From assembly GCA_947478865.1 (NCBI GenBank), contig CANJXF010000011.1, positions 1 to 64,000 of the forward strand: a DNA stretch of 64,000 nt, given 5' to 3'. The DNA is from Verrucomicrobiales bacterium (GTDB lineage: Bacteria > Verrucomicrobiota > Verrucomicrobiia > Limisphaerales > CANJXF01). Of this stretch, positions 1-64,000 are shown in pieces. Each line of letters begins with the position of its first letter. Position 1 is the first letter of the stretch. Position numbers and translations under genes: made by a program. The notes beneath the pieces are model-generated. The model was given only the letters and a program-made list of their open reading frames with translations, was not told the origin of the DNA and ran no database searches.

Positions 1-354
1 GGAGGGGTTGTAATACCGATAACCATAATAAAGCATCCCCGATTCATTGTCGGTGAACTTGGCGCTGAATCGGAACGGGTTGTTTGTAGCGAAGGTTCCC
101 GTTTGCCGAATCGTTTCTCCAAACGGTCCGTATTCGTATCGGGTTTCCGTCCCATCTCGGGCGCTCAACGATGCCGAGACATTTCCATTGCCGTCGAACG
201 CAGCAAAGTGAGCACTCACGACTGATCCAGAGGTGAATTCTGCAATCCACATCAAGCCGCCCACGCCGACGGACGTTGATGGATTGGAAACCGTCAGCTC
301 TGTGCGGAAAACCTCTCCCTTGCGATCGCCAGGTTTTGCGGGTTGACGTTCCAT
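1..354 (-). CDS. RHS-repeat core protein fragment, truncated by the left window edge
   Basis: Minus-strand frame reads MERQPAKPGDRK...VGVGGLMWIAEF...AAFDGNGNVSASLSARDGTETRYEYGPFGETIRQTGTFATNNPFRFSAKFTDNESGMLYYGYRYYNPS, the classic RHS core; not in the ORF track because it is open at the edge. Confidence 0.75.
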   Translation of the reverse strand, partial: MERQPAKPGDRKGEVFRTELTVSNPSTSVGVGGLMWIAEFTSGSVVSAHFAAFDGNGNVSASLSARDGTETRYEYGPFGETIRQTGTFATNNPFRFSAKFTDNESGMLYYGYRYYNPS

Positions 355-523
355 TTGAACCATTCGGGGCACACGCCCATCATCCCGCTTCCACCTGCGC
401 TGTCAATCCTGGTTCAACGGCCCGTTTGGCGGGGCAATGCTCCGGAAGAGCCACAACGGTTTCCCATGGCACGGACAGGCGTATTGTTATCCTGGTTCGG
501 AATCTTTTTGAAATGGGGAAAAT

Positions 524-545
524 GGGCGAAGCGGCAGCTTTGCCC
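524..545. repeat. Short palindromic repeat gggcgaagc-ggca-gctttgccc (REP-like)
   Basis: Inverted repeat with one G:U-type mismatch; a related palindrome lies at 601-620, both followed by ctac. Confidence 0.55.
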
Positions 546-600
546 TACTGCTTGGCTCAATCATGGGCAGAACGGCGTTGCTGCGCCGCCCTGGCGTCCC

Positions 601-620
601 GGCAAAGCCGACGCTTTGCC
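601..620. repeat. Short palindromic repeat ggcaaagc-cgac-gctttgcc (REP-like)
   Basis: Perfect 8-bp inverted repeat; second copy of the motif at 524-545. Confidence 0.55.
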
Positions 621-768
621 CTACCAATGGAAGAAATTCGGGACGCGGCTTGTCGGGAGCCCTGCCTGCCCCACCGGGAAAAAATCCAACTTGTCGCGCA
701 AGGCGGCCATTTGTATTCTCGCCGTTCTCTGAGCAACGTTGCTCGGAAAATTAACCAATAAAATTATT

Positions 769-1404
769 ATGGCACTGAGATTAGGCGACGAAGCTCCAAA
801 TTTTACAGCGGTCACCACCGAAGGCACGATTGATTTCCACCAGTGGCTCGGCGGCGGCTGGGGCATTCTCTTTTCTCATCCGAAGGATTACACGCCGGTC
901 TGCACGACGGAGCTGGGTGCGGTCGCCAAAATGCGGGACGAATTTGACAAGCGCGGGGTCAAGGTGATCGCGGTGAGCGTTGATGCAATCGAGTCGCACC
1001 ACGGCTGGATTTGCGACATCAACGAGACGCAAAACACGCGCATGAACTTCCCGATCATCGCCGACCCGGATCGCAAGGTCTCGACAGCCTACGACATGAT
1101 TCATCCGAACGCCGACGACACCTTCACAGTGCGATCAGTTTTCATCGTGGGACCGGATAGAAAGATCAAATTGACCCTGACTTATCCGGCATCGACGGGA
1201 CGCAACTTTTTCGAATTGCTCCGCGTGATTGACTCATTGCAATTGACCGCGAAGCATCGCGTGGCCACCCCCGCGAACTGGGAAGACGGGCAGGATTGCA
1301 TCATCACTCCAGCGGTGAAGGATGACGAAGCCGCGACGCTGTTTCCCAAGGGAATGCGGAAAATCAAACCGTATCTCCGCTACACGCCGCAGCCGAATAA
1401 ATAA
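769..1404 (+). CDS. Peroxiredoxin (1-Cys / Prx6-type)
   Basis: MALRLGDEAPNFTAVTTEG...GILFSHPKDYTPVCTTELG...; ATG at 769 within the 739-1404 ORF. Confidence 0.93.
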   Translation: MALRLGDEAPNFTAVTTEGTIDFHQWLGGGWGILFSHPKDYTPVCTTELGAVAKMRDEFDKRGVKVIAVSVDAIESHHGWICDINETQNTRMNFPIIADPDRKVSTAYDMIHPNADDTFTVRSVFIVGPDRKIKLTLTYPASTGRNFFELLRVIDSLQLTAKHRVATPANWEDGQDCIITPAVKDDEAATLFPKGMRKIKPYLRYTPQPNK

Positions 1405-1422
1405 CTTGAGAGATCGGCCAGC

Positions 1423-1581
1423 CTAGTGCGTGGCGCAGCCGATCTTTCCAACGGCAACAATAAAAGCGACGGCGGAAACGGCCAGCAGCCACGGGCTGCC
1501 TTTGACGGCGGCCAGAAAAACGCCGAGGCCTAAAACGGTTCCGATTGCAATCCAGGCGAGGGAAGCTAAGAGGAATTTCAT
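1423..1581 (-). CDS. Small hydrophobic membrane protein (52 aa)
   Basis: Not in ORF track: MKFLLASLAWIAIGTVLGLGVFLAAVKGSPWLLAVSAVAFIVAVGKIGCATH*; two hydrophobic stretches. Confidence 0.6.
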   Translation of the reverse strand: MKFLLASLAWIAIGTVLGLGVFLAAVKGSPWLLAVSAVAFIVAVGKIGCATH

Positions 1582-1638
1582 GCCCGGAGCATAGTCGGGC
1601 GGACAAGCGTTACAAGACTTCTGCGCGAGGGACGCGAT

Positions 1639-2499
1639 TTACTTTCGGCCCGCACCAAATTGAATCGGGACTTCGTTCAAGCTGCCGCGACGGTAGCCCT
1701 GCAAATCCAGCGTGACGTGGGCGTAACCAATTTTCTTCAACGCACTGGCCAGCTCGGCGAATAGATTGTTCGCAAACACCTTCGCCATTTCATCGGCACC
1801 AACTTCGATTCGCGCCAGATGGCCAGGCGCCGCGGCCTGCTGCCCCTTTGAACCCAGCTCGTGATGCCGCACGCGCACGTCGTAAAACCCGGCGTCGCGC
1901 AGAACATATTCCGCCTCCTCGATCATGCGAAGCTTCTCCGGCGTGACGGATTCGCCGTAAGGAATGCGGGAGCTGAGGCAGGCCATTTGCGGTTTGTCGG
2001 CGGTCGGCAAACCAAGCTGCGCGGAGAGTTCGCGGATTTCGACTTTGGTTAAGCCAGCCTCCTTCAACGGAGCGCGGATCGCAAATTCCGCCGCGGCCTT
2101 GGCACCCGGACGATGATCGCCGATGTCACTCGCGTTTTCGCCGTAGGCAATCACGGCGAATTTTTCGTCGCGCGCGATCGGTTCCAGCTCGGTGAATAAT
2201 TCGTGTTTGCAGAAATAGCAGCGGTTGTTCGGGTTCGCGAGATAGGATTCGTTTTGAAATTCGTTCGTGCGGACGACGCGAACGGGAAAAGAAAATCTCT
2301 CCGCAATTTCCATGGCTTCCTGAAATTCGCGACGCGGCAAGCTCGGCGAATCCGCAATCACCGCCAAAGACTTGCGGCCCAGAACTTCATGAGCAACGTG
2401 CGCGAGAAAAACGGAATCCACGCCGCCGGAATAAGCGACGAGACAGGAAACATAAGAGCGCAGCAAGGCGCGAAGTTGTTCGAGTTTGTTGTCCGACAC
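1639..2499 (-). CDS. larE: ATP-dependent sacrificial sulfur transferase LarE
   Basis: PP-loop SGGVDS, NRCYFCKHELF, GENASDIGDHRPG, ACLSSRIPYGE; likely GTG start at 2499 (the track start at 2589 reads through the intergenic inverted repeat). Confidence 0.88.
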   Translation of the reverse strand: MSDNKLEQLRALLRSYVSCLVAYSGGVDSVFLAHVAHEVLGRKSLAVIADSPSLPRREFQEAMEIAERFSFPVRVVRTNEFQNESYLANPNNRCYFCKHELFTELEPIARDEKFAVIAYGENASDIGDHRPGAKAAAEFAIRAPLKEAGLTKVEIRELSAQLGLPTADKPQMACLSSRIPYGESVTPEKLRMIEEAEYVLRDAGFYDVRVRHHELGSKGQQAAAPGHLARIEVGADEMAKVFANNLFAELASALKKIGYAHVTLDLQGYRRGSLNEVPIQFGAGRK

Positions 2500-2567
2500 G
2501 GGAAAAAAGTGCCATCGCAGCAATCGAAAGTCGAGGAGCAGCCCGCGAAAACAGAGGCCGGATTTCA

Positions 2568-2643
2568 AACAGGGATAAACAGGATTCACAGGATTTCTGA
2601 GGGCTGGACAACGATCATCCTGTAAATCCTATCGATCCCTGTT
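2568..2643. repeat. Inverted repeat, 27-nt arms (aacagggatAAACaggattCacaggat ... atcctgtAaatcctATCGatccctgtt)
   Basis: Arms 2568-2594 and 2617-2643, 22-nt loop, a few mismatches; lies between divergent larE and yggU. Confidence 0.75.
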
Positions 2644-2654
2644 AAAAAGTCCCC

Positions 2655-2945
2655 GTGTCGTCACCAACCTTTATTCGCACGCACGCCAACGGAGTTTATC
2701 TCGCCGTGAAATTGCAGCCGCGCGCTTCGACCAACGAAATCGGCGCACCGCTCGGCGACGAATTGAAAATCAAAGTGACCGCGCCGCCCGTCGATGCCGC
2801 CGCGAACCAGGCGCTCGTCGATTTGCTCGCGGACAAGTTGGATTGTTCACGCGGCAAGATCCAAATCGTGCGCGGCCAAACCTCGCGCCACAAAACCGTT
2901 TGGATTGAAGGAAAAACGGTTGAGGAAGTTTTGACGTGTTTGTGA
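2655..2945 (+). CDS. DUF167 / YggU family protein
   Basis: GVYLAVKLQPRASTNEIGAPLGDELKIKVTAPPVDAAANQALVDLLADKL matches the family pattern. Confidence 0.88.
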   Translation: MSSPTFIRTHANGVYLAVKLQPRASTNEIGAPLGDELKIKVTAPPVDAAANQALVDLLADKLDCSRGKIQIVRGQTSRHKTVWIEGKTVEEVLTCL

Positions 2946-3091
2946 ATACGCGCTTGCAGCAAAACTGGTTTCTGCGAAGGTTTTCCTCATGCCGTCCGTC
3001 ATTACTAACCTCAAGAGTTGTGACCTAATGTCTCCTAATAAATTAGTGCAACATCGGCTGTCGCATAATTATAGTTGGACATAGCGATCCC

Positions 3092-3226
3092 ATGCGCGTC
3101 CGGTTCACATCTCTTGTCGGTCTGGTGTTTTTGCTGTTTACCGACTGCGCTGGCCACCACGACTCACAAGAGCCCAGGCGCAGCAGATTTGACCAAAAAC
3201 CCGCAGTTTGGGTTTCAAGCGCATGA
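3092..3226 (+). CDS. Putative small secreted protein (44 aa)
   Basis: Not in ORF track: MRVRFTSLVGLVFLLFTDCAGHHDSQEPRRSRFDQKPAVWVSSA*; its TGA overlaps the next ATG (ATGA 3223-3226). Confidence 0.4.
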   Translation: MRVRFTSLVGLVFLLFTDCAGHHDSQEPRRSRFDQKPAVWVSSA

Positions 3227-4776
3227 AACGCATCTTTCCCATAAGCAAACTCCTCCTCGCGAACGTCATAATCCTCCTCGTTATTCTCGGGAGAATTCTC
3301 CTGGTTGAGTCCGGACCTGAACATTGGCTCGACTCCGAAAAGGTCTTTATGGCCCGGCTGCACAACAGCCTTGGCTATCTGGATCGCGCTAAATATGAAT
3401 GGGCGACGGCAAACAACAAGCCCGAGGACGCCGTCCCCACTTTCGACGACCTGGCGCCGTATTTGGGCGAAAGGAAAAAAGCTATTGAGAACCTCCAAGC
3501 GCTCGGAATTGAATACACGATCACTTCAACAGAAACAAACCAATCCGACGTCGCCACACTGACCCGAGGCATGCGGTTCCGCGCGGCCATCTGTCCTTAC
3601 TACCGAGCCGGAACCACACTCTGTCTTCATACTGGCTGGCACAACCCGCCGCCGGGCGCTTCTCCGGTAACGCTTCGAATCCGACTCACCTGGCTGCGTG
3701 CGGACTTTTTTCTCAAAGCTGCTCTTTTTATTTTGGTCCTGGCAAATTCAATCATTTTCCTGGTGCGGAAAGTCACGAGTTCCTCACATTCGCCTGAAAT
3801 CCAGGACACCCCTTCCGCGGCAACTTCATCCAATGCGTCAACGCCTGCCGGGATAAGAGCAAGAGACCTCTATGTTCTGATTTTTGGGTGCCTTTTTTGC
3901 CTGCTCGGATTGGGGTTCCTTTCACTGATATCTCTCCCAGGCGACTATTTGATCGAAACAATGGGCAATGGGCTGGGGCTGTTTCTCGCGGGGGGAGCCT
4001 TGTTGCTGCCGATTCTGTGCCGTCGTTTTTTGATGATCAAGCCGGTGGCCGGGTCCAAACGCATCCTGCTTTTCTCCGGGTTCCTCGTCTCGTTTTTGCC
4101 GGCCGCTTGCATACTTTGGTCGCTTTTGTCGGCATGGTTCGTTCCGCTCCCCTGCCATGTAAAAGAAAGCGACACGAAACGCATCACCAACGGGATGACC
4201 GAGGCACAGGTTCGCCAGGCGATAGGGTCTCCCCGTGGTTCCTCCTCGGGAGATCGTAAGACGCGGCTTACTTATGATTTGCAGATCGCCTGGGGACGTT
4301 CCGGTCGGCAGTTTTTTGTGGATCTCATCGACGACAAGGTGGTCGCCGCAAAAATTGTCCGATATGGGGGAGAACTGAATGATGAGTTTTGGGAAAGTGA
4401 TTTTCTTAAGGACTTGAAAGCGGGGACGGCATTGCCCGGCAAGGAGGAGGTTGAGCAAGCCTGCCTGGTTATTTGCCAGAAGGAGCTTCCGGGCACTGTC
4501 GGGGTGGCGGTATCGGACATGAATCTTTGTCTGCTGGGCGCTGGAAGTGCGCAGGCTACCGGGCGGGTTGTTGAGAAATACGCCGAGGGCGCTGTCTCCA
4601 ATATCTTGAGCAAGCCGTTTACCATAGTGCTGGCCAAGGGCCCGGCGGGCTGGCATCCGACAGAGTACGTTTTGATGAGCGCCCGAGGAATCGTCCAAGA
4701 CAGTGCAGCGAACGGGAGCCAGCCGATTCGCTCAGAGACGAATCGAACGTCATCGGCGGCTGGCTCCGGTCGCTGA
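3223..4776 (+). CDS. Polytopic membrane protein with a BamE/SmpA-like segment
   Basis: MKRIFPISKLLLANVIILLVILG...; several TM segments; 'TNGMTEAQVRQAIGSPRGSSSGDRKTRLTY' resembles BamE. The track start (3208) is TTG. Confidence 0.6.
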   Translation: MKRIFPISKLLLANVIILLVILGRILLVESGPEHWLDSEKVFMARLHNSLGYLDRAKYEWATANNKPEDAVPTFDDLAPYLGERKKAIENLQALGIEYTITSTETNQSDVATLTRGMRFRAAICPYYRAGTTLCLHTGWHNPPPGASPVTLRIRLTWLRADFFLKAALFILVLANSIIFLVRKVTSSSHSPEIQDTPSAATSSNASTPAGIRARDLYVLIFGCLFCLLGLGFLSLISLPGDYLIETMGNGLGLFLAGGALLLPILCRRFLMIKPVAGSKRILLFSGFLVSFLPAACILWSLLSAWFVPLPCHVKESDTKRITNGMTEAQVRQAIGSPRGSSSGDRKTRLTYDLQIAWGRSGRQFFVDLIDDKVVAAKIVRYGGELNDEFWESDFLKDLKAGTALPGKEEVEQACLVICQKELPGTVGVAVSDMNLCLLGAGSAQATGRVVEKYAEGAVSNILSKPFTIVLAKGPAGWHPTEYVLMSARGIVQDSAANGSQPIRSETNRTSSAAGSGR

Positions 4777-4785
4777 ACCTTTACG

Positions 4786-5595
4786 TCAGAAAAGTCTCCT
4801 AAAGAACTCCTTCGCCGTCGCACACGTCACTTCGCTTAATTCTTCCAGCGAACAATTTTTCACCTGCGCGGCGACTTCGGAAATTTCTTTTACGTAAGCC
4901 GGTTCGCATCGTTTGCCGCGATACGGAATCGGCGCGAGATGCGGGCAATCAGTTTCCAGCATGAATTGATCGAGCGGCGTGGCGGCGAGGGTATCGCGGA
5001 TGTTTTGCCCATTCTTGAAAGTCAAAATGCCGGTGAAACTCACGAGCGACCCCATCGCGATGATGCGCTGCATGGCGGCGACGTCATTTGCGAAGCAATG
5101 GAAAACGCCGCGCACGCGCCCGATGAACGGTTGCATTTGCGCGATCGTATCTTCAAGCGCGCTGCGCTGGTGAACGACGCAGTTCAATCCAAATTCGGCA
5201 GCGACCTCCATTTGTTGCCGGAAGATTTCAGCCTGCTTTTGTTTGTAACGCTCATCGTCGGCTGGAGTAAATCCGGGCTTCTCGCTGGGCAAATGATGGT
5301 AATCCAAACCGGTTTCTCCAATCGCGACAACTCTCGGGTGCGCCGCCATTTTGCGCAGCGGCTCGCGCAAATCGTCCGGCGCCTCAAGCGCATTTGTCGG
5401 GTGCCAGCCAACGGCGGCGTAAATGGAGTCGTATTTCTCCGCCAGCTCAATTGCCCGCGCGCTGCTTTCCAAGTCGGTGCCGATGGAAACCATCTTCGTG
5501 ATGCCCGCCGCGTGAGCGCGTTCGATCAATTGTGGAAAGTCGGCCGCGAATTCGGGATAATCGAGATGCGCGTGGGTGTCGTAAAAAGTCGCCAT
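4786..5595 (-). CDS. tatD: TatD family hydrolase (metal-dependent DNase)
   Basis: MATFYDTHAHLDYPEF..., GETGLDYHH, VVHQRSA, GVFHCF, LETDCPHLAP. Confidence 0.93.
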   Translation of the reverse strand: MATFYDTHAHLDYPEFAADFPQLIERAHAAGITKMVSIGTDLESSARAIELAEKYDSIYAAVGWHPTNALEAPDDLREPLRKMAAHPRVVAIGETGLDYHHLPSEKPGFTPADDERYKQKQAEIFRQQMEVAAEFGLNCVVHQRSALEDTIAQMQPFIGRVRGVFHCFANDVAAMQRIIAMGSLVSFTGILTFKNGQNIRDTLAATPLDQFMLETDCPHLAPIPYRGKRCEPAYVKEISEVAAQVKNCSLEELSEVTCATAKEFFRRLF

Positions 5596-5637
5596 GCCAA
5601 AATTCTCACGCAAAGGCGCAAGACCCGCAAAGTTAAA

Positions 5638-8600
5638 TTAAGGCGAACGCAACTGGTAAAAGCGCTGGGAGGAATTCGCGTTGGTGTCGGTAAACCAATT
5701 CGACCCCGGCGAGATTTGCGCAGCGAGGCCCACGAACGTCCAGTTCAGCAGATTGCTGGAGGTATAGACGCTGTAACTTTGGAAGCCGCTGTTGGTGTAG
5801 GAAAACTGAAACGTCCCGTTGCCGAGCCTGGCAAAATTCGCCAGCGTCGGAAGCAAAACAGACGTCACTTCGGCCCATGTTTTGCCAATGCGCAATTCAT
5901 CCGCCCGCATGATCGCCGGCTCGCTCGTGGAGCGCTGAACGAAGATAAAACTCGCGATCTGGCTGGCGGAAATGTCAGCACCACTCGCAGTCAAGAGCGT
6001 GACCGCCGGCTCGGTGGCCGCCGCAAAGCTGGCCGGGTTGGGATTAATCCACATTCTGGAAAGGTCATCGCTCGTCGTGGCCGCGCCGAATGTGTAGCTG
6101 CCAACGATAAATAGAACGTCATTCGTCGTAAAATTGCGGGAGTCCCAGACCCAGTCGCTCGCAGTCGATGAAGCCTTGGAAAGGCCGAGGTTAAATCCGT
6201 TGGCCGTGGAACGAAGATAAACGCGCGTTCCAATCACCGTCGGCTGGCCCGTTTGCGTGCCGACAGAATTATTAAAGCCACCAATGAATATCCCCGAGGA
6301 AGTCAGGCCGTTGGTGTCCAGCACCTGTAAGGCGAAAGAGTAATAAAGAGTTCCAGTTGTCACGGGATTTCCGGCAGGAAAGGAGAAGCGCGCACTTTTG
6401 CCCAAGCCACCAAATTGGAGGCCATTGCCCAGTGATGGCTTTAGGCCAGGAACCGATAAGTTGTGGCTCTGCACCGTAACGTATGGACCCGCCGTGGAGG
6501 TGCCGATGTCCGACCAGAGGAGATAATCGCCATTGATCTGGCCGCCGATATTGGACCCTGCTCCATAGGCGAACGGATCGTAATAGGGCATGGGATAGAC
6601 GACGGTCAGGGTTGCATTAGAGCTCACCTGAAAATTTCCCGCATTGAAAACCCTTACGCTGTAGCTACCCGCATTGGCAGTGGCCACGCCAGTCAAGACG
6701 AGCGTGGAGGTGGCTGAACCGGCCACGCTTCCGCCATCAGACAGATCAACGCCGTTCTTCATCCATTGGTAGAACAGCGGGGCGGTGCCTTCCGCCGCCA
6801 CGCTGAAGGTAGCAGTTGTCATCGGGTAGTTGGTCCGGCTTTGTGGCTGAAAAGTGATGGCGGGACTTTGATTGGTATTCACCGTCAGCGTTGCGGGCGC
6901 ACTCGTTAAACTGCCAAAGCCAGTGACAACTGCTTCGTAGCTGCCAGCGTCCGACAGCGACACGCCCGCTAAAGTTAACCCAGATGTTTTTGCGCCGGAA
7001 ACATTGCCGCCGTCGGTCAAATCAGAACCATTCCTTTTCCATTGGTAAAAGAGCGGGCCGCTGCCGATTGCCGTGACGTTGAAAGTAGCGATCGAAGTGA
7101 GGCTGTTGGTCTGGCTTTGCGGCTGGGCAGTGATGATCGGGCTTTGGTCGGTGATCACCGTCAACATCGCAGGAGGAGCGCTGGTCAAACTACCCAGGCC
7201 CGAGATAACGACGTCGTAGTTCCCGACATCGGATTGGGTCACGCCCGACAAACTCAAACTGGAAGCTGTGGCACCGGAAACATTCCCACTATTCGATAGA
7301 GTTAAACCGTTCTTTCTCCATTGGTAGGAAAGTGGGCCGGTGCCGCCTGCCGTCACGCTGAAGGTTGCGGTTGTTCCGGAATAGTTCGTGAGACTTTGCG
7401 GCTGGGAAATGATGAAGGGACTTTGATTGGTAAGGGTGAAGCGATAGACATGGACATCCCAGGGAGCGAACGAATCCGTGAACTGGCCGTTCTGCGCCGT
7501 GACGGTCCGGGGCGATTCGTAAAGAAGGTCGCCCATCACGGCCGATGCCGGCAGGCCGCTAAACGTGACGTTGGTCGTCGCGCCTTCCCGCTTAGAAGCG
7601 AGAATGTAGATATAGGGCGGAACCTCGCGCACGCAGAATTCCACGTCGGGCGCGGTCGTTCCAGTCATCGTGATCGGCAGCGTGGAAACCGGCGCAACCA
7701 GCGCATCGGCGAGCAGCCCCTTGTCGCCCAGTTGTTGGACCACCGGTTTGAGCACGTCGTTCCAGAATGTCCAATTCCAGCCCAGCGACGTGTCCTGGGC
7801 ATTCAAGGTCGCAGCAACATTGCCGCCGAAAAACATCAGCCCACGCGCCCCATTGATCACAGCCTGATAGGCCATGAATCGGGATTGGACATAAGTCGGG
7901 AAGACGAGCACGTGGGCTGGCGGCGTCGTCCCGCTGAAGGCAATCTGTTCGATTATCCAGTAGGTTTTCTCGCCGTTGGCCACCTGGGAAAGGGCTTTTG
8001 TCCAATCCCCCACCTGGCTGACCTGCGTGTTGGTGATCGGCGGATTGCTGGCGGATCCCACAGCCGTCACGGGATAGATGTCCACGGCCAAAACATCCGC
8101 CACCGAATTATAAGGCTGAAGGTCCGCCACGGTCCCGCGCGGCGCATGCGTCTGCTCCACGGGATGATTGGTGTCCTCTTGCCTAATGACGTCGTAACCG
8201 CGCTTTAAATCGGCGACCGACACCCCGCCCCACCACGCTTCGTCTTTGTTTTTCCACACGCCCATGGCGGGATGGTTTTTGAATTGATTGACGAGATTGC
8301 GCAGAGCGGCCTCGGTCGCCGCGTCGCCGGCCGCGAAATATGACAGCTCCCGCAAGTTGAGCAGGCAATACATCCCATGTTGCTCGCCCCAATCGAGTGC
8401 GGCCAGCTGGTCGGCGATCAGCTGGCTGTTCCAGTTGTTGGTCTGGGCAATCCGAAACAGGAGCGCGCCGGCATCTCGAAGTTCCTGCAACCCGTCGCCA
8501 CCGGCCGGCGTTTTTCCACCGGTAGGCGGTCCGGGAGAAAGCGTGATCGGAAAAACTTTCCGCCCGTTGATCAAGAGTACCTTGTCCGCGTCGATCGTGA

Positions 8601-8706
8601 CGACAGAACCCGCCTGCGCGCTTGGTGCAGAAGGCCTCATCAATGCCAAAAGCATGATGAAGGCCCGCAGAACCGCGAACAAAGCGGAGGCTCGAATGGA
8701 TTTCAC
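5638..8706 (-). CDS. Secreted multidomain protein: glycoside-hydrolase-like N-terminus, three Ig-like repeats, C-terminal RFYQLRSP module
   Basis: GTG start at 8706 gives signal peptide MKSIRASALFAVLRAFIMLLALMRPSAPSAQA; three 'QSP.I..QPQS.TN...YQW.KNG...' repeats; ends in a PVC-type tail. Confidence 0.75.
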   Translation of the reverse strand: MKSIRASALFAVLRAFIMLLALMRPSAPSAQAGSVVTIDADKVLLINGRKVFPITLSPGPPTGGKTPAGGDGLQELRDAGALLFRIAQTNNWNSQLIADQLAALDWGEQHGMYCLLNLRELSYFAAGDAATEAALRNLVNQFKNHPAMGVWKNKDEAWWGGVSVADLKRGYDVIRQEDTNHPVEQTHAPRGTVADLQPYNSVADVLAVDIYPVTAVGSASNPPITNTQVSQVGDWTKALSQVANGEKTYWIIEQIAFSGTTPPAHVLVFPTYVQSRFMAYQAVINGARGLMFFGGNVAATLNAQDTSLGWNWTFWNDVLKPVVQQLGDKGLLADALVAPVSTLPITMTGTTAPDVEFCVREVPPYIYILASKREGATTNVTFSGLPASAVMGDLLYESPRTVTAQNGQFTDSFAPWDVHVYRFTLTNQSPFIISQPQSLTNYSGTTATFSVTAGGTGPLSYQWRKNGLTLSNSGNVSGATASSLSLSGVTQSDVGNYDVVISGLGSLTSAPPAMLTVITDQSPIITAQPQSQTNSLTSIATFNVTAIGSGPLFYQWKRNGSDLTDGGNVSGAKTSGLTLAGVSLSDAGSYEAVVTGFGSLTSAPATLTVNTNQSPAITFQPQSRTNYPMTTATFSVAAEGTAPLFYQWMKNGVDLSDGGSVAGSATSTLVLTGVATANAGSYSVRVFNAGNFQVSSNATLTVVYPMPYYDPFAYGAGSNIGGQINGDYLLWSDIGTSTAGPYVTVQSHNLSVPGLKPSLGNGLQFGGLGKSARFSFPAGNPVTTGTLYYSFALQVLDTNGLTSSGIFIGGFNNSVGTQTGQPTVIGTRVYLRSTANGFNLGLSKASSTASDWVWDSRNFTTNDVLFIVGSYTFGAATTSDDLSRMWINPNPASFAAATEPAVTLLTASGADISASQIASFIFVQRSTSEPAIMRADELRIGKTWAEVTSVLLPTLANFARLGNGTFQFSYTNSGFQSYSVYTSSNLLNWTFVGLAAQISPGSNWFTDTNANSSQRFYQLRSP
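6600..7432 (-). repeat. Three tandem Ig-like domain repeats (about 270 bp each) within the CDS
   Basis: Repeated 'NQSP.I..QPQS.TN...TATFSVTA.GT.PL.YQW.KNG..L...GNVSGA..S.L.L.GV...D.G.Y' in the translation. Confidence 0.8.
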
Positions 8707-8870
8707 GGTAAAACTATCTAGCAGAAAGAAATTCGCACGGCTAGGCGATAACGCGGGATTACGGTTCCGTCTGGAGATTTTAGGGAGGCAACTTGAAGCA
8801 GATTTCCGATTGCAATCCGAACGTGACATCGCTATTGCTCAAGCCGTTAAACAACAAATAATTAAAACCT

Positions 8871-9902
8871 ATGGCACAACCTCTTTTCCATCCGAGCATC
8901 GAAGGAGCTCAACACGGCAACAAATCTCTCGCTGAATTTTTGGCTTATGCCAAGAAATCGGGGGCGACCGGCGCGCAACCGTCCAACTTCATGTTGCACG
9001 ACAACAAGGGCCTGCGCAGCGCGAAGGAGATCAAACAAATTTTTGGCAAAGCCAAGATGACTTTGGACGGCATTTCCGCGCATTGCCCGTTCTGGGTTCA
9101 CACCACGGCCTGGACCGGTAGCCCGACGATTCGGCCCTTCATTCCGGCCGATGTGGCGAAAAAATCCCCCGAACAAATCGAACGATGGGCGGAAGATTAT
9201 TTGCTCGGCCTGCTGGATTTGTGCGCCGAATTGAACATGAATATCCTGCCGATGTTTTGGGGCGTCGCGTTCGGCTGGGAAGTGGCGACCGGTTATCCCT
9301 GGGGATTCTGGAAGGGCGGCGATTACGATTTGATCGCAGAAGGCAAGGAACGCTTCGTGAAGAAGACGGCAAAAATCCGCAAGCACGCCAACAAGCTCGG
9401 AATTTTTCTCGCGCACGAAATTCACGGCGGGACCGCCGCGATGACCGCCGATGATTTTAATATCCTGGTAGAAACTTGCGATGGGGATAAATGCCTTGGG
9501 GTCAACGCCGACCCGTCGCACTGCTGGGAAGGGGAAGATTTTGAAACGCGCTTCCTGAAAGTCGCCCCGCGCATTTACGGTTGCCATGTGAAAAACTTCG
9601 CCATCCGAAAGGGCGTCCCGGTCCGCATGATGGAACCGAACTGGCAGAAGCGCGGCATGCAATTCTGCGATATTCCCTCGGGCGATTTAAATATGACCCG
9701 GTATGCCGAGTTGATGATCCAATGCGGTTATCCGCAGCGATATCGACAGATAATGGGCACCCCGACAGCACCGCTCGTGGTCGAAGCCGAGAGCGCCTAC
9801 CGCGACCTCGATGCGACCAGCGCAAATGCGATTCAGTTCGTGCGCGATAATCTCTGCTTCCCCATTGCGGCAGGATCATTTGAGGATGGAATGGGCGCGT
9901 AG
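8871..9902 (+). CDS. Sugar phosphate isomerase/epimerase (xylose-isomerase-like TIM barrel)
   Basis: HCPFWVHTTAWTGS..., LAHEIHGGTAAMTADDF, LGVNADPSHCWEGEDFE, IYGCHVKNF. Confidence 0.82.
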   Translation: MAQPLFHPSIEGAQHGNKSLAEFLAYAKKSGATGAQPSNFMLHDNKGLRSAKEIKQIFGKAKMTLDGISAHCPFWVHTTAWTGSPTIRPFIPADVAKKSPEQIERWAEDYLLGLLDLCAELNMNILPMFWGVAFGWEVATGYPWGFWKGGDYDLIAEGKERFVKKTAKIRKHANKLGIFLAHEIHGGTAAMTADDFNILVETCDGDKCLGVNADPSHCWEGEDFETRFLKVAPRIYGCHVKNFAIRKGVPVRMMEPNWQKRGMQFCDIPSGDLNMTRYAELMIQCGYPQRYRQIMGTPTAPLVVEAESAYRDLDATSANAIQFVRDNLCFPIAAGSFEDGMGA

Positions 9903-9926
9903 GCATTCACATCGAAAAAACTTCTG

Positions 9927-9962
9927 ACCAGCCGAAATCGTGGAAACATGATTTCGGCTGCG
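9927..9962. terminator. Stem-loop agccgaaatcgtg-GAAA-catgatttcggct between convergent genes
   Basis: 13-bp stem (one G:U) with GNRA tetraloop; on the minus strand followed by gttttttc after about 8 nt. Confidence 0.5.
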
Positions 9963-10065
9963 TCATTTGTGGGCGACGCAATTCATTTTGTGACAACGTA
10001 TTTTTGTTGTTTAGAGCAAACAGCCCGATCGCCATTGCGTCAATTTCTGACGCCGTAATCCCCTG

Positions 10066-10108
10066 AAATAAAAATGCAGAGAACGGTCATGGAAAACCAT
10101 TCTCTGCA
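10066..10108 (-). terminator. Rho-independent terminator for the 10142-10525 gene
   Basis: Minus strand: tgcagagaatggttttccatgaccgttctctgca followed by TTTTTATTT. Confidence 0.8.
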
Positions 10109-10141
10109 ATCCCTTGCTTAACTTAGCTGGGAAGAAACTGA

Positions 10142-10525
10142 CTAGAGGCCCTTCTTGCCCGCAGCTTTGACCTTTGCCCATCGGGCCTTCGCCAAGGCGG
10201 AGAGCTTAGCTTTTGCAGCGGCACTCATTGGCTTGCTCTTCGTGGCAGGCCCTGCTTTAACAGGGGCCTTCGCCTTAGCAGCCGGGGCAGCCTTCGCGGG
10301 CGCTTTGTTGCCAGCTTTGATCTTGGCCCAACGAGCCTTTGCCATAGCTGAGAGCCGGGCTTTAGCGGCGGCTGACATACCCGAGGGTTTTGCGGCAGCC
10401 GGTGGAGCCGACGGAGCGGACCCGAGCAGGGTAGACAGTTCAGTCTGGAGCTTGGCGATCTGCTCCTTGAGCTGCACCGCCTGTTTGAGTTCAGACAACG
10501 ATAAATCTGATATATTATTTGCCAT
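10142..10525 (-). CDS. Histone H1-like Ala/Lys-rich basic protein with duplicated 'SAAAKA(R/K)LSA(M/L)AKARWAK(I/V)KA' motif
   Basis: MANNISDLSLSELKQAVQLKEQIAKLQTELSTLLG... coiled N-terminus then two near-identical motifs joined by an AKAPVKAGPA linker. Confidence 0.7.
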   Translation of the reverse strand: MANNISDLSLSELKQAVQLKEQIAKLQTELSTLLGSAPSAPPAAAKPSGMSAAAKARLSAMAKARWAKIKAGNKAPAKAAPAAKAKAPVKAGPATKSKPMSAAAKAKLSALAKARWAKVKAAGKKGL

Positions 10526-10731
10526 AGGAGCTGAAACTAGTTTCAACGAGTAGATGAGTCAATCAAAAGTGAAACCGTCATCCCCTATCATAGTCCCCTG
10601 TTAAACCCTATTTGACTGCTGGATAGCCGACGATTCAACAGGGCATACCCTGCTCTACCCTGCTCCGGTTTCAATCTCTCAGACTTATCCTGGCACAAAG
10701 AAAAGATGTTCCACTGAATACGAGAAGTTTT

Positions 10732-12309
10732 TCAATTGTCGACGTTGCAACTCGGGCTCTTTTCACGCAGCGGTTGTTCCTTGAACCCCGTTGCTGTGAA
10801 CCTGGTAACAATCCAAGCGATGCCTAGCGTTACAAATGTGCCTATCATGGTAAACCATGGCCAGGCCACCTTGCCAAAAACGGGTTCGCCACTGGGCGCA
10901 GAACCGGTCTGCCATTTCAGCCAGAAGTGGATGCAACTCATGACCAGAATGGATGCAGTCATCCCGCTGAATACCGCCAGGCTCCCGACCTTCCTCCGCC
11001 GGATTGCCAGGATCAGGCTTCCAAGCAACGCTCCACTGGTTACCCCGCGCAAAGCAAAAGAAAGATTCAGGACCGAGTCTTGGGCACGGCTCAGGTAAGC
11101 CACAATCACCAGGGCCAAAGCCCAAAAGACAGTGGACCAACGGCTGAACTGCAAATAGAAACTCTCGTCCCTGCCTTTAAGAAATCGTTTCAGCAGGTCC
11201 ATGGTCGAAACAGAAGACAGCGAGGTGAGCGCTGAACTGATGGACGACATGGCAGCGGAAAGGATCGCGACAATCAAAAACCCTTTTACGACGTGCGGAA
11301 CTTCGGTGACCATGAAAATTGGAAAGATAAAATCGTTCGCTTTGATCCCCGGCTTGGGTTCGGGAAGAGGAATTTGCATCGCGTGCGCCTGGTAGAAGGC
11401 CCAAAGAAAAACGCCGCACAAAAGGAAAATCAGGAATAGCGGGAAGATCAAAATTGCGCTGGTCACGAGCGCCTTCCTCCCATCGGCGATATTCTTGCAG
11501 GCCAGCACCCGCTGCACGATGAGCTGTTCAGCGCCATGTGTGGAAAGCACGACGAAGGTTCCTCCAATAACTCCCATCCAGATGTTAAAGGGCAGAGACA
11601 TAGAAAATTGGCCATTGAACCAATGCAGTTTGCCGTGGTCGTAGGCATTGCTTAAAGCTGCGCTCACCCCACCGTCGATGAGGGTCGGAATATAAAGCAA
11701 AGTGAAAATTCCTCCGGCCAGAAAAAGACAGAATTGAACTGCGTCCGTCCAGATGACCGCTTTAACCCCTCCGAAAAATGTGTAAATCAGTGATAGAAAA
11801 ACAAAGAGGATGATCGATCCCAGAATTGGATCACCCGTCCCCAATCCAAGGAGTTTGTCGTTTAAAATCAGCTTCACCGGTATCGATGCGACATATACCC
11901 GGACACCTGCCGCCAAGGTCTCCGTCACCAGAAATATCCCTGCCGCCCACCGGCGCGTCCCCACTCCAAAGGCTTGTTCAAGCAGCTGGTAGGGCGAATA
12001 GATTTCTCCTTTGAGATAATGCGGCACCATCACAATCGCCAGAATGATGCGAGCAATGACGTAACCGAAAATTACCTGGATGAAAGAGATATTGTCACCA
12101 AACGCCATGGCGGGGACACCGATGATGGTCAAGGCGCTGGTTTCTGCAGCGACGATGGACAGGCCTATTCCAAGCCATCCGATATTTTTATTTCCCAGAA
12201 AATAATCGCGGGTGCTTTTTTGTCCGCGGGCAGCCCACATTCCGACGCCAATAATCACGGCGAGATAAACCGAGATCACGATCCAGTCTGCTGTGTTGAG
12301 GAAGCTCAT
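10732..12309 (-). CDS. Sodium:solute symporter (SSS family)
   Basis: MSFLNTADWIVISVYLAVIIGVGMWAARGQKSTRDYFLGNKNIGWLGIGLSIVAAETSALTIIGVPAMAF; polytopic. Confidence 0.92.
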   Translation of the reverse strand: MSFLNTADWIVISVYLAVIIGVGMWAARGQKSTRDYFLGNKNIGWLGIGLSIVAAETSALTIIGVPAMAFGDNISFIQVIFGYVIARIILAIVMVPHYLKGEIYSPYQLLEQAFGVGTRRWAAGIFLVTETLAAGVRVYVASIPVKLILNDKLLGLGTGDPILGSIILFVFLSLIYTFFGGVKAVIWTDAVQFCLFLAGGIFTLLYIPTLIDGGVSAALSNAYDHGKLHWFNGQFSMSLPFNIWMGVIGGTFVVLSTHGAEQLIVQRVLACKNIADGRKALVTSAILIFPLFLIFLLCGVFLWAFYQAHAMQIPLPEPKPGIKANDFIFPIFMVTEVPHVVKGFLIVAILSAAMSSISSALTSLSSVSTMDLLKRFLKGRDESFYLQFSRWSTVFWALALVIVAYLSRAQDSVLNLSFALRGVTSGALLGSLILAIRRRKVGSLAVFSGMTASILVMSCIHFWLKWQTGSAPSGEPVFGKVAWPWFTMIGTFVTLGIAWIVTRFTATGFKEQPLREKSPSCNVDN

Positions 12310-12460
12310 TTGAAACGAATAAGTAAATCGCGCCGTTTGCGGGAGGCGAGCAAAATCAACGGAGTCGCGATGGATGAAGTCTCCGTTGATCAAAAAAATC
12401 ACCAACCATTCGGCCGGATTTATTCTGGACAATTTTCTTTCAGAGATAAAACCTGAATTC

Positions 12461-13783
12461 ATGTCCCAACCCCAGATTTTAATGGTGCCCCCATCCGCTG
12501 CGGCGCGCCCTGCCTACAAATGGTGGGCGGTCGCGATGCTCTGGTTCATCTGTTTTTTCAATTACGCCGACCGTCAAGCTATCTCAGCCGTATTCCCCGC
12601 GTTGGAAAAAGAATTCGGCTTCAACAAGGAACAGCTTGGACTCATCGGGTCAGCATTTATGTGGGTCTATGCAGGAGGCGCTCTCTTCGCCGGCCTGGTC
12701 GTAGATCGATTTCGTCGCAAGGATTTGATTCTGGGCGGGTGTCTCTTTTGGAGTTTTGTGACGGTGACGACAGGGTGGTGCTCAAAGCTCTGGCACTTCG
12801 TAACGGTTCGCGCCCTGGAAGGTTTGGGCGAAACGTTTTATTTCCCTGCCTCGATGTCGATGACCAGTGATTACCATTCCAAGAAAACCCGTTCGCGCGC
12901 ATTAGCGTTTCATCAATCGAGCGTTTATGTCGGGACGATTCTCGGCTCGTGGTTGGGAGCTTTGCTGGCCATGCATTATGGCTGGAGGGTGGGATTTTAT
13001 ATTTTCGGGATTGCCGGAATGGTGCTGGCGATTGTGCTCTATAAGTTTTTGCGCGAACCCGTTCGAGGTGAGTCTGAATCCGTAGAACTTCAGCAGCACG
13101 GTATTTTTGTGGAGAAACCCCTCGGTGTTATGGAGACATTCCGGGTTATTTTCCGAGCCCCCTCGGTCATTTTATTGATGCTTGCATTCGTTTGCGCCAA
13201 TGCGGTCGCAACAGTTTTTCTAGTCTGGACCCCGAGTTTTCTCAAAGATAAATTCCATTATGATCTTGCGACCGCCGGCTTAAGCGCAACCGTCTTTATC
13301 CATTCAGCGAGCTTCATCGCCGTGCCGATTGCAGGCTGGCTGGCGGACAAGATTTCCAGTCGTTTTGCGGGAGGTCGGATTCTGATCCAGGCCATGGGAT
13401 TGCTGGGTGGGGCAACCTTTGTTTTCCTGGTCGGCAACACGCAAAGCCAAACCACTTTGATCATCGCGATGACAATTTTCGGTCTTTGCAAAGGTTTCTA
13501 TGACTCGGGAATATTTGCGTCGCTTTTCGACACGATCGAGCCCCGGGCGCGAGGCACGGCGGCTGGCATCATGAATACCGTTGGCTGGGGTGGCGGCGCT
13601 TTTGGTCCCTGGTTCGTCGGGCGTATGGCTGAACGCGGGTCCAGGCCAACCAAAGTCGAAAATATGAGCGACGCCATTGCCTGGGGTGGAGGCCTTTATC
13701 TAATCGGTGCGGCTCTTCTCATTGGGGCAATATTTCTAGCCCGGCGAACCGCGTCGCGCAAGGTGGATAATGGCATGCCTTAG
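12461..13783 (+). CDS. MFS transporter (anion/hexuronate symporter-like)
   Basis: YKWWAVAMLWFICFFNYADRQAISAVFPALEKEFGFNKEQLGLIGSAFMWVYA...; divergent from the SSS gene. Confidence 0.88.
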   Translation: MSQPQILMVPPSAAARPAYKWWAVAMLWFICFFNYADRQAISAVFPALEKEFGFNKEQLGLIGSAFMWVYAGGALFAGLVVDRFRRKDLILGGCLFWSFVTVTTGWCSKLWHFVTVRALEGLGETFYFPASMSMTSDYHSKKTRSRALAFHQSSVYVGTILGSWLGALLAMHYGWRVGFYIFGIAGMVLAIVLYKFLREPVRGESESVELQQHGIFVEKPLGVMETFRVIFRAPSVILLMLAFVCANAVATVFLVWTPSFLKDKFHYDLATAGLSATVFIHSASFIAVPIAGWLADKISSRFAGGRILIQAMGLLGGATFVFLVGNTQSQTTLIIAMTIFGLCKGFYDSGIFASLFDTIEPRARGTAAGIMNTVGWGGGAFGPWFVGRMAERGSRPTKVENMSDAIAWGGGLYLIGAALLIGAIFLARRTASRKVDNGMP

Positions 13784-13912
13784 CCCTGTTCCACCTGGAA
13801 AAACTGCCAGGATATCCGTTTGGCGCCGTTCACTTTTCTACAATCCAATTGGATTAAATGCTTTGAAATGAGATGCGAATTCGTTTGGCTCTCTGATAAC
13901 TTTTTACGCGTC

Positions 13913-15385
13913 ATGAAAATTGTTTTCAACCAATGGTTCGGATTGATTTTTACCTTGGTCATTATCGGAGCTTTTGAGGGCAATGCGGCTAGTCCCAAAT
14001 ACAATGTCCTTTTCATCGCTGTGGATGATCTGCGCCCGGAACTGGGTTGCTATGGACATCCGCTGGTGAAGTCGCCGAACATCGATCGCTTCGCCGCGAG
14101 CGGATTGCAATTCAATCGCGCCTATTGCCAGTTTGCCCTGTGCAATCCATCGCGCTCGTCTTTGCTGTCCGGACGCCGACCGGAAACATTGAAGGTCTTT
14201 GATCTCGCCACCTTTCTGCGCAAAAACAATCCCGACCTCATTACATTGCCGCAGTTGTTCAAGCAGAACGGTTACGAATCGCGCAGTTACGGAAAGGTTT
14301 TTCACATCACCAATGGAAACCATGAGGACGACGAATCGTGGAGTGTTCCGGCATGGCATTCCTTGCGAGATGACGTGAAGAAATCATCCGCGACAAAACC
14401 GGCCGCGAAGCCAAAAAAAATCGAAATTGATCCCGACGGAGCGGACCACAAAGACGAGCTGCCTTATGAATCGCCGGACGTGGCGGATGACAAAATGGTG
14501 GATGGGCAAATTGCCAATGCGGCGATTCGTGCCTTGCGCGAACTAAAGGATAAGCCCTTCTTTCTAGGGGTCGGTTTTCATCGTCCGCATTTGCCATTCA
14601 TTGTCCCGAAAAAATATTGGGATCTTTACGATCCGAAGACCATTCGTCTGGCGCCTAATCCCTTTCTGCCCAAGGACGCGCCTGCCTTTGCCAGCAATGA
14701 CGCAGGCGAATTGCGCCGCTACAAAGGCGTTCCCGCGGAAGGCCCCATTTCGGAAGCCGAAGCCCTTAAGTTGGTTCAAGGGTATTATGCGAGCGTGAGT
14801 TTCACGGATGCACAATTCGGAAAGTTATTGAATGAGCTGGAGAACCTCGGGTTGCGCGAAAAGACGATCGTCATTTTGTGGGGCGATCATGGTTATCAGC
14901 TCGGCGAACACGCGACCTGGACCAAGAGAACGAATTGGGAAATTGCCACCCGGGTTCCCCTGCTCTTTTCTGCGCCAAATCAGAAGGCGACGAATCGCAG
15001 GACAGATGCGCTCATCGAATTCGTGGATATTTTCCCGACTTTGAGCGAGCTTTGCAGATTACCAATTCCGGCTGGCCTTGAGGGCACCAGCTTTGTTCCA
15101 TTGTTGAATAATCCCCAGCGGACCTGGAAGTCCGCAGCGTTTAGCATTTATGCCAAACCAATTCCTGAGTTGGGCAAAGGGTTTGGTCGCGCGATGCGGA
15201 CCGAACGATACCGGTTCATTGAATGGAGCGCGCCAGGGAACGAGAAGCGGGTTTACGAATTATACGATCATCAGTCCGATCCACAGGAGAACGTGAACAT
15301 CGCCAATCTGCCGAAGAATAAGGACCTTATCGCCACTCTATCGAAACAGCTTCAGGCCGGGTGGAAGGGTGCGTTGCCGAAATAG
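13913..15385 (+). CDS. Type I sulfatase (iduronate-2-sulfatase-like)
   Basis: NVLFIAVDDLRPELGCYG, active-site CNPSRSSLLSGRRP, WGDHGYQLGEHATWTKRTNWE. Confidence 0.92.
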   Translation: MKIVFNQWFGLIFTLVIIGAFEGNAASPKYNVLFIAVDDLRPELGCYGHPLVKSPNIDRFAASGLQFNRAYCQFALCNPSRSSLLSGRRPETLKVFDLATFLRKNNPDLITLPQLFKQNGYESRSYGKVFHITNGNHEDDESWSVPAWHSLRDDVKKSSATKPAAKPKKIEIDPDGADHKDELPYESPDVADDKMVDGQIANAAIRALRELKDKPFFLGVGFHRPHLPFIVPKKYWDLYDPKTIRLAPNPFLPKDAPAFASNDAGELRRYKGVPAEGPISEAEALKLVQGYYASVSFTDAQFGKLLNELENLGLREKTIVILWGDHGYQLGEHATWTKRTNWEIATRVPLLFSAPNQKATNRRTDALIEFVDIFPTLSELCRLPIPAGLEGTSFVPLLNNPQRTWKSAAFSIYAKPIPELGKGFGRAMRTERYRFIEWSAPGNEKRVYELYDHQSDPQENVNIANLPKNKDLIATLSKQLQAGWKGALPK

Positions 15386-15398
15386 CCTGCGGCAAGGA

Positions 15399-16568
15399 TT
15401 ACACCTCTTGCCCGGCGGCAAATCCGGAAGCCCAGGCCCATTGAAAATTGTAACCGCCGAGCCAACCGGTGAGGTCGACGACTTCGCCGATGAAAAACAA
15501 TCCCGGCACGCTCCGCGCTTCCATGGTCTTCGAAGAAAGCTCGTTGGTATCGATGCCGCCAAGCGTAACCTCGGCCTTGGCGTAACCTTCGTCTCCGGCT
15601 GGCTGGATTTTCCACGCGTGCAACTGGGAGGCAATCGCATCCAGCTCGCGAGGTGAATACCGTTTCACCGGCTGCGTTTTCACATTCTGTTCGCACCAGG
15701 TCTGGACAAATCTCTGCGGCAACCATTGGCAGAGCACAGTGGATAGCTCCTTGCTCTCAGCGCGGTGTTGTTCGAGCAATTGCCGCACATTCTTTCCAGG
15801 AAATAAATTGAGCAAAACGGCTTCGTCAGCGACGCGGTAATTAGAGATCTGGAGAATAGCGGGCCCGCTGACCCCGCGATGCGTGAACAAAATGTTTTCG
15901 CGAAATTCAGCGCTCGCCACTCGGGCAACGACATCAAGAGATATCCCGCTCAACTCGGAACAAAAACTTCGATCGCGCTCCGCAAAAGTCAGTGGCACCA
16001 GACCGGGTTTGCGCGCAACCATTTTGAGTTCAAACCGCTCGGCAACCCGGTAGCCAAAATCGGTCGCACCAAGATTCGGAAATGAGAGTCCACCGGTCGC
16101 GAGCACCACAGAGTCAGCGGTCAGGACTCCGACGCTTGTATCGACTTGGAACCGGTCGCTTTTTTGAACTTCGGCCACGCGGCAGTTCAATCGGATCTCG
16201 ACCTTGGCCGCCGCACATTCCGCTTCCAGCATCGCCACGATTTCGCGGGAACTGGTGTCGCAGAACAGTTGCCCGAGTTTTTTCTCGTGATAAGCAATGC
16301 GATGTTTTTCAACCAACGCAATAAAGTCCGCTGGGGCAAATCGGGCCAGTGCCGACTTGCAAAAGTGCGGGCTGCCTCTGGTGATATAGTTAGCTGCCGT
16401 CGCCCCGACGTTCGTAAAATTGCAACGGCCTCCGCCGGAAATTAGAATTTTTTTTCCAATCCGTTCTGCATGCTCAAGCACGACGACGCGCCGTCCGCGT
16501 TTGCCCGCTTCAATTGCGCACATCAATCCCGCTGCGCCGCCGCCAATGACGATTACGTCGTAATTCAT
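15399..16568 (-). CDS. NAD(P)/FAD-dependent oxidoreductase, HI0933/YhiN family
   Basis: MNYDVIVIGGGAAGLMCAIEAGKRGRRVVVLEHAERIGKKILISGGGRCNFTN. Confidence 0.92.
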   Translation of the reverse strand: MNYDVIVIGGGAAGLMCAIEAGKRGRRVVVLEHAERIGKKILISGGGRCNFTNVGATAANYITRGSPHFCKSALARFAPADFIALVEKHRIAYHEKKLGQLFCDTSSREIVAMLEAECAAAKVEIRLNCRVAEVQKSDRFQVDTSVGVLTADSVVLATGGLSFPNLGATDFGYRVAERFELKMVARKPGLVPLTFAERDRSFCSELSGISLDVVARVASAEFRENILFTHRGVSGPAILQISNYRVADEAVLLNLFPGKNVRQLLEQHRAESKELSTVLCQWLPQRFVQTWCEQNVKTQPVKRYSPRELDAIASQLHAWKIQPAGDEGYAKAEVTLGGIDTNELSSKTMEARSVPGLFFIGEVVDLTGWLGGYNFQWAWASGFAAGQEV

Positions 16569-16720
16569 TTTGCGGCGTCAAAGATGCGGAGAGCGGAGAA
16601 GAAGTCGAGCAATCGTGACAATTTTCGGCTGAACGAGTGGCACTTCCCAACTCTTCCAACGATCGTCCAGCTTGACGTTAGGGTTCATTGGCTCAAATTT
16701 TATTCAGGAGCAGCGACGAT

Positions 16721-17380
16721 ATGAAGAAACAAAAAATTTCCACATTTTTCACGGCAATCATCATTGTGACAGCTTTGACGTCGGCAGGGCCATTGGCCGC
16801 ACAGGATTCCCCTGCCGCTTCCACCACCGTAACGACCGACCATACCGCTCCGGCCCTGGCTTACGGAACGGCGAACGTTTTGAAATTAGCGGAAGCGAAA
16901 GTTGGCGATGAAACTATTATTGCTTACATCGAAAAGTCCGGGGAGGGCTACGGCAGTTTGGGCGCGTCGGAAATTATTTATTTGCGGGACCATGGCGTTT
17001 CAGACCGCGTGCTGAAGACGATGCTCACGCAAGAAAAGAACGCGCGCGACGCGACTCTCGCACAATCAGCGGCCCAACCCGTCGCAGCCGCTGCGGCACC
17101 AGCGGCGGTGATCGCCGCGCCGCAATACCAGCAAGCCTATGCGCCGCCGCCCTTCACGTATGTTCAAACTGCGCCCGCTCCATTGATTGTTATGCGCGAT
17201 TCGTCACCACGTTTGGCGGATTATGGAATCTATCCGCGTTACGGCTACGGATACAGTTATGGCTACGGCTGCTATCCGGGTTACGGCTATCGGAGCTATG
17301 GCTATTATTATCCGCAAGCGTCGTTTTCCATGGGGTTTGGCGGACATCACGGCGGATTCCGCGGCGGATACTGTCGCTAA
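16721..17380 (+). CDS. Secreted protein with Gly/Tyr-rich C-terminus
   Basis: MKKQKISTFFTAIIIVTALTSAGPLAAQ signal; tail YGYGYSYGYGCYPGYGYRSYGYYY...GGHHGGFRGGYCR. Confidence 0.7.
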   Translation: MKKQKISTFFTAIIIVTALTSAGPLAAQDSPAASTTVTTDHTAPALAYGTANVLKLAEAKVGDETIIAYIEKSGEGYGSLGASEIIYLRDHGVSDRVLKTMLTQEKNARDATLAQSAAQPVAAAAAPAAVIAAPQYQQAYAPPPFTYVQTAPAPLIVMRDSSPRLADYGIYPRYGYGYSYGYGCYPGYGYRSYGYYYPQASFSMGFGGHHGGFRGGYCR

Positions 17381-17447
17381 CCTTCTGACATCAAGACCGC
17401 GATAACGGAACGTTAACGCGCTTCATTGAAATGGCGCGAACAAAGAA

Positions 17448-17476
17448 AAAGGCGAACGGACATTCCGTTCGCCTTT
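17448..17476. terminator. Bidirectional terminator between convergent genes
   Basis: Perfect 13-bp stem aaaggcgaacgga-cat-tccgttcgccttt with A/T tracts. Confidence 0.85.
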
Positions 17477-17498
17477 CGTGTTTAAGATTTGAATTCGC

Positions 17499-19001
17499 TT
17501 AGTAGCGGTAATGTTCGGCTTTGTAAGGACCGTCAGGCGAGATGCCGAGGTAATCCGCTTGCTTTTTCGTGAGCTTGGTCAGCTTCACACCGATTTTTTC
17601 GAGGTGCAAACGGGCCACTTCTTCGTCGAGTTTCTTCGGCAAGCGATAAACGCCGACTTTGTAACTGTCTTTGTTTTTCCAAAGGTCAAGTTGAGCGAGC
17701 ACCTGATTGGAAAACGAATTCGACATCACGAAACTCGGATGGCCAGTGGCGCAACCAAGGTTCACCAGGCGACCTTCCGCGAGCAGATAAATCTGGCGAC
17801 CGTTCGGAAGCGCATAACGATCCACTTGCGGTTTGATGTTCAATTTCTCCACGCCTTTGGCTGTGTTCAATCGATCGACCTGAATTTCATTGTCGAAGTG
17901 GCCGATGTTACAAACAATCGCCTGATCCTTCATTTTGAGAATGTGTTCGAGCGTGATCACGTCGCAATTGCCGGTGGTCGTGACGTAGAGATCAGCTTTA
18001 CCCAACGTATCTTCGAGCGTGGTGACCTGGAAGCCTTCCATGGCCGCCTGCAAGGCGTTGATCGGATCGATTTCCGTGACGATAACGCGAGCGCCGAATC
18101 CACGAAGCGAATGCGCTGAACCTTTGCCAACGTCGCCGTAACCGCAAACCACCGCGACTTTTCCAGCGACCATCACGTCGGTGGCGCGCTTGATTCCGTC
18201 AGCGAGGGATTCGCGACAGCCGTAGAGGTTGTCGAACTTTGATTTCGTGACCGAGTCATTGACGTTGATCGCAGGAATCAAAAGCTTTCCCGCTTCCAAC
18301 ATTTGATACAAACGATGGACGCCGGTGGTCGTTTCCTCCGAAACACCGCGCCATTCCTTCACGACATTATGCCAGAAATTCGGGCGCTCTTTCGCGACGC
18401 GTTTCAACAAGTTCTTGATCACCTGTTCTTCGTGTGAACCACTGGGCGAATTAACCCAATTATCACCCTGCTCCAATTGATAACCCTTGTGGATTAGCAA
18501 AGTCACGTCGCCGCCGTCATCTACGACGAGCTGCGGACCTTTGCCGTTCGGAAAGGTCACGGCGTCCAGGGTGCAATCCCAATATTCTTCAAGTGTCTCG
18601 CCCTTCCAGGCGAAGACCGGCACGCCGGCTTTGGCGATCGCTGCGGCGGCGTGGTCTTGCGTGGAGAAAATATTGCAACTCGCCCAGCGCACCTGCGCGC
18701 CGAGATCGACAAGCGTCTCGATGAGGATCGCCGTCTCGATGGTCATGTGCAACGAACCGGTGACGCGCACGCCTTGCAGCGGTTTGCTGGCCGCATATTT
18801 TTTGCGAATCGACATCAAGCCCGGCATTTCGTGCTCGGACACCGTGATGTTCTTGCGGCCCCAATCCGCGAGCGAAAGGTCCTTGACCTTGAAATCCTGG
18901 CTCCCGTTTCCATTTGATTTCGCGGAACCGTTTTTTGCGATAACAGCCTTGGCGGTTTTGCCCGCTTTAACTCGTGCCGGTGAAAGTTTGATTTTAGCCA
19001 T
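17499..19001 (-). CDS. ahcY: Adenosylhomocysteinase
   Basis: [15 protein letters not shown]..., [51 protein letters not shown]-terminal YKAEHYRY. Confidence 0.97.
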
Positions 19002-19023
19002 ATTCTTTTTTTCCTGTTTCTAA

Positions 19024-20196
19024 TTATTTCGCTGCGCGTTTCAATGCCGCTGCTTTGTCGGTTTTTTCCCAAGTGATTTCTGGATCGTTTTTCCCAAAGT
19101 GTCCGTAATTGGTCGTCTTCCCGTAAATCGGTCGCAGCAGATTCAATTGTTTGATGATGGCGGCCGGTTTGAAACTGAAGACTTCCTTCACTGCATTTTC
19201 GATCGCCTCGTCGCTCACGACGCCGGTTCCAAACGTATCGACGCAAATCGAAACGGGATCAGGATGACCAATGGCGTAGGCGAATTGGATTTCAGCACGC
19301 GTCGCCAAACCTGCGGCAACAATGTTCTTTGCCACGTAGCGACCCATGTAAGCGGCGCTGCGGTCGACCTTACTTGGATCCTTGCCTGAGAATGCGCCGC
19401 CACCGTGACGTCCCATGCCGCCGTAGCTATCGACGATGATTTTTCGCCCTGTCAAACCGGTATCACCTTGAGGTCCGCCGACCACAAAGTTGCCGGTTGG
19501 GTTGATCAGGCACTCGGTTTTTTTATCAAGCATTTCGGCAGGCAAAACTTTCCTGACAATTTCTTTGATGATGAAATTTTCAATCTCTTTGTGTTTTACA
19601 TCAGCGCTATGCTGCGTTGAAACAACCACGTTCACAATGCGCACTGGTTTGCCGTTTTCGTATTTAACAGAAACCTGGCTTTTCGCATCGGGGCGCAGCC
19701 ATTTCACTTTTCCGGACTTGCGAATGCGCGTCAGTTCGCGACCCAAGCGATGGGCGAACATAATCGGCGCGGGCATCAACTCCGGCGTCTCATCACAGGC
19801 AAAACCAAACATCAAACCTTGATCGCCCGCACCCTGCTCCGCCGTTTTCTTTCCTTCCGCGGAACGCGCGTCGACCCCTTGAGCAATGTCTGCACTTTGT
19901 GTCGTAATGACATTCGTGATGAAAACTTTATCAGCGTGGAAAACGTCGTCGTCATTCACATAACCAATTTCGCGAATGGCTTCCCGGACGGTTTGATTAT
20001 GATTCAACTTGGCTTTTGTCGTGATTTCACCGCCAACCACAACGATGTTACTCTTCGCGTAAGTTTCGCAAGCAACGCGACTGTATTTATCCTGCGCTAA
20101 ACAGGCATCGAGAATCGCGTCAGAAATTGTATCGCAAACTTTATCCGGGTGGCCTTCGCCGACAGATTCTGAAGAAAAGATGTAATTTTTGCTCAT
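19024..20196 (-). CDS. metK: S-adenosylmethionine synthase
   Basis: [72 protein letters not shown]. Confidence 0.97.
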
Positions 20197-20253
20197 TTAA
20201 GTTTTAGTTGCTCAATGGTTTTCAAACACACGTATTGACGTATCTCGATGCGA

Positions 20254-20263
20254 TGATATATCA
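20254..20263. promoter_or_regulatory. Candidate operator palindrome tgatatatca between metK and the ArsR-methyltransferase gene
   Basis: Perfect 10-bp palindrome in the 115-bp divergent intergenic region. Confidence 0.3.
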
Positions 20264-20311
20264 CATAGACATCCGGTCAACCTGATTTTCGAAATAATTG
20301 CCCCAAAAAAT

Positions 20312-21241
20312 ATGTCTTCCACTTTGAAATCTCTTCGCGCCCTATCTGACCCGACCCGTCTCCGCATTGTTGCGCTGCTAGAGAAGGAAGAATTGTCTGT
20401 GAATGAACTTCAGGAAATCACGCGTCTCGGACAATCACGCATCTCGACGCACCTCGGACTTTTGCAGGAATCGAGCCTTGTCCAGTCTCGACGCGAAGGG
20501 AAACGCACTTACTACAAACTCAACGAACGCGCAGACTCGGTAACCAGTGAATTCATTCAGCTCGCGATTCGCGGCGCGAAGGAGATGCCAGGATATTCCG
20601 CCGACCAAATCAATCTCAAACGCATTCTCGGTCGCCGCCAGGAACAGGCGCAGGTTTACTTTAATCAGGTCGCAGGGCGATTTGATCGCAGCTACGGCCC
20701 GGGTCGCTCGTGGCAGGCGTTCGGGCATTTGCTCCTGCGAATTATTCCACCCATCGTCGTCGCCGATTTGGGTTCAGGCGAAGGATTGATCAGCGAACTT
20801 CTGGCTCGCCGGGCGAAAAAGGTGATCGCCGTCGACAACTCGGAAAAGATGGTGACGTTCGGGGCGAACAAGGCGAAAAAGAACGGTCTCAAGAATTTAG
20901 AATTTCGGCTGGGCGATTTAGAGAATCCGCCAATCGAAGCGAACAGCGTCGACCTGGCGATCTTGAGTCAAGCCCTCCATCACGCCGCGGATCCAGCGAA
21001 AGCACTCGCCAGCACTTACAAAATTCTTCGCGCGGGCGGACAGATTCTCCTGCTGGATTTACTTAAACATAATTTTGAAGAGGCGCGCGAACTCTACGGC
21101 GACCGCTGGCTCGGTTTTGCCGAAAGCGATTTGCATCGCTGGCTGGAAGAGGCTGGCTTCAAGAAGATTGAAATCAGCATTGTTGCCAGCGAAGAACAGC
21201 CGCCGCATTTCCAAACCATTCTCGCGAGCGGACAGAAATAA
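20312..21241 (+). CDS. ArsR-family wHTH regulator fused to class I SAM methyltransferase domain (SahR-like)
   Basis: N-term LRALSDPTRLRIVALLEKEELSVNELQEITRLGQSRISTHLGLLQESSLVQSRREGKRTYYKL; C-term VVADLGSGEGLISELLARRAKKVIAVDNSEKMV... . Confidence 0.88.
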   Translation: MSSTLKSLRALSDPTRLRIVALLEKEELSVNELQEITRLGQSRISTHLGLLQESSLVQSRREGKRTYYKLNERADSVTSEFIQLAIRGAKEMPGYSADQINLKRILGRRQEQAQVYFNQVAGRFDRSYGPGRSWQAFGHLLLRIIPPIVVADLGSGEGLISELLARRAKKVIAVDNSEKMVTFGANKAKKNGLKNLEFRLGDLENPPIEANSVDLAILSQALHHAADPAKALASTYKILRAGGQILLLDLLKHNFEEARELYGDRWLGFAESDLHRWLEEAGFKKIEISIVASEEQPPHFQTILASGQK

Positions 21242-21263
21242 TAATAGGCGACGGAATCGCACG

Positions 21264-23222
21264 CTATTTCAGCTTGGCGATCCATTCGAAAATCTGTTCA
21301 GCCGCAGCGCGATCAGACTGTATCTTGATGGCCTGCGCCGACTTCATCGATCCGTAGACATCGCTCAACCAGATCGTTGAGAACTTGCCACCGGTATTGT
21401 TCACAAAAAGAGGGTGCGGTGCCGCGAGACTCGCAACCCCTTCAAACGCGCCAATCTTTCGCAGGCCGGGAACGAACACATCCGTCTTCAGCAAACGAAC
21501 GTCGGAAGAAACGTCAACCCCCTCGCAATCCGCAACCACCGCATCAGCGGCAGGTGCGGCCAGGAGTGCCCATAAGCCAGCTTGGCCGATCCCGCAGAGA
21601 ACCACTTTTCCGTCAGATTTTTTCGCCCAGGAACACGCATTCACCAGATCAGCCACGCGCTCTTGCGCAAACGTCCGATTGTAAGTCGTGAAAAATAGAT
21701 CCGCTTGATTCGTCTTCGCTTCCGAGATATCCGGCAGCTTGAGGACGAGCACCTTAAAACCTTGATCGAACAAAGATTTGGCCAAGCCGCGCGGTTGACG
21801 ATTGGCGCTCACAAACGTCTCTGTTCCGGAAGAATCCGCCAGAATCACCACGCCGCGCGCTTTCGGTTTCGCGGGCGAAAACAGAAACTCAAGACTCGGG
21901 GTTTCGGATCGCCCAAGCTGCATCGAATGTTTCCAGGCGGGCGTTAGAAACTCCTTAAATTTAGCGAACGACTTTTTGTTCGTCGGCTTGATTGACTCCA
22001 GTTGCACTCGATTGCTCTGAATCATCGCGCTAACCAAACCTTCCGCCGTCACCGCATCGGCTGGCAATTCACCATTTGGCCAAATGTGCAATTCTTCGTC
22101 GGACTCCTTTTTGTAAGGAGATTCCTTGCTGGCGGGGGAAACTGGTTTCAAAATCTTGCCGAAGAAATCGTAAACCGCTTCGCGGCTTGTTTGATTGTAG
22201 TTGTGGCCGAAGTCAAAGATTTTGTAACGCAAGTTGTCTTGGGCATTCAGCAGGCGATAAACACTTTCAACACCCGGACCTTCCACTGTCATCATGGTTT
22301 TCGTCCAGTCGCCCGTCGCTCCCACCATGATTTGCGGACGTGGAGCCGCTGCCGCTGCAATTTCCATGTTAGAATATTCCACGCGAAGTCCAGGAGCATT
22401 CTCGCACGAGCAACCTCCCTGCATGGAATGGGAAACCATCACAATGGGCGCCTGCACCACGAGACGGTCATCAATCGCCCCGAGCATAAAGGTTTGTGTG
22501 CCGCCGCCAGATTCACCCGTGCAAGCAAGACGCGACTTATCAACGTCAGGAAGTGCCGCTAAAAAATCGAGTGCGCGAATGCTGTTCCATGTTTGCAGCC
22601 CCATGAGGTTGATGTTCCACAGCAAGTTGGCTTCATTGGTCGCAAAGCGGCGGTGGCGCTTATAGAGATTCACCTTATCCAAACTGCCCTTTGGGTTCTC
22701 CGCGAAAAATGTGTCGTTGTATCCAACCATGTCATAGGTAAAGGCGACCATCCCCTGCTTGGCGAAATTAATGCAGCGAGCCGCCGTGCTACCGTTCGTG
22801 GTATCAGTCAGGCGGCCATTTTCCCAATGACCGTGCGGATTGATTATCCCGGGAAACGGACCGATTCCTTTGCCAACAGGTCGGTAAAGGTTTCCCGCCA
22901 CGTAAAACCCAGGATAGCTTTGGAAGTAAACTTTTTCCACGCTGTAGCCGTCACGCAGAATTTTTCCAAATATCTGGGCGCGCAACGCGGTCTTCTCAGG
23001 CATCGGCCAGAGACCGCAACTCACCAAAGCCTGCGTGCGAATCGCCTGCGCGCGTTCTTGCCATTCCCGCTTGGATTCGATCTTCGGGAAGACCCACGGC
23101 GTGTTCAAATCCTTGCGTCCCACCTCAGCAGCAGAACTGGGCGTCGTAAGACAGAGGACTAGTGATAGCGCTGCAAAACAGCTTTTCCAACGCTGAGGAA
23201 CAAAGTCGTTTTCGATTGACAT
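21264..23222 (-). CDS. Secreted alpha/beta hydrolase, acetylxylan-esterase-like
   Basis: NLYRPVGKGIGPFPGIINPHGHWENGR, nucleophile motif CTGESGGGTQTFMLGAIDDR; signal peptide. Confidence 0.75.
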   Translation of the reverse strand: MSIENDFVPQRWKSCFAALSLVLCLTTPSSAAEVGRKDLNTPWVFPKIESKREWQERAQAIRTQALVSCGLWPMPEKTALRAQIFGKILRDGYSVEKVYFQSYPGFYVAGNLYRPVGKGIGPFPGIINPHGHWENGRLTDTTNGSTAARCINFAKQGMVAFTYDMVGYNDTFFAENPKGSLDKVNLYKRHRRFATNEANLLWNINLMGLQTWNSIRALDFLAALPDVDKSRLACTGESGGGTQTFMLGAIDDRLVVQAPIVMVSHSMQGGCSCENAPGLRVEYSNMEIAAAAAPRPQIMVGATGDWTKTMMTVEGPGVESVYRLLNAQDNLRYKIFDFGHNYNQTSREAVYDFFGKILKPVSPASKESPYKKESDEELHIWPNGELPADAVTAEGLVSAMIQSNRVQLESIKPTNKKSFAKFKEFLTPAWKHSMQLGRSETPSLEFLFSPAKPKARGVVILADSSGTETFVSANRQPRGLAKSLFDQGFKVLVLKLPDISEAKTNQADLFFTTYNRTFAQERVADLVNACSWAKKSDGKVVLCGIGQAGLWALLAAPAADAVVADCEGVDVSSDVRLLKTDVFVPGLRKIGAFEGVASLAAPHPLFVNNTGGKFSTIWLSDVYGSMKSAQAIKIQSDRAAAEQIFEWIAKLK

Positions 23223-23296
23223 AATTAGAATGCTTAGTAGGGTTCGTGGCACACATATCTCCTGCGGGCAAATTCATTAATTGGAAAGCAAAAAAT

Positions 23297-25960
23297 ATGA
23301 AAACGGAAAAAGGGATGGGGTCGTCCAAACTTGGCTGGCTGGTTTTTCTCACCTGTGGATTACTGTTTTGCGAGCGGTCGCATGCCGTGCTAGTGAACGG
23401 AAGTTTTGAACAAGGGCTGATTGGCTGGACAGCAAACAACGCGGGTGTAGCGATTAATCCGAGTGGCGCCAATGCATCAGATGGCACCAACTTTGTTACT
23501 TTGGGAGCAGGAAATATTTCCGGATCAACTCTCGCCCAAAGCTTTTTTGTTTCCGCTGGTGCAACGTATTCCCTTTCGTTTGATGTGACATTCTTTGGCA
23601 TTGTGGGCAGTACGGGCATCGTTCGCACCGAGCTTTCAACCATTCTCGGAACCTTGGTATCCCAAACCTTCACCAACAGCGGCACCCCTACCCTGCCAAA
23701 AACCTATCAGACCGTCGTCCTAGCCTTTACAGTACCCCTGAACGAAACCAACCTTACCCTTAAATTCAGCGACCTGTCGCCCAATGGCGGAACTGCTATT
23801 GATCCACTCATTGATAATGTTAAAATCAACCTTAGTTTGTCGTCGACAAATCTACCGTCACCACCTCTGATCACGAGCCAACCACAGAGTCTAACTGTGA
23901 TTGCGGGAACAAATGTGACGTTTACTGTTGAGGCATCAGGAGGAACACCGATTTTACCTACAGTTTCCAGCGGCACAATGAAGCTCTGGTTGAAAGCAGA
24001 TGCAGGAGTTATTATGACGAGCAACAGGGTTAGCGAATGGCGCGATCAATCGACTAACGCAAATCATGCATCTCAGGAGGATACCAATAAACAGCCTGTA
24101 GCGGTAAATGGTGGAGCACAATTTAACAATAAACCTGTTGTGAGGTTTGACGGAATCAGATCGGCCACTGTGGGGGATTTCATGCATGGCAACGGCAATT
24201 TGAGTCTCAGTAACGCCTACACCTCGTTTCTGGTATATTTGGAGGCGGAAACAAACGTTATTGAACAGTTGCCCTCACTTATTGGAACGCCAGGAACTTA
24301 CAATTCTGTACGAAGTTATTATATCCGCGGCAGCTCAGGCATAACGAACGAAATGGCTTTTGCAACATGGGCGAATGATTATGGCTCGGGATTTCGAATT
24401 CCCATTAACAAATCCAGGATTTGGACGCTGCGGTTGAATGAAACAAAAACGCAAATAGAATACTTCGACGCCGATGGACTCACTAATTTTACGACAAGCC
24501 GGACTACCCAGGAACTGATTACGCCCGCAGCAGGATATTATGTAGGGGGTGTAAATTTCCCATCCACGCAGCTCTACCATTTGAAAGGTGACATCGCCGA
24601 ACTAATTTATTTCCAAGGAAAACTGACAGATGCGGAGCGGATCGCGGTTGAAAATTATTTGAGACAGAAATATTTTTCTGCTCCGATTACGGGTGGGCTT
24701 TTTTATCAATGGAGCTTTAATGGCCTGCCTATTGTGGGCGCTACTAATTCGTCACTAACGCTGAATCATGTCCAATCGACGAATGCTGGGGCTTACTCAG
24801 TCATTGTCAGCAATCTATTTGGCGCAACAATCAGCTCGAATGCTCTATTAACGGTCATCCAGCCCAATCGCGCCCCGGTTGCTGTGCCACAATCGCTTTC
24901 CGTCGATGAAGACAATGCCTTGCCGATTAAATTGCTGGCAGCAGACGCCGATGGAGATTTATTAAGCTACACAATTGGAATCCCTACGAATGGGACGGTA
25001 ACAGGCACGGCGCCAAATCTGATCTATCAGCCAAATTCAAATTTTCACGGAGCCGACAGCTTCACGTTCAAGGTCAACGATGGAAAAACGGACTCAACCA
25101 TCGCAACAATCAGCATCACAGTTGTTCCGGTCAACGACCCGCCGGTGGCCCAATCTCAATCCGCTTCTGTCGATGAAGATCATTCATTATCATTAACTTT
25201 GGTCGCCGCGGATGTTGATGGAGATATTTTAACCTACACGTTCACTGCCCCGACTCATGGGGTTTTAACTGGCACACCACCGAACCTGACCTACAAACCA
25301 AGCACGAATTATTTCGGGACGGATAGCTTTACTTTCACAGCCAAGGACGCACAGGTCGATTCTGCGGCAGCGACAGTCAGCATTACGATCGTTTCGGTGA
25401 ATGACGCTCCAATTGCAATCGCGCAAGCCAAACCCTCATTCTTGTTTTCGTCCAATGAGATTAGCACGGTGATTATTTCTCCGAATGGAAGCAACGCGGC
25501 GGTCGTTTTAGATGGATCCCTTTCTTACGACATTGAGAGTAATGCATTAGATTACGCATGGTCGGAAGGAACAAACCTCTTGGCGAATGGAGAGATCGTC
25601 ACGAATTCCCTGGCTGTCGGCACACACACCATCACGTTGGTGGTCAACGATGGCGCGGATAGTGGCGCGGACACGATCGTTGTAGATGTGATTACCCCTG
25701 CGGACGCGATCGCAGAACTGGTCGCTTTCCTCGATGCTTCCGCGCTTCCGCAGAAACGGAAACAGCCATTGCTCTCAACTTTAAGCGCCGCCATTCGATC
25801 CTTTTCGCGAGATCAAGCCAAGGCCGGCATCAATCAATTGAAAGCGTTCGCAAAGCAAGTGGATGCCCAGGTCGATTACGCAGATCCAGAGCTGGCAGCG
25901 GATTTATTGCATATTCTCAATGAGATCCTCGCCGTAATCGATGCTCCGCCTGCACCGTAA
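23297..25960 (+). CDS. Secreted multidomain adhesin-like protein (CBM/DUF642-like, split Ig, LamG-like, tandem VCBS/cadherin-like repeats)
   Basis: LVNGSFEQGLIGWTANNAG..., TSQPQSLTVIAGTNVTFTVEASGG..., 'VNDPPVAQSQSASVDEDHSLSLTLVAADVDGDILTYTFTAPTHGVLTG' repeats. Confidence 0.75.
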   Translation: MKTEKGMGSSKLGWLVFLTCGLLFCERSHAVLVNGSFEQGLIGWTANNAGVAINPSGANASDGTNFVTLGAGNISGSTLAQSFFVSAGATYSLSFDVTFFGIVGSTGIVRTELSTILGTLVSQTFTNSGTPTLPKTYQTVVLAFTVPLNETNLTLKFSDLSPNGGTAIDPLIDNVKINLSLSSTNLPSPPLITSQPQSLTVIAGTNVTFTVEASGGTPILPTVSSGTMKLWLKADAGVIMTSNRVSEWRDQSTNANHASQEDTNKQPVAVNGGAQFNNKPVVRFDGIRSATVGDFMHGNGNLSLSNAYTSFLVYLEAETNVIEQLPSLIGTPGTYNSVRSYYIRGSSGITNEMAFATWANDYGSGFRIPINKSRIWTLRLNETKTQIEYFDADGLTNFTTSRTTQELITPAAGYYVGGVNFPSTQLYHLKGDIAELIYFQGKLTDAERIAVENYLRQKYFSAPITGGLFYQWSFNGLPIVGATNSSLTLNHVQSTNAGAYSVIVSNLFGATISSNALLTVIQPNRAPVAVPQSLSVDEDNALPIKLLAADADGDLLSYTIGIPTNGTVTGTAPNLIYQPNSNFHGADSFTFKVNDGKTDSTIATISITVVPVNDPPVAQSQSASVDEDHSLSLTLVAADVDGDILTYTFTAPTHGVLTGTPPNLTYKPSTNYFGTDSFTFTAKDAQVDSAAATVSITIVSVNDAPIAIAQAKPSFLFSSNEISTVIISPNGSNAAVVLDGSLSYDIESNALDYAWSEGTNLLANGEIVTNSLAVGTHTITLVVNDGADSGADTIVVDVITPADAIAELVAFLDASALPQKRKQPLLSTLSAAIRSFSRDQAKAGINQLKAFAKQVDAQVDYADPELAADLLHILNEILAVIDAPPAP

Positions 25961-26026
25961 AATGTGGCTCACGCGGCCAAAGAATCGACTTGATTGCTGA
26001 GCGCCGGTGGCTGCTATTTGCGGGAT

Positions 26027-26716
26027 ATGATTTCAGCCATCATCGTCGCGGCGGGAAAGGGCACTCGAATGGGTGCAAACATCGACAAACTTTTCCTCGA
26101 CCTATCCGGGCGCCCGGTGGTCGCTCATACCTGGCAACGAGTCGAAGAATCCGAATGCATCGACGAAATCATATTAGTCGTTCGCGATGGAATGCAGCCT
26201 ACGTTCACCGAACTCGCCAGGGAGTTTAATTTCAAAAAACCATTCCGGTTTGCTTTGGGAGGAAAGGAACGCCAGGACTCGGTTTGGAATGGGCTCCTCC
26301 AACTATCATCAGCATCGGAAATTGTTGCCATTCAGGACGGAGCCAGGCCGCTTACTGCTGCAAAGGTGTTTAAGGATACCGTTGCAGCGGCTCGCCAAAT
26401 TGGCGCTGCCGTCGCCGCTCAACGCGTAACCGACACGATCAAAGAATCAAAAGACGGGATTACCGTTTCGGGCCACTTGCAGCGCGATCGTCTTTGGGCC
26501 GTGCAAACACCCCAGACGTTTCGCGTTGATGTTATTCGTCGGGCACTGCTGGTGGTGCGCGAGAAAAACCTGCAAGTAACAGACGATACCGCAGCGTGTG
26601 AACTGATCGGCCAAGCAGTGAAACTGGTTGAATGCACCTCTCCAAATCCAAAAATTACCACACCAGCGGATTTGCATTATGCCGCTACCCTGCTCTCCTT
26701 GCGATCATCCAACTGA
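26027..26716 (+). CDS. ispD: 2-C-methyl-D-erythritol 4-phosphate cytidylyltransferase
   Basis: MISAIIVAAGKGTRMGANIDKLFLDLSGRPVVAHT, GGKERQDSVWNGL, VAIQDGARPL, VQTPQTFR, VTDDTAACE. Confidence 0.95.
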   Translation: MISAIIVAAGKGTRMGANIDKLFLDLSGRPVVAHTWQRVEESECIDEIILVVRDGMQPTFTELAREFNFKKPFRFALGGKERQDSVWNGLLQLSSASEIVAIQDGARPLTAAKVFKDTVAAARQIGAAVAAQRVTDTIKESKDGITVSGHLQRDRLWAVQTPQTFRVDVIRRALLVVREKNLQVTDDTAACELIGQAVKLVECTSPNPKITTPADLHYAATLLSLRSSN

Positions 26717-26793
26717 ATTCAAACGCAAATTCTGACAAAAACAAATCTCTACTCTAAGCAAACGTTTGTTGATATTTTCCGGCCTTGAAAATT

Positions 26794-27807
26794 ATGAACG
26801 AAACAAGCGTTCACCCGCGTTCTGGAGTTTTGGTCAAGCCCACCTACGGTTATGTGGGACCGTCACCCATGAGGCCGACCCTCAAAGAAGTTCTCGTGGA
26901 ATGGATCGACTCCATCAACTTTGTCAAAGACGCAACCCGTATCTTGCCGGCTGCTTACGCCTTCTACCATTTCGTCACGTTCGGCGTTTTTATTTTCTTC
27001 CTGACGCGCTATTTTTCCGTTGTCTCGATAGCTGCCGTGACCACGATCGGCGTATTTATCGGCACCGTTTATAATACGGTTTGGTATCATCGCTTTTGCT
27101 CACATCAGGCGTACCGGTTCCGCAGCATCTGGTTCACCAGGCTTTTTCTCTGGTCGAATCCAATTTGTTTCCGGGAAGAAAGCTATGTCATTCCACATCG
27201 CATTCATCATTCCAAGTCGGATGAACCCGGCGATCCGTATGGTCCGCATCTAGGCTGGCTGGGCAGCTATCTGGCCACAGAAACTCAACAAAAGATGAAC
27301 CGCAACATTAGTCGCGCCGAATTCGATCGAGTCGCTCGCAGCCTCGATCACATCGGTTTTGTGAAGAATTCCTACGCACAGTTTCAGAAGACCGGTTCGG
27401 TGGAAAACATCTGGCACTACGGCGCACGCGTTTTGTGCGCGAACCTGGCATGGTCCGCCCTGGCCTTTGCATTCGCTGGTTGGCCCGGAGTCCTGGCATG
27501 GATTTCCGGCGTATTCCTGTTCACATTTGTGGTGCGTGATTTTAATTTCCGCGGACACGCCAGCCTTTTCGGCACAGATAAACATGGAATGCCGGTGAAT
27601 CAATTCATCTACGGAATTATTGCGGGCGAATGGCATGAAAATCATCATCGATTCCCCCGTTGGGCCAGGAGCGGACTCAGTTGGTGGCAAATCGATCTGC
27701 CCTATTTGATCATTCGTGGGATGAAACTATGCGGCGTCGTCACTCAGTATAATTCCAGTGATGCCGACGCTGTATCAAAGGCCCACGATTTTGATGACCT
27801 GGCCTAG
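26794..27807 (+). CDS. Fatty acid desaturase (acyl-CoA delta-9-type)
   Basis: His boxes HRFCSHQ, HRIHHSKSD, HENHHRFP. Confidence 0.9.
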   Translation: MNETSVHPRSGVLVKPTYGYVGPSPMRPTLKEVLVEWIDSINFVKDATRILPAAYAFYHFVTFGVFIFFLTRYFSVVSIAAVTTIGVFIGTVYNTVWYHRFCSHQAYRFRSIWFTRLFLWSNPICFREESYVIPHRIHHSKSDEPGDPYGPHLGWLGSYLATETQQKMNRNISRAEFDRVARSLDHIGFVKNSYAQFQKTGSVENIWHYGARVLCANLAWSALAFAFAGWPGVLAWISGVFLFTFVVRDFNFRGHASLFGTDKHGMPVNQFIYGIIAGEWHENHHRFPRWARSGLSWWQIDLPYLIIRGMKLCGVVTQYNSSDADAVSKAHDFDDLA

Positions 27808-28691
27808 CGCTTGGTTTTTTTGAGCGAAAGCTGCCGCAAGAATTCAGCGGCGGAACGACTCGGCGGGCGTTGCTTCGGCCACAGCGCCACAATTTTTCGT
27901 TCGGGACGCGGCCCTTGAAACGTTCGATAAACTGGCGCGTCGATCCGGTTAGCCTTTCCCGCCATGGCAGGAACCAATGAAATTCCCAGTCCGGCCCGCA
28001 CGAGCGATTGAATTGTTTCCATCTGTGCGCTGCGAAAACTGATATGGGGATGGACATCGCGCCGCTCGCAAAATCCCAAAACCTGATCGCCAAGACAGTG
28101 CCCCTCCTTCATCAAGATGAGGCGTTCCGTCGCGAGGTCCTCTGCTTTGACCTTCTTCTTTCGCACCAGCGGATGATCGGGAGGCAATGCCAGCATCAGT
28201 TCCTCCGTGAACAGCACCTGCACCTCCACCCGTTCATCACGAATGGGGCAACTGGCAATCGCGAAATCAATCTCATAAGCCAGCGCCAGCTTGAGCAACT
28301 GCAGCGTGGTATCTTCGTGCACGACGATTTTCACATTGGGAAATTGCGCCATGAATCCAGCCATGGCCTCGGGCAAGAGATAAGGGGCAATCGTTGGCAA
28401 CACGCCAATTGAGATTTCGCCTCGGAGCAATTGGCGCGAATCATTGGCTTCACGCTTCGCTGCGTCCACTTCCTCCAGGATGCGGACAGCCCGCCGCAGA
28501 AACAGTTCGCCGGCAGGAGTTAATCGCGCGGTGCGTTTCAGGCGATCGAAAATCCGCTCGCCCAAACCTTCCTCCAGTTTTTGAATCTGTTGGCTCAGCG
28601 AGGGCTGCGAAACGTGGCATTGCTCCGCGGCCCGCGAGAAATTTCCCGTGCGCGCCACGGCGACGACGTAACGAAGTTGCTGCATTTCCAT
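27804..28691 (-). CDS. oxyR: LysR family regulator, OxyR-like
   Basis: MEMQQLRYVVAVARTGNFSRAAEQCHVSQPSLSQQIQKLEEGLGERIFDRLKRTARLTPAGELF; divergent from catalase. Confidence 0.85.
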   Translation of the reverse strand: MEMQQLRYVVAVARTGNFSRAAEQCHVSQPSLSQQIQKLEEGLGERIFDRLKRTARLTPAGELFLRRAVRILEEVDAAKREANDSRQLLRGEISIGVLPTIAPYLLPEAMAGFMAQFPNVKIVVHEDTTLQLLKLALAYEIDFAIASCPIRDERVEVQVLFTEELMLALPPDHPLVRKKKVKAEDLATERLILMKEGHCLGDQVLGFCERRDVHPHISFRSAQMETIQSLVRAGLGISLVPAMAGKANRIDAPVYRTFQGPRPERKIVALWPKQRPPSRSAAEFLRQLSLKKTKR

Positions 28692-28782
28692 AGGCAGCTC
28701 CTATCGTAACCAGAGGAAAGAAGTATTTCAACAATGCGACATTTGATGGTTAAGTTGCTTCAAACAAAGCACAAAGAATTTT

Positions 28783-30246
28783 ATGAACGAAAAAAACAAC
28801 CCACCTCTCCTCACGACCACCGGCGGCAATCCGGTCAGCGACAACCAGAACTCTCTCACCGCCGGCCCGCGCGGCCCGCTGCTGATGCAGGATTATCAAC
28901 TGCTCGAAAAGCTCGCGCATCAGAATCGCGAGCGCATTCCCGAGCGCACCGTTCACGCCAAGGGCACCGCGGCTTACGGCACCCTGACCATCACGCACGA
29001 CATCACGAAGTTTTCCAAAGCCGCCGTCTTCAAGCCCGGCGCCAAAACCGAGGGGCTCCTGCGCTTTTCCACCGTGGCCGGCGAGCGCGGCGCGGCGGAT
29101 GCCGAGCGAGATGTGCGCGGGTTTGCGCTGAAGTTTTACACGGAGGAAGGCAACTGGGATCTCGTCGGCAACAACACGCCGGTTTTTTTCATCCGCGATC
29201 CGCTCAAGTTCCCCGACTTCATCCACACGCAGAAGCGCCACCCCAAATCCAACCTCCGCAGCACCACCGCCATGTGGGATTTCTGGTCACTCTCGCCCGA
29301 GTCGCTGCACCAAGTCACGATCCTCATGTCCGATCGTGGCCTCCCCAAGAGCCTGCGCCACGTCAACGGCTATGGCAGCCACACCTTCAGCCTGATCAAC
29401 GCGGCGAACGAACGCTTCTGGGTGAAATTCCATTTTAAAACCTTGCAAGGCATCCAGACCATGACCAACGCGGAAGGCGATGCCGTCATCGCCAAGGATC
29501 GCGAAAGTTCGCAGCGCGATTTGTTCGAGGCCATCGAACGCGGCGAGTTTCCCAAGTGGCGTTTCTGCGTGCAGATCATGCCGGAGAAGGACGCCGAGAC
29601 GTATCGCTGGAATCCGTTCGACCTCACAAAAGTCTGGCCGCACAAGGATTATCCGCTGATTGACGTCGGCGTGTTGGAACTGAACCGCAACCCGGAAAAT
29701 TATTTCGCCGAGGTCGAGCAGTCCGCCTTCAGCCCATCGAACATCGTGCCCGGCATCGGCTTCTCGCCCGACAAAATGCTCCAGGCGCGCATCTTCTCCT
29801 ACGCCGACGCGCATCGTTATCGTGTCGGGACGCACTACGAAATGCTTCCGGTCAACCGGCCCAAGAACGCCGTGCATACCTATCACGCCGATGGCCCGAT
29901 GCGCTTCGACGCACCGAAAGGCACGAACGCCTACTACGAGCCCAACAGTTTTGGCGGACCGAAGGAAGACAAGCGCTTCGCCGAGCCGCCGTTGAAAATC
30001 TCCGGCGATGCCGACCGCTATAATCATCGCGACGGCAACGATGACTACACGCAGCCGGGCGACCTCTTCCGCTTGATGACGCCAGGCCAGCAGCAACAAT
30101 TGTTCGGCAATGTTGCCGCCGCCATGGCGGGCGTTCCGGAAGAAATTATCCAGCGCCAGTTGGTGCATTTCCACAAAGCCGATCCCGCTTACGCTGAAGG
30201 TGTGGCCAAAGCGGTCGGCGTGAAGAACGGCGCCGCAGTCCGCTAG
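28783..30246 (+). CDS. Catalase (monofunctional heme)
   Basis: [50 protein letters not shown]..., [41 protein letters not shown]. Confidence 0.97.
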
Positions 30247-30270
30247 TTCACCTTCGGCAACGACTAAGCC

Positions 30271-30798
30271 ATGATCCACGCCATTACCGAGAGCGAAGAA
30301 CAGCGCTACGCGGAATTGCAATTGATCGCGCTCGATTTCGCGCGCCATGGCGAAACCGCCTCTCTGGCGGCCATGCTTCGGCATGGCCTGCCCGTGAATC
30401 TCGCCGATGCAAAAGGCAACACGCTCTTAATGCTCGCCAGTTACAATGATCAGGCGCAAACCGTCCGCATGCTCCTGGAACAGGGCGCCAATCCCGACGC
30501 ACGAAATGATCGCGGGCAAACCCCCTTGGGTGGCGTGGCGTTTAAAGGCTATCCAGAAATCGCAACCCTGCTTCTCGAGCACGGCGCGGACATCGATGCG
30601 GATAACGGTGGCGGCATGACCCCGATCATGTTCGCCTCGATGTTTGGGCGCGTTGCCGTGGTAGAGCAATTGAAGAAGCACGGCGCATCGCTTGATCGCC
30701 GCAATCGGCTCGGCGTGTCGGCGCGGTTCATGGTTCGCCTGTCGCGTTGGATCAACCGGTTCTTCGGTAAAAAAAGGGCGCAGGCCGGCGCGTCCTGA
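30271..30798 (+). CDS. Ankyrin-repeat protein (AnkB-like, downstream of catalase)
   Basis: HGLPVNLADAKGNTLLMLASYNDQAQTVRMLLEQGANPDARNDRGQTPLGGVAFKGYPEIATLLLEHGADIDADNGGGMTPIMFASMFG. Confidence 0.9.
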   Translation: MIHAITESEEQRYAELQLIALDFARHGETASLAAMLRHGLPVNLADAKGNTLLMLASYNDQAQTVRMLLEQGANPDARNDRGQTPLGGVAFKGYPEIATLLLEHGADIDADNGGGMTPIMFASMFGRVAVVEQLKKHGASLDRRNRLGVSARFMVRLSRWINRFFGKKRAQAGAS

Positions 30799-30816
30799 GC
30801 CTTGCCCGCCGCGAGG

Positions 30817-32085
30817 TTATTCGTTCTCGATGCGAAACAATTCGGTCCGGCTGCGCAGGTAAAGGGCTTTTCCATCGACGGCGGCGGATGCCATGAAGCC
30901 GTCTCCCAATTGGTTCTCGGAAACAATTTTAAATTCCCGCGCGGCATTGATCACCGTCGCTTTTCCCTCCTCGTTGAAAAAATAAACGCGCCCTTCCGCG
31001 TAGAGCGGCGACGCGGAAAAGTTTCCCCCGATCCGTTCGCGCCAGATTTCTTTTCCCGTCTTCGCCTCCATGCAGGTGGCGATTCCTCCGTCGTCGATCA
31101 TGAAAAGCAATTCCTCCACCAGCAAGAGCGATGGGCGCGTCGGGACGTTGCGCGACACCTTCCACACGATGTTCGATTCGTTCAGAATCCCCTGCCCGCC
31201 CGGCCGGATCGCCACCACTTCTCCATGACCATTTCCGGAGCAGAGATAAATTAATCCGTTCCCAAAAACCGGCGTCGTGCTGGCGGAATAGGTCTTCGTA
31301 TCCTCCACGCGCCAGATTTCTTTTCCCGTGAGCGGATCGTAGGCGTAGGCGGCTTTCGATCCTTGACTGATCAGGATTGGTTTGCCGTCAATTTTGAAAA
31401 CGCGCGGGGTGGAGAACGCCTTGCGCCAGTCGCCTTCGCGTTCCGGTTTGCCGTCGGGACCGGCATCTTTGTAATCCACCGAACGTTCCGTGCGCCAAAC
31501 TGTTTTCCCCGTTTGTTTGTCGAGAGCCACAACGAACTGGTGGTCGCTCCCGTCAAAATGATGGATCAATAGATTTCCGAAAATGCAAACGGAGGAACCC
31601 GCGCCGCGATAATGATTGCAGACGAAATCGCGCCGCGCCCAAATCACTTTGGCGGTCCCGGCATCAATGCACGCCACGCCCGGCGAGCCCCAGCTGACGT
31701 AAAGCCGTCCCGCCTCGATGACTGGCGTCGGCGAACCGTAGGTGTTGAAACGATGCGCAAACTGCGGCGCTTCGACATCAAAAATTTTCTCGTTGTGCAC
31801 GATTTTTCCGGTTTCGCGATCGACACAAACCACGGATAGCTGCGAGCCGTTTTCGGATGCAGAGGTCATCCAGATTTGATTTTTCAGAATCACGGGCGAA
31901 GACCATGCGCGCCCGGGAATGGCGCTTTTCCACTTCACATTTTTCCCGGCGCTCCACGTGATGGGCAAATTCCTCGCCTCAGAAATCCCATCGCCGCCGG
32001 GACCGCGAAACTGCGGCCATTCCGCGAACGAGATTGAAGTCAGCAGCGGCAAGCCAGCCAGGCCTAGGAAAAATTTGGATCGCAT
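30817..32085 (-). CDS. PQQ-binding-like beta-propeller repeat protein (BamB-like)
   Basis: MRSKFFLGLAGLPLLTSISFAEWPQFRGPGGDGISEARNLPITWSAGKNVKWKSAIPGRAWSSPVI. Confidence 0.9.
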   Translation of the reverse strand: MRSKFFLGLAGLPLLTSISFAEWPQFRGPGGDGISEARNLPITWSAGKNVKWKSAIPGRAWSSPVILKNQIWMTSASENGSQLSVVCVDRETGKIVHNEKIFDVEAPQFAHRFNTYGSPTPVIEAGRLYVSWGSPGVACIDAGTAKVIWARRDFVCNHYRGAGSSVCIFGNLLIHHFDGSDHQFVVALDKQTGKTVWRTERSVDYKDAGPDGKPEREGDWRKAFSTPRVFKIDGKPILISQGSKAAYAYDPLTGKEIWRVEDTKTYSASTTPVFGNGLIYLCSGNGHGEVVAIRPGGQGILNESNIVWKVSRNVPTRPSLLLVEELLFMIDDGGIATCMEAKTGKEIWRERIGGNFSASPLYAEGRVYFFNEEGKATVINAAREFKIVSENQLGDGFMASAAVDGKALYLRSRTELFRIENE

Positions 32086-32281
32086 TCCGGGAATTTTGCG
32101 CAAGCGAATGCACAAATCCAAGCCTCCTTTGACACCAGCAGCTTCTCCGCGGACATCGCTGAATCGCCGTCCACCATTTGTCTCCGGCATTTACAATCAG
32201 GTGAAATCGGCGAACATGCCCATCCCTTCGGAGAAACTAATATGCCGCAGGTGAATTAACCGCAGTAGAAAGATAAAAATC

Positions 32282-32407
32282 ATGGGCGATAAATCCCCGA
32301 AATCGAATCAGAAGAAAACTTCACAGAAACAAGCCGTCGCGAAAAGCGCCAATCAGAAGAAAACTCAAGCCGTCGCCGCCAAGGCCGCTTCCGCCAAGAA
32401 ACGATAA
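32282..32407 (+). CDS. Small basic Lys/Ala/Gln-rich protein (41 aa)
   Basis: Not in ORF track: MGDKSPKSNQKKTSQKQAVAKSANQKKTQAVAAKAASAKKR*. Confidence 0.6.
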   Translation: MGDKSPKSNQKKTSQKQAVAKSANQKKTQAVAAKAASAKKR

Positions 32408-32489
32408 TCACCCCACTTCTATCTTCCCTGGTTTAAACATTGGGGAAGACAGATTCCGCCCCGGCGCGGGCGATTTCCCGGCCCGCTTC

Positions 32490-32963
32490 TCACCCCTTCA
32501 CCCCTTCTTTCAACAACCCGTCCAGATCCAGGTGGCGCGTAAACATCGCCATGTTTCCATTGCCGTCCCGCGGCCATTCTTCACGCGGACGATCCCAGTA
32601 AAGTTCCACCCCGTTCTCATCCGGGTCCCGCAGGTAAAGCGCCTCGCTCACGCCGTGGTCCGAAGCGCCGTCCAGCTCGATGCCTGCCGCCAGCACGCGA
32701 TGCAACGCATCGGCCAGTTCCGCGCGGGTCGGGTACCGCCGCGCCCATTGACTCATCATCCGCGTCGATTGATTGGCTGATCGCGGACTTCGCGGTCGTG
32801 CAAGTTGTCTTCGATCCACTGTTACCGGACTTTGCAGTCGTGTAATCCGGGCTCGATCGGCGGTTCGAGAACTCTGAAGTCGTGTATCTGTCGAATGATT
32901 GATGGTTAGCGAACCATGCCGTTCGGTAATCCTTCGATTTTCCATGGATTGGGCCGGATTCAA
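32490..32963 (-). pseudogene. C-terminal half of a VOC/glyoxalase-type protein fused to a 42-bp repeat-encoded N-terminus
   Basis: RAELADALHRVLAAGIELDGASDHGVSEALYLRDPDENGVELYWDRPREEWP is VOC-like, but the upstream half is a low-complexity 14-aa repeat. Confidence 0.6.
32784..32960. repeat. Degenerate 42-bp tandem repeats (about 4 units)
   Basis: Unit starts ggacttcgcggtcgtg (32785), ggactttgcagtcgtg (32827), gaactctgaagtcgtg (32869), gaaccatgccgttcgg (32911): exact 42-bp spacing. Confidence 0.7.
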
Positions 32964-33017
32964 GGTGAAAACTCTCCAAAATCATCAGATTTAATCAGCG
33001 GTGGCTACAAGTCATCG

Positions 33018-33140
33018 CATAAATACCGGAGCGCGGCTGTGTCGTCCTGGACCAGCCGCAGCGGATGGCGCATTTCATTGGTATTCGAGTCCGCTGCGGC
33101 TGGTCCTTGGGACACAGCCGCGCTCCGTTCGCTATTTATG
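33018..33140. repeat. Long imperfect inverted repeat (REP-like), arms cataaataccggagcgcggctgtgtc...accagccgcagcgga / tccgctgcggctggt...gacacagccgcgctccg...tatttatg
   Basis: Arms read directly; single-arm relative at 47421-47457. Confidence 0.8.
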
Positions 33141-33401
33141 AGCTGCGTTCTAGAGAGAGGAAGCGCCGCGACTGGCACCGTGGTCAGGTCGATAAGTTCC
33201 GCCGCAAGGCGGAATGAACTCACGCATATCAGCAGGATCAACCAGCATCCGCGATCAGCGGTGCAATCGATAATATGTTCTAACTTCGTTGATGGTGGCG
33301 TCTGCCAACTCCTCAGTCCATTGCGCAAGGTCGGAAAGAAGAACCGTGAAAAAAACGGAACCAAATCCTATTGCCCGCTTGACAAAAATTGAGCCATATC
33401 A

Positions 33402-33530
33402 ACGATGCGGGTCACCTACCGCCGCCGGGACAGTAGGTGGAGCTCAAAAAGAATACCCAAGCTCGCGCAGAGCCGCGAACGGATGGCGCGGGCGGCGGTT
33501 AGGTGAACCCGCCGGGTTAGCCCATGCATG
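33402..33530 (-). other. Palindromic attC-like terminal site of the last cassette in the array
   Basis: gggtcacctaccgccgcc ... ggcggcggttaggtgaaccc inverted repeat; the upstream ORF's stop TAA lies in ggctaac. Confidence 0.4.
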
Positions 33531-33939
33531 TTTCATAGTAGCCTCTGGCTGTCCGACGAAAATATAGATAAAGGCCTGGGAGGAGTGCGAGCATCACGAA
33601 GGCAAGCACAGTGTCAATGCTAACCCGCCCCACAGAGAGGGTGCCCACCATGACTAGCCCACAACCTCCAAGCACGAGCATAGGGCGCGACCAACGCCGT
33701 GCACGAATCAATCCGTAGCTCACCACCGAAAAATATGCACCCACGCAACAGAACACCAGACCTCCTCCCCGACGCCAGAACTCCGCAAACGAAACGGGCT
33801 CCCCGGCAATCCGGAAATCCATGCCCGGCACGAATGCCAAAGGAAGCGGCGAGGAAAGCAGAAGGCAGCAAGCCGTGAGAATGCGAAGGCCGGTGGGCAT
33901 TCGCTTGAGCGCTCCTATGGTGGCCCCAAAAATAGTCAT
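33517..33939 (-). CDS. Cassette ORF: small membrane protein of unknown function
   Basis: MTIFGATIGALKRMPTGLRILTACCLLLSSPLPLAFVPG...; multiple TM segments; preceded by GTTAAGCCATACGGTCTAG. Confidence 0.6.
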   Translation of the reverse strand: MTIFGATIGALKRMPTGLRILTACCLLLSSPLPLAFVPGMDFRIAGEPVSFAEFWRRGGGLVFCCVGAYFSVVSYGLIRARRWSRPMLVLGGCGLVMVGTLSVGRVSIDTVLAFVMLALLPGLYLYFRRTARGYYETCMG

Positions 33940-33991
33940 ACGAAACGGCTAGACCGTATGGCTTAACAAAGAGAAGAAGAGGGTGTTTGAT

Positions 33992-34193
33992 TTGGAGCGT
34001 GGGTTATCCGCCGGAGCGGACCTATCCACAATGTTAAAGTCCCGGCATAAAGCCGGGCCGTTGCTAACCATGTAAAACCAAACACCCATGAACAAAACAG
34101 TGCATCACATCGGTTGAGCCGTCCACCAAGAAACGATCGCCACGCAATCGCCCCGGCCAGGCCGGAAAAGAAAACCGCATAGAAGACTTCAGG
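33992..34193 (+). mobile_element. Internally deleted IS110/IS1111-type remnant (copy A)
   Basis: atgaacaaaacagtgcatcacatcggttgagccgtccaccaagaaacg at 34088 = MNKTVHHIG*AVHQE, degenerate version of the intact 5' end at 36224. Confidence 0.6.
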
Positions 34194-34210
34194 TAAGTTC
34201 GACCGGGCTT

Positions 34211-34279
34211 GTTCAACAACGGCGCTTCGACGCTCCTTCGCTGCGCTTAGTCGGTCAAAGCTAGTCTTGGAGGTTAGGC
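34211..34279 (-). other. attC-like site A (R'' GCCTAAC ... R' GTTGAAC, 69 bp)
   Basis: Minus strand GCCTAACCTCCAAGACTAGCTTTGACCG...GCGTCGAAGCGCCGTTGTTGAAC; stop TAA of the 34274-34618 ORF lies inside GCCTAAC. Confidence 0.5.
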
Positions 34280-34618
34280 CACTGGTGTCTCATGCTCTCC
34301 AACAAATCGTCCGTCTGGATTCATGATAAAACTGTCGGTCACGTCCGGAGTGTAAACCGGAATGAACCCCAATAACGGCCTCTGCGGCTCTGCCGAAAGG
34401 TCACCGCAAACACGGACATCGCCGTGCGGCTTGTCGTCCCACAACGCCTGAAACTCCATCTGATACTCAGTGCCGTCGGGAGCAGTGCCCTCGATGTGCT
34501 CCAGGCAATCGTGCGCTTTTCGGTCGCGCTCGACTTGCTCCGCAAGCTGCGCGTAACTCCAAGTGCGAAACTTCGCCAAGTGCTCTGACAGAATCTTGTG
34601 CATCTCGTCTTTGCTCAT
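34274..34618 (-). CDS. Cassette ORF: conserved hypothetical (114 aa)
   Basis: MSKDEMHKILSEHLAKFRTWSYAQLAEQVERDRKAHDCLEHIEGTAPDGTEYQMEFQALWDDKPHGDVRVCGDLSAEPQRPLLGF...; preceded by GTTAGGC 14 nt before the ATG. Confidence 0.75.
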   Translation of the reverse strand: MSKDEMHKILSEHLAKFRTWSYAQLAEQVERDRKAHDCLEHIEGTAPDGTEYQMEFQALWDDKPHGDVRVCGDLSAEPQRPLLGFIPVYTPDVTDSFIMNPDGRFVGEHETPVA

Positions 34619-34797
34619 GGCGTGCGAAGTGGCCTAACAGGTATTCGGGAGCAGATTGCGGTATTTCCCGGTTGGCATATACGGTGGTTAATTCACCCTT
34701 TCGCTCGTGTCAACAAGGGATTACAGTTTTTCTCTCCATGAATATTGAACCGGGAAAAACCGCAGGCCGGATCGGCCAGAAATCCTTCCGCTGCCCA

Positions 34798-34902
34798 AGT
34801 GCCATCGGCACGAAATAGTCGCAGCCCAGGGTCGAGCGAAGCGACCACCCTGGGAATCAAGCCTCAATACACGCAGTCATTCTGCCGAAGGCGCGAACGC
34901 CG
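34798..34902. repeat. Dispersed repeat 'agtgccatcggcacgaaat...gccgaaggcgcgaacgccg' (copy 1)
   Basis: Related sequence at 36322-36427; contains palindromes gtgccatcggcac and cccagggtcg...cgaccaccctggg. Confidence 0.7.
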
Positions 34903-34919
34903 TGAGCTCGACCGGGCTT

Positions 34920-34990
34920 GTTCAACAACGGCTCACTTCGACGCTCCTTCGCTGCGCCCAGTCGGTCAAAGCTTGCCTTGGAGCTTAGGC
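34920..34990 (-). other. attC-like site (R'' GCCTAAG ... R' GTTGAAC, 71 bp)
   Basis: Same core as the sites at 34211-34279 and 35531-35600, followed by AACAAGCCCGGTYGARC in all three. Confidence 0.45.
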
Positions 34991-34997
34991 GGCGTTG

Positions 34998-35255
34998 TCA
35001 TGGTGCTGGGACAAGGTGAACTGTGACTGCGCTGACGATAGCCGAAAGCGCGAGAATGACACCAGCTGCAATCCATGCCGGAAAGATGCCTCCGTGTGGG
35101 CCGATCTCAATGTCGCGACGGACAAGAAAGAAGATGAATGCGGCGAGCGCAGGAGTGAGAGCGACAGCGACCGCAAACATCTTCGGGCGGCCAAGCCGAC
35201 GGACAACAGTGCTCAGCACCACAGCGAGAACAAGAGCGAGTGTGAGAATGATCAT
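34998..35255 (-). CDS. Cassette ORF: small membrane protein (85 aa)
   Basis: MIILTLALVLAVVLSTVVRRLGRPKMFAVAVALTPALAAFIFFLVRRDIEIG...; preceded by GTTAAGCCATACGGTCTAGGC. Confidence 0.6.
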   Translation of the reverse strand: MIILTLALVLAVVLSTVVRRLGRPKMFAVAVALTPALAAFIFFLVRRDIEIGPHGGIFPAWIAAGVILALSAIVSAVTVHLVPAP

Positions 35256-35313
35256 GACGTCTGATGATGCCTAGACCGTATGGCTTAACAAAGTGAAGAA
35301 GAGGGTGTTTGAT

Positions 35314-35514
35314 TTGGAGCGTGGGTTATCCGCCGGAGCGGACCTATCCACAATGTTAAAGTCCCGGCAAAAAGCCGGGCCGTTGCTAACCATGTAAAAC
35401 CAAGCCCCCATGAACAAAACAGTGCATCACATCGGTTGAGCCGTCCACCAGGAAACGATGGCCGGCGCAGCGCCCTTGTCAGGCCGGAAAAGAAAACCGC
35501 ATAGAAGACTTCAG
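35314..35514 (+). mobile_element. Internally deleted IS110/IS1111-type remnant (copy B)
   Basis: Transposase-like start at 35410 (atgaacaaaacagtgcatcacatcggttgagccgtccacc). Confidence 0.6.
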
Positions 35515-35530
35515 TAGTTCAACCGGGCTT

Positions 35531-35600
35531 GTTCAACAACGGCTAGCTTCGACGCTCCTTCGCTCCGCTCAGTCGGTCAAAGCTAGCCTGAAGGTTAGGC
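35531..35600 (-). other. attC-like site B (70 bp)
   Basis: GCCTAAC-CTTCA-GGCTAGCTTTGAC-CGACTGAGCGGAGCGAAGGAGC-GTCGAAGCTAGCC-GTT-GTTGAAC: 13-bp inner stem with one G:U, R''/R' consensus ends. Confidence 0.55.
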
Positions 35601-36065
35601 CGAATTCGGTATTGGTTTTCTTGAAAGCCGTGCATAAATAATTAGCCAAGCGACAATACAGGAAATCAAAAGTGGCAGCCTCGCGAGAGTGAGCCAATGA
35701 CCATTGAACTGCCACCAGCCGTGCAATGCTCCAAGAAGCGAGCCGTCGCCGACCGGGGGACGAAATAGGACGCTGAGCCCCGAAACATGCATCCGCCAGA
35801 AGAATGCGGCTCCAAGGCAGGCCAGCGTGATGGCGGTCCATGCCTTGGGCCGGAGCCACATCAGAACAGACAGTGCTACACTGGCCGCAATGAAGGCGAA
35901 TAGTTCCAAACTCGCGGTAACGCGGTATCGCTGGGCGAATTCGCTAACGTGGTCTGCGGCGGGTTCTGGCAGGGGCACACTCCACAGCAACGGAATCTGG
36001 ACAAGTAAGATGCCCCAGAACACCGCGTTCAAAACCGCTATCAACTTAATGCGCTGGTTGCTCAT
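35595..36065 (-). CDS. Cassette ORF: small membrane protein (156 aa)
   Basis: MSNQRIKLIAVLNAVFWGILLVQIPLLWSVPLPEPAADHVSEFAQRYRVTASLELF...; stop TAA inside GGCCTAACC; preceded by GTTAAGCCATACGGTCTAGGC. Confidence 0.7.
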   Translation of the reverse strand: MSNQRIKLIAVLNAVFWGILLVQIPLLWSVPLPEPAADHVSEFAQRYRVTASLELFAFIAASVALSVLMWLRPKAWTAITLACLGAAFFWRMHVSGLSVLFRPPVGDGSLLGALHGWWQFNGHWLTLARLPLLISCIVAWLIIYARLSRKPIPNSA

Positions 36066-36223
36066 AAGTCGCCTAGACCGTATGGCTTAACGAAGGGTTT
36101 AAGAGGACGTTTGGATCCGGTAGAACGCGGGTGGCCGGGCGTGAGCCAGGCCGAGCCGGAAGGTGAAAGGCCCGTCGTCGAAACAATGAATCATTCATCA
36201 CAGCAGAAAGGAACCAAACGCCC

Positions 36224-36297
36224 ATGAACGAAACAGTGCATCACATCGGATTGGACGTCCACAAGGAAAGCAGCGCCGTGACCATCGCCCCGGAGAA
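36224..36297 (+). mobile_element. IS110-family transposase N-terminal remnant
   Basis: MNETVHHIGLDVHKESSAVTIAPE = start of the IS110 DEDD-type transposase, then abrupt loss of homology. Confidence 0.7.
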
Positions 36298-36321
36298 GCC
36301 CGATGCTCCTTCCCCTTTCCC

Positions 36322-36427
36322 AGTGCCAGCGGCACGAAATATAACAGCCCCGGTTCGAGCGCCGGCGAACACCCGAGGTTCATGCCTCCATTCCGTTGAT
36401 CACTTTGCCAAAGGCGCGAGCGCAGCC
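36322..36427. repeat. Dispersed repeat 'agtgccagcggcacgaaat...gccaaaggcgcgagcgcagcc' (copy 2)
   Basis: Related to 34798-34902. Confidence 0.65.
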
Positions 36428-36578
36428 GTGCTTCATCCACGATGCGCCGGTTGGCTTGATTTTTTCCCAAAATCTCTCAGTTACAGCTTTGAACTCCGAG
36501 CCTGCCTCTTGAGGTTCTATCGTTGGTTCGCTCGTCTTCACTCTGGACATCCGAGCCGAATTTGTCGTTGATTTACGC

Positions 36579-38432
36579 GTGATTTTCATACCGACCTTCC
36601 TTTGCCTAGCTCGCCTGAGCGGAAGCCTGCGTCGGTTTGCCGTTCTGGTTGCGCTGGCGGCGCTGTCCATTCCCGCAACGACTCAGGCCGCCCTGCCCGC
36701 GCGACTGGTGCTGCTGGTGGACGGTGTTTCTTATCGTGACATGAAAGCGTTGCAGGAGGGAATCACCTACCAAGATCGCAAAGGCCGGTCGTTGTATCGC
36801 CAGGGATTTCATCAGGATTATTTTCCGGTCAGCCGCCTGGTATCAACCTTTCCGTCGGTCAGCGATCCGGCGTGGACGGAGATACTCGGGAACCGCCCGC
36901 CGCCCGGCTATCAGCGCACTTATTTCAACGCGATCGAGGGTTCGGAAATCTATCTCAACGGCCTCACTAGCTCGGGGGATTACGAGCGGCAGATGACGTG
37001 GCAGATGGACGGCGATTTCCGCCGGATGATGAGTTACGTCTTCCCGCTCAGCGCGTTTAATTACGAGATCAACGCATTCGCCGAGAACTTCCTCCAGACC
37101 CGCGGCGTTACGAACTATTACGCCCTGATTCATTCCACGGATGTCGCCCAGCATTTGTCCGGCGATATTTACGACATGCTTTGCGCGCTTGACGCCAAGC
37201 TTCAGGAGCTGCGCGCCATTTATCGAGCCCGCGAAGGGAAGGATCTCGAAATCCTGCTTCTGTCCGACCACGGGAATAACCACGCCGGCGGAGGCAAGCG
37301 GGTCGCCGTCGGAAGTTTTCTAAAAGCGGCCGGATACCGGATGGTGAAGTCGATCAAGGATTCGAAGGACGTTGTTCTCCCAACGGCTGGAATTGAGTCG
37401 TGGGTGGAGATCCATAATTCACCGGCGGAAACGGAACGGCTCGTCGGATTGCTCTCCAAAATGGAAGGGGTGGATATTTTGACCGCGCGGGACCCGGATC
37501 AAACCAACCGATTCATCGTCGTGAATTCAAAAGGCGAACGCGCCGTCATCGACTGGAACGCCGCAAAGAATTCGTTTCGCTATTCAAGCGAGACGGGCGA
37601 CCCGATCAATTACCGTCCCGCGGCCGAAGCGCTCACCCGGAAGAACGCGCTGGACGCCGATGGATTTGCCACCGCCGCGGCATGGTTGGCTGAAACCCTG
37701 GCGCATCGGTATCCCCTCGCACTGGAACGAATCGTCCGCGGCCATACCCAGGCGGCGCTCAACCCGGCATCCATTCTCATCAGCCTTAAGAATGATTATG
37801 TGCATTGCGAATGGCTGATCAGAAGGGGCGTTGCCCTCGTGACCTCCGGCGGCACCCATGGAGGCCTCGATGAGATCAATTCGAATGGAATTCTCCTGAG
37901 CAGTTTTGCGCCGACGGCGGACACATCGACCAGCCGTGTGGCCGCGCTGTTTGATGGATTTCAAGGGCTGCGCGATTATCGCGCGGAAGAAAACGGCGCC
38001 GAATGGGTTTCCAGAAAAGGCGAAGACATCCGAACGATGGCCCAGGCGACGCTCGACGGGTCCGCCGGGAGACCCGCGATTGAGAATCTTTTCCTGCGCA
38101 TCTGGACGCCAGCGTTTACCCGGCTCGGCATCGAAGCTCCGGTTAATGTCGTGATTGAAAAGGCTTCGCAATTCTCGTCGGCGCAAATTCGCCGAACTGA
38201 TCCCAAGCCCGCCAAACCCTTTCAACGCTATCTTCGACTTGAGCGCCCGGTTTCCATTCCAAACCGGCTGCCTTACGAACGAATTTACGGCTGCCCTGCG
38301 GAAAGCGTCGTCCTTGAGCCACAAAAAGTTTACCGGATTTCAGGGCAGATTCAGGACTTGAAGAAAAAGATTCAGATCTTCCATCTCACATTCCGCACGG
38401 ATCAAAACGGGTTGCCGCTGGTGCGCGATTAA
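36579..38432 (+). CDS. Alkaline-phosphatase-superfamily protein (nucleotide pyrophosphatase/phosphodiesterase-like), secreted
   Basis: ARLVLLVDGVSYRDM..., LVSTFPSVSDPAWTEILGNRPPPGYQ, LLLSDHGNNHAGGGKRV; signal peptide; GTG start. Confidence 0.65.
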   Translation: MIFIPTFLCLARLSGSLRRFAVLVALAALSIPATTQAALPARLVLLVDGVSYRDMKALQEGITYQDRKGRSLYRQGFHQDYFPVSRLVSTFPSVSDPAWTEILGNRPPPGYQRTYFNAIEGSEIYLNGLTSSGDYERQMTWQMDGDFRRMMSYVFPLSAFNYEINAFAENFLQTRGVTNYYALIHSTDVAQHLSGDIYDMLCALDAKLQELRAIYRAREGKDLEILLLSDHGNNHAGGGKRVAVGSFLKAAGYRMVKSIKDSKDVVLPTAGIESWVEIHNSPAETERLVGLLSKMEGVDILTARDPDQTNRFIVVNSKGERAVIDWNAAKNSFRYSSETGDPINYRPAAEALTRKNALDADGFATAAAWLAETLAHRYPLALERIVRGHTQAALNPASILISLKNDYVHCEWLIRRGVALVTSGGTHGGLDEINSNGILLSSFAPTADTSTSRVAALFDGFQGLRDYRAEENGAEWVSRKGEDIRTMAQATLDGSAGRPAIENLFLRIWTPAFTRLGIEAPVNVVIEKASQFSSAQIRRTDPKPAKPFQRYLRLERPVSIPNRLPYERIYGCPAESVVLEPQKVYRISGQIQDLKKKIQIFHLTFRTDQNGLPLVRD

Positions 38433-38497
38433 GCCGCGCGTTTCCCGGCGTAATTTTGAATTGGCTCGTCAATGGGTATGCCGTTCGCGCAAAAATC

Positions 38498-39970
38498 TTA
38501 GGAGAGAATTCCCCGGATCACCTCGCCGTGCACATCGGTCAAGCGGCGTTCCGCGCCGTTATGATAGTAGTTCAACCGCTGATGATCGAGTCCGAGCAGA
38601 TGCAGGAGGGTCGCGTGCAAATCGTAAATGGTCGTGACGTTCTCGACCGCTTTGTAGCCAAATTCGTCAGTCGCGCCGTAGCTGAAACCTCGTTTCACCC
38701 CGGCGCCGGTGAGCCAGACGGTGAAGCCATGCGGATTGTGATCTCGACCGCTCGCCCCTTTTTGAAAGGTCGGCATGCGACCAAATTCGGTGACGAACAC
38801 AACGAGCGTGTCTTCCAAAAGTCCGCGTTGCTTGAGGTCGTTGATCAACGCAGCGCAAGGCTGGTCGAGGATCGTGCGATGGACGTCGTATTGTGATTTG
38901 AGCGTTCTGTGCCCGTCCCAGTTCCCCACCCCTTCCCCCATGGCGTAAGCGCCGTTGAAAAGTTGCACGAAGCGCACGCCGCGCTCGACGAGACGTCGCG
39001 CCAGAATGCAGTTGCGGGCGAATCCCGCCTTCACTTTGTTGCTGTCGTTGGCGCCGTACATTTCCAGGGTGGCGACGCTTTCCTTTTTCAAATCGGCCAC
39101 CTCCGGAGCGCTGAGCTGCATCTTGGCGGCAAGCTCGTAGCTGGCGATGCGCGCGCTCAAATCCGTGTCGCCCGGATGCTGAGCGAGATGCCGGTCGTTG
39201 AGGAATTTCAGAAATTCGCGCGTGTTCTTCTCGCCCGAGGACGAAATTTCCCTGGGCGTTTCGAGGTTGGGAATTCCTTTTTCAGTGTTGAATGCCGTTC
39301 CTTGAAACACAGCCGGAAGAAATCCAGCGCTCCAATGATTGGGCCCCATCTGCGGCACGCCGCGGGGATCGGGAATCGCCACGAACGCGGGCAGATTCTG
39401 ATTCTCGCTGCCCAGCGCATACGTCGCCCATGCGCCCATGCTTGGAAAACCGTCGAGAATGAACCCGGTGCTCATCTGATTCTCGGCGGGGCCGTGCGTG
39501 TTGGACTTCGCCGTCATTGAATGGATGAAACAAAAGTCATCCGCCATGTCGGCGAGATTCGGCAGGAGATCAGAGATCATTTTCCCGGATTGTCCGCGCG
39601 GATGGAAATCCCAGATCGGCTTGACCAGGTTTCCATTCTCGCCCTGGAAGGTGACGAGTCCGGCGGAACCGGGCATCGGCTGGTCGTGGCGCTTGATCAA
39701 CTCCGGTTTGTAATCCCAAGCATCCAAATGGCTCAGCGCGCCGGAGCAAAAGATGACCACGACGTTTTTGGCTTTTGGCTTGAAATGCGGCGCCCGCGGA
39801 GCAAACGGTTTTTCAGGCGACCATTGCAACGGAGTTTTGTCCGCCAGCAATTCCTGCCCTCGCAACAACGAAAGCAACGCGACCGCGCTAAGGCCGGTGC
39901 CGCCATGGCGAAGGAAATCGCGGCGATTGAGCATCCACCGGCCAGCGTTTGAAATAGTGTTCTCGTCCAT
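38498..39970 (-). CDS. DUF1501 domain-containing protein with Tat-type signal
   Basis: [101 protein letters not shown]. Confidence 0.95.
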
Positions 39971-39972
39971 GA

Positions 39973-42480
39973 TTAAAAAACGAAAATGAATTCATTCGCA
40001 TTCAGCATCGCCCGGCAAAACGAGGAGAGCCCTTCAGCGCGAACGAATTTTCTCGAGGCGGAAATTTCTTTGCGATCAGGTTCACGCTGAAAGGTGAGGG
40101 CGAAGGCGCGACGGATTTGCGCAGTGGAATCAGCGCCCGCCTCCCTCTGCAAGCGTTCGGCGAAGAACCCGGCTTGCTGCATGATGAACGAACTATTCAG
40201 CAGATTCAGCGCCTGCAAAGGAGTCGTGCTCGTGCCGCGCTTTGGCGCGATTTGCCCGGCGTCGGGACAATCAAAAACGCCGAACACGCCATCCGTGCGT
40301 TGGCGGACGATGGTTCCATAAACCATTCGGCGAAAGGTTTCCGGCGGCCATTCGCGGCGCGGAGAGTAAACGCGCACATAGTTTTCATTCGCCTCAAAAA
40401 AGCTGAAGCCCGGCCCGCCCATCCTGAGGTCGAGCTTTCCGGTCACGGCGAGAATCGAATCGCGAATCACTTCCGCATCGCTTCGGCGCGGCGGAAAACG
40501 CCAGAGCAGTTTCGTGTTCGCATCCACGGCGACACACTCTCTGCGCGCGGCGCTCGCCTGCCGATACGTCGCTGAATTCACGATGAGCCGCTGAATATGT
40601 TTCATGCTCCAGCCGTGATCGATGAATTCGGAGGTGAGCCAATCGAGCAATTCGGGGTGGGTAGGTTTTGCGCCATTTTTTCCAAAGTCGCTCGGCGTGG
40701 CGATCAGGCCGGTTCCAAAATGATATTGCCACAACCGATTCACCATCACGCGCGCCGTCAGCGGATTGTTGGGATTCCCAATCCACTGGGCCAGCGCGAG
40801 GCGACGCTGCTGGTCGTCGGTCAAGTCTTTGGGAATCTTCGCCGCAGGACCGGCGTTCGTGTTGAGCGCGAACGCCACGGGAATCGCGCTCAGGGCGTTG
40901 GGTTTAACCTCCTCACGTTTCTGCATCGCCTCGCCGCGATAGAGCAGATGCGTGATCTCTGGTTTTCCATCCAACGTCCCCGCATAAATCATCGGGCCAT
41001 TCGACAGCTCTGCGATGCGTGATTTCAAATCGGCGCGTTCAGACAAAAGCTTTTTCGCGGCTTCGTTGGACGCGAGCGCAGGCGAGTCCGCTTTCTTTTC
41101 CGCGTCATATTTCTGGCGATCCACAGAGGAGGCCACGACGTGGTAAACGTTGGATTCCGTGGCGACTTCAATTTTGTAATCCACCGCGAGGCGATCAACG
41201 AAGCGCTGCTCGCGGTCGCGCCCCCACACTACTTTCGCGATCGTGACCACTTCAGGAAACTCCAACTCGACCCAACCTTTCCCGCCCTCGTTGGAAATCC
41301 AGCTGCGCCCGTTGCCGTAGCGCCCGTCGTTGATGTGTTCCGTCCGATGAATCTCTGAATTCGGATAAACGCTCGACGCGGTCGGCTTCGTGCCGTTAGA
41401 CGCGAGCGCGATATTCCTCGGGGTTTTTTCCGCGGTGAAAACCTCCAGCTCATCCAGGCACGGCTCGGCTTGAGTCGTTTGGGCAATTGTAAAACGGAGG
41501 CGCTTTGCCTGCACCGGGGCAAAGCGCTCCAGGTTCTTGCGCGCATTCACCGGGAGCCGCACCGCATTGGTCGCAAGTGGATTGGCCAGCGGCTCAAAAT
41601 TTTCCAGCTCCGTTTCCACTTCTCCCAATCGCGCCTTCTTGGCGGCAAGCTCCTTGTTGCGAGCCTCCATGTCCGAAACCCGCAGCGGGCGTTCACCGTG
41701 CTTGACCCCTTCAAACACCGCCTTCATCGCGAAATAATCTTTCTGCGGTATCGGATCAAATTTGTGATTGTGACAGCGTGCGCAGCCCACGGTCAGACCG
41801 AGGAAGGTTGAGCCGGTGACGCCCACCATGTCGTGCAGCTCATCCACCCGCTGGTTTGCGGTCAGGACTGGGTCAGGACTTTTCACCTGGTCCCACGGTC
41901 CGCCCACCAGGAAACCCATGGCTTCATCCACGCCAAAAATATCCCCAGCGATTTGTTCGGTAACGAATCGATCGAACGGTTTATCCTCGTTGAACGCGCG
42001 GATCACGTAATCCCGGTACGGCCAAGCGTTGGGCCGCGGCTGATTCATTTCAAACCCGTTTGATTCTGCGAACCGCACCGTGTCGAGCCAGTGCCGCCCC
42101 CATTTTTCGCCATATCGGGGGGACGCGAGCAACCTCTCCACAACCTCTTCGTAGGCTCCGGGCGATTTATTTTTCTCGAACGCGGCCAGTTCCTCTGGCG
42201 TCGGGGGCAATCCAGTTAAATTCAAATAAAGACGCCGCAACAACGTGCGCCGATCCGCTTCGCGCGAGGGAGACAGGCCGTCTTTCCGCAATTCTGCGGC
42301 AACAAAGGAGTCGATGGGATTGCGGGCGGGTAAACCGACTTGCGCCGACGGCACCTGCGGACGTTTGACCGGTTTCAAACTCCACCACGCGTTGTCATTG
42401 GTCGAATCCGCCATGCCACCTAGAACGGAAGCAAACAGGGCGGCAATGACCCATAATGTTCGATGGCGAAACGCTGGCAT
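39973..42480 (-). CDS. DUF1549/DUF1553 (PSD1) protein with an F5/8 type C-like insertion
   Basis: [114 protein letters not shown]; 2-nt gap to DUF1501. Confidence 0.95.
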
Positions 42481-42555
42481 GGAGGGAGATTATTAGCACG
42501 CTGCGCTGCGGGCAAGGTGTTCTCGAGCGAGGCTACCCGCTTCTTCCCAATCCTT

Positions 42556-44025
42556 TCAGCGAATCAAACGAGCGCGGAAACCCTTGGGCTTCGGCTCGCG
42601 CACTCTGGAATTCAAAGCCGCCAAGAAACCTGCGGCTTTCGCCAGCGTTTCCTCATATTCCGCTTCGGGATTTGAATCGGCAACGATTCCCGCGCCGACT
42701 TGAAAATACGCGATGCCTTCTTTGCAGATGGCAGTGCGGATCAGAATGCTCAACTGGCTCTCGCGATTGAATCCCAGATAACCGAGCGCGCCGGTATAGG
42801 GCCCGCGCGTGATCGGCTCGAGCTCATCGATGATTTCCATCGCTCGGATTTTTGGTGCGCCGGTGATGCTGCCGCCGGGAAAACTGGAGGCGAACGCGGC
42901 GAAATGCGCGATGCCGGAACGAAGTCGTCCTTCAATGGTGGAAACAAGGTGTTGCACTTGCGGATAACGTTCGAGACGGACGAGTTCAGGCACTTGCACG
43001 GAACCGTATTCACAAACTTTGCCCAGATCGTTGCGGAGCAAATCGGTGATCATGACCAGCTCCGACATTTCTTTCGCGCTGGTTTGGAGTTCGTAGGTGA
43101 GCTGCGCGTCGCGATTCGCATCGGAGGAACGAGGTCGGGTGCCTTTGATGGGCCGGGTTCGAATCTGCGAACCGCTCATGCGCAAAAAGGATTCGGGCGA
43201 GGAGGAGGCGATTTGAAATTCGCCGCAATCCAGATAGGCGGAGAATGGCGCGGGCGATGCCGAGGAAAGCCGTTGAAACAATTCCCAGCCGGACAAGCAA
43301 CATTCAACTGCGAGTCGCTGCGAAAGGTTGACCTGATAAATATCCCCGGCGCAAATGTAGCGCTGGGCCTTTTCGACTTTGGCGATGAACTCCGCGCGAG
43401 AGAGGTTTGATGAATGATCCGGAGAAGTTCCTGAGTCGGCACGCTCGCAGTGCGCTGCTGATGCCAAGCCCGGCGCTTCGGCGGTATTTTCATCGAGAAG
43501 ACTCTGCCAAAAAGCAAGTTGCGCGCGGGCTTTGCTCTCGTTGCGCGAACCGTCCGCTTCGAGACCGGTGGAAATGATCCACGTTTTTTCAAGCCGATGA
43601 TCGAAGACAACCAGGCTGTCGTAAAAACCAACCGCGCAATCCGGCAATTCCAAATCGTTGACTGCGGCCCGCGGCAGTTTTGGTTCAACAAAATTCTTCA
43701 GGTCATAGCCCCAATAGCCAAAGCAACCGCCGAGTGGAAAGGGCGAATCGATTTCTTCGAGCAATTCGTAGCGGGCCATCAATCCATCCAGGATATGCCA
43801 TGGATCGCCAAATTGAACGTGGCGGACCTGGCCTGAAACGATCTCGCAGCGCGCTCCGAACGAATGCAGGGTCAAGAACGGTCGCGCCGCGATGAAGGAG
43901 TAGCGGGCTTGCTGTGACTCAAAAAAAGCGCTGCGCAACAGCACGACGCCACAGTGGCTCTGAACCTGTTCGACGAGCGATTCAGGCGTGTGCGCGGTCA
44001 GGATTGATTCGATGAGCGGACGCAT
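42556..44025 (-). CDS. pabB: Aminodeoxychorismate synthase component I (PabB)
   Basis: GGCFGYWGYDLKNFVEP, YICAGDIYQVNLSQRL, SSSPESFLRMSGSQIRTRPIKGTRPR, MITDLLRNDLGKVCEYGSVQVP, ASSFPGGSITGAPKIRAMEIIDELEP. Confidence 0.93.
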   Translation of the reverse strand: MRPLIESILTAHTPESLVEQVQSHCGVVLLRSAFFESQQARYSFIAARPFLTLHSFGARCEIVSGQVRHVQFGDPWHILDGLMARYELLEEIDSPFPLGGCFGYWGYDLKNFVEPKLPRAAVNDLELPDCAVGFYDSLVVFDHRLEKTWIISTGLEADGSRNESKARAQLAFWQSLLDENTAEAPGLASAAHCERADSGTSPDHSSNLSRAEFIAKVEKAQRYICAGDIYQVNLSQRLAVECCLSGWELFQRLSSASPAPFSAYLDCGEFQIASSSPESFLRMSGSQIRTRPIKGTRPRSSDANRDAQLTYELQTSAKEMSELVMITDLLRNDLGKVCEYGSVQVPELVRLERYPQVQHLVSTIEGRLRSGIAHFAAFASSFPGGSITGAPKIRAMEIIDELEPITRGPYTGALGYLGFNRESQLSILIRTAICKEGIAYFQVGAGIVADSNPEAEYEETLAKAAGFLAALNSRVREPKPKGFRARLIR

Positions 44026-44136
44026 TTACTTGGCTGAAAGACTCTCGCCCGTCCAGCAATCTATGCGCAAGGGTAATGGAGGAAAAAACGGGGCGCGGAT
44101 CTGGGTTAGATCACCGGCGCGCCAAAGAAAAACCAA

Positions 44137-44349
44137 TCAACCAAGGCGCCAAACGATGCGAGCCTTATTCAAGTCGTATGGGGACATTTCCATTTTGACC
44201 CGATCCCCGACCGTGAGGCGCACGAAGCGCTTGCGCATTTTGCCAGAAATGGTCGCGAGGACCTGGTGCTTGTTGTCCAGCTCGACGCGGAACATTGTTC
44301 CCGCTAATACCGTGAAAATCCGACCTTCAACTTCAATGTGTTCTTCCAT
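44137..44349 (-). CDS. infA: Translation initiation factor IF-1
   Basis: [70 protein letters not shown]. Confidence 0.95.
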
Positions 44350-44393
44350 GAGCGATGTTTACTATATACCAAACCATCTAAAATTCTTCATCC

Positions 44394-44429
44394 AAAAAAA
44401 GCGAGGCCCGGCGATAGACCGAGCCTCGC
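44394..44429 (-). terminator. Rho-independent terminator of the RRM gene
   Basis: Minus strand gcgaggctcggtctatcgccgggcctcgc followed by TTTTTTT. Confidence 0.88.
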
Positions 44430-44448
44430 GTGACTTAAAATTTAAAAA

Positions 44449-44787
44449 TTAATAGCGACCACGACCGCCGCCGCCGCCGCCGCCACCGCCGCCGTAATCA
44501 CGACGACCACCACCGCCGCCGCCGCCGGGAGGACGCTCTTCGCGGGGTTTGGCAATGTTCACGGTCAAGGCGCGACCATCGAGGTCGGTGCCATTCAAAG
44601 CGTCGATCGCTTTTTGAGCTTCTTCGGCTGTGCTCATTGTGACGAAAGCAAAACCACGGGGACGGCCGCTCATGCGGTCCATCATCAGGTTGGCTTCAAC
44701 CACGGTGCCGTGTGCGGCAAAGGTGTCTTGCAGTTGGTTCTCGGAGATGTTGAAGGAAAGATTTCCAACAAATAATTTCGTACTCAT
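44449..44787 (-). CDS. RNA-binding protein (RRM, Gly-rich tail)
   Basis: [83 protein letters not shown] + [23 protein letters not shown]. Confidence 0.95.
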
Positions 44788-45283
44788 GTGATGTTTACTC
44801 TACTAGACTAACCGTTCTTTCTCGAGACTGTTCCCGACTATCGGGTCTAAAAATCATCACTGAACCGAGTTCACTTGAAGATTTACCATGCCTTGAAAGT
44901 GACAAGCTATCTATCTGAGCGGTTAAGATGCCCACTTTTAAAGCCTTGGCAACCGATTTTCTTCGAAGTGCCAGCGCTGCCCGAACCGAATTTCTCTGCC
45001 AACATGACTTCAAAATCGAATTAAAACTTCCGCCCGCCTTGGAAAAACAAGGGAAAATCTGAATTTTCAAAACAATCCGGGCCTTTCTGATTCTGGAAAA
45101 ACTCGCCTCTTCATCTTTTCCCCGTTTTTATCCTAATGAAAACTCAGGCTTGTTAAACCCCTTCCACGAATTGCCTGATTTGACATTCATTCCCGGGATA
45201 AATAATTCATGACAACGGGTCTCGCGCACCTCGATTGACAACCAACCGAACCGCGATAATTTTGAAATAAGGAAAGGGGGTTT

Positions 45284-45748
45284 ATGGCTGAGCACACTGA
45301 ACTCATCGAAATTCTCAACGAAGCAATCTCTTTGGAATACACTGCCGCCGTTCAATACAATCAGCAGAGCACGCTGCTCTCTGGACGCGACCGGATGTTG
45401 TTTGAAGATTTCCTCAAGGACAGCGCCAAGGAAGCGCTGTCGCATGCGCGCATGTGGAGCAGCCGCATCGTTTACCTTGGCGGAATTCCCAGGCCGGAAG
45501 TTGGCGGGATTCGTCAATCCACCGACGCCATTGAAATGCTGCAATTTGATTTGGAGATCGAACAACGCGCCGTCGATACCTACACGCGCGCACACCGCGT
45601 CTGCCATCACGAACCCACCCGTTACATGCTCGAGAACCATATCCTCGACGAAGATAAAGATGTAGAGGAAATCCAAAAGCTTCTCGGACGCGTGCGCCCA
45701 AGAGAGCTGGGGCGGATCGAGGAACGGCTCGCCGCCGCACATCGCTAA
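45284..45748 (+). CDS. Ferritin-like / bacterioferritin family protein
   Basis: LIEILNEAISLEYTAAVQYNQQSTLLSG...KDSAKEALSHARMWSSRIVYLGGIP...HILDEDKDVEEIQKLLG. Confidence 0.82.
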   Translation: MAEHTELIEILNEAISLEYTAAVQYNQQSTLLSGRDRMLFEDFLKDSAKEALSHARMWSSRIVYLGGIPRPEVGGIRQSTDAIEMLQFDLEIEQRAVDTYTRAHRVCHHEPTRYMLENHILDEDKDVEEIQKLLGRVRPRELGRIEERLAAAHR

Positions 45749-45758
45749 AGCGGGATTT

Positions 45759-46616
45759 TCAAGTCGTCTCGAAATCGAGCGCGATGTCCATGGCGCGGGC
45801 AGAATGGGTCAATGCGCCGACCGAAATGAAATCCACGCCGGTCTCCGCGATGGCGCGCACGGTTTGCAGATTCACCCCGCCGCTTGCTTCTGTTTTCGCG
45901 CGATCCTTCACCCAAAACACCGCCGTGCGCATTTCTTCCAAACTCATATTATCGAGCAATATCACATCTGCTCCGGCGAACACCGCCTGCTCGACCTGCG
46001 CTGGCGTGTCGGCCTCCACCTCGACTTTTAGCGCCGGAAACATTTCGCGGGCGCGCCGCACCGCTGCTTCGATGGCGTTTGGCAATTCGTTTTGCAACGC
46101 GACGAGGTGATTATCTTTAATCAAAACCATGTCGAACAAACCGATGCGATGATTCTGCCCGCCGCCGCAAGCCACCGCGTATTTCTCCAACAAACGCAAA
46201 CCCGGCGTCGTCTTGCGCGTATCCAGAATCCTTGCGCGCGTCCCTTTGACCGCTTCCACGAACTGCGCCGTCAACGTTGCCACGCCGGAAAGCCGCTGCA
46301 CAAAATTCAGCGCGACCCGTTCCGCCGTGAGCACAGCGCGGGCTGGCCCGACAATATTCAAAAGCGTGTCACCTTTTCCAACCCGCTGTCCGTCCGAGGC
46401 GATTCTGGCAATCTGCACGGCGGAATTGATTTCACGAAATGCCGCCTCGGCGACGGCGAGACCGCAAACCACCAGCGACTCGCGCGCCACCATTTTCGCG
46501 GAGGCCGTCGCGTGCTCGGGAACCGTGGACAACGTGGTCACATCACCGCTACCGACGTCCTCGGCTAACGCGGCTTGGACGACTCGGCGAATCTCGTTTT
46601 CGGGCGGAACTTGCAT
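45759..46616 (-). CDS. nadC: Nicotinate-nucleotide diphosphorylase (carboxylating)
   Basis: AEDVGSGDVTTLS, LNFVQRLSGVATLTAQFV, ILDTRKTTPGLRLLEKYAVACGGGQNHRIGLFDMVLIKDNH. Confidence 0.96.
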   Translation of the reverse strand: MQVPPENEIRRVVQAALAEDVGSGDVTTLSTVPEHATASAKMVARESLVVCGLAVAEAAFREINSAVQIARIASDGQRVGKGDTLLNIVGPARAVLTAERVALNFVQRLSGVATLTAQFVEAVKGTRARILDTRKTTPGLRLLEKYAVACGGGQNHRIGLFDMVLIKDNHLVALQNELPNAIEAAVRRAREMFPALKVEVEADTPAQVEQAVFAGADVILLDNMSLEEMRTAVFWVKDRAKTEASGGVNLQTVRAIAETGVDFISVGALTHSARAMDIALDFETT

Positions 46617-46856
46617 CGTGCAGGAAAGTAAAGCGGCCTTGGGAATTTAAAACAAAAAGTTTCCGAAGCGGCAAGCGCGTGCTTCACTCATCCCGCCGCC
46701 ATGAACGAAGAACAGGAAGATCCAAATTTCGGCCAGTGTCCCAATGTTTGCGAAGTTGTTTAATTATTATCGCGACTCGTCAGGAAAAAATGTGTGGCGT
46801 GACACGAAAAACTTTCCTAGACAAAAACTCCATCCAGCCGCGTCATTCATCCGAGC

Positions 46857-47369
46857 ATGGCAGCGCCACTTAATCTGGAACGTCTTTACGACGAACATTC
46901 GCAAGCGCTCTTTGCTTTCCTGCTGAACTTCACCCGGAGCGAGGCCGATACCCGCGATCTGCTTCAGGAAATTTTCATCAAACTCGCGCGGCAACCCGAC
47001 TTGATCAAAGCCGCCCGCGACGAAAGGGCTTTTCTCGTCCGGCTCGCGCACAACGCCGCGATTGATCTGATGCGGCGGCGCGGCACGCGTAATAAAAATT
47101 ATTCTCAACTCGCCAGCGAATCCGAATCGGTTTTTGCGCACAGCGACAATCCCGATGAAACGGAATTTCGCAAAGCCTTGTCCGAAGCGCTGGCCGATTT
47201 GCCGATGGAGCAACGCAGCGTCGTCCACCTGAAACTGTGGGAAGGATTGACCTTTGAAGCGATTGCCGACGCGTTGGAAATTCCGCCGAACACCGCCGCG
47301 AGCCGGTTTCGCTACGGCTTAGACAAATTGCGCGAGCGGCTGCGTCCACTTTACGAGGAAATAAAATGA
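46857..47369 (+). CDS. RNA polymerase sigma-70 factor, ECF subfamily
   Basis: LERLYDEHSQALFAFLLNFTRSEADTRDLLQEIFIKLAR...LADLPMEQRSVVHLKLWEGLTFEAIADALEIPPNTAASRFRYGLDKLRERL. Confidence 0.93.
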   Translation: MAAPLNLERLYDEHSQALFAFLLNFTRSEADTRDLLQEIFIKLARQPDLIKAARDERAFLVRLAHNAAIDLMRRRGTRNKNYSQLASESESVFAHSDNPDETEFRKALSEALADLPMEQRSVVHLKLWEGLTFEAIADALEIPPNTAASRFRYGLDKLRERLRPLYEEIK

Positions 47370-47420
47370 ATTTTATAAACCGCGAATGGACACGAATCGA
47401 CGCGAGCCAACACCGGCATT

Positions 47421-47457
47421 GGAGCGCGGTTGTGTCGTCCGCGACCGGCCGCAGCAC
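47421..47457. repeat. REP-like repeat arm ggagcgcggttgtgtcgtccgcgaccggccgcagcacat
   Basis: Close match to the left arm of the element at 33018-33140. Confidence 0.65.
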
Positions 47458-47555
47458 ATCACTAAGTCTCTGCGCCTCGGTTAATTCCTGCGCCCTGAAC
47501 GCTGCGACCCAGTCGCGCTCCGTCAGTGATAATGTTCCGTCCTAGCACTACAATT

Positions 47556-47975
47556 ATGAACTCTGACGATTTTGAAAAGCGACTTGAACGGCAAGCCATT
47601 CGACCCATTCCCGGCGAATGGCGGCGAGAGATTTTGCAAAATGCAAACGGCGCCTCCGCTTCACCAACCAATATTCAAAATTCAAAGTTTAAAACCTTTG
47701 TCAGCGAATTGTTGTGGCCGTGCCCGGAGGCGTGGGCGGGATTGGCCGCAGTTTGGCTGGCGATTTTGACCGTTAATTTTTTTACGGCCGACAGATCACC
47801 CGTGATTGCGCAAAAAGCGTCGCCGAATTCTCCGGAAACACTCATGGCCCTCCGACAGCAGGAATGGATTTTCGCCGAACTCAACGAGCCACCTGAAGCG
47901 CCGGTCGCAGAACGTCCGAAACCGCAGCAGCCGCGGCCGCACAGCGAACGGCGTGAGGAGTTTTTAGCCGCCTGA
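47556..47975 (+). CDS. Single-TM hypothetical protein downstream of the ECF sigma factor (possible anti-sigma role)
   Basis: MNSDDFEKRLERQAIRPIPGEWRREILQ...AWAGLAAVWLAILTVNFF...; position only. Confidence 0.45.
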   Translation: MNSDDFEKRLERQAIRPIPGEWRREILQNANGASASPTNIQNSKFKTFVSELLWPCPEAWAGLAAVWLAILTVNFFTADRSPVIAQKASPNSPETLMALRQQEWIFAELNEPPEAPVAERPKPQQPRPHSERREEFLAA

Positions 47976-47979
47976 TTTT

Positions 47980-49770
47980 ATGAATGAAAAATCAAAAAGC
48001 ATCTGGCAGAAATCGTGGAAAGGGCCGGGCGCGCTTCTCGCTGGATTCCTGATCATCGGCTTCGCAAGTTTCGTGGCGATATTTGCGCTGGAATTGGTAT
48101 CCGCAAAAAACAATTCGGCCAAAGAGTTGCTGCTGTTCGCGTTCCTCATCGCGCTCAGTATCGCGACCGCGCTGACGCTTTTGTTCGCTTTTCTCCGCTG
48201 GCTGTGTTGCTGGCGTAATTTTCGCCGAACCCTGTTCGCCCTCGCCTGTCTCGCCACACTGTTTGCACTTTTTTACGCGGAGGAAAATTGGCGCGGCAAA
48301 CACGCCTGGGAGAAATACAAACGCGATCAGGAAGCCAAGGGCGAGAACTTTGATCTCAAGAGCATTGCCCCACCGCCCGTGCCGGACGATCAAAACTTCG
48401 CGATGAGCCCGCTTTGGGTCGAGGAGGTAAGTGCGCAGATGGGGTTGGAAAGGGCCAAGGTCTGGTATGGAGAGAAAGTGGCCGCGCTGGGCCATACAAA
48501 TTTTATTCGCCCTCTGGCCATGCCGGCAGAACTTAACGTAAAAGGAGTGGACTTCACCAATGGAACTAACTCGTGGCAAAAGGGAGAAAAATTCGATTTA
48601 AAACTGTGGCAGGACTATTATCGGAGGCTCGCTGCGGTCACCAATTTCTTCCCCGTCGCGCCTCAGCCGCAAACACCCGCCGCCGATGTCTTGCTGGCCT
48701 TGAGCAAATACGATTCGAACATCGAGAAATTGCGCACCGCAAGCAAACTTCCCTACTCGCGCTTTCCTTTGGGCTACGACGACGACAATCCCTCCGGGAT
48801 ATTGCTCCCGCACCTGGCTTCGTTCAAAGGGTGCGTAACGACGTTGCAATTGCGCGCCAATGCCGAACTCGAAGCAGGCCAGGCCGAAAAAGCGTTGGAG
48901 GATATAAGGCTGATGTTGCGTTTGACCGAGGCGATTCGTAACGAGCCGATCACCATTTCACATTTGGTCCGGGTGTCCATGTTGCAAATTGAGTTGCAGG
49001 CAATTTGGGAAGGGCTGGCCGGACACAGCTGGAATGACGCGCAACTCGCCGCGCTCGACGCAGAGCTTGCCAAACTCGATTTCCTGGCTGACTACAGTTT
49101 TTTCATGCGCGGCGAGCGTGCGTTTGGAGTGGGAATAATTGATTATTTGCGACGCAACCGAAACGCCCTTCAAAACATCGGAGCACCCGAGCGTGAAGAT
49201 GGGCGCCCGGAAAACAAATTAGAACAGACAATGAAAAATCTACCCGGTCAACTCATTCCCGGCGGCTGGTTCGAGCAAAACAAAATCGCCATAGGTCAAA
49301 TGCACATTGATTACCTTTTACCGATCGTGAATCTAGAAACGCGCACCGTTTCGCCATCGGCTCAGAAACGTGCATCCGATGCCTGTGCCGGGATAAAATT
49401 GACTCCTTATAACTGGTTCACCCGCCTGCTCTTGTCATCATTGAGCAAGATTTCGCAAAAGCTTGCTCGCGCACAGACGTCCACCGACCTGGCGCGAATC
49501 GCCTGCGCACTGGAACGCTACCGTCTTGCGAATGGAAAATTTCCCGAAACACTCGCAGCGCTTGCCCCACAATTTATGCAGAAGATTCCGCACGACGTTA
49601 TCAATGGCAGACCGCTGAATTACCACCTCACCAATGACAAACAATTCATTCTGTATTCCGTCGGATGGAATGAAACGGACGACGGCGGATCGGTCGTCCT
49701 TGGAACAGGGAAAACCCCCAGCGTGGACATAAACCAGGGCGATTGGGTTTGGAAATATCCCAAGGAATAA
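47980..49770 (+). CDS. Conserved hypothetical membrane protein
   Basis: N-terminal TM segments then a soluble domain; full-length ORF 5 nt after the previous gene. Confidence 0.65.
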   Translation: MNEKSKSIWQKSWKGPGALLAGFLIIGFASFVAIFALELVSAKNNSAKELLLFAFLIALSIATALTLLFAFLRWLCCWRNFRRTLFALACLATLFALFYAEENWRGKHAWEKYKRDQEAKGENFDLKSIAPPPVPDDQNFAMSPLWVEEVSAQMGLERAKVWYGEKVAALGHTNFIRPLAMPAELNVKGVDFTNGTNSWQKGEKFDLKLWQDYYRRLAAVTNFFPVAPQPQTPAADVLLALSKYDSNIEKLRTASKLPYSRFPLGYDDDNPSGILLPHLASFKGCVTTLQLRANAELEAGQAEKALEDIRLMLRLTEAIRNEPITISHLVRVSMLQIELQAIWEGLAGHSWNDAQLAALDAELAKLDFLADYSFFMRGERAFGVGIIDYLRRNRNALQNIGAPEREDGRPENKLEQTMKNLPGQLIPGGWFEQNKIAIGQMHIDYLLPIVNLETRTVSPSAQKRASDACAGIKLTPYNWFTRLLLSSLSKISQKLARAQTSTDLARIACALERYRLANGKFPETLAALAPQFMQKIPHDVINGRPLNYHLTNDKQFILYSVGWNETDDGGSVVLGTGKTPSVDINQGDWVWKYPKE

Positions 49771-49826
49771 ATCGCTTTCCACAGAACCCGATTGAGCGAC
49801 AGCGTGATTCCCCCTAAGCTCGGCGC

Positions 49827-50390
49827 GTGAGTGAAAATCAAAACGCGTTTCAGGAAGTCCGGTTGCTGCTGAATGCAAAAGAGTTGGCTTCGCTTGGTCC
49901 AGAACCGCGGCAGGGTCGCGAGCCGTTGGAAATCCTGGATGAGAAAATCGCGCACGCATTTTCCAAGATCAACCTTTCGCCATCGTCGCAACAACTAATT
50001 CGCTCGCTCGTTTTGCTTTGGCACGATCACCTCGACGAATCGCACTCCATTTCGCAAAATCTGCACAGCGCGGACGGAAGTTTTCTGCATGGGATTATGC
50101 ATCGACGCGAACCGGATTATGGCAATGCGAAGTATTGGTTCCACCGCGTTGGCGAGCATCCCTGCTATCCAGCCCTCGCGATCAAAGCAGCCGCTCTGAT
50201 CGACCGCGCCGAGAACGGCGCCCTGAAATCACAACTCCTTCCCGGAGGAGATTGGGACGCATTCGGCTTTGTCGATGCGTGTGAAAAGGCGCTGCGGCGC
50301 AAAGACGCCAAAGCCATCGCGACCTTGCAAGCCGCGCAGGAAATTGAATTCAAAATGCTGCTCGATCATTTCCTCGGTTCGCTTGGCTGA
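49827..50390 (+). CDS. Conserved hypothetical protein (187 aa)
   Basis: GTG start; 'LLWHDHLDESHSISQNLHSADGSFLHGIMHRREPDYGNAKYWFHRVGEHP'. Confidence 0.7.
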   Translation: MSENQNAFQEVRLLLNAKELASLGPEPRQGREPLEILDEKIAHAFSKINLSPSSQQLIRSLVLLWHDHLDESHSISQNLHSADGSFLHGIMHRREPDYGNAKYWFHRVGEHPCYPALAIKAAALIDRAENGALKSQLLPGGDWDAFGFVDACEKALRRKDAKAIATLQAAQEIEFKMLLDHFLGSLG

Positions 50391-50399
50391 ACAAATCTC

Positions 50400-51341
50400 A
50401 TGAACGAATTTCAAACTGTGCTGCTCGCCGTCCTGCCGGTTTTCGCCATCACCTTCGCCGGTGTGCTGATGCGAAAATTGAACTGGCTGACCGAGGAATC
50501 CGACCAGAGCCTTTTACGTGTCACGGTCAACGTTCTGGCTCCGTGCCTGATTTTCAGTTCGATTCTGCAAAACCACGCGCTGCGCAATGTAGGCAATGTC
50601 GTCCTTCCGCCCATCATTGGTTTTGGAACCGTCTCGCTCGGCATGATCGTGGCCTCGGGGCTGACTCGGATCTCTGGCCTGCGAGAGCGTAAATCGCTTG
50701 CCACATTCATCCTCTGCGTCGGTCTCTACAACTACGGCTACATCTCCGTCCCGCTGGCCAATTCGTTGTTTGACCGCGAAACGATCGGCGTTCTGTTCGT
50801 GCACAATCTCGGCGTTGAAATCGCGCTTTGGACCGTTTGCCTGATGGTGCTGAATGAAGGCCGGGGCGGCTGGAAGAAAATTTTCAATCCGCCCGTGCTC
50901 GCAGTTCTGCTCAGCCTGCCGCTGAATTTTCTGCACGGCGACCAATGGATTCCGAAGTTCGTTCTCGTCACCGCAAAAATGTTGGGCGAATGCGCCATCC
51001 CGATGGGGATCATCCTGATCGGCGCCACCATGGGCGATCATTTGCACGAATTTCATTCGGCTTCGGGCTGGCGGGTGATCTTCAGCTTATGCGCGCTGCG
51101 GGTTGGGCTCATGCCGCTGCTGTTTCTTTTACTGGCGAAGTTCCTCCCCTGCTCGCTCGAATTGAAACGCGTCATCGTGCTCCAATCCGCCATGCCGACG
51201 GCGACCTTCAGCATCGTTATGGCGCGCCATTACGGCGGAGATACACCCACCGCGTTGCGGGCCGTGATCGCCACGTCGGTTCTCGGGCTCATTACGATTC
51301 CACTTTGGATACGTTTTGGCCTGAAATTTGTCGGGCTGTAA
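50400..51341 (+). CDS. AEC (auxin efflux carrier) family transporter
   Basis: MNEFQTVLLAVLPVFAITFAGVLMRKLNWLTEESDQSLLRVTVNVLAPCLIFSSI; polytopic. Confidence 0.88.
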   Translation: MNEFQTVLLAVLPVFAITFAGVLMRKLNWLTEESDQSLLRVTVNVLAPCLIFSSILQNHALRNVGNVVLPPIIGFGTVSLGMIVASGLTRISGLRERKSLATFILCVGLYNYGYISVPLANSLFDRETIGVLFVHNLGVEIALWTVCLMVLNEGRGGWKKIFNPPVLAVLLSLPLNFLHGDQWIPKFVLVTAKMLGECAIPMGIILIGATMGDHLHEFHSASGWRVIFSLCALRVGLMPLLFLLLAKFLPCSLELKRVIVLQSAMPTATFSIVMARHYGGDTPTALRAVIATSVLGLITIPLWIRFGLKFVGL

Positions 51342-51375
51342 TTCGGGCCGGAAGCGACGATGGAAATCCGCGCCG

Positions 51376-52899
51376 CTATTTTTTAACCGCGGTCTCCAGC
51401 ACTTTCACCAATGCCTCGATCGTGTGCGGTTTGGCCTCGAGGTGCGCCTTCAAACCCAGCGCCACGATCGCTTTCGATGTTTCGGGGCCAATGGAAACCA
51501 GCTTCATCCCGGGAAATTTTTTCAAAAGGGCCGGCAGGTTGAATCGCGCGTGAAAATTCTCCACCGTGGAGGCGCTCGTAAACGTGATCCAATCCGCGCC
51601 TGATTCATTCAAGCTGGCCGCGGCGCCACTGATGTCTTCGCTTTCGGGAATGGTCTTGTAGCAGGCGACGTCATCCACAATTGCGCCCAGCTCTTCCAAT
51701 TTCTGCGGCAGCTCGCGGTTGGCCACCTCCGCGCGCAGCAGCAGCATCTTGAGATTCTCAACGCTTTCGTATTTCTTGAATGCGTCGGCGATTTTCTTGG
51801 TGACGTATTCTTCCGGCATCAAATCGACTTTGAGATGGAGTTCCTTCAACTTCGCCGCCGTCGCAGGACCGATCGCCGCAATGCGCACGCCGCCAATGTC
51901 GCGCAGATCTTCGAATGCCTTGAAGAACATCTCGAAAAAGGTCGTGACTCCGTTCGGGCTGGTGAAGATGAGCCAATCATAGGAATTTAGGTCGAGCAAC
52001 ACTTCCGCGAATTGCAGTTGCTCGGTCGGCGGAACAATCTTGATCGTTGGGATTTCCAGAACCTCGGCGCCGCGATCCAGCAACTGCTTGGAAAGTTGGC
52101 TCGCCTGGTCACGGGTGCGCGTCACCACGATTCGCCTGCCGAACAGAGGACGTTTTTCAAACCAGTTTAATTTCTTCCGCAGCTTCACGACGTCGCCGAC
52201 GACGGTGACCGCCGGCGCCGAGAACTTTGCTTTCTCCGCCTCATCCGAAATCGTTGCCAGCGTTCCTTCGATGGATTGCTGCTGGCCCGTGGTGGCCCAA
52301 CGCACCATCGCAACGGGAGTCCCCGCGGCAAGTCCGTGGGAAATCAATGCGGCGGTGATATCGCGAATGCGTTGAACGCCCATCAGAATAACCTTCGTGC
52401 CGGGAATCTTCGCGACTTTTGACCAGTCCACGTTGGTTCCGTCTTTCGCGGGATTTTCATGGCCGGTGATGACGGTGTAGGAGGAGGAATGTTCACGATG
52501 CGTCATCGGAATCCCGGCGTAATTTAGCGCCGCGATGCTCGAGGAAATCCCGGGCACGACCTCAAATGAAATCTCCGCATCGAACAATTCCTCAGCCTCT
52601 TCGCCGCCACGGCCGAACACGTAAGGATCGCCACCCTTCAGCCGCACCACGCATTTGCCTTCCCGCGCTTTGGTCACGAGCAGGCCGCTAAGTTCTTCCT
52701 GCGACATCGCGTGATCTTTGCAGCGTTTTCCCGCGTAAATAATTTCCGCCTTCGGCGCAAGCCGCAGCAGATCGGTATTCACGAGCGCATCGTAGATCAC
52801 CACGTCGGCGCGACCCAACAACTCCGCGCCACGCAACGTGAGCAATCCCGCGTCGCCCGGGCCGGCACCGATCAAATAAACAATTCCTTTGGACTTCAT
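51376..52899 (-). CDS. Fused uroporphyrinogen-III C-methyltransferase / uroporphyrinogen-III synthase
   Basis: N-term VYLIGAGPGDAGLLTLRGAELLGRADVVIYDALV...RLKGGDPYVFGRGGEE (CobA/SUMT); C-term RRIVVTRTRDQASQLSKQLLDRGAEVLEIPTIKI (HemD). Confidence 0.93.
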   Translation of the reverse strand: MKSKGIVYLIGAGPGDAGLLTLRGAELLGRADVVIYDALVNTDLLRLAPKAEIIYAGKRCKDHAMSQEELSGLLVTKAREGKCVVRLKGGDPYVFGRGGEEAEELFDAEISFEVVPGISSSIAALNYAGIPMTHREHSSSYTVITGHENPAKDGTNVDWSKVAKIPGTKVILMGVQRIRDITAALISHGLAAGTPVAMVRWATTGQQQSIEGTLATISDEAEKAKFSAPAVTVVGDVVKLRKKLNWFEKRPLFGRRIVVTRTRDQASQLSKQLLDRGAEVLEIPTIKIVPPTEQLQFAEVLLDLNSYDWLIFTSPNGVTTFFEMFFKAFEDLRDIGGVRIAAIGPATAAKLKELHLKVDLMPEEYVTKKIADAFKKYESVENLKMLLLRAEVANRELPQKLEELGAIVDDVACYKTIPESEDISGAAASLNESGADWITFTSASTVENFHARFNLPALLKKFPGMKLVSIGPETSKAIVALGLKAHLEAKPHTIEALVKVLETAVKK

Positions 52900-53843
52900 T
52901 AAGTTCTTAATTCACTCGCCAGCTGCTCGCCTAATTCGGCCGCTTGATTCAGCGGACCCCGGCGCTCGCCGCGCCGGACAATTTTTGATAGATAGGAAAC
53001 CGCGCGCAGCCAGATCTCGTTTCCGACAATTTCCGCATAAGCTGCCACAGCACTTTGGCAACCGCCACCCATCCCTCGCAGAAAGGCGCGTTCCGCCGTG
53101 ACGCAATGCCACGTCGCGCTGTCGTTCAGCTTTTCGCAAACCGCGTCAATCCGCGGATCATTTTCGCGCGACTCAATTCCGATCGCGGCTTGGCCAACGC
53201 ATGGCAGCATATCCGCCGCTTCAATCGGCGTGGCGAAAACTCCCTCGGGAATTCCTTCGCCGGACAGAACTCCATTTGCGTCGATTTGAAATTTCAGCCG
53301 ATGCAAACCCGCAGCGGCCAAAATGGTTCCGTGCAGCTCGGGATTGCTCGCGAGCTTTTGCAGCCGCGTCCCGACATTTCCGCGAATCGGAACAATCTTT
53401 AAGTCCGGACGGCGCTCGAGCAGTTGCGCGCTGCGCCGCGTGCTGCTTGTGGCAATCGTCGCGCCCTGCGGCAAATCAGCGACGTGCATTTTGGTTTTGC
53501 CAATCAGAACATCGCGGACATCCACGCGCTTTCCCGCCGCGCCGAGCTTCAATCCGTCCGGCAAAATCGTGGGCAAATCCTTCAAGCTATGAACGGCGAA
53601 ATCGGCTTCGCCACTCAGCATCGCGTCTTCTAGCTCCTTCGTGAAAAGTCCGCGCGGCAGCGTGGCATCAATGCGCGCCATCGACGCCTTTTGCAATTTG
53701 TCGCCGGTGGTTTTGATGATCTTTAATTCGAAGCTTTGCTCCGGAAACTGCGAGCGGCAGAAGGCCAGCACCGCGTTGGATTGTGCGAGTGCCAGCGCGC
53801 TGCCGCGCGTGGCGATGTAAATGGTTTTATCGGTTGAGCTCAT
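52899..53843 (-). CDS. hemC: Hydroxymethylbilane synthase
   Basis: [56 protein letters not shown]; stop overlaps next ATG (TAATG). Confidence 0.96.
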   Translation of the reverse strand: MSSTDKTIYIATRGSALALAQSNAVLAFCRSQFPEQSFELKIIKTTGDKLQKASMARIDATLPRGLFTKELEDAMLSGEADFAVHSLKDLPTILPDGLKLGAAGKRVDVRDVLIGKTKMHVADLPQGATIATSSTRRSAQLLERRPDLKIVPIRGNVGTRLQKLASNPELHGTILAAAGLHRLKFQIDANGVLSGEGIPEGVFATPIEAADMLPCVGQAAIGIESRENDPRIDAVCEKLNDSATWHCVTAERAFLRGMGGGCQSAVAAYAEIVGNEIWLRAVSYLSKIVRRGERRGPLNQAAELGEQLASELRT

Positions 53844-53901
53844 TTATTTTGAAAGGTGAACGGAGCGGGAAAACCTTCGCCCGCGCGCCGCCGCTTTGAC
53901 T

Positions 53902-54954
53902 TCATTCGTAGGCTAGCTTGGAGCCAGAGTGCGACACGTTGGAAGAGGAAAATTGCAGGAGCGCTTTGGCTTTTTCGCTGATAATCTTTTCGCACTGCAC
54001 CACTTCGCTGCGGCGTTGTTCAAGGTAATCGGCGGCGATCGCCTGGAGATCATCAATATTGTAAAGATAGACGTTTTCCAAAAAGTTGACCTCGGGATCA
54101 ATGTCGCGCGGCACGGCAATATCGATGAGCAAGAGCGAACGGTTTTTGCGCAGCTTCATCAGCGGCTCCAGTTTGGCGCGGTCCAGAATGTGATGCGGCG
54201 CGGCGGTGCTGCTGATGACAATGTCCACATTGGCAAACTCGCTGGCCCAATTATCAAAATGCACGGCGCGTCCGTTCAACTCTGCCGCAAGCGCCACCGC
54301 GCGGTCATGGGAGCGATTTGAAACGAGAATGCTGTTTGCCCCGCGGGAGAGAAGGGCGCGCGCCGTTTTCTCGCTGGTCTCGCCCGCGCCAATCACCATG
54401 ACCTGGCGATCGCCGAGCGAATTGAAAATCTTCTGCGCCAGTTCCACCGCAACGGATCCCACCGAGACGCTGCCGCGCTGGATATTCGTTTCCGTGCGGA
54501 TTTGCTTGGAGACATTAAAGGCGCGCTGGAACGCTTTGTTGAGCCGGCCGCCGGTGTGTTTGTGGTTCAATGCGAGATCGTAAGCCTTTTTCAACTGGCC
54601 GAGGATTTCCGTCTCGCCGAGCACCATGGAATCGAGGCCGCATGCGACTTTGAAGAGATGTTCCAAACTCTTTGGTTCGCCGAGGGTGTAGATTTCCCCA
54701 TTGAGCGGCTCGCGGTAGTTGTGGTGGTCGATCAGGAAATTGTGCAGCGCCGGAAACGCCTGGCGTGGATCGAGTTGGGTTGCGACATAGATCTCCACCC
54801 GGTTGCAGGTGGAAAGAATCACCGCCTCCTCCGCGATTCCCGCCGTGCGCAGTTTCTGCAGGGTTTCGGGGATAATGGTCTCAGAAAAAGCAAACCGTTC
54901 CCGCACCGTGACGGGCGAGGAATGATGGCTTAATCCAATGACAACAATGGGCAT
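53902..54954 (-). CDS. hemA: Glutamyl-tRNA reductase
   Basis: VIGLSHHSSPVTVRERFAF, ILSTCNRVEIYV, GLDSMVLGETEILGQLKKAY, SVSVGSVAVELAQKIF. Confidence 0.96.
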   Translation of the reverse strand: MPIVVIGLSHHSSPVTVRERFAFSETIIPETLQKLRTAGIAEEAVILSTCNRVEIYVATQLDPRQAFPALHNFLIDHHNYREPLNGEIYTLGEPKSLEHLFKVACGLDSMVLGETEILGQLKKAYDLALNHKHTGGRLNKAFQRAFNVSKQIRTETNIQRGSVSVGSVAVELAQKIFNSLGDRQVMVIGAGETSEKTARALLSRGANSILVSNRSHDRAVALAAELNGRAVHFDNWASEFANVDIVISSTAAPHHILDRAKLEPLMKLRKNRSLLLIDIAVPRDIDPEVNFLENVYLYNIDDLQAIAADYLEQRRSEVVQCEKIISEKAKALLQFSSSNVSHSGSKLAYE

Positions 54955-54957
54955 GAG

Positions 54958-55860
54958 CTAAGGTTCGGCTGGCGGGTTGTAGTTGGCGAACTGTTCGATG
55001 GCCGCTTTTTTGAGCATGGACCCGCGCTCCGCTTTGGCGTTGGGAGAATGCAGCGGCGACATCAAACTGGACCCCCAGAATGTCAGCGCAACGAAAATAA
55101 ATAATCCGATTGTTCCCCAGGCAAAGCGGCGTCCGCGCTGCGAGAATTTCCAGCGCATTAAAATCAAACCCAGGCACATCAACCAGACGAGCGCGGACCA
55201 AAGAATTTTCGGAGCATCCTGGGCGAAGTCACCACGGATCTGATTGAACCAAACCGCGCTCACCAACAATCCAACGCTCAGCATGACGAAGCCGCCGAGG
55301 AGGAGGCGGCCCATGACGAGTTCCAGTCGTTGAATCGGCGGCAGCAGCGAAACGACCGCGCGAAGTTTATGGAACTTCAGATTGTGCTCCTGGGTGAGAT
55401 ACATCATTCCGGCCACCGAACTGAGGCCGAACGCACCATACGAAAGGGCAAACAGCGCCACATGAAGACTCAGCCAACCGCCGGTGAATTGCGGCACGGT
55501 CGTCTGCACATCGAGACCGGGCATAAGCGCAAAGACGCCGATCGCGAAAAGGATGGGCGAGGCGAACGCGCCGAGAAAACGAAGGCGCGACCAAATGCCG
55601 AGCAAAAGGTAAGAGGCGACCATCGTCCAGGTGACAAACATGGTGGCTTCAAAGAGGTTGTGGACCGGGCAGCGTTCGAGGGAAAAACCCCTTTTCACCA
55701 TTGCCGTTGTGTGAAAAACCGAGGCAATCAGAAGCAGGCTGTAGTTGACGCGGTTGTCCTGACGAAATCCTTTTCGCCAAAGAAAAAAGGAGTAAACCAT
55801 GCTGATTCCGTAGAAGAGCACAGCCAGAGCGAAAGAAGTTTTATCAGTCAGCCAAACCAC
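54958..55860 (-). CDS. CcsA/HemX-type cytochrome c assembly membrane protein
   Basis: Polytopic; GGWLSLHVALFALSYGAFGLSSVAGMMYL, WSALVWLMCLGLILMRW; first gene of the heme operon. Confidence 0.85.
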   Translation of the reverse strand: MVWLTDKTSFALAVLFYGISMVYSFFLWRKGFRQDNRVNYSLLLIASVFHTTAMVKRGFSLERCPVHNLFEATMFVTWTMVASYLLLGIWSRLRFLGAFASPILFAIGVFALMPGLDVQTTVPQFTGGWLSLHVALFALSYGAFGLSSVAGMMYLTQEHNLKFHKLRAVVSLLPPIQRLELVMGRLLLGGFVMLSVGLLVSAVWFNQIRGDFAQDAPKILWSALVWLMCLGLILMRWKFSQRGRRFAWGTIGLFIFVALTFWGSSLMSPLHSPNAKAERGSMLKKAAIEQFANYNPPAEP

Positions 55861-55917
55861 GACAACAGGTTAATGCAGGTGAACATCGCCGCAAGCTGGA
55901 TTTCCAACCCCGCGCCG

Positions 55918-57303
55918 TTAGGGCTTGAAGGGGACGGCGTTGCGAAAGGTGGTTTCCACCTGGCCGGGAGGGCGCCCTGAATTGTAAGCCAGTCCCGCCA
56001 TCATGCCGCTGGCCAGCGCCGTGGAAACGGAGGTGCCATTGACGTAATAACTGGTTCCAGCATACGAAATCACCGTGGCTCCGGGAAGAATGACATCCAC
56101 GAAATCACCGCGGTTGGCGTAGGGGGCAACCGCGCCGGTTCGATCTCCAGCCGAGGTAACAGCGATGACCGTGGGGTAAGCCGCCGGATAGGTCGGCGTC
56201 GTCACGGGCTGATTTCCGGCTGCCGCGAAAATCGGGATGTTTTTCTGCGAAACCTGCTGGATCAAATTCGCGAGGAATGCGCTATCCCCTTCGCTGCCCA
56301 GGCTGAGCGAGAGAATATTTGCGCCCCCGTTGACCGCTGCCGTGATTCCTTGCGCCACGTTGAAGGTGGTAGTCGTCGGATTCGGGCCGTAAACGTCCAC
56401 TGGCAGGATTTTGATCGAGGCGGACTGCCCGGTAATGGTGCTGTTGAGACCGAGCAACATCGATTCCGCCATGCTCGTGCCGTGCATTGGCACATCCCCG
56501 TTGACGTTCGCTTCACCGGCAACCGATAGGCTCGAGAGCATAAACCCCTGCATGTTTTCGTTTAACCGCTGGACCGCCGTATCGATCAGGCCGATCACAA
56601 TTTGTTTTCCATCACCCGGCCCGGCCTCCGCCTTGAGATTGAAGGGCGAACTCCCATTGACCGAGGCCATGGCGAATGGGCTTGGTTTTTCCAGCGAATA
56701 ATTGGAATCGATCGAAGCCACGCTGTCCACGTGCGAAAGCTGTTCGCGCGCCGCGTTCGCAGCCACTTCATCGGGAAACTCGAGCAAATACGAATTGGTT
56801 CCCTCCAGTTTGCCGATGATTTTGCCGCCGAGCTGCTGCGCCAGCGCGTCGATGTTCATGGAGGAACCGGGCTTCAGCGTCACGATGAGATGATTCTTGA
56901 TCACCTTGTTTTTGCCGAGAATGACTTTATTTTTCTCGGTTCGGATCAGTTGCGTCGCTTTTGCTGCCTCGCTGCGAAACACCAGCAGGCGCGGCACCGA
57001 GTTGCTTTGGGGAGAGATTTCAAAACTGAGTTTGCCGAGCAGGAAGCGCAGGGCATCGCTGGTTGGCAGATTTTTAAATGTTGCCGAAGCCGAACTTGAG
57101 CTGCCCGGTTCAATGTAAATTTCCCAACCGGTCAGAGCGCCAATTTTCTGGAGCAACGGCTGGAGTTCAACCCCCGCCAAGTCCGCATCGAAAGTCTTTT
57201 TATCGGCGTGCCAGACCAGGGATTCCTTCGCCGCGCAGGCGGTCCATGCGAAAAGAAAGAGCGCGAGGCAGGACGCGCCAAATTGCACAAAGCATTTTCT
57301 CAT
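55918..57303 (-). CDS. S8 family serine peptidase with STN-like N-terminus and prodomain
   Basis: IVIGLIDTAVQ (Asp), PMHGTSMAESMLLG (His), VNGTSVSTALASGMMAG (Ser); N-term ADLAGVELQPLLQKIGALTGWEIYIEPGSSSSASATFKNLPTSDALRFLLG. Confidence 0.85.
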   Translation of the reverse strand: MRKCFVQFGASCLALFLFAWTACAAKESLVWHADKKTFDADLAGVELQPLLQKIGALTGWEIYIEPGSSSSASATFKNLPTSDALRFLLGKLSFEISPQSNSVPRLLVFRSEAAKATQLIRTEKNKVILGKNKVIKNHLIVTLKPGSSMNIDALAQQLGGKIIGKLEGTNSYLLEFPDEVAANAAREQLSHVDSVASIDSNYSLEKPSPFAMASVNGSSPFNLKAEAGPGDGKQIVIGLIDTAVQRLNENMQGFMLSSLSVAGEANVNGDVPMHGTSMAESMLLGLNSTITGQSASIKILPVDVYGPNPTTTTFNVAQGITAAVNGGANILSLSLGSEGDSAFLANLIQQVSQKNIPIFAAAGNQPVTTPTYPAAYPTVIAVTSAGDRTGAVAPYANRGDFVDVILPGATVISYAGTSYYVNGTSVSTALASGMMAGLAYNSGRPPGQVETTFRNAVPFKP

Positions 57304-57419
57304 GACAGTTTCAATATACTACCATTGACAGGCAAAGCGATGAAAACGTTCGCCCGCAAGTCACCACCTTTTCCATCTCCAGATCTGCCTGATGGAATCC
57401 CGTTCGAATACAATTAGGG

Positions 57420-57640
57420 GACGAAACTAGCCCGGTAGCGAGCGCCGGTATTCGCGGGCGATGGGTCAACAATCCGCGTTGTCCCGGATCTGTTCGCAAT
57501 CGTTTTCCAGTGCGTCCATTGGCTCAGATTGGTCGAGGTCTGAATTTCGCAAACACTTTCGAGCGTCCCGCTCCGGAGAAATTCAAAGGTGCTGGCGGCC
57601 CTCAACAGGTTCACCGGGACGGCGGCGGCACTTCGCCCTT
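57420..57640 (-). pseudogene. Orphan C-terminal module of a secreted protein
   Basis: ...LESVCEIQTSTNLSQWTHWKTIANRSGTTRIVDPSPANTGARYRASFVP matches the tail module of large secreted proteins, without any preceding catalytic domain or signal. Confidence 0.5.
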
Positions 57641-58518
57641 CACCCGCGCTGCCGCGTCGCTTCGTAAAGGAACACGCCGGTGGCAACAGCCACGTTCAGC
57701 GAATTCATGTGCGACGGCATTGGGATTTCCACCGCGTCATCGCAGGCCGCCAGAACAGGCGACGTCAGTCCCGGCCCTTCCGCGCCGAACACCAGGCAGC
57801 AGTCGGCGCGCAGATCCACGGCGGATAATTTTTTTGCGCCCGGTCTGGGATGCGCCGCCACACAGCGCACATCACGCGCGCGCAAGGCGGTCAATGTTTC
57901 CACCAGGTTCTCCACCTGCACCACCGGTTGCTCGAAGACGGTGCCCATCGAACCGGAGACGGCGCGACGCTGGAATGGACTGCAAGAGGTCTCGCCCACA
58001 ATCAGAACATGCACGCCAAAGGCGGCGCAACTTCGGACGATGGCGCCGAAATTCTCCGCGCTGGCAATCCCTTCCACCGCTGCGAGCAGCATGGGGCGCG
58101 ACACGTTTTGCAGAAGCGTTTCCAGGTCCGGTTGCGACGGGATTTTGCCCACGGCCAGCGCGCCTTGATGCAGCGTGTAGCCGGTGATGGTTTCCAACAC
58201 ACTTTGTTCGGCGACGTAAACGGTGATTTCATCTTCCGGTCGCGCGCGCAGGAGCGGTTCAAGTTGCGTAAACCACGCCGGCGTGAGCAACGCGGACACC
58301 ACCGCGAACCGGCTCGCCAACAAACGTTTAACCACCTTGACGTTCGTCGCCACCAATACCCCTGCCCGCTCGTGTTCCTCCGTGCGCCGGAGGGTTGAAT
58401 ACAACGCCAGCTCCGGCAAATCGAGTGATTGAATGGATTGAATGCGCAAAGTCGCCACGCGGGAATTTAAGCGGTGGGAAGCAGCAATGAAAAGCGCCGA
58501 AGCAAAACGCATCGACAC
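57640..58518 (-). CDS. TrmH/SpoU family RNA 2'-O-methyltransferase
   Basis: LLAAVEGIASAENFGAIVRSCAAFGVHVLIVGETSCSPFQRRAVSGSMGTVFEQPVV, LVFGAEGPGLTSPVL, IPMPSHMNSLNVAVATGVFLYEA; start uncertain (58458 GTG possible). Confidence 0.92.
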   Translation of the reverse strand: MSMRFASALFIAASHRLNSRVATLRIQSIQSLDLPELALYSTLRRTEEHERAGVLVATNVKVVKRLLASRFAVVSALLTPAWFTQLEPLLRARPEDEITVYVAEQSVLETITGYTLHQGALAVGKIPSQPDLETLLQNVSRPMLLAAVEGIASAENFGAIVRSCAAFGVHVLIVGETSCSPFQRRAVSGSMGTVFEQPVVQVENLVETLTALRARDVRCVAAHPRPGAKKLSAVDLRADCCLVFGAEGPGLTSPVLAACDDAVEIPMPSHMNSLNVAVATGVFLYEATRQRG

Positions 58519-58807
58519 AAATTACCGCAAATTTAAAACGCGTTGAATTCTGACAGTCTGCTTGGATTCAAAAGGAAGGATCGCCTAAAAACCGTTTTAG
58601 ATATTCAAATCGTGGATCGCTAACAATATCTACTCGATGATGAGTCGCTAAAAAAATCCTTCTCCTCGCATTATCCAAACTGTGCATCCCTGTTTGAATA
58701 ATTCTGAACTAACCCTTGGGACGGGCCATCTTGCCACTCAGACGCGACGACATGGAGTCACAAATTTTTAACAGGGATAGGGCGGATGTTCAGAATCGGA
58801 TTTTCGA

Positions 58808-60361
58808 CTAGGGAGCGGAGAGTCGGAAGAATTGCGCGGCAGCAGCCATCGGGATTGTGACCCGGTTTTGATTGTTCGTAACCACAACGGTGTTGGTCAC
58901 GACGGTCCAGGCCATGGGAGGATTCAGGTCCGGCGCGGCTTGGAGAGAAAAGCCGCTGGGTAGAATTGGCCATTCCAAAATCGCCTGATTTCCCGAACGC
59001 GTCACTTGCAGGGGCAACGTGAAGAAATGGAAGGCCATCGCGTAGCTCTCGCCATTGGAGACTTTCCCCATGCCGCCCTTTTTGAAGACTTGCAGGTCGT
59101 ATCGCCCCGGAGCCAGACCGGTCGCGAAGAGGTGTTCGACGTTATCCACCGTGCTCGTGCTGGCCGCAATCAGATTGGTAGTGGCCACGCGGTAGAGGAA
59201 AAGATCGAGGTTGTTAATATTCGTTTTTAGCGTCTGCCGGTTCCAAACCAAGGTCGCATTGACCGTGAGCCCGGCGGGAACGTTAAAATAATAGTGGTTC
59301 ACGGTTTCCGCCATGACGCTGCTGCTGATCGAGTTAAAATCCCATCCGATGAGCGTGGAGAGGTTCGAGGTGCTGTTGCCGGGCGGGTGCGCGGCGTCCA
59401 AGCCGATCGAACTCGATTCCACGAAAGCGAATTTGCCCGCCGCGAGTTGTTTGTAGGAATTGAAAACGTTGAGAATGCCCGCGCCAAACCGCGGATCGAG
59501 CGGAGCGGTGGCGGTATGAGTCCAATTGCTCGGCTTCACCGCGCCATTGAGCAGGAGCGCCTTGATCGTGCGAATGTCATTCGCGGCGTTGGTGGTGCCG
59601 GTGCCGGCATCGCCGCGAAGTCCGGCCTGCACCAGGATCGCCCCGGCTCCAGCGACCTGCGGAGTCGAAAAACTGGTCGCGCCAGCCGGTGCGGTGATGT
59701 CGGGTTTGGAGCGGCTGTTATCCAAGGTCGGGCCGACGCTGGAATCGCCGCCGAACGCGCCGACGCCGATTCCATTGTAAGCCGTGGCGGGGGCGTTCGG
59801 CGGGCCGCTGTTGCCCGCGCCGGAAACGAAGAGCGTATTTTTTTGCGCGGCATAATCGTCGTAATCAGAATCGAGGGTGGTCTGCGGCGGTGATGCGCCA
59901 AAGTTAAAGCTTTGATTGACGATTTTGGCCTGGATCGCCGTGCCAAGGGTAATAAACGGTTCGTAAAAATAATTGGCGTCGTAGTTATCCACGTGCGCCA
60001 CGCCGGGAGCGACACCCAGCGACGTTCCATAAAAATATCCGCCCACCGCGTCGGCGTGATCGGAGTCGGTGCCCAAAGCGTTGGGAAAAGCCGAAGAGGT
60101 TCCGTCTTGCGAGATGTAGCTAAAGAGACTGACCGGCTGGCCGACGATGGATGGAGTCACTTCCCAGGCCGTGGCCGCGTAATAGGGCGCTTCCGGCTGC
60201 GCCACCTTCACCCCGGTGCCGATCAAGGTGGGATCCGTAGAACGCAACAAGCTCACGCCGGTGGCATCGAGGGTGGTCGCACGGGCAGAAACGAAAGGGG
60301 CGGCGATTAAAATTAAGCAGAGCGCGGCTCGGTTTTTGACAGTCATTCGAGTGGGAGCCAT
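58808..60361 (-). CDS. Subtilase-like (S8/S53-type fold) secreted protein with C-terminal FFRLSAP module
   Basis: SDHADAVGGYFYGTSLGVAPGVAH (His), VSGAGNSGPP (Asn), TSFSTPQVAGAGAILVQ (Ser); expected Asp position reads GVKVAQPEAP. Confidence 0.75.
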   Translation of the reverse strand: MAPTRMTVKNRAALCLILIAAPFVSARATTLDATGVSLLRSTDPTLIGTGVKVAQPEAPYYAATAWEVTPSIVGQPVSLFSYISQDGTSSAFPNALGTDSDHADAVGGYFYGTSLGVAPGVAHVDNYDANYFYEPFITLGTAIQAKIVNQSFNFGASPPQTTLDSDYDDYAAQKNTLFVSGAGNSGPPNAPATAYNGIGVGAFGGDSSVGPTLDNSRSKPDITAPAGATSFSTPQVAGAGAILVQAGLRGDAGTGTTNAANDIRTIKALLLNGAVKPSNWTHTATAPLDPRFGAGILNVFNSYKQLAAGKFAFVESSSIGLDAAHPPGNSTSNLSTLIGWDFNSISSSVMAETVNHYYFNVPAGLTVNATLVWNRQTLKTNINNLDLFLYRVATTNLIAASTSTVDNVEHLFATGLAPGRYDLQVFKKGGMGKVSNGESYAMAFHFFTLPLQVTRSGNQAILEWPILPSGFSLQAAPDLNPPMAWTVVTNTVVVTNNQNRVTIPMAAAAQFFRLSAP

Positions 60362-60484
60362 TGTTTCAGACCGGCGGGAATTTTGCAATTGGTTGATCGT
60401 CGATTCCAGACGGCTTCGGGGGGATTGAACCCGCCGCAGAGATTTTCCCGATAAAGGCATCGTCCGCGAAAGTGCATGTAAGGA

Positions 60485-61525
60485 TTGAAACAGGACGAAA
60501 ATTGTTTAGCTTACGCGCCACTGTGCTGCGACGAAACGAATGAGTCGCCCGCGCGCAAAGCTGTTTTGAAAACGTTTTTAAATACGAAGAAGCGAGTGGA
60601 CCATGCCGCTTGGATCGGCCGGCAAGCCATTCTCGGGGGCCTGATTGTGATCTGTTGCGCCAGCAGCGGCTGCTCGATTCGCCGTTATGCGATGAACAAG
60701 GCGTCCGATGCGCTGGCCGCCAGCGGCAATACCTTTGCCAGCGACGATGATCCTGAACTGATCAAAGCCGCCGCGCCCTTCAGCTTGAAGCTGATGGAAA
60801 GTTTTCTCGCCGAGAATCCGAAGCACGGCGGCTTGTTGACCGCCACGGCGAGCGGTTTTACCAAATACGCATTTGCCTTCGTGCAGCAGGACGCGGATGA
60901 ATTGGAAGAACGCGATCTCGCCGCCGCCGAGGCGCTGCGCAACCGGGCGCGGAAACTCTATTTGCGCGCGCAGAGATATGGCTTGCGCGGACTCGAAGTG
61001 AAGCATGCCGGGTTCGCGAATGCGTTGCTGGCCAATCCGAAGGCCGCCGTTCGCCAAATCAGAAAGGACGAAGTTCCCCTGCTCTATTGGACGGCGGCAG
61101 CCTGGGGTTCGGCGATTTCCCTGTCCAAAAACAACCCCGAACTCATCGCGCAGATCCCGGCGATGGAAGCCTTGATCGATCGCGCTTTGGAGCTGAACGA
61201 AAGCTACGAGAGCGGGGCAATTCATGGATTCCTGATTTCCTACGAAATGAGCCGCCAGGGTATAATGGGCGATCCCGCCGCACGTTCCCGCCAGCACTTT
61301 GCGCGCGCGCTGGAATTGTCCGGCGGAAAAGATGCCTCGCCGCTGGTTGCGCTGGCCGAAGCGGTCACGATCAAGAAGCAGGACGCGAAGGAATTTGAAT
61401 CCTTGTTGAACCGGGCTTTGGCCATCAATCCCGACGCCAATCCCGATACGCGCCTCGTCAACACCATTATGCAACGGCGAGCGCGTTGGCTATTGTCGCG
61501 CAAGTCCGATTTGTTTTTAGAATAG
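60485..61525 (+). CDS. TRAP transporter TatT-component (TPAT, helical repeat) lipoprotein
   Basis: VICCASSGCSIRRYAMNKASDALAASGNTFASDDDPELIKAAAPFSLKLMESFLAENPKHGGLLTATASGFTKYAFAFVQQDADELEERD. Confidence 0.85.
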   Translation: MKQDENCLAYAPLCCDETNESPARKAVLKTFLNTKKRVDHAAWIGRQAILGGLIVICCASSGCSIRRYAMNKASDALAASGNTFASDDDPELIKAAAPFSLKLMESFLAENPKHGGLLTATASGFTKYAFAFVQQDADELEERDLAAAEALRNRARKLYLRAQRYGLRGLEVKHAGFANALLANPKAAVRQIRKDEVPLLYWTAAAWGSAISLSKNNPELIAQIPAMEALIDRALELNESYESGAIHGFLISYEMSRQGIMGDPAARSRQHFARALELSGGKDASPLVALAEAVTIKKQDAKEFESLLNRALAINPDANPDTRLVNTIMQRRARWLLSRKSDLFLE

Positions 61526-61545
61526 AGAGAATTATCACCAACGAA

Positions 61546-62580
61546 ATGAAACGTAAGAATCACAAACAATTTTCCGCCACCATTTTCCTTCTCGCGCTCT
61601 TCGCTATGACGAGCATTACGTTCGCCGCGCCGGTGAAGATTCGACTCGGCACGCTCGCCCCGAACGGTTCGTCCTATTACAAGCACCTTCAAGCCATGGG
61701 CGAGAAATGGAAACAAACGCCCGGCGGTGGCGTGTCGCTCACCATTTATCCCGACGGCACGATGGGCAGCGAAGCCGACATGGTCCGCCGCATGAAGCTG
61801 GGGCAGCTCCAGGCGGGCATGGTCACGACCACCGGGCTTTCGGAAATCGAGCCTGCCGTGGCCGGCTTGCAAAGCATGCCGATGGCCTTCCGCACGCTGG
61901 AAGAGGTTGATTACGTAGGCGAAAAACTGCAGCCGATCCTGGAAAAGCGGCTCGCGGAAAAAGGTTTCGTCGTGCTGTTTTGGTCGGACACCGGCTGGGT
62001 TCGTTTCTTTTCCAAACAGCCGGTGGTCAGCCCGGATGATCTGAAGAAAACAAAACTATTCGTCGCTGCCAATCGGCCGAGCGAAGAAAACATTTATCGA
62101 TCAGCCGGATGCAATCCGGTGCCGCTCGAAGTCACCGACATTTTGCCGAATCTGCAAACCGGCTTGATCAATGCCGTCCCCTTGCCACCGAGCATCGCGT
62201 TGGCCATTCAAGTCGATAACGCCGCGCCCAACATGCTCGACCTGAATTGGGTTCCGCTTGTCGGCGCCGCCATCGTCACGAAAAAAACCTGGGATTCCAT
62301 TCCGCCGGAGGGACGGGACGCCCTGCGCAAAGCGGCGGTGGAAGCAGGAAAATTAATCAAGGCTGACGGCCGCCGCGAAGGGATGGAATCGGTTGAGGCC
62401 ATGCGCAAACGCGGATTGAAAGTAAACCTGATCACTCCGGCGATCGAAGCCCAGTGGTTGCAAATCGCGGAATCGGTTTACCCGAAAATTCGCGGAATCA
62501 CCGTTCCCACCGATATTTTTGACGAGGTGATGGGCCAGTTGAAGACCTTCCGCGGGACGCAGGCAGGAGCAAAGAAGTGA
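61546..62580 (+). CDS. TRAP transporter substrate-binding protein (DctP)
   Basis: APVKIRLGTLAPNGSSYYKHLQAMGEKWKQTPGGGVSLTIYPDGTMGSEADMVRRMKLGQLQAGMVTTTGL. Confidence 0.93.
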   Translation: MKRKNHKQFSATIFLLALFAMTSITFAAPVKIRLGTLAPNGSSYYKHLQAMGEKWKQTPGGGVSLTIYPDGTMGSEADMVRRMKLGQLQAGMVTTTGLSEIEPAVAGLQSMPMAFRTLEEVDYVGEKLQPILEKRLAEKGFVVLFWSDTGWVRFFSKQPVVSPDDLKKTKLFVAANRPSEENIYRSAGCNPVPLEVTDILPNLQTGLINAVPLPPSIALAIQVDNAAPNMLDLNWVPLVGAAIVTKKTWDSIPPEGRDALRKAAVEAGKLIKADGRREGMESVEAMRKRGLKVNLITPAIEAQWLQIAESVYPKIRGITVPTDIFDEVMGQLKTFRGTQAGAKK

Positions 62581-64000
62581 GCAGCGACGTCTGCCTGGAT
62601 CCCGCCGCAGCCCTTCACCCGAGCGAGGAACTCTCCGGCTGGCGGCGCTGGATTCGTGATGGCGAAAATCTCGTCATTGCGATCGCGCTCGCCATCCTGA
62701 TGCTGCTGCCGCTGGTGGAAATTTTTCTGCGCAAATCATTTCACAGCGGGCTGACCGGCTCGACGGCATTCCAACAACATCTGGTTCTCATCATCGGTTT
62801 GCTCGGCGGAATGTTTGCCGCGCGCGACGGCCGTTTGCTGGCCCTTTCCACTTTGACGAATTTCCTGCGCGGTGGCTGGCAGACGTTTGCCCGAATCTTC
62901 AGCAGCGCGTTCGCCGCAGGTGTCACCGTTTTCCTTTGCCTCGCGGCCATTCAGCTGGTCCAGTCCGAGCGCCAAGGCGGAAAAATCCTCGCCTACGGAA
63001 TTCCGGTCTGGGCAATTCAACTAATCATGCCAATCGGCTTTTGCATTATCGCCGCACGCTTAATCCGGCATTCATCCGACGCCTGGCGCGGTCGCATCGT
63101 CACCCTCCTGCTTGCCGCAGGAATGGTCTGGATTGGATTTCATCCGCCGCTTGCGCCCGATAAATTAGTTGTGCCCGGGCTGATCACGTTGCTCATTGCC
63201 GTGGTTTTGGGCGCGCCCATTTTCGTGATGCTCGGCGGTGCTGCCCTGATATTATTCTGGGGCGAAGATCTCCCGATCGCGTCGATTTCCCTGACCCATT
63301 ATTCGATGGTGACCAATCCCACGCTGCCCACGGTGCCGCTGTTCACGCTGGCGGGATATTTCCTGGCGGAAGGTGGAGCCTCGAAACGCTTGATCCGCGT
63401 TTTCCAGGCGTTACTCGGTTCGATGCGCGGCGGTCCAGCCATCGTCACGGTGTTGCTCTGTGCGTTTTTCACTTCGTTCACCGGTGCATCGGGCGTGACG
63501 ATTCTCGCGCTCGGCGGCCTGCTCATGCCAGTGCTGATGGGCGCGGGCTATTCCGAACGCTCCACGCTCGGCCTGCTCACCGGCTCGGGTGGACTTGGTT
63601 TGCTTTTCCCGCCTTCGCTGCCGCTGATTCTGTATGCGATCGTCGCCAGCTCGAATTCCAAAGGCTCCGGCGTGACGATTGAAAAAATGTTCCTGGGCGG
63701 CCTCGGGCCTGCCTTGCTGCTGGTTGGAATGTCGATCTGGCTCGGAGTTCGGCTTGGGCCAAAAGCGCAGACGGACAACCGCCCTAAGTTTGATCGGGCT
63801 GAAGCCTGGCGCGCGCTCATGGCGGCGAAGTGGGAATTGCTCCTGCCCATCGTGGCGCTGGTCGCCTTGTTCGGCGGATTCGCCACCCCGGTGGAAGCTG
63901 CGGCAGTCACGGCGTTCTACGCCTTTGTCGTCGAGACCTTCGTTTATCGCGACTTCAAAAAGCCCGGAGACATTCCCCGCGTCATGGCAGAATGCGGCGT
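62577..64000 (+). CDS. TRAP transporter fused small/large permease (DctQ-DctM), truncated by the right window edge
   Basis: Not in ORF track; GTG overlaps the dctP stop (GTGA). MSSDVCLDPAAALHPSEELSGWRRWIRDGENLVIAIALAILMLLPLVEIFLRK... then VPGLITLLIAVVLGAPIFVMLGGAALILFWGED...PTLPTVPLFTLAGYFLAEGG. Confidence 0.9.
   Translation, partial: MSSDVCLDPAAALHPSEELSGWRRWIRDGENLVIAIALAILMLLPLVEIFLRKSFHSGLTGSTAFQQHLVLIIGLLGGMFAARDGRLLALSTLTNFLRGGWQTFARIFSSAFAAGVTVFLCLAAIQLVQSERQGGKILAYGIPVWAIQLIMPIGFCIIAARLIRHSSDAWRGRIVTLLLAAGMVWIGFHPPLAPDKLVVPGLITLLIAVVLGAPIFVMLGGAALILFWGEDLPIASISLTHYSMVTNPTLPTVPLFTLAGYFLAEGGASKRLIRVFQALLGSMRGGPAIVTVLLCAFFTSFTGASGVTILALGGLLMPVLMGAGYSERSTLGLLTGSGGLGLLFPPSLPLILYAIVASSNSKGSGVTIEKMFLGGLGPALLLVGMSIWLGVRLGPKAQTDNRPKFDRAEAWRALMAAKWELLLPIVALVALFGGFATPVEAAAVTAFYAFVVETFVYRDFKKPGDIPRVMAECG

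Follow-up and report, generated by a model that had tools for sequence, protein, structure and literature searches.

An attC-like hairpin behind integron gene cassettes is very probably the end of an IS91-type element that prefers attC sites

Introduction

A hairpin that carries the end boxes of an integron attC site and lies behind a small open reading frame (ORF) raises the question of whether it is a recombination site of the integron integrase (IntI), a dispersed repeat or the trace of some other mobile element. Such a hairpin, 70 bp in length, is found at 35531-35600 of the stretch of Verrucomicrobiales DNA considered here (64,000 nucleotides, hereafter the window), where it had been singled out from the letters alone as attC-like (hereafter the original prediction). 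On its anatomy, its linkage to a transposase, its exact junctions, the covariation of its stem and its many copies, all observed directly, this hairpin is very probably the 3' (oriIS-type) terminus of a rolling-circle element of the IS91 family with a preference for integron attC as target. The features of the locus, named according to this reading, are the following:

35531-35600, minus strand: junction between an attC R'' box (GCCTAAC, 35594-35600) and an IS91-type hairpin end
35589-35593: terminal 5 nt of the IS91-type end
35576-35588 and 35541-35553: arms of the stem, with the loop at 35554-35575
35531-35537: conserved GTTGAAC
35483-35593, plus strand: IS91-type 3' (oriIS-type) end, in transposase direction, homologous to the region downstream of the Y2 transposases of genomes G018, G251 and G131
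34160-34272, plus strand: second copy of the IS91-type end, with attC R'' GCCTAAC at 34273-34279
34905-34983, plus strand: third copy of the IS91-type end, in which the inner ori region is reduced to about 28 bp, with R'' GCCTAAG at 34984-34990
35595-36065, minus strand: cassette ORF of 156 aa, stop codon within R'', no Pfam match
34998-35255, minus strand: cassette ORF of 85 aa, hydrophobic, ending 10 nt before R''
34274-34618, minus strand: cassette ORF of 114 aa, stop codon within R'', no Pfam match
33517-33939, minus strand: cassette ORF of 140 aa, ending in GGCTAAC, no Pfam match
35269-35482, plus strand: IS110-type relic (left end and transposase start), flanked by the IS91-type end and by the R' side of attC
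33947-34159, plus strand: second copy of the IS110-type relic
36071-36310, plus strand: third copy of the IS110-type relic, with GCCTAGACCGTATGGCTTAAC, then an ATG at 36224 and MNETVHHIGLDVHKE; the IS91-type end is missing

Sequence, fold and conservation of the hairpin

Read on the minus strand from 35600 to 35531, the sequence agrees letter for letter with the original prediction, namely GCCTAAC-CTTCA-GGCTAGCTTTGAC-22 nt-GTCGAAGCTAGCC-GTT-GTTGAAC, and the nearly perfect 13-bp stem described there is borne out, with one T.G pair. Taken alone and folded as DNA, this single copy is only weakly unusual, 8 of 200 shuffles being equally good (z -1.6). The two recurrences announced at 34211-34279 and 34920-34990 are present, but their decayed stems show no folding advantage over shuffles. 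That the hairpin is nonetheless far from chance follows from its 21-fold recurrence in the genome of origin, against none for the control, and from the covariation of the stem: across 17 copies from 11 genomes, 94.5% of the cells of the 13-bp stem are paired, with 28 double changes, a count that does not exceed 9 in slid controls. Conservation extends to the loop CCGACTGAGCG.AGCGAAGGAGCG, and other families of the same order have homologous hairpins with stems of different sequence.

Cassette context in the genome of origin

A search for the core, allowing up to 3 mismatches, was performed in the window's own genome (G000, 4.4 Mb), as the original prediction had suggested, and returned 21 copies, the reversed control pattern giving 0. 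While that prediction would have settled for a generic REP should the copies mostly lack R ends, an R''-like box (GCCTAAC, or the same with 1-2 changes) abuts the hairpin in all 21, and GTTGAAC is present in nearly all of them. Relative to the R''-like box, an ORF stop lies between -27 and +3 in every one of the 21 copies, and 19 of these 21 ORFs are at least 75 aa long, as against about 6% for ORFs of that length at random positions. As such, GCCTAAC is upheld as a genuine attC R'' box, and the window does contain a row of integron-type gene cassettes, i.e., small ORFs on the same strand, each with its end at an R'' box. Four of them are recognised, three of which were annotated by the ORF scan without a Pfam match; a GTTAGGC box of R' type lies about 15 nt ahead of the ATG of the ORF at 34274-34618, and no hairpin stands behind the GGCTAAC end of the ORF at 33517-33939, where attC is lost or decayed. 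Integron cassettes are the right frame for these observations because the genome holds both the C-terminus of an IntI, at a contig start (C3:131-388, 137 bits), and three N-terminal IntI fragments (C93:12383-12526, C102:192-323 and C73:19924-20046) with attI-like GTTAGGC. Two of these three N-terminal pieces sit within cassette arrays, behind the hairpin end. Elsewhere in the same genome, contig C82 still has ordinary attC sequence, R' included.

Linkage of the hairpin to an IS91-type Y2 transposase

Five genomes belonging to the same order (G018:C115, G081:C70, G251:C73, G131:C612 and G117:C168) have an IS91 Y2 transposase, complete or fragmentary, with the same covarying hairpin about 300-600 bp downstream of it. 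In G018 (MAG SKW90, contig JAOAIM010000203.1), the order inward from the hairpin is an IS91-type Y2 transposase (614-1666), a tyrosine recombinase (1709-2608) and then the remainder of an ordinary attC. This transposase passes the NCBI IS91 model NF033538 with 310 bits against a cut-off of 125, and Y2_Tnp and Zn_Tnp_IS91 are matched as well; a sequence search found no relative in the PDB. Intact Y2 genes occur in two of six genomes, G018 and G081, both carrying the hairpin. A transposase scan of a wider genome contig collection hit only two Verrucomicrobiia MAGs, which are again G018 and G081, and an exact-pattern scan of that collection for the core gave 0 matches. In the G000 assembly, the search for an intact transposase or tyrosine recombinase of the IS91-linked type yielded only the 5' end of a recombinase and C-terminal transposase remnants, the latter comprising 59 and 42 aa of Y2 on C25 and C82 (E about 1e-9), located about 300 bp inward from the hairpin. 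The genomes are all draft assemblies, with contig breaks falling within the element.

Just inside the hairpin, the IS91 elements carry GTTCAAC, the counterpart of the GTTGAAC that resembled R'. In G131:C612, hairpin and GTTCAAC are present although the element lies outside attC. Since the same hairpin and GTTCAAC follow IS91 transposases, and in this case outside attC, the original assignment of hairpin and GTTGAAC to attC L''/L'/R' gives way to that of an IS91-type hairpin end, to which the ordinary attC halves on the far side of the element likewise point.

Complete elements and their insertion point in attC

The complete element is ordered as follows: (i) a start GTTGAACCNAGCCGCTGCGCGGC (ter-type end), (ii) the tyrosine recombinase, (iii) the IS91 Y2 transposase, (iv) 300-600 bp, (v) GTTCAAC with the 13-bp hairpin, and (vi) 6-7 nt. 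Inside ordinary attC, complete elements are inserted at one point, ...GCTGCAGCGC(A/C)TG^GTTRGGC, with no target duplication. In G018 the element stands between ...GTTCGCTGTAGCGCATG and GTTAGGC (CATG side), and in G117 between ...TTCGCTGCAGCGCCTG and GTTGGAC (CCTG side), both without duplication; in G251, CATG precedes the element start and ATTAGGC follows its end, attC being partly deleted there, and a miniature copy of about 100 bp occupies the identical attC point in G131:C27. The corresponding empty sites, ordinary attC reading GTTCGCTGCAGCGC(A/C)TGGTTAGGC, are found in the array beside an intact intI (G003:C66). The ordinary attC of the order (G003:C66, G251:C73) have R'' GCCTAAC in common with the hairpin junction; they differ from the hairpin by an L box GCTGCAGCGAAC with bulges and by a complementary R', and correspond to the target, not to the hairpin.

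In 20 places from 18 of 320 genomes (control 0), an attC-like half meets the element start GTTGAACCNAGCCGC. Recombinase or transposase genes lie behind the join in at least 7 places; some of the others have other letters after GTTGAAC or hit a contig end and may belong to a different element. The one such join in G000 (C82:17304-17469) runs into the start of a tyrosine recombinase gene at the contig end. Among 18 recognisable element starts at transposase loci, the attC half is clear in 6, resemblance is partial in about 5 and the flanks are of another kind in about 7, so the preference for attC is strong and not exclusive. Next to the hairpin end, the commonest box is GTTA, the others being GTTC, GTTG, ATTA and ATTG, which is in line with the known IS91 target, GTTC/CTTG.

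Window copies as decayed derivatives

The three copies of the window consist of the hairpin end only, over 28 to about 110 bp. Inside the hairpin end lies an IS110-type relic in two of them and a different repeat in the third, and the element start is absent; with relics or another repeat on their far sides, these copies are identified via the hairpin end only. Most of the 21 copies of G000 agree over the 60-75 bp next to the hairpin on its inner side and diverge beyond, the inner ends falling into several classes, namely an IS110 relic, a transposase remnant, an IntI fragment with an attI-like box, chromosomal sequence and other repeats. A longer copy of the IS110 sequence (C90:12396-12734) matches PF01548. 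The window copies are decayed derivatives in which the hairpin end is constant and the inner ends vary; most copies of the genome are probably dead, as several stems have decayed. Such a combination is the expected outcome of one-ended IS91 transposition, by which the 21 copies may have arisen, internal deletion being an alternative route.

Proposed mechanism

These junctions place the element between L'' and R'' of the attC bottom strand, with its hairpin end against the GTTR box. Transposition would proceed via single-stranded DNA, an extruded attC hairpin presumably serving as the single-stranded target, and on the folded bottom strand the transposase would link the hairpin end with the GTTR belonging to R''. 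Because the insertion splits R'' from L'', the attC would probably be inactivated. A more far-reaching scenario, which we hold to be doubtful, is that of an order-wide, attC-specialised IS91-type lineage in which one-ended transposition would bring intI-attI fragments as well as entire cassettes into further attC sites with no need of the integron integrase, and invaded sites would stay usable thanks to the attC-like hairpin end.

Competing explanations

Were the 70-bp sequence a genuine species-specific integron attC, recombined by IntI at G^TTGAAC, its consensus letters (R'' RYYYAAC and R' GTTRRRY are fitted by GCCTAAC and GTTGAAC, respectively), its location behind cassette ORFs, the IntI fragments of the genome and a sequence near-uniform within the species would all be accounted for. 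However, the hairpin and its GTTCAAC occur downstream of IS91 transposases, and GTTGAAC-type boxes belong to the IS91-type end outside attC too (G131:C612); the 13-bp stem has no extrahelical base, whereas the ordinary attC of G251 has bulges; and GCCTAAC and GTTGAAC pair at just 5 of 7 positions, one wobble included, the ordinary attC of relatives pairing better. Moreover, where a new cassette should begin after the G^TT of R', most copies have the same 60-75 bp of transposon sequence, and attC halves of another, ordinary type stand on the far side. A genuine attC is accordingly very improbable. A variant of this explanation, in which the host R'', the element hairpin and GTTGAAC would form a hybrid site still usable by IntI, so that attC would not be fully killed, appears somewhat less improbable and still unlikely. 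The spacing of R'', stem and GTTGAAC does mimic attC, and four copies (on C3, C50, C90 and C93) have a small inserted element immediately after GTTGAAC, but the IS91-type end includes GTTCAAC in insertions outside attC as well, bulged bases are lacking and the stems of many G000 copies have decayed.

A generic hairpin of REP or MITE type, dispersed and unrelated to integrons, would fit the many dispersed copies with a conserved core. This explanation is scarcely credible, since a cassette-type ORF and an R''-like box precede 21 of 21 copies, the hairpin is part of a transposon with transposase (Y2, not Y1/RAYT) and recombinase genes, and no Rfam family reached its gathering score at 30000-40000 (cmscan). 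Two further candidates were rejected. A giant attC of about 330 bp, from GCCTAAC to GTTAAGC, proved to be an IS110 relic plus an IS91-type end. As for the hairpin being a target of IS110/IS1111 elements, the IS110 relics lie inside, and the hairpin occurs without IS110 in other genomes.

Relation to known systems

The element shares with the IS91 family (ISCR, Helitron-like HUH Y2) a Y2 transposase passing NF033538 with a Zn-binding domain, a hairpin end behind the transposase, a GTTN target beside that end and the absence of target duplication. Like plasmid relatives of IS91, in which pairs of a site-specific integrase and an IS91 transposase are common, it pairs a site-specific integrase gene with its transposase. 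It differs from the family by frequent insertion at one base inside attC and by GTTRGGC as target besides GTTC.

Other mobile elements are known to make use of attC. Group IIC-attC introns are mobile elements that target attC hairpins; they are retroelement ribozymes, as opposed to the HUH element considered here, and cmscan of 30000-40000 detected no group II intron family. Their association with attC is discussed in PMC7923331. As cited in PMC11187229, IS1111-attC elements (IS110/IS1111 family) target the attC of gene cassettes (Tetu and Holmes, 2008; Post and Hall, 2009). That group has an RNA-guided DEDD transposase and is unrelated; the present element is HUH Y2 with a hairpin end, the hairpin being linked to Y2 and not to a DEDD transposase, with the IS110 relics further inside. 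For ISCR28, an IS91-like element of sul4 modules, attC was called at or right after its end (data not shown) and interpreted by the authors as passive cassette shuffling (PMC12772301); junction, target and insertion point are not given there. A search of the open-licence literature, i.e., to the exclusion of subscription papers, found no description of attC as an IS91-type target. As such, attC-targeting IS91-type elements appear undescribed, the closest precedents being IS1111-attC elements, group IIC-attC introns and, by its attC calls, ISCR28.

Significance

The finding connects two gene-spreading systems. If true, HUH rolling-circle elements would constitute the third unrelated class of elements on attC, after IS1111-type elements and group IIC introns, and if a single precise base on the bottom strand of attC is chosen, folded single-stranded attC would be a general landing pad. 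As IS91-type elements are able to take neighbouring DNA along, a copy inside attC would be well placed for integrase-free cassette movement, and integrase-independent cassette spread becomes testable; such movement has been posed as an open question (PMC7923331). On a practical level, attC finders can misread IS91-type ends as attC, which may bear on the attC calls for ISCR28/sul4 (PMC12772301).

Additional observations

The IS110-type left ends of the window (33947-34159, 35269-35482 and 36071-36310; GCCTAGACCGTATGGCTTAAC...MN(K/E)TVHHIG) directly precede cassette ORFs, each at the R' side of an attC; possibly the same attC sites were also exploited, from their opposite end, by elements of IS110 type. 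One ORF (L091, 10313-10903, minus strand) is a fusion of an IS110 transposase start with the C-terminal portion of the tyrosine recombinase linked to IS91. The insert exactly behind the hairpin GTTGAAC in four G000 copies is GC-rich, has inverted ends CCAGGGCTGAC(G/C)CATAC and is followed by a second GCTAGCCGTTGTTGAAC; it lies on contigs C3 (71.7 kb), C50 (14.0 kb), C90 (14.0 kb) and C93 (12.1 kb). A target duplication by this insert (type B) was discarded, the repeated GCTAGCCGTTGTTGAAC not being immediately adjacent on the right side. On the minus strand of the window, 34798-34854 and 36322-36353 match the Rfam Acido-Lenti-1 RNA with 25 bits against a gathering score of 37 and correspond to repeats adjoining cassettes.

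In G003:C66:14430-14493 (L067, 6430-6495), the same hairpin is found, except that its loop has the opposite orientation with respect to both stem and GTTAGGC side. A second subgroup of IS91-plus-recombinase elements (L116, L117, L118, L119 and L121) has another hairpin end, AAGGGTGTAGT...AATACACCCTT, with a GTTN box a few nt beyond it in most copies.
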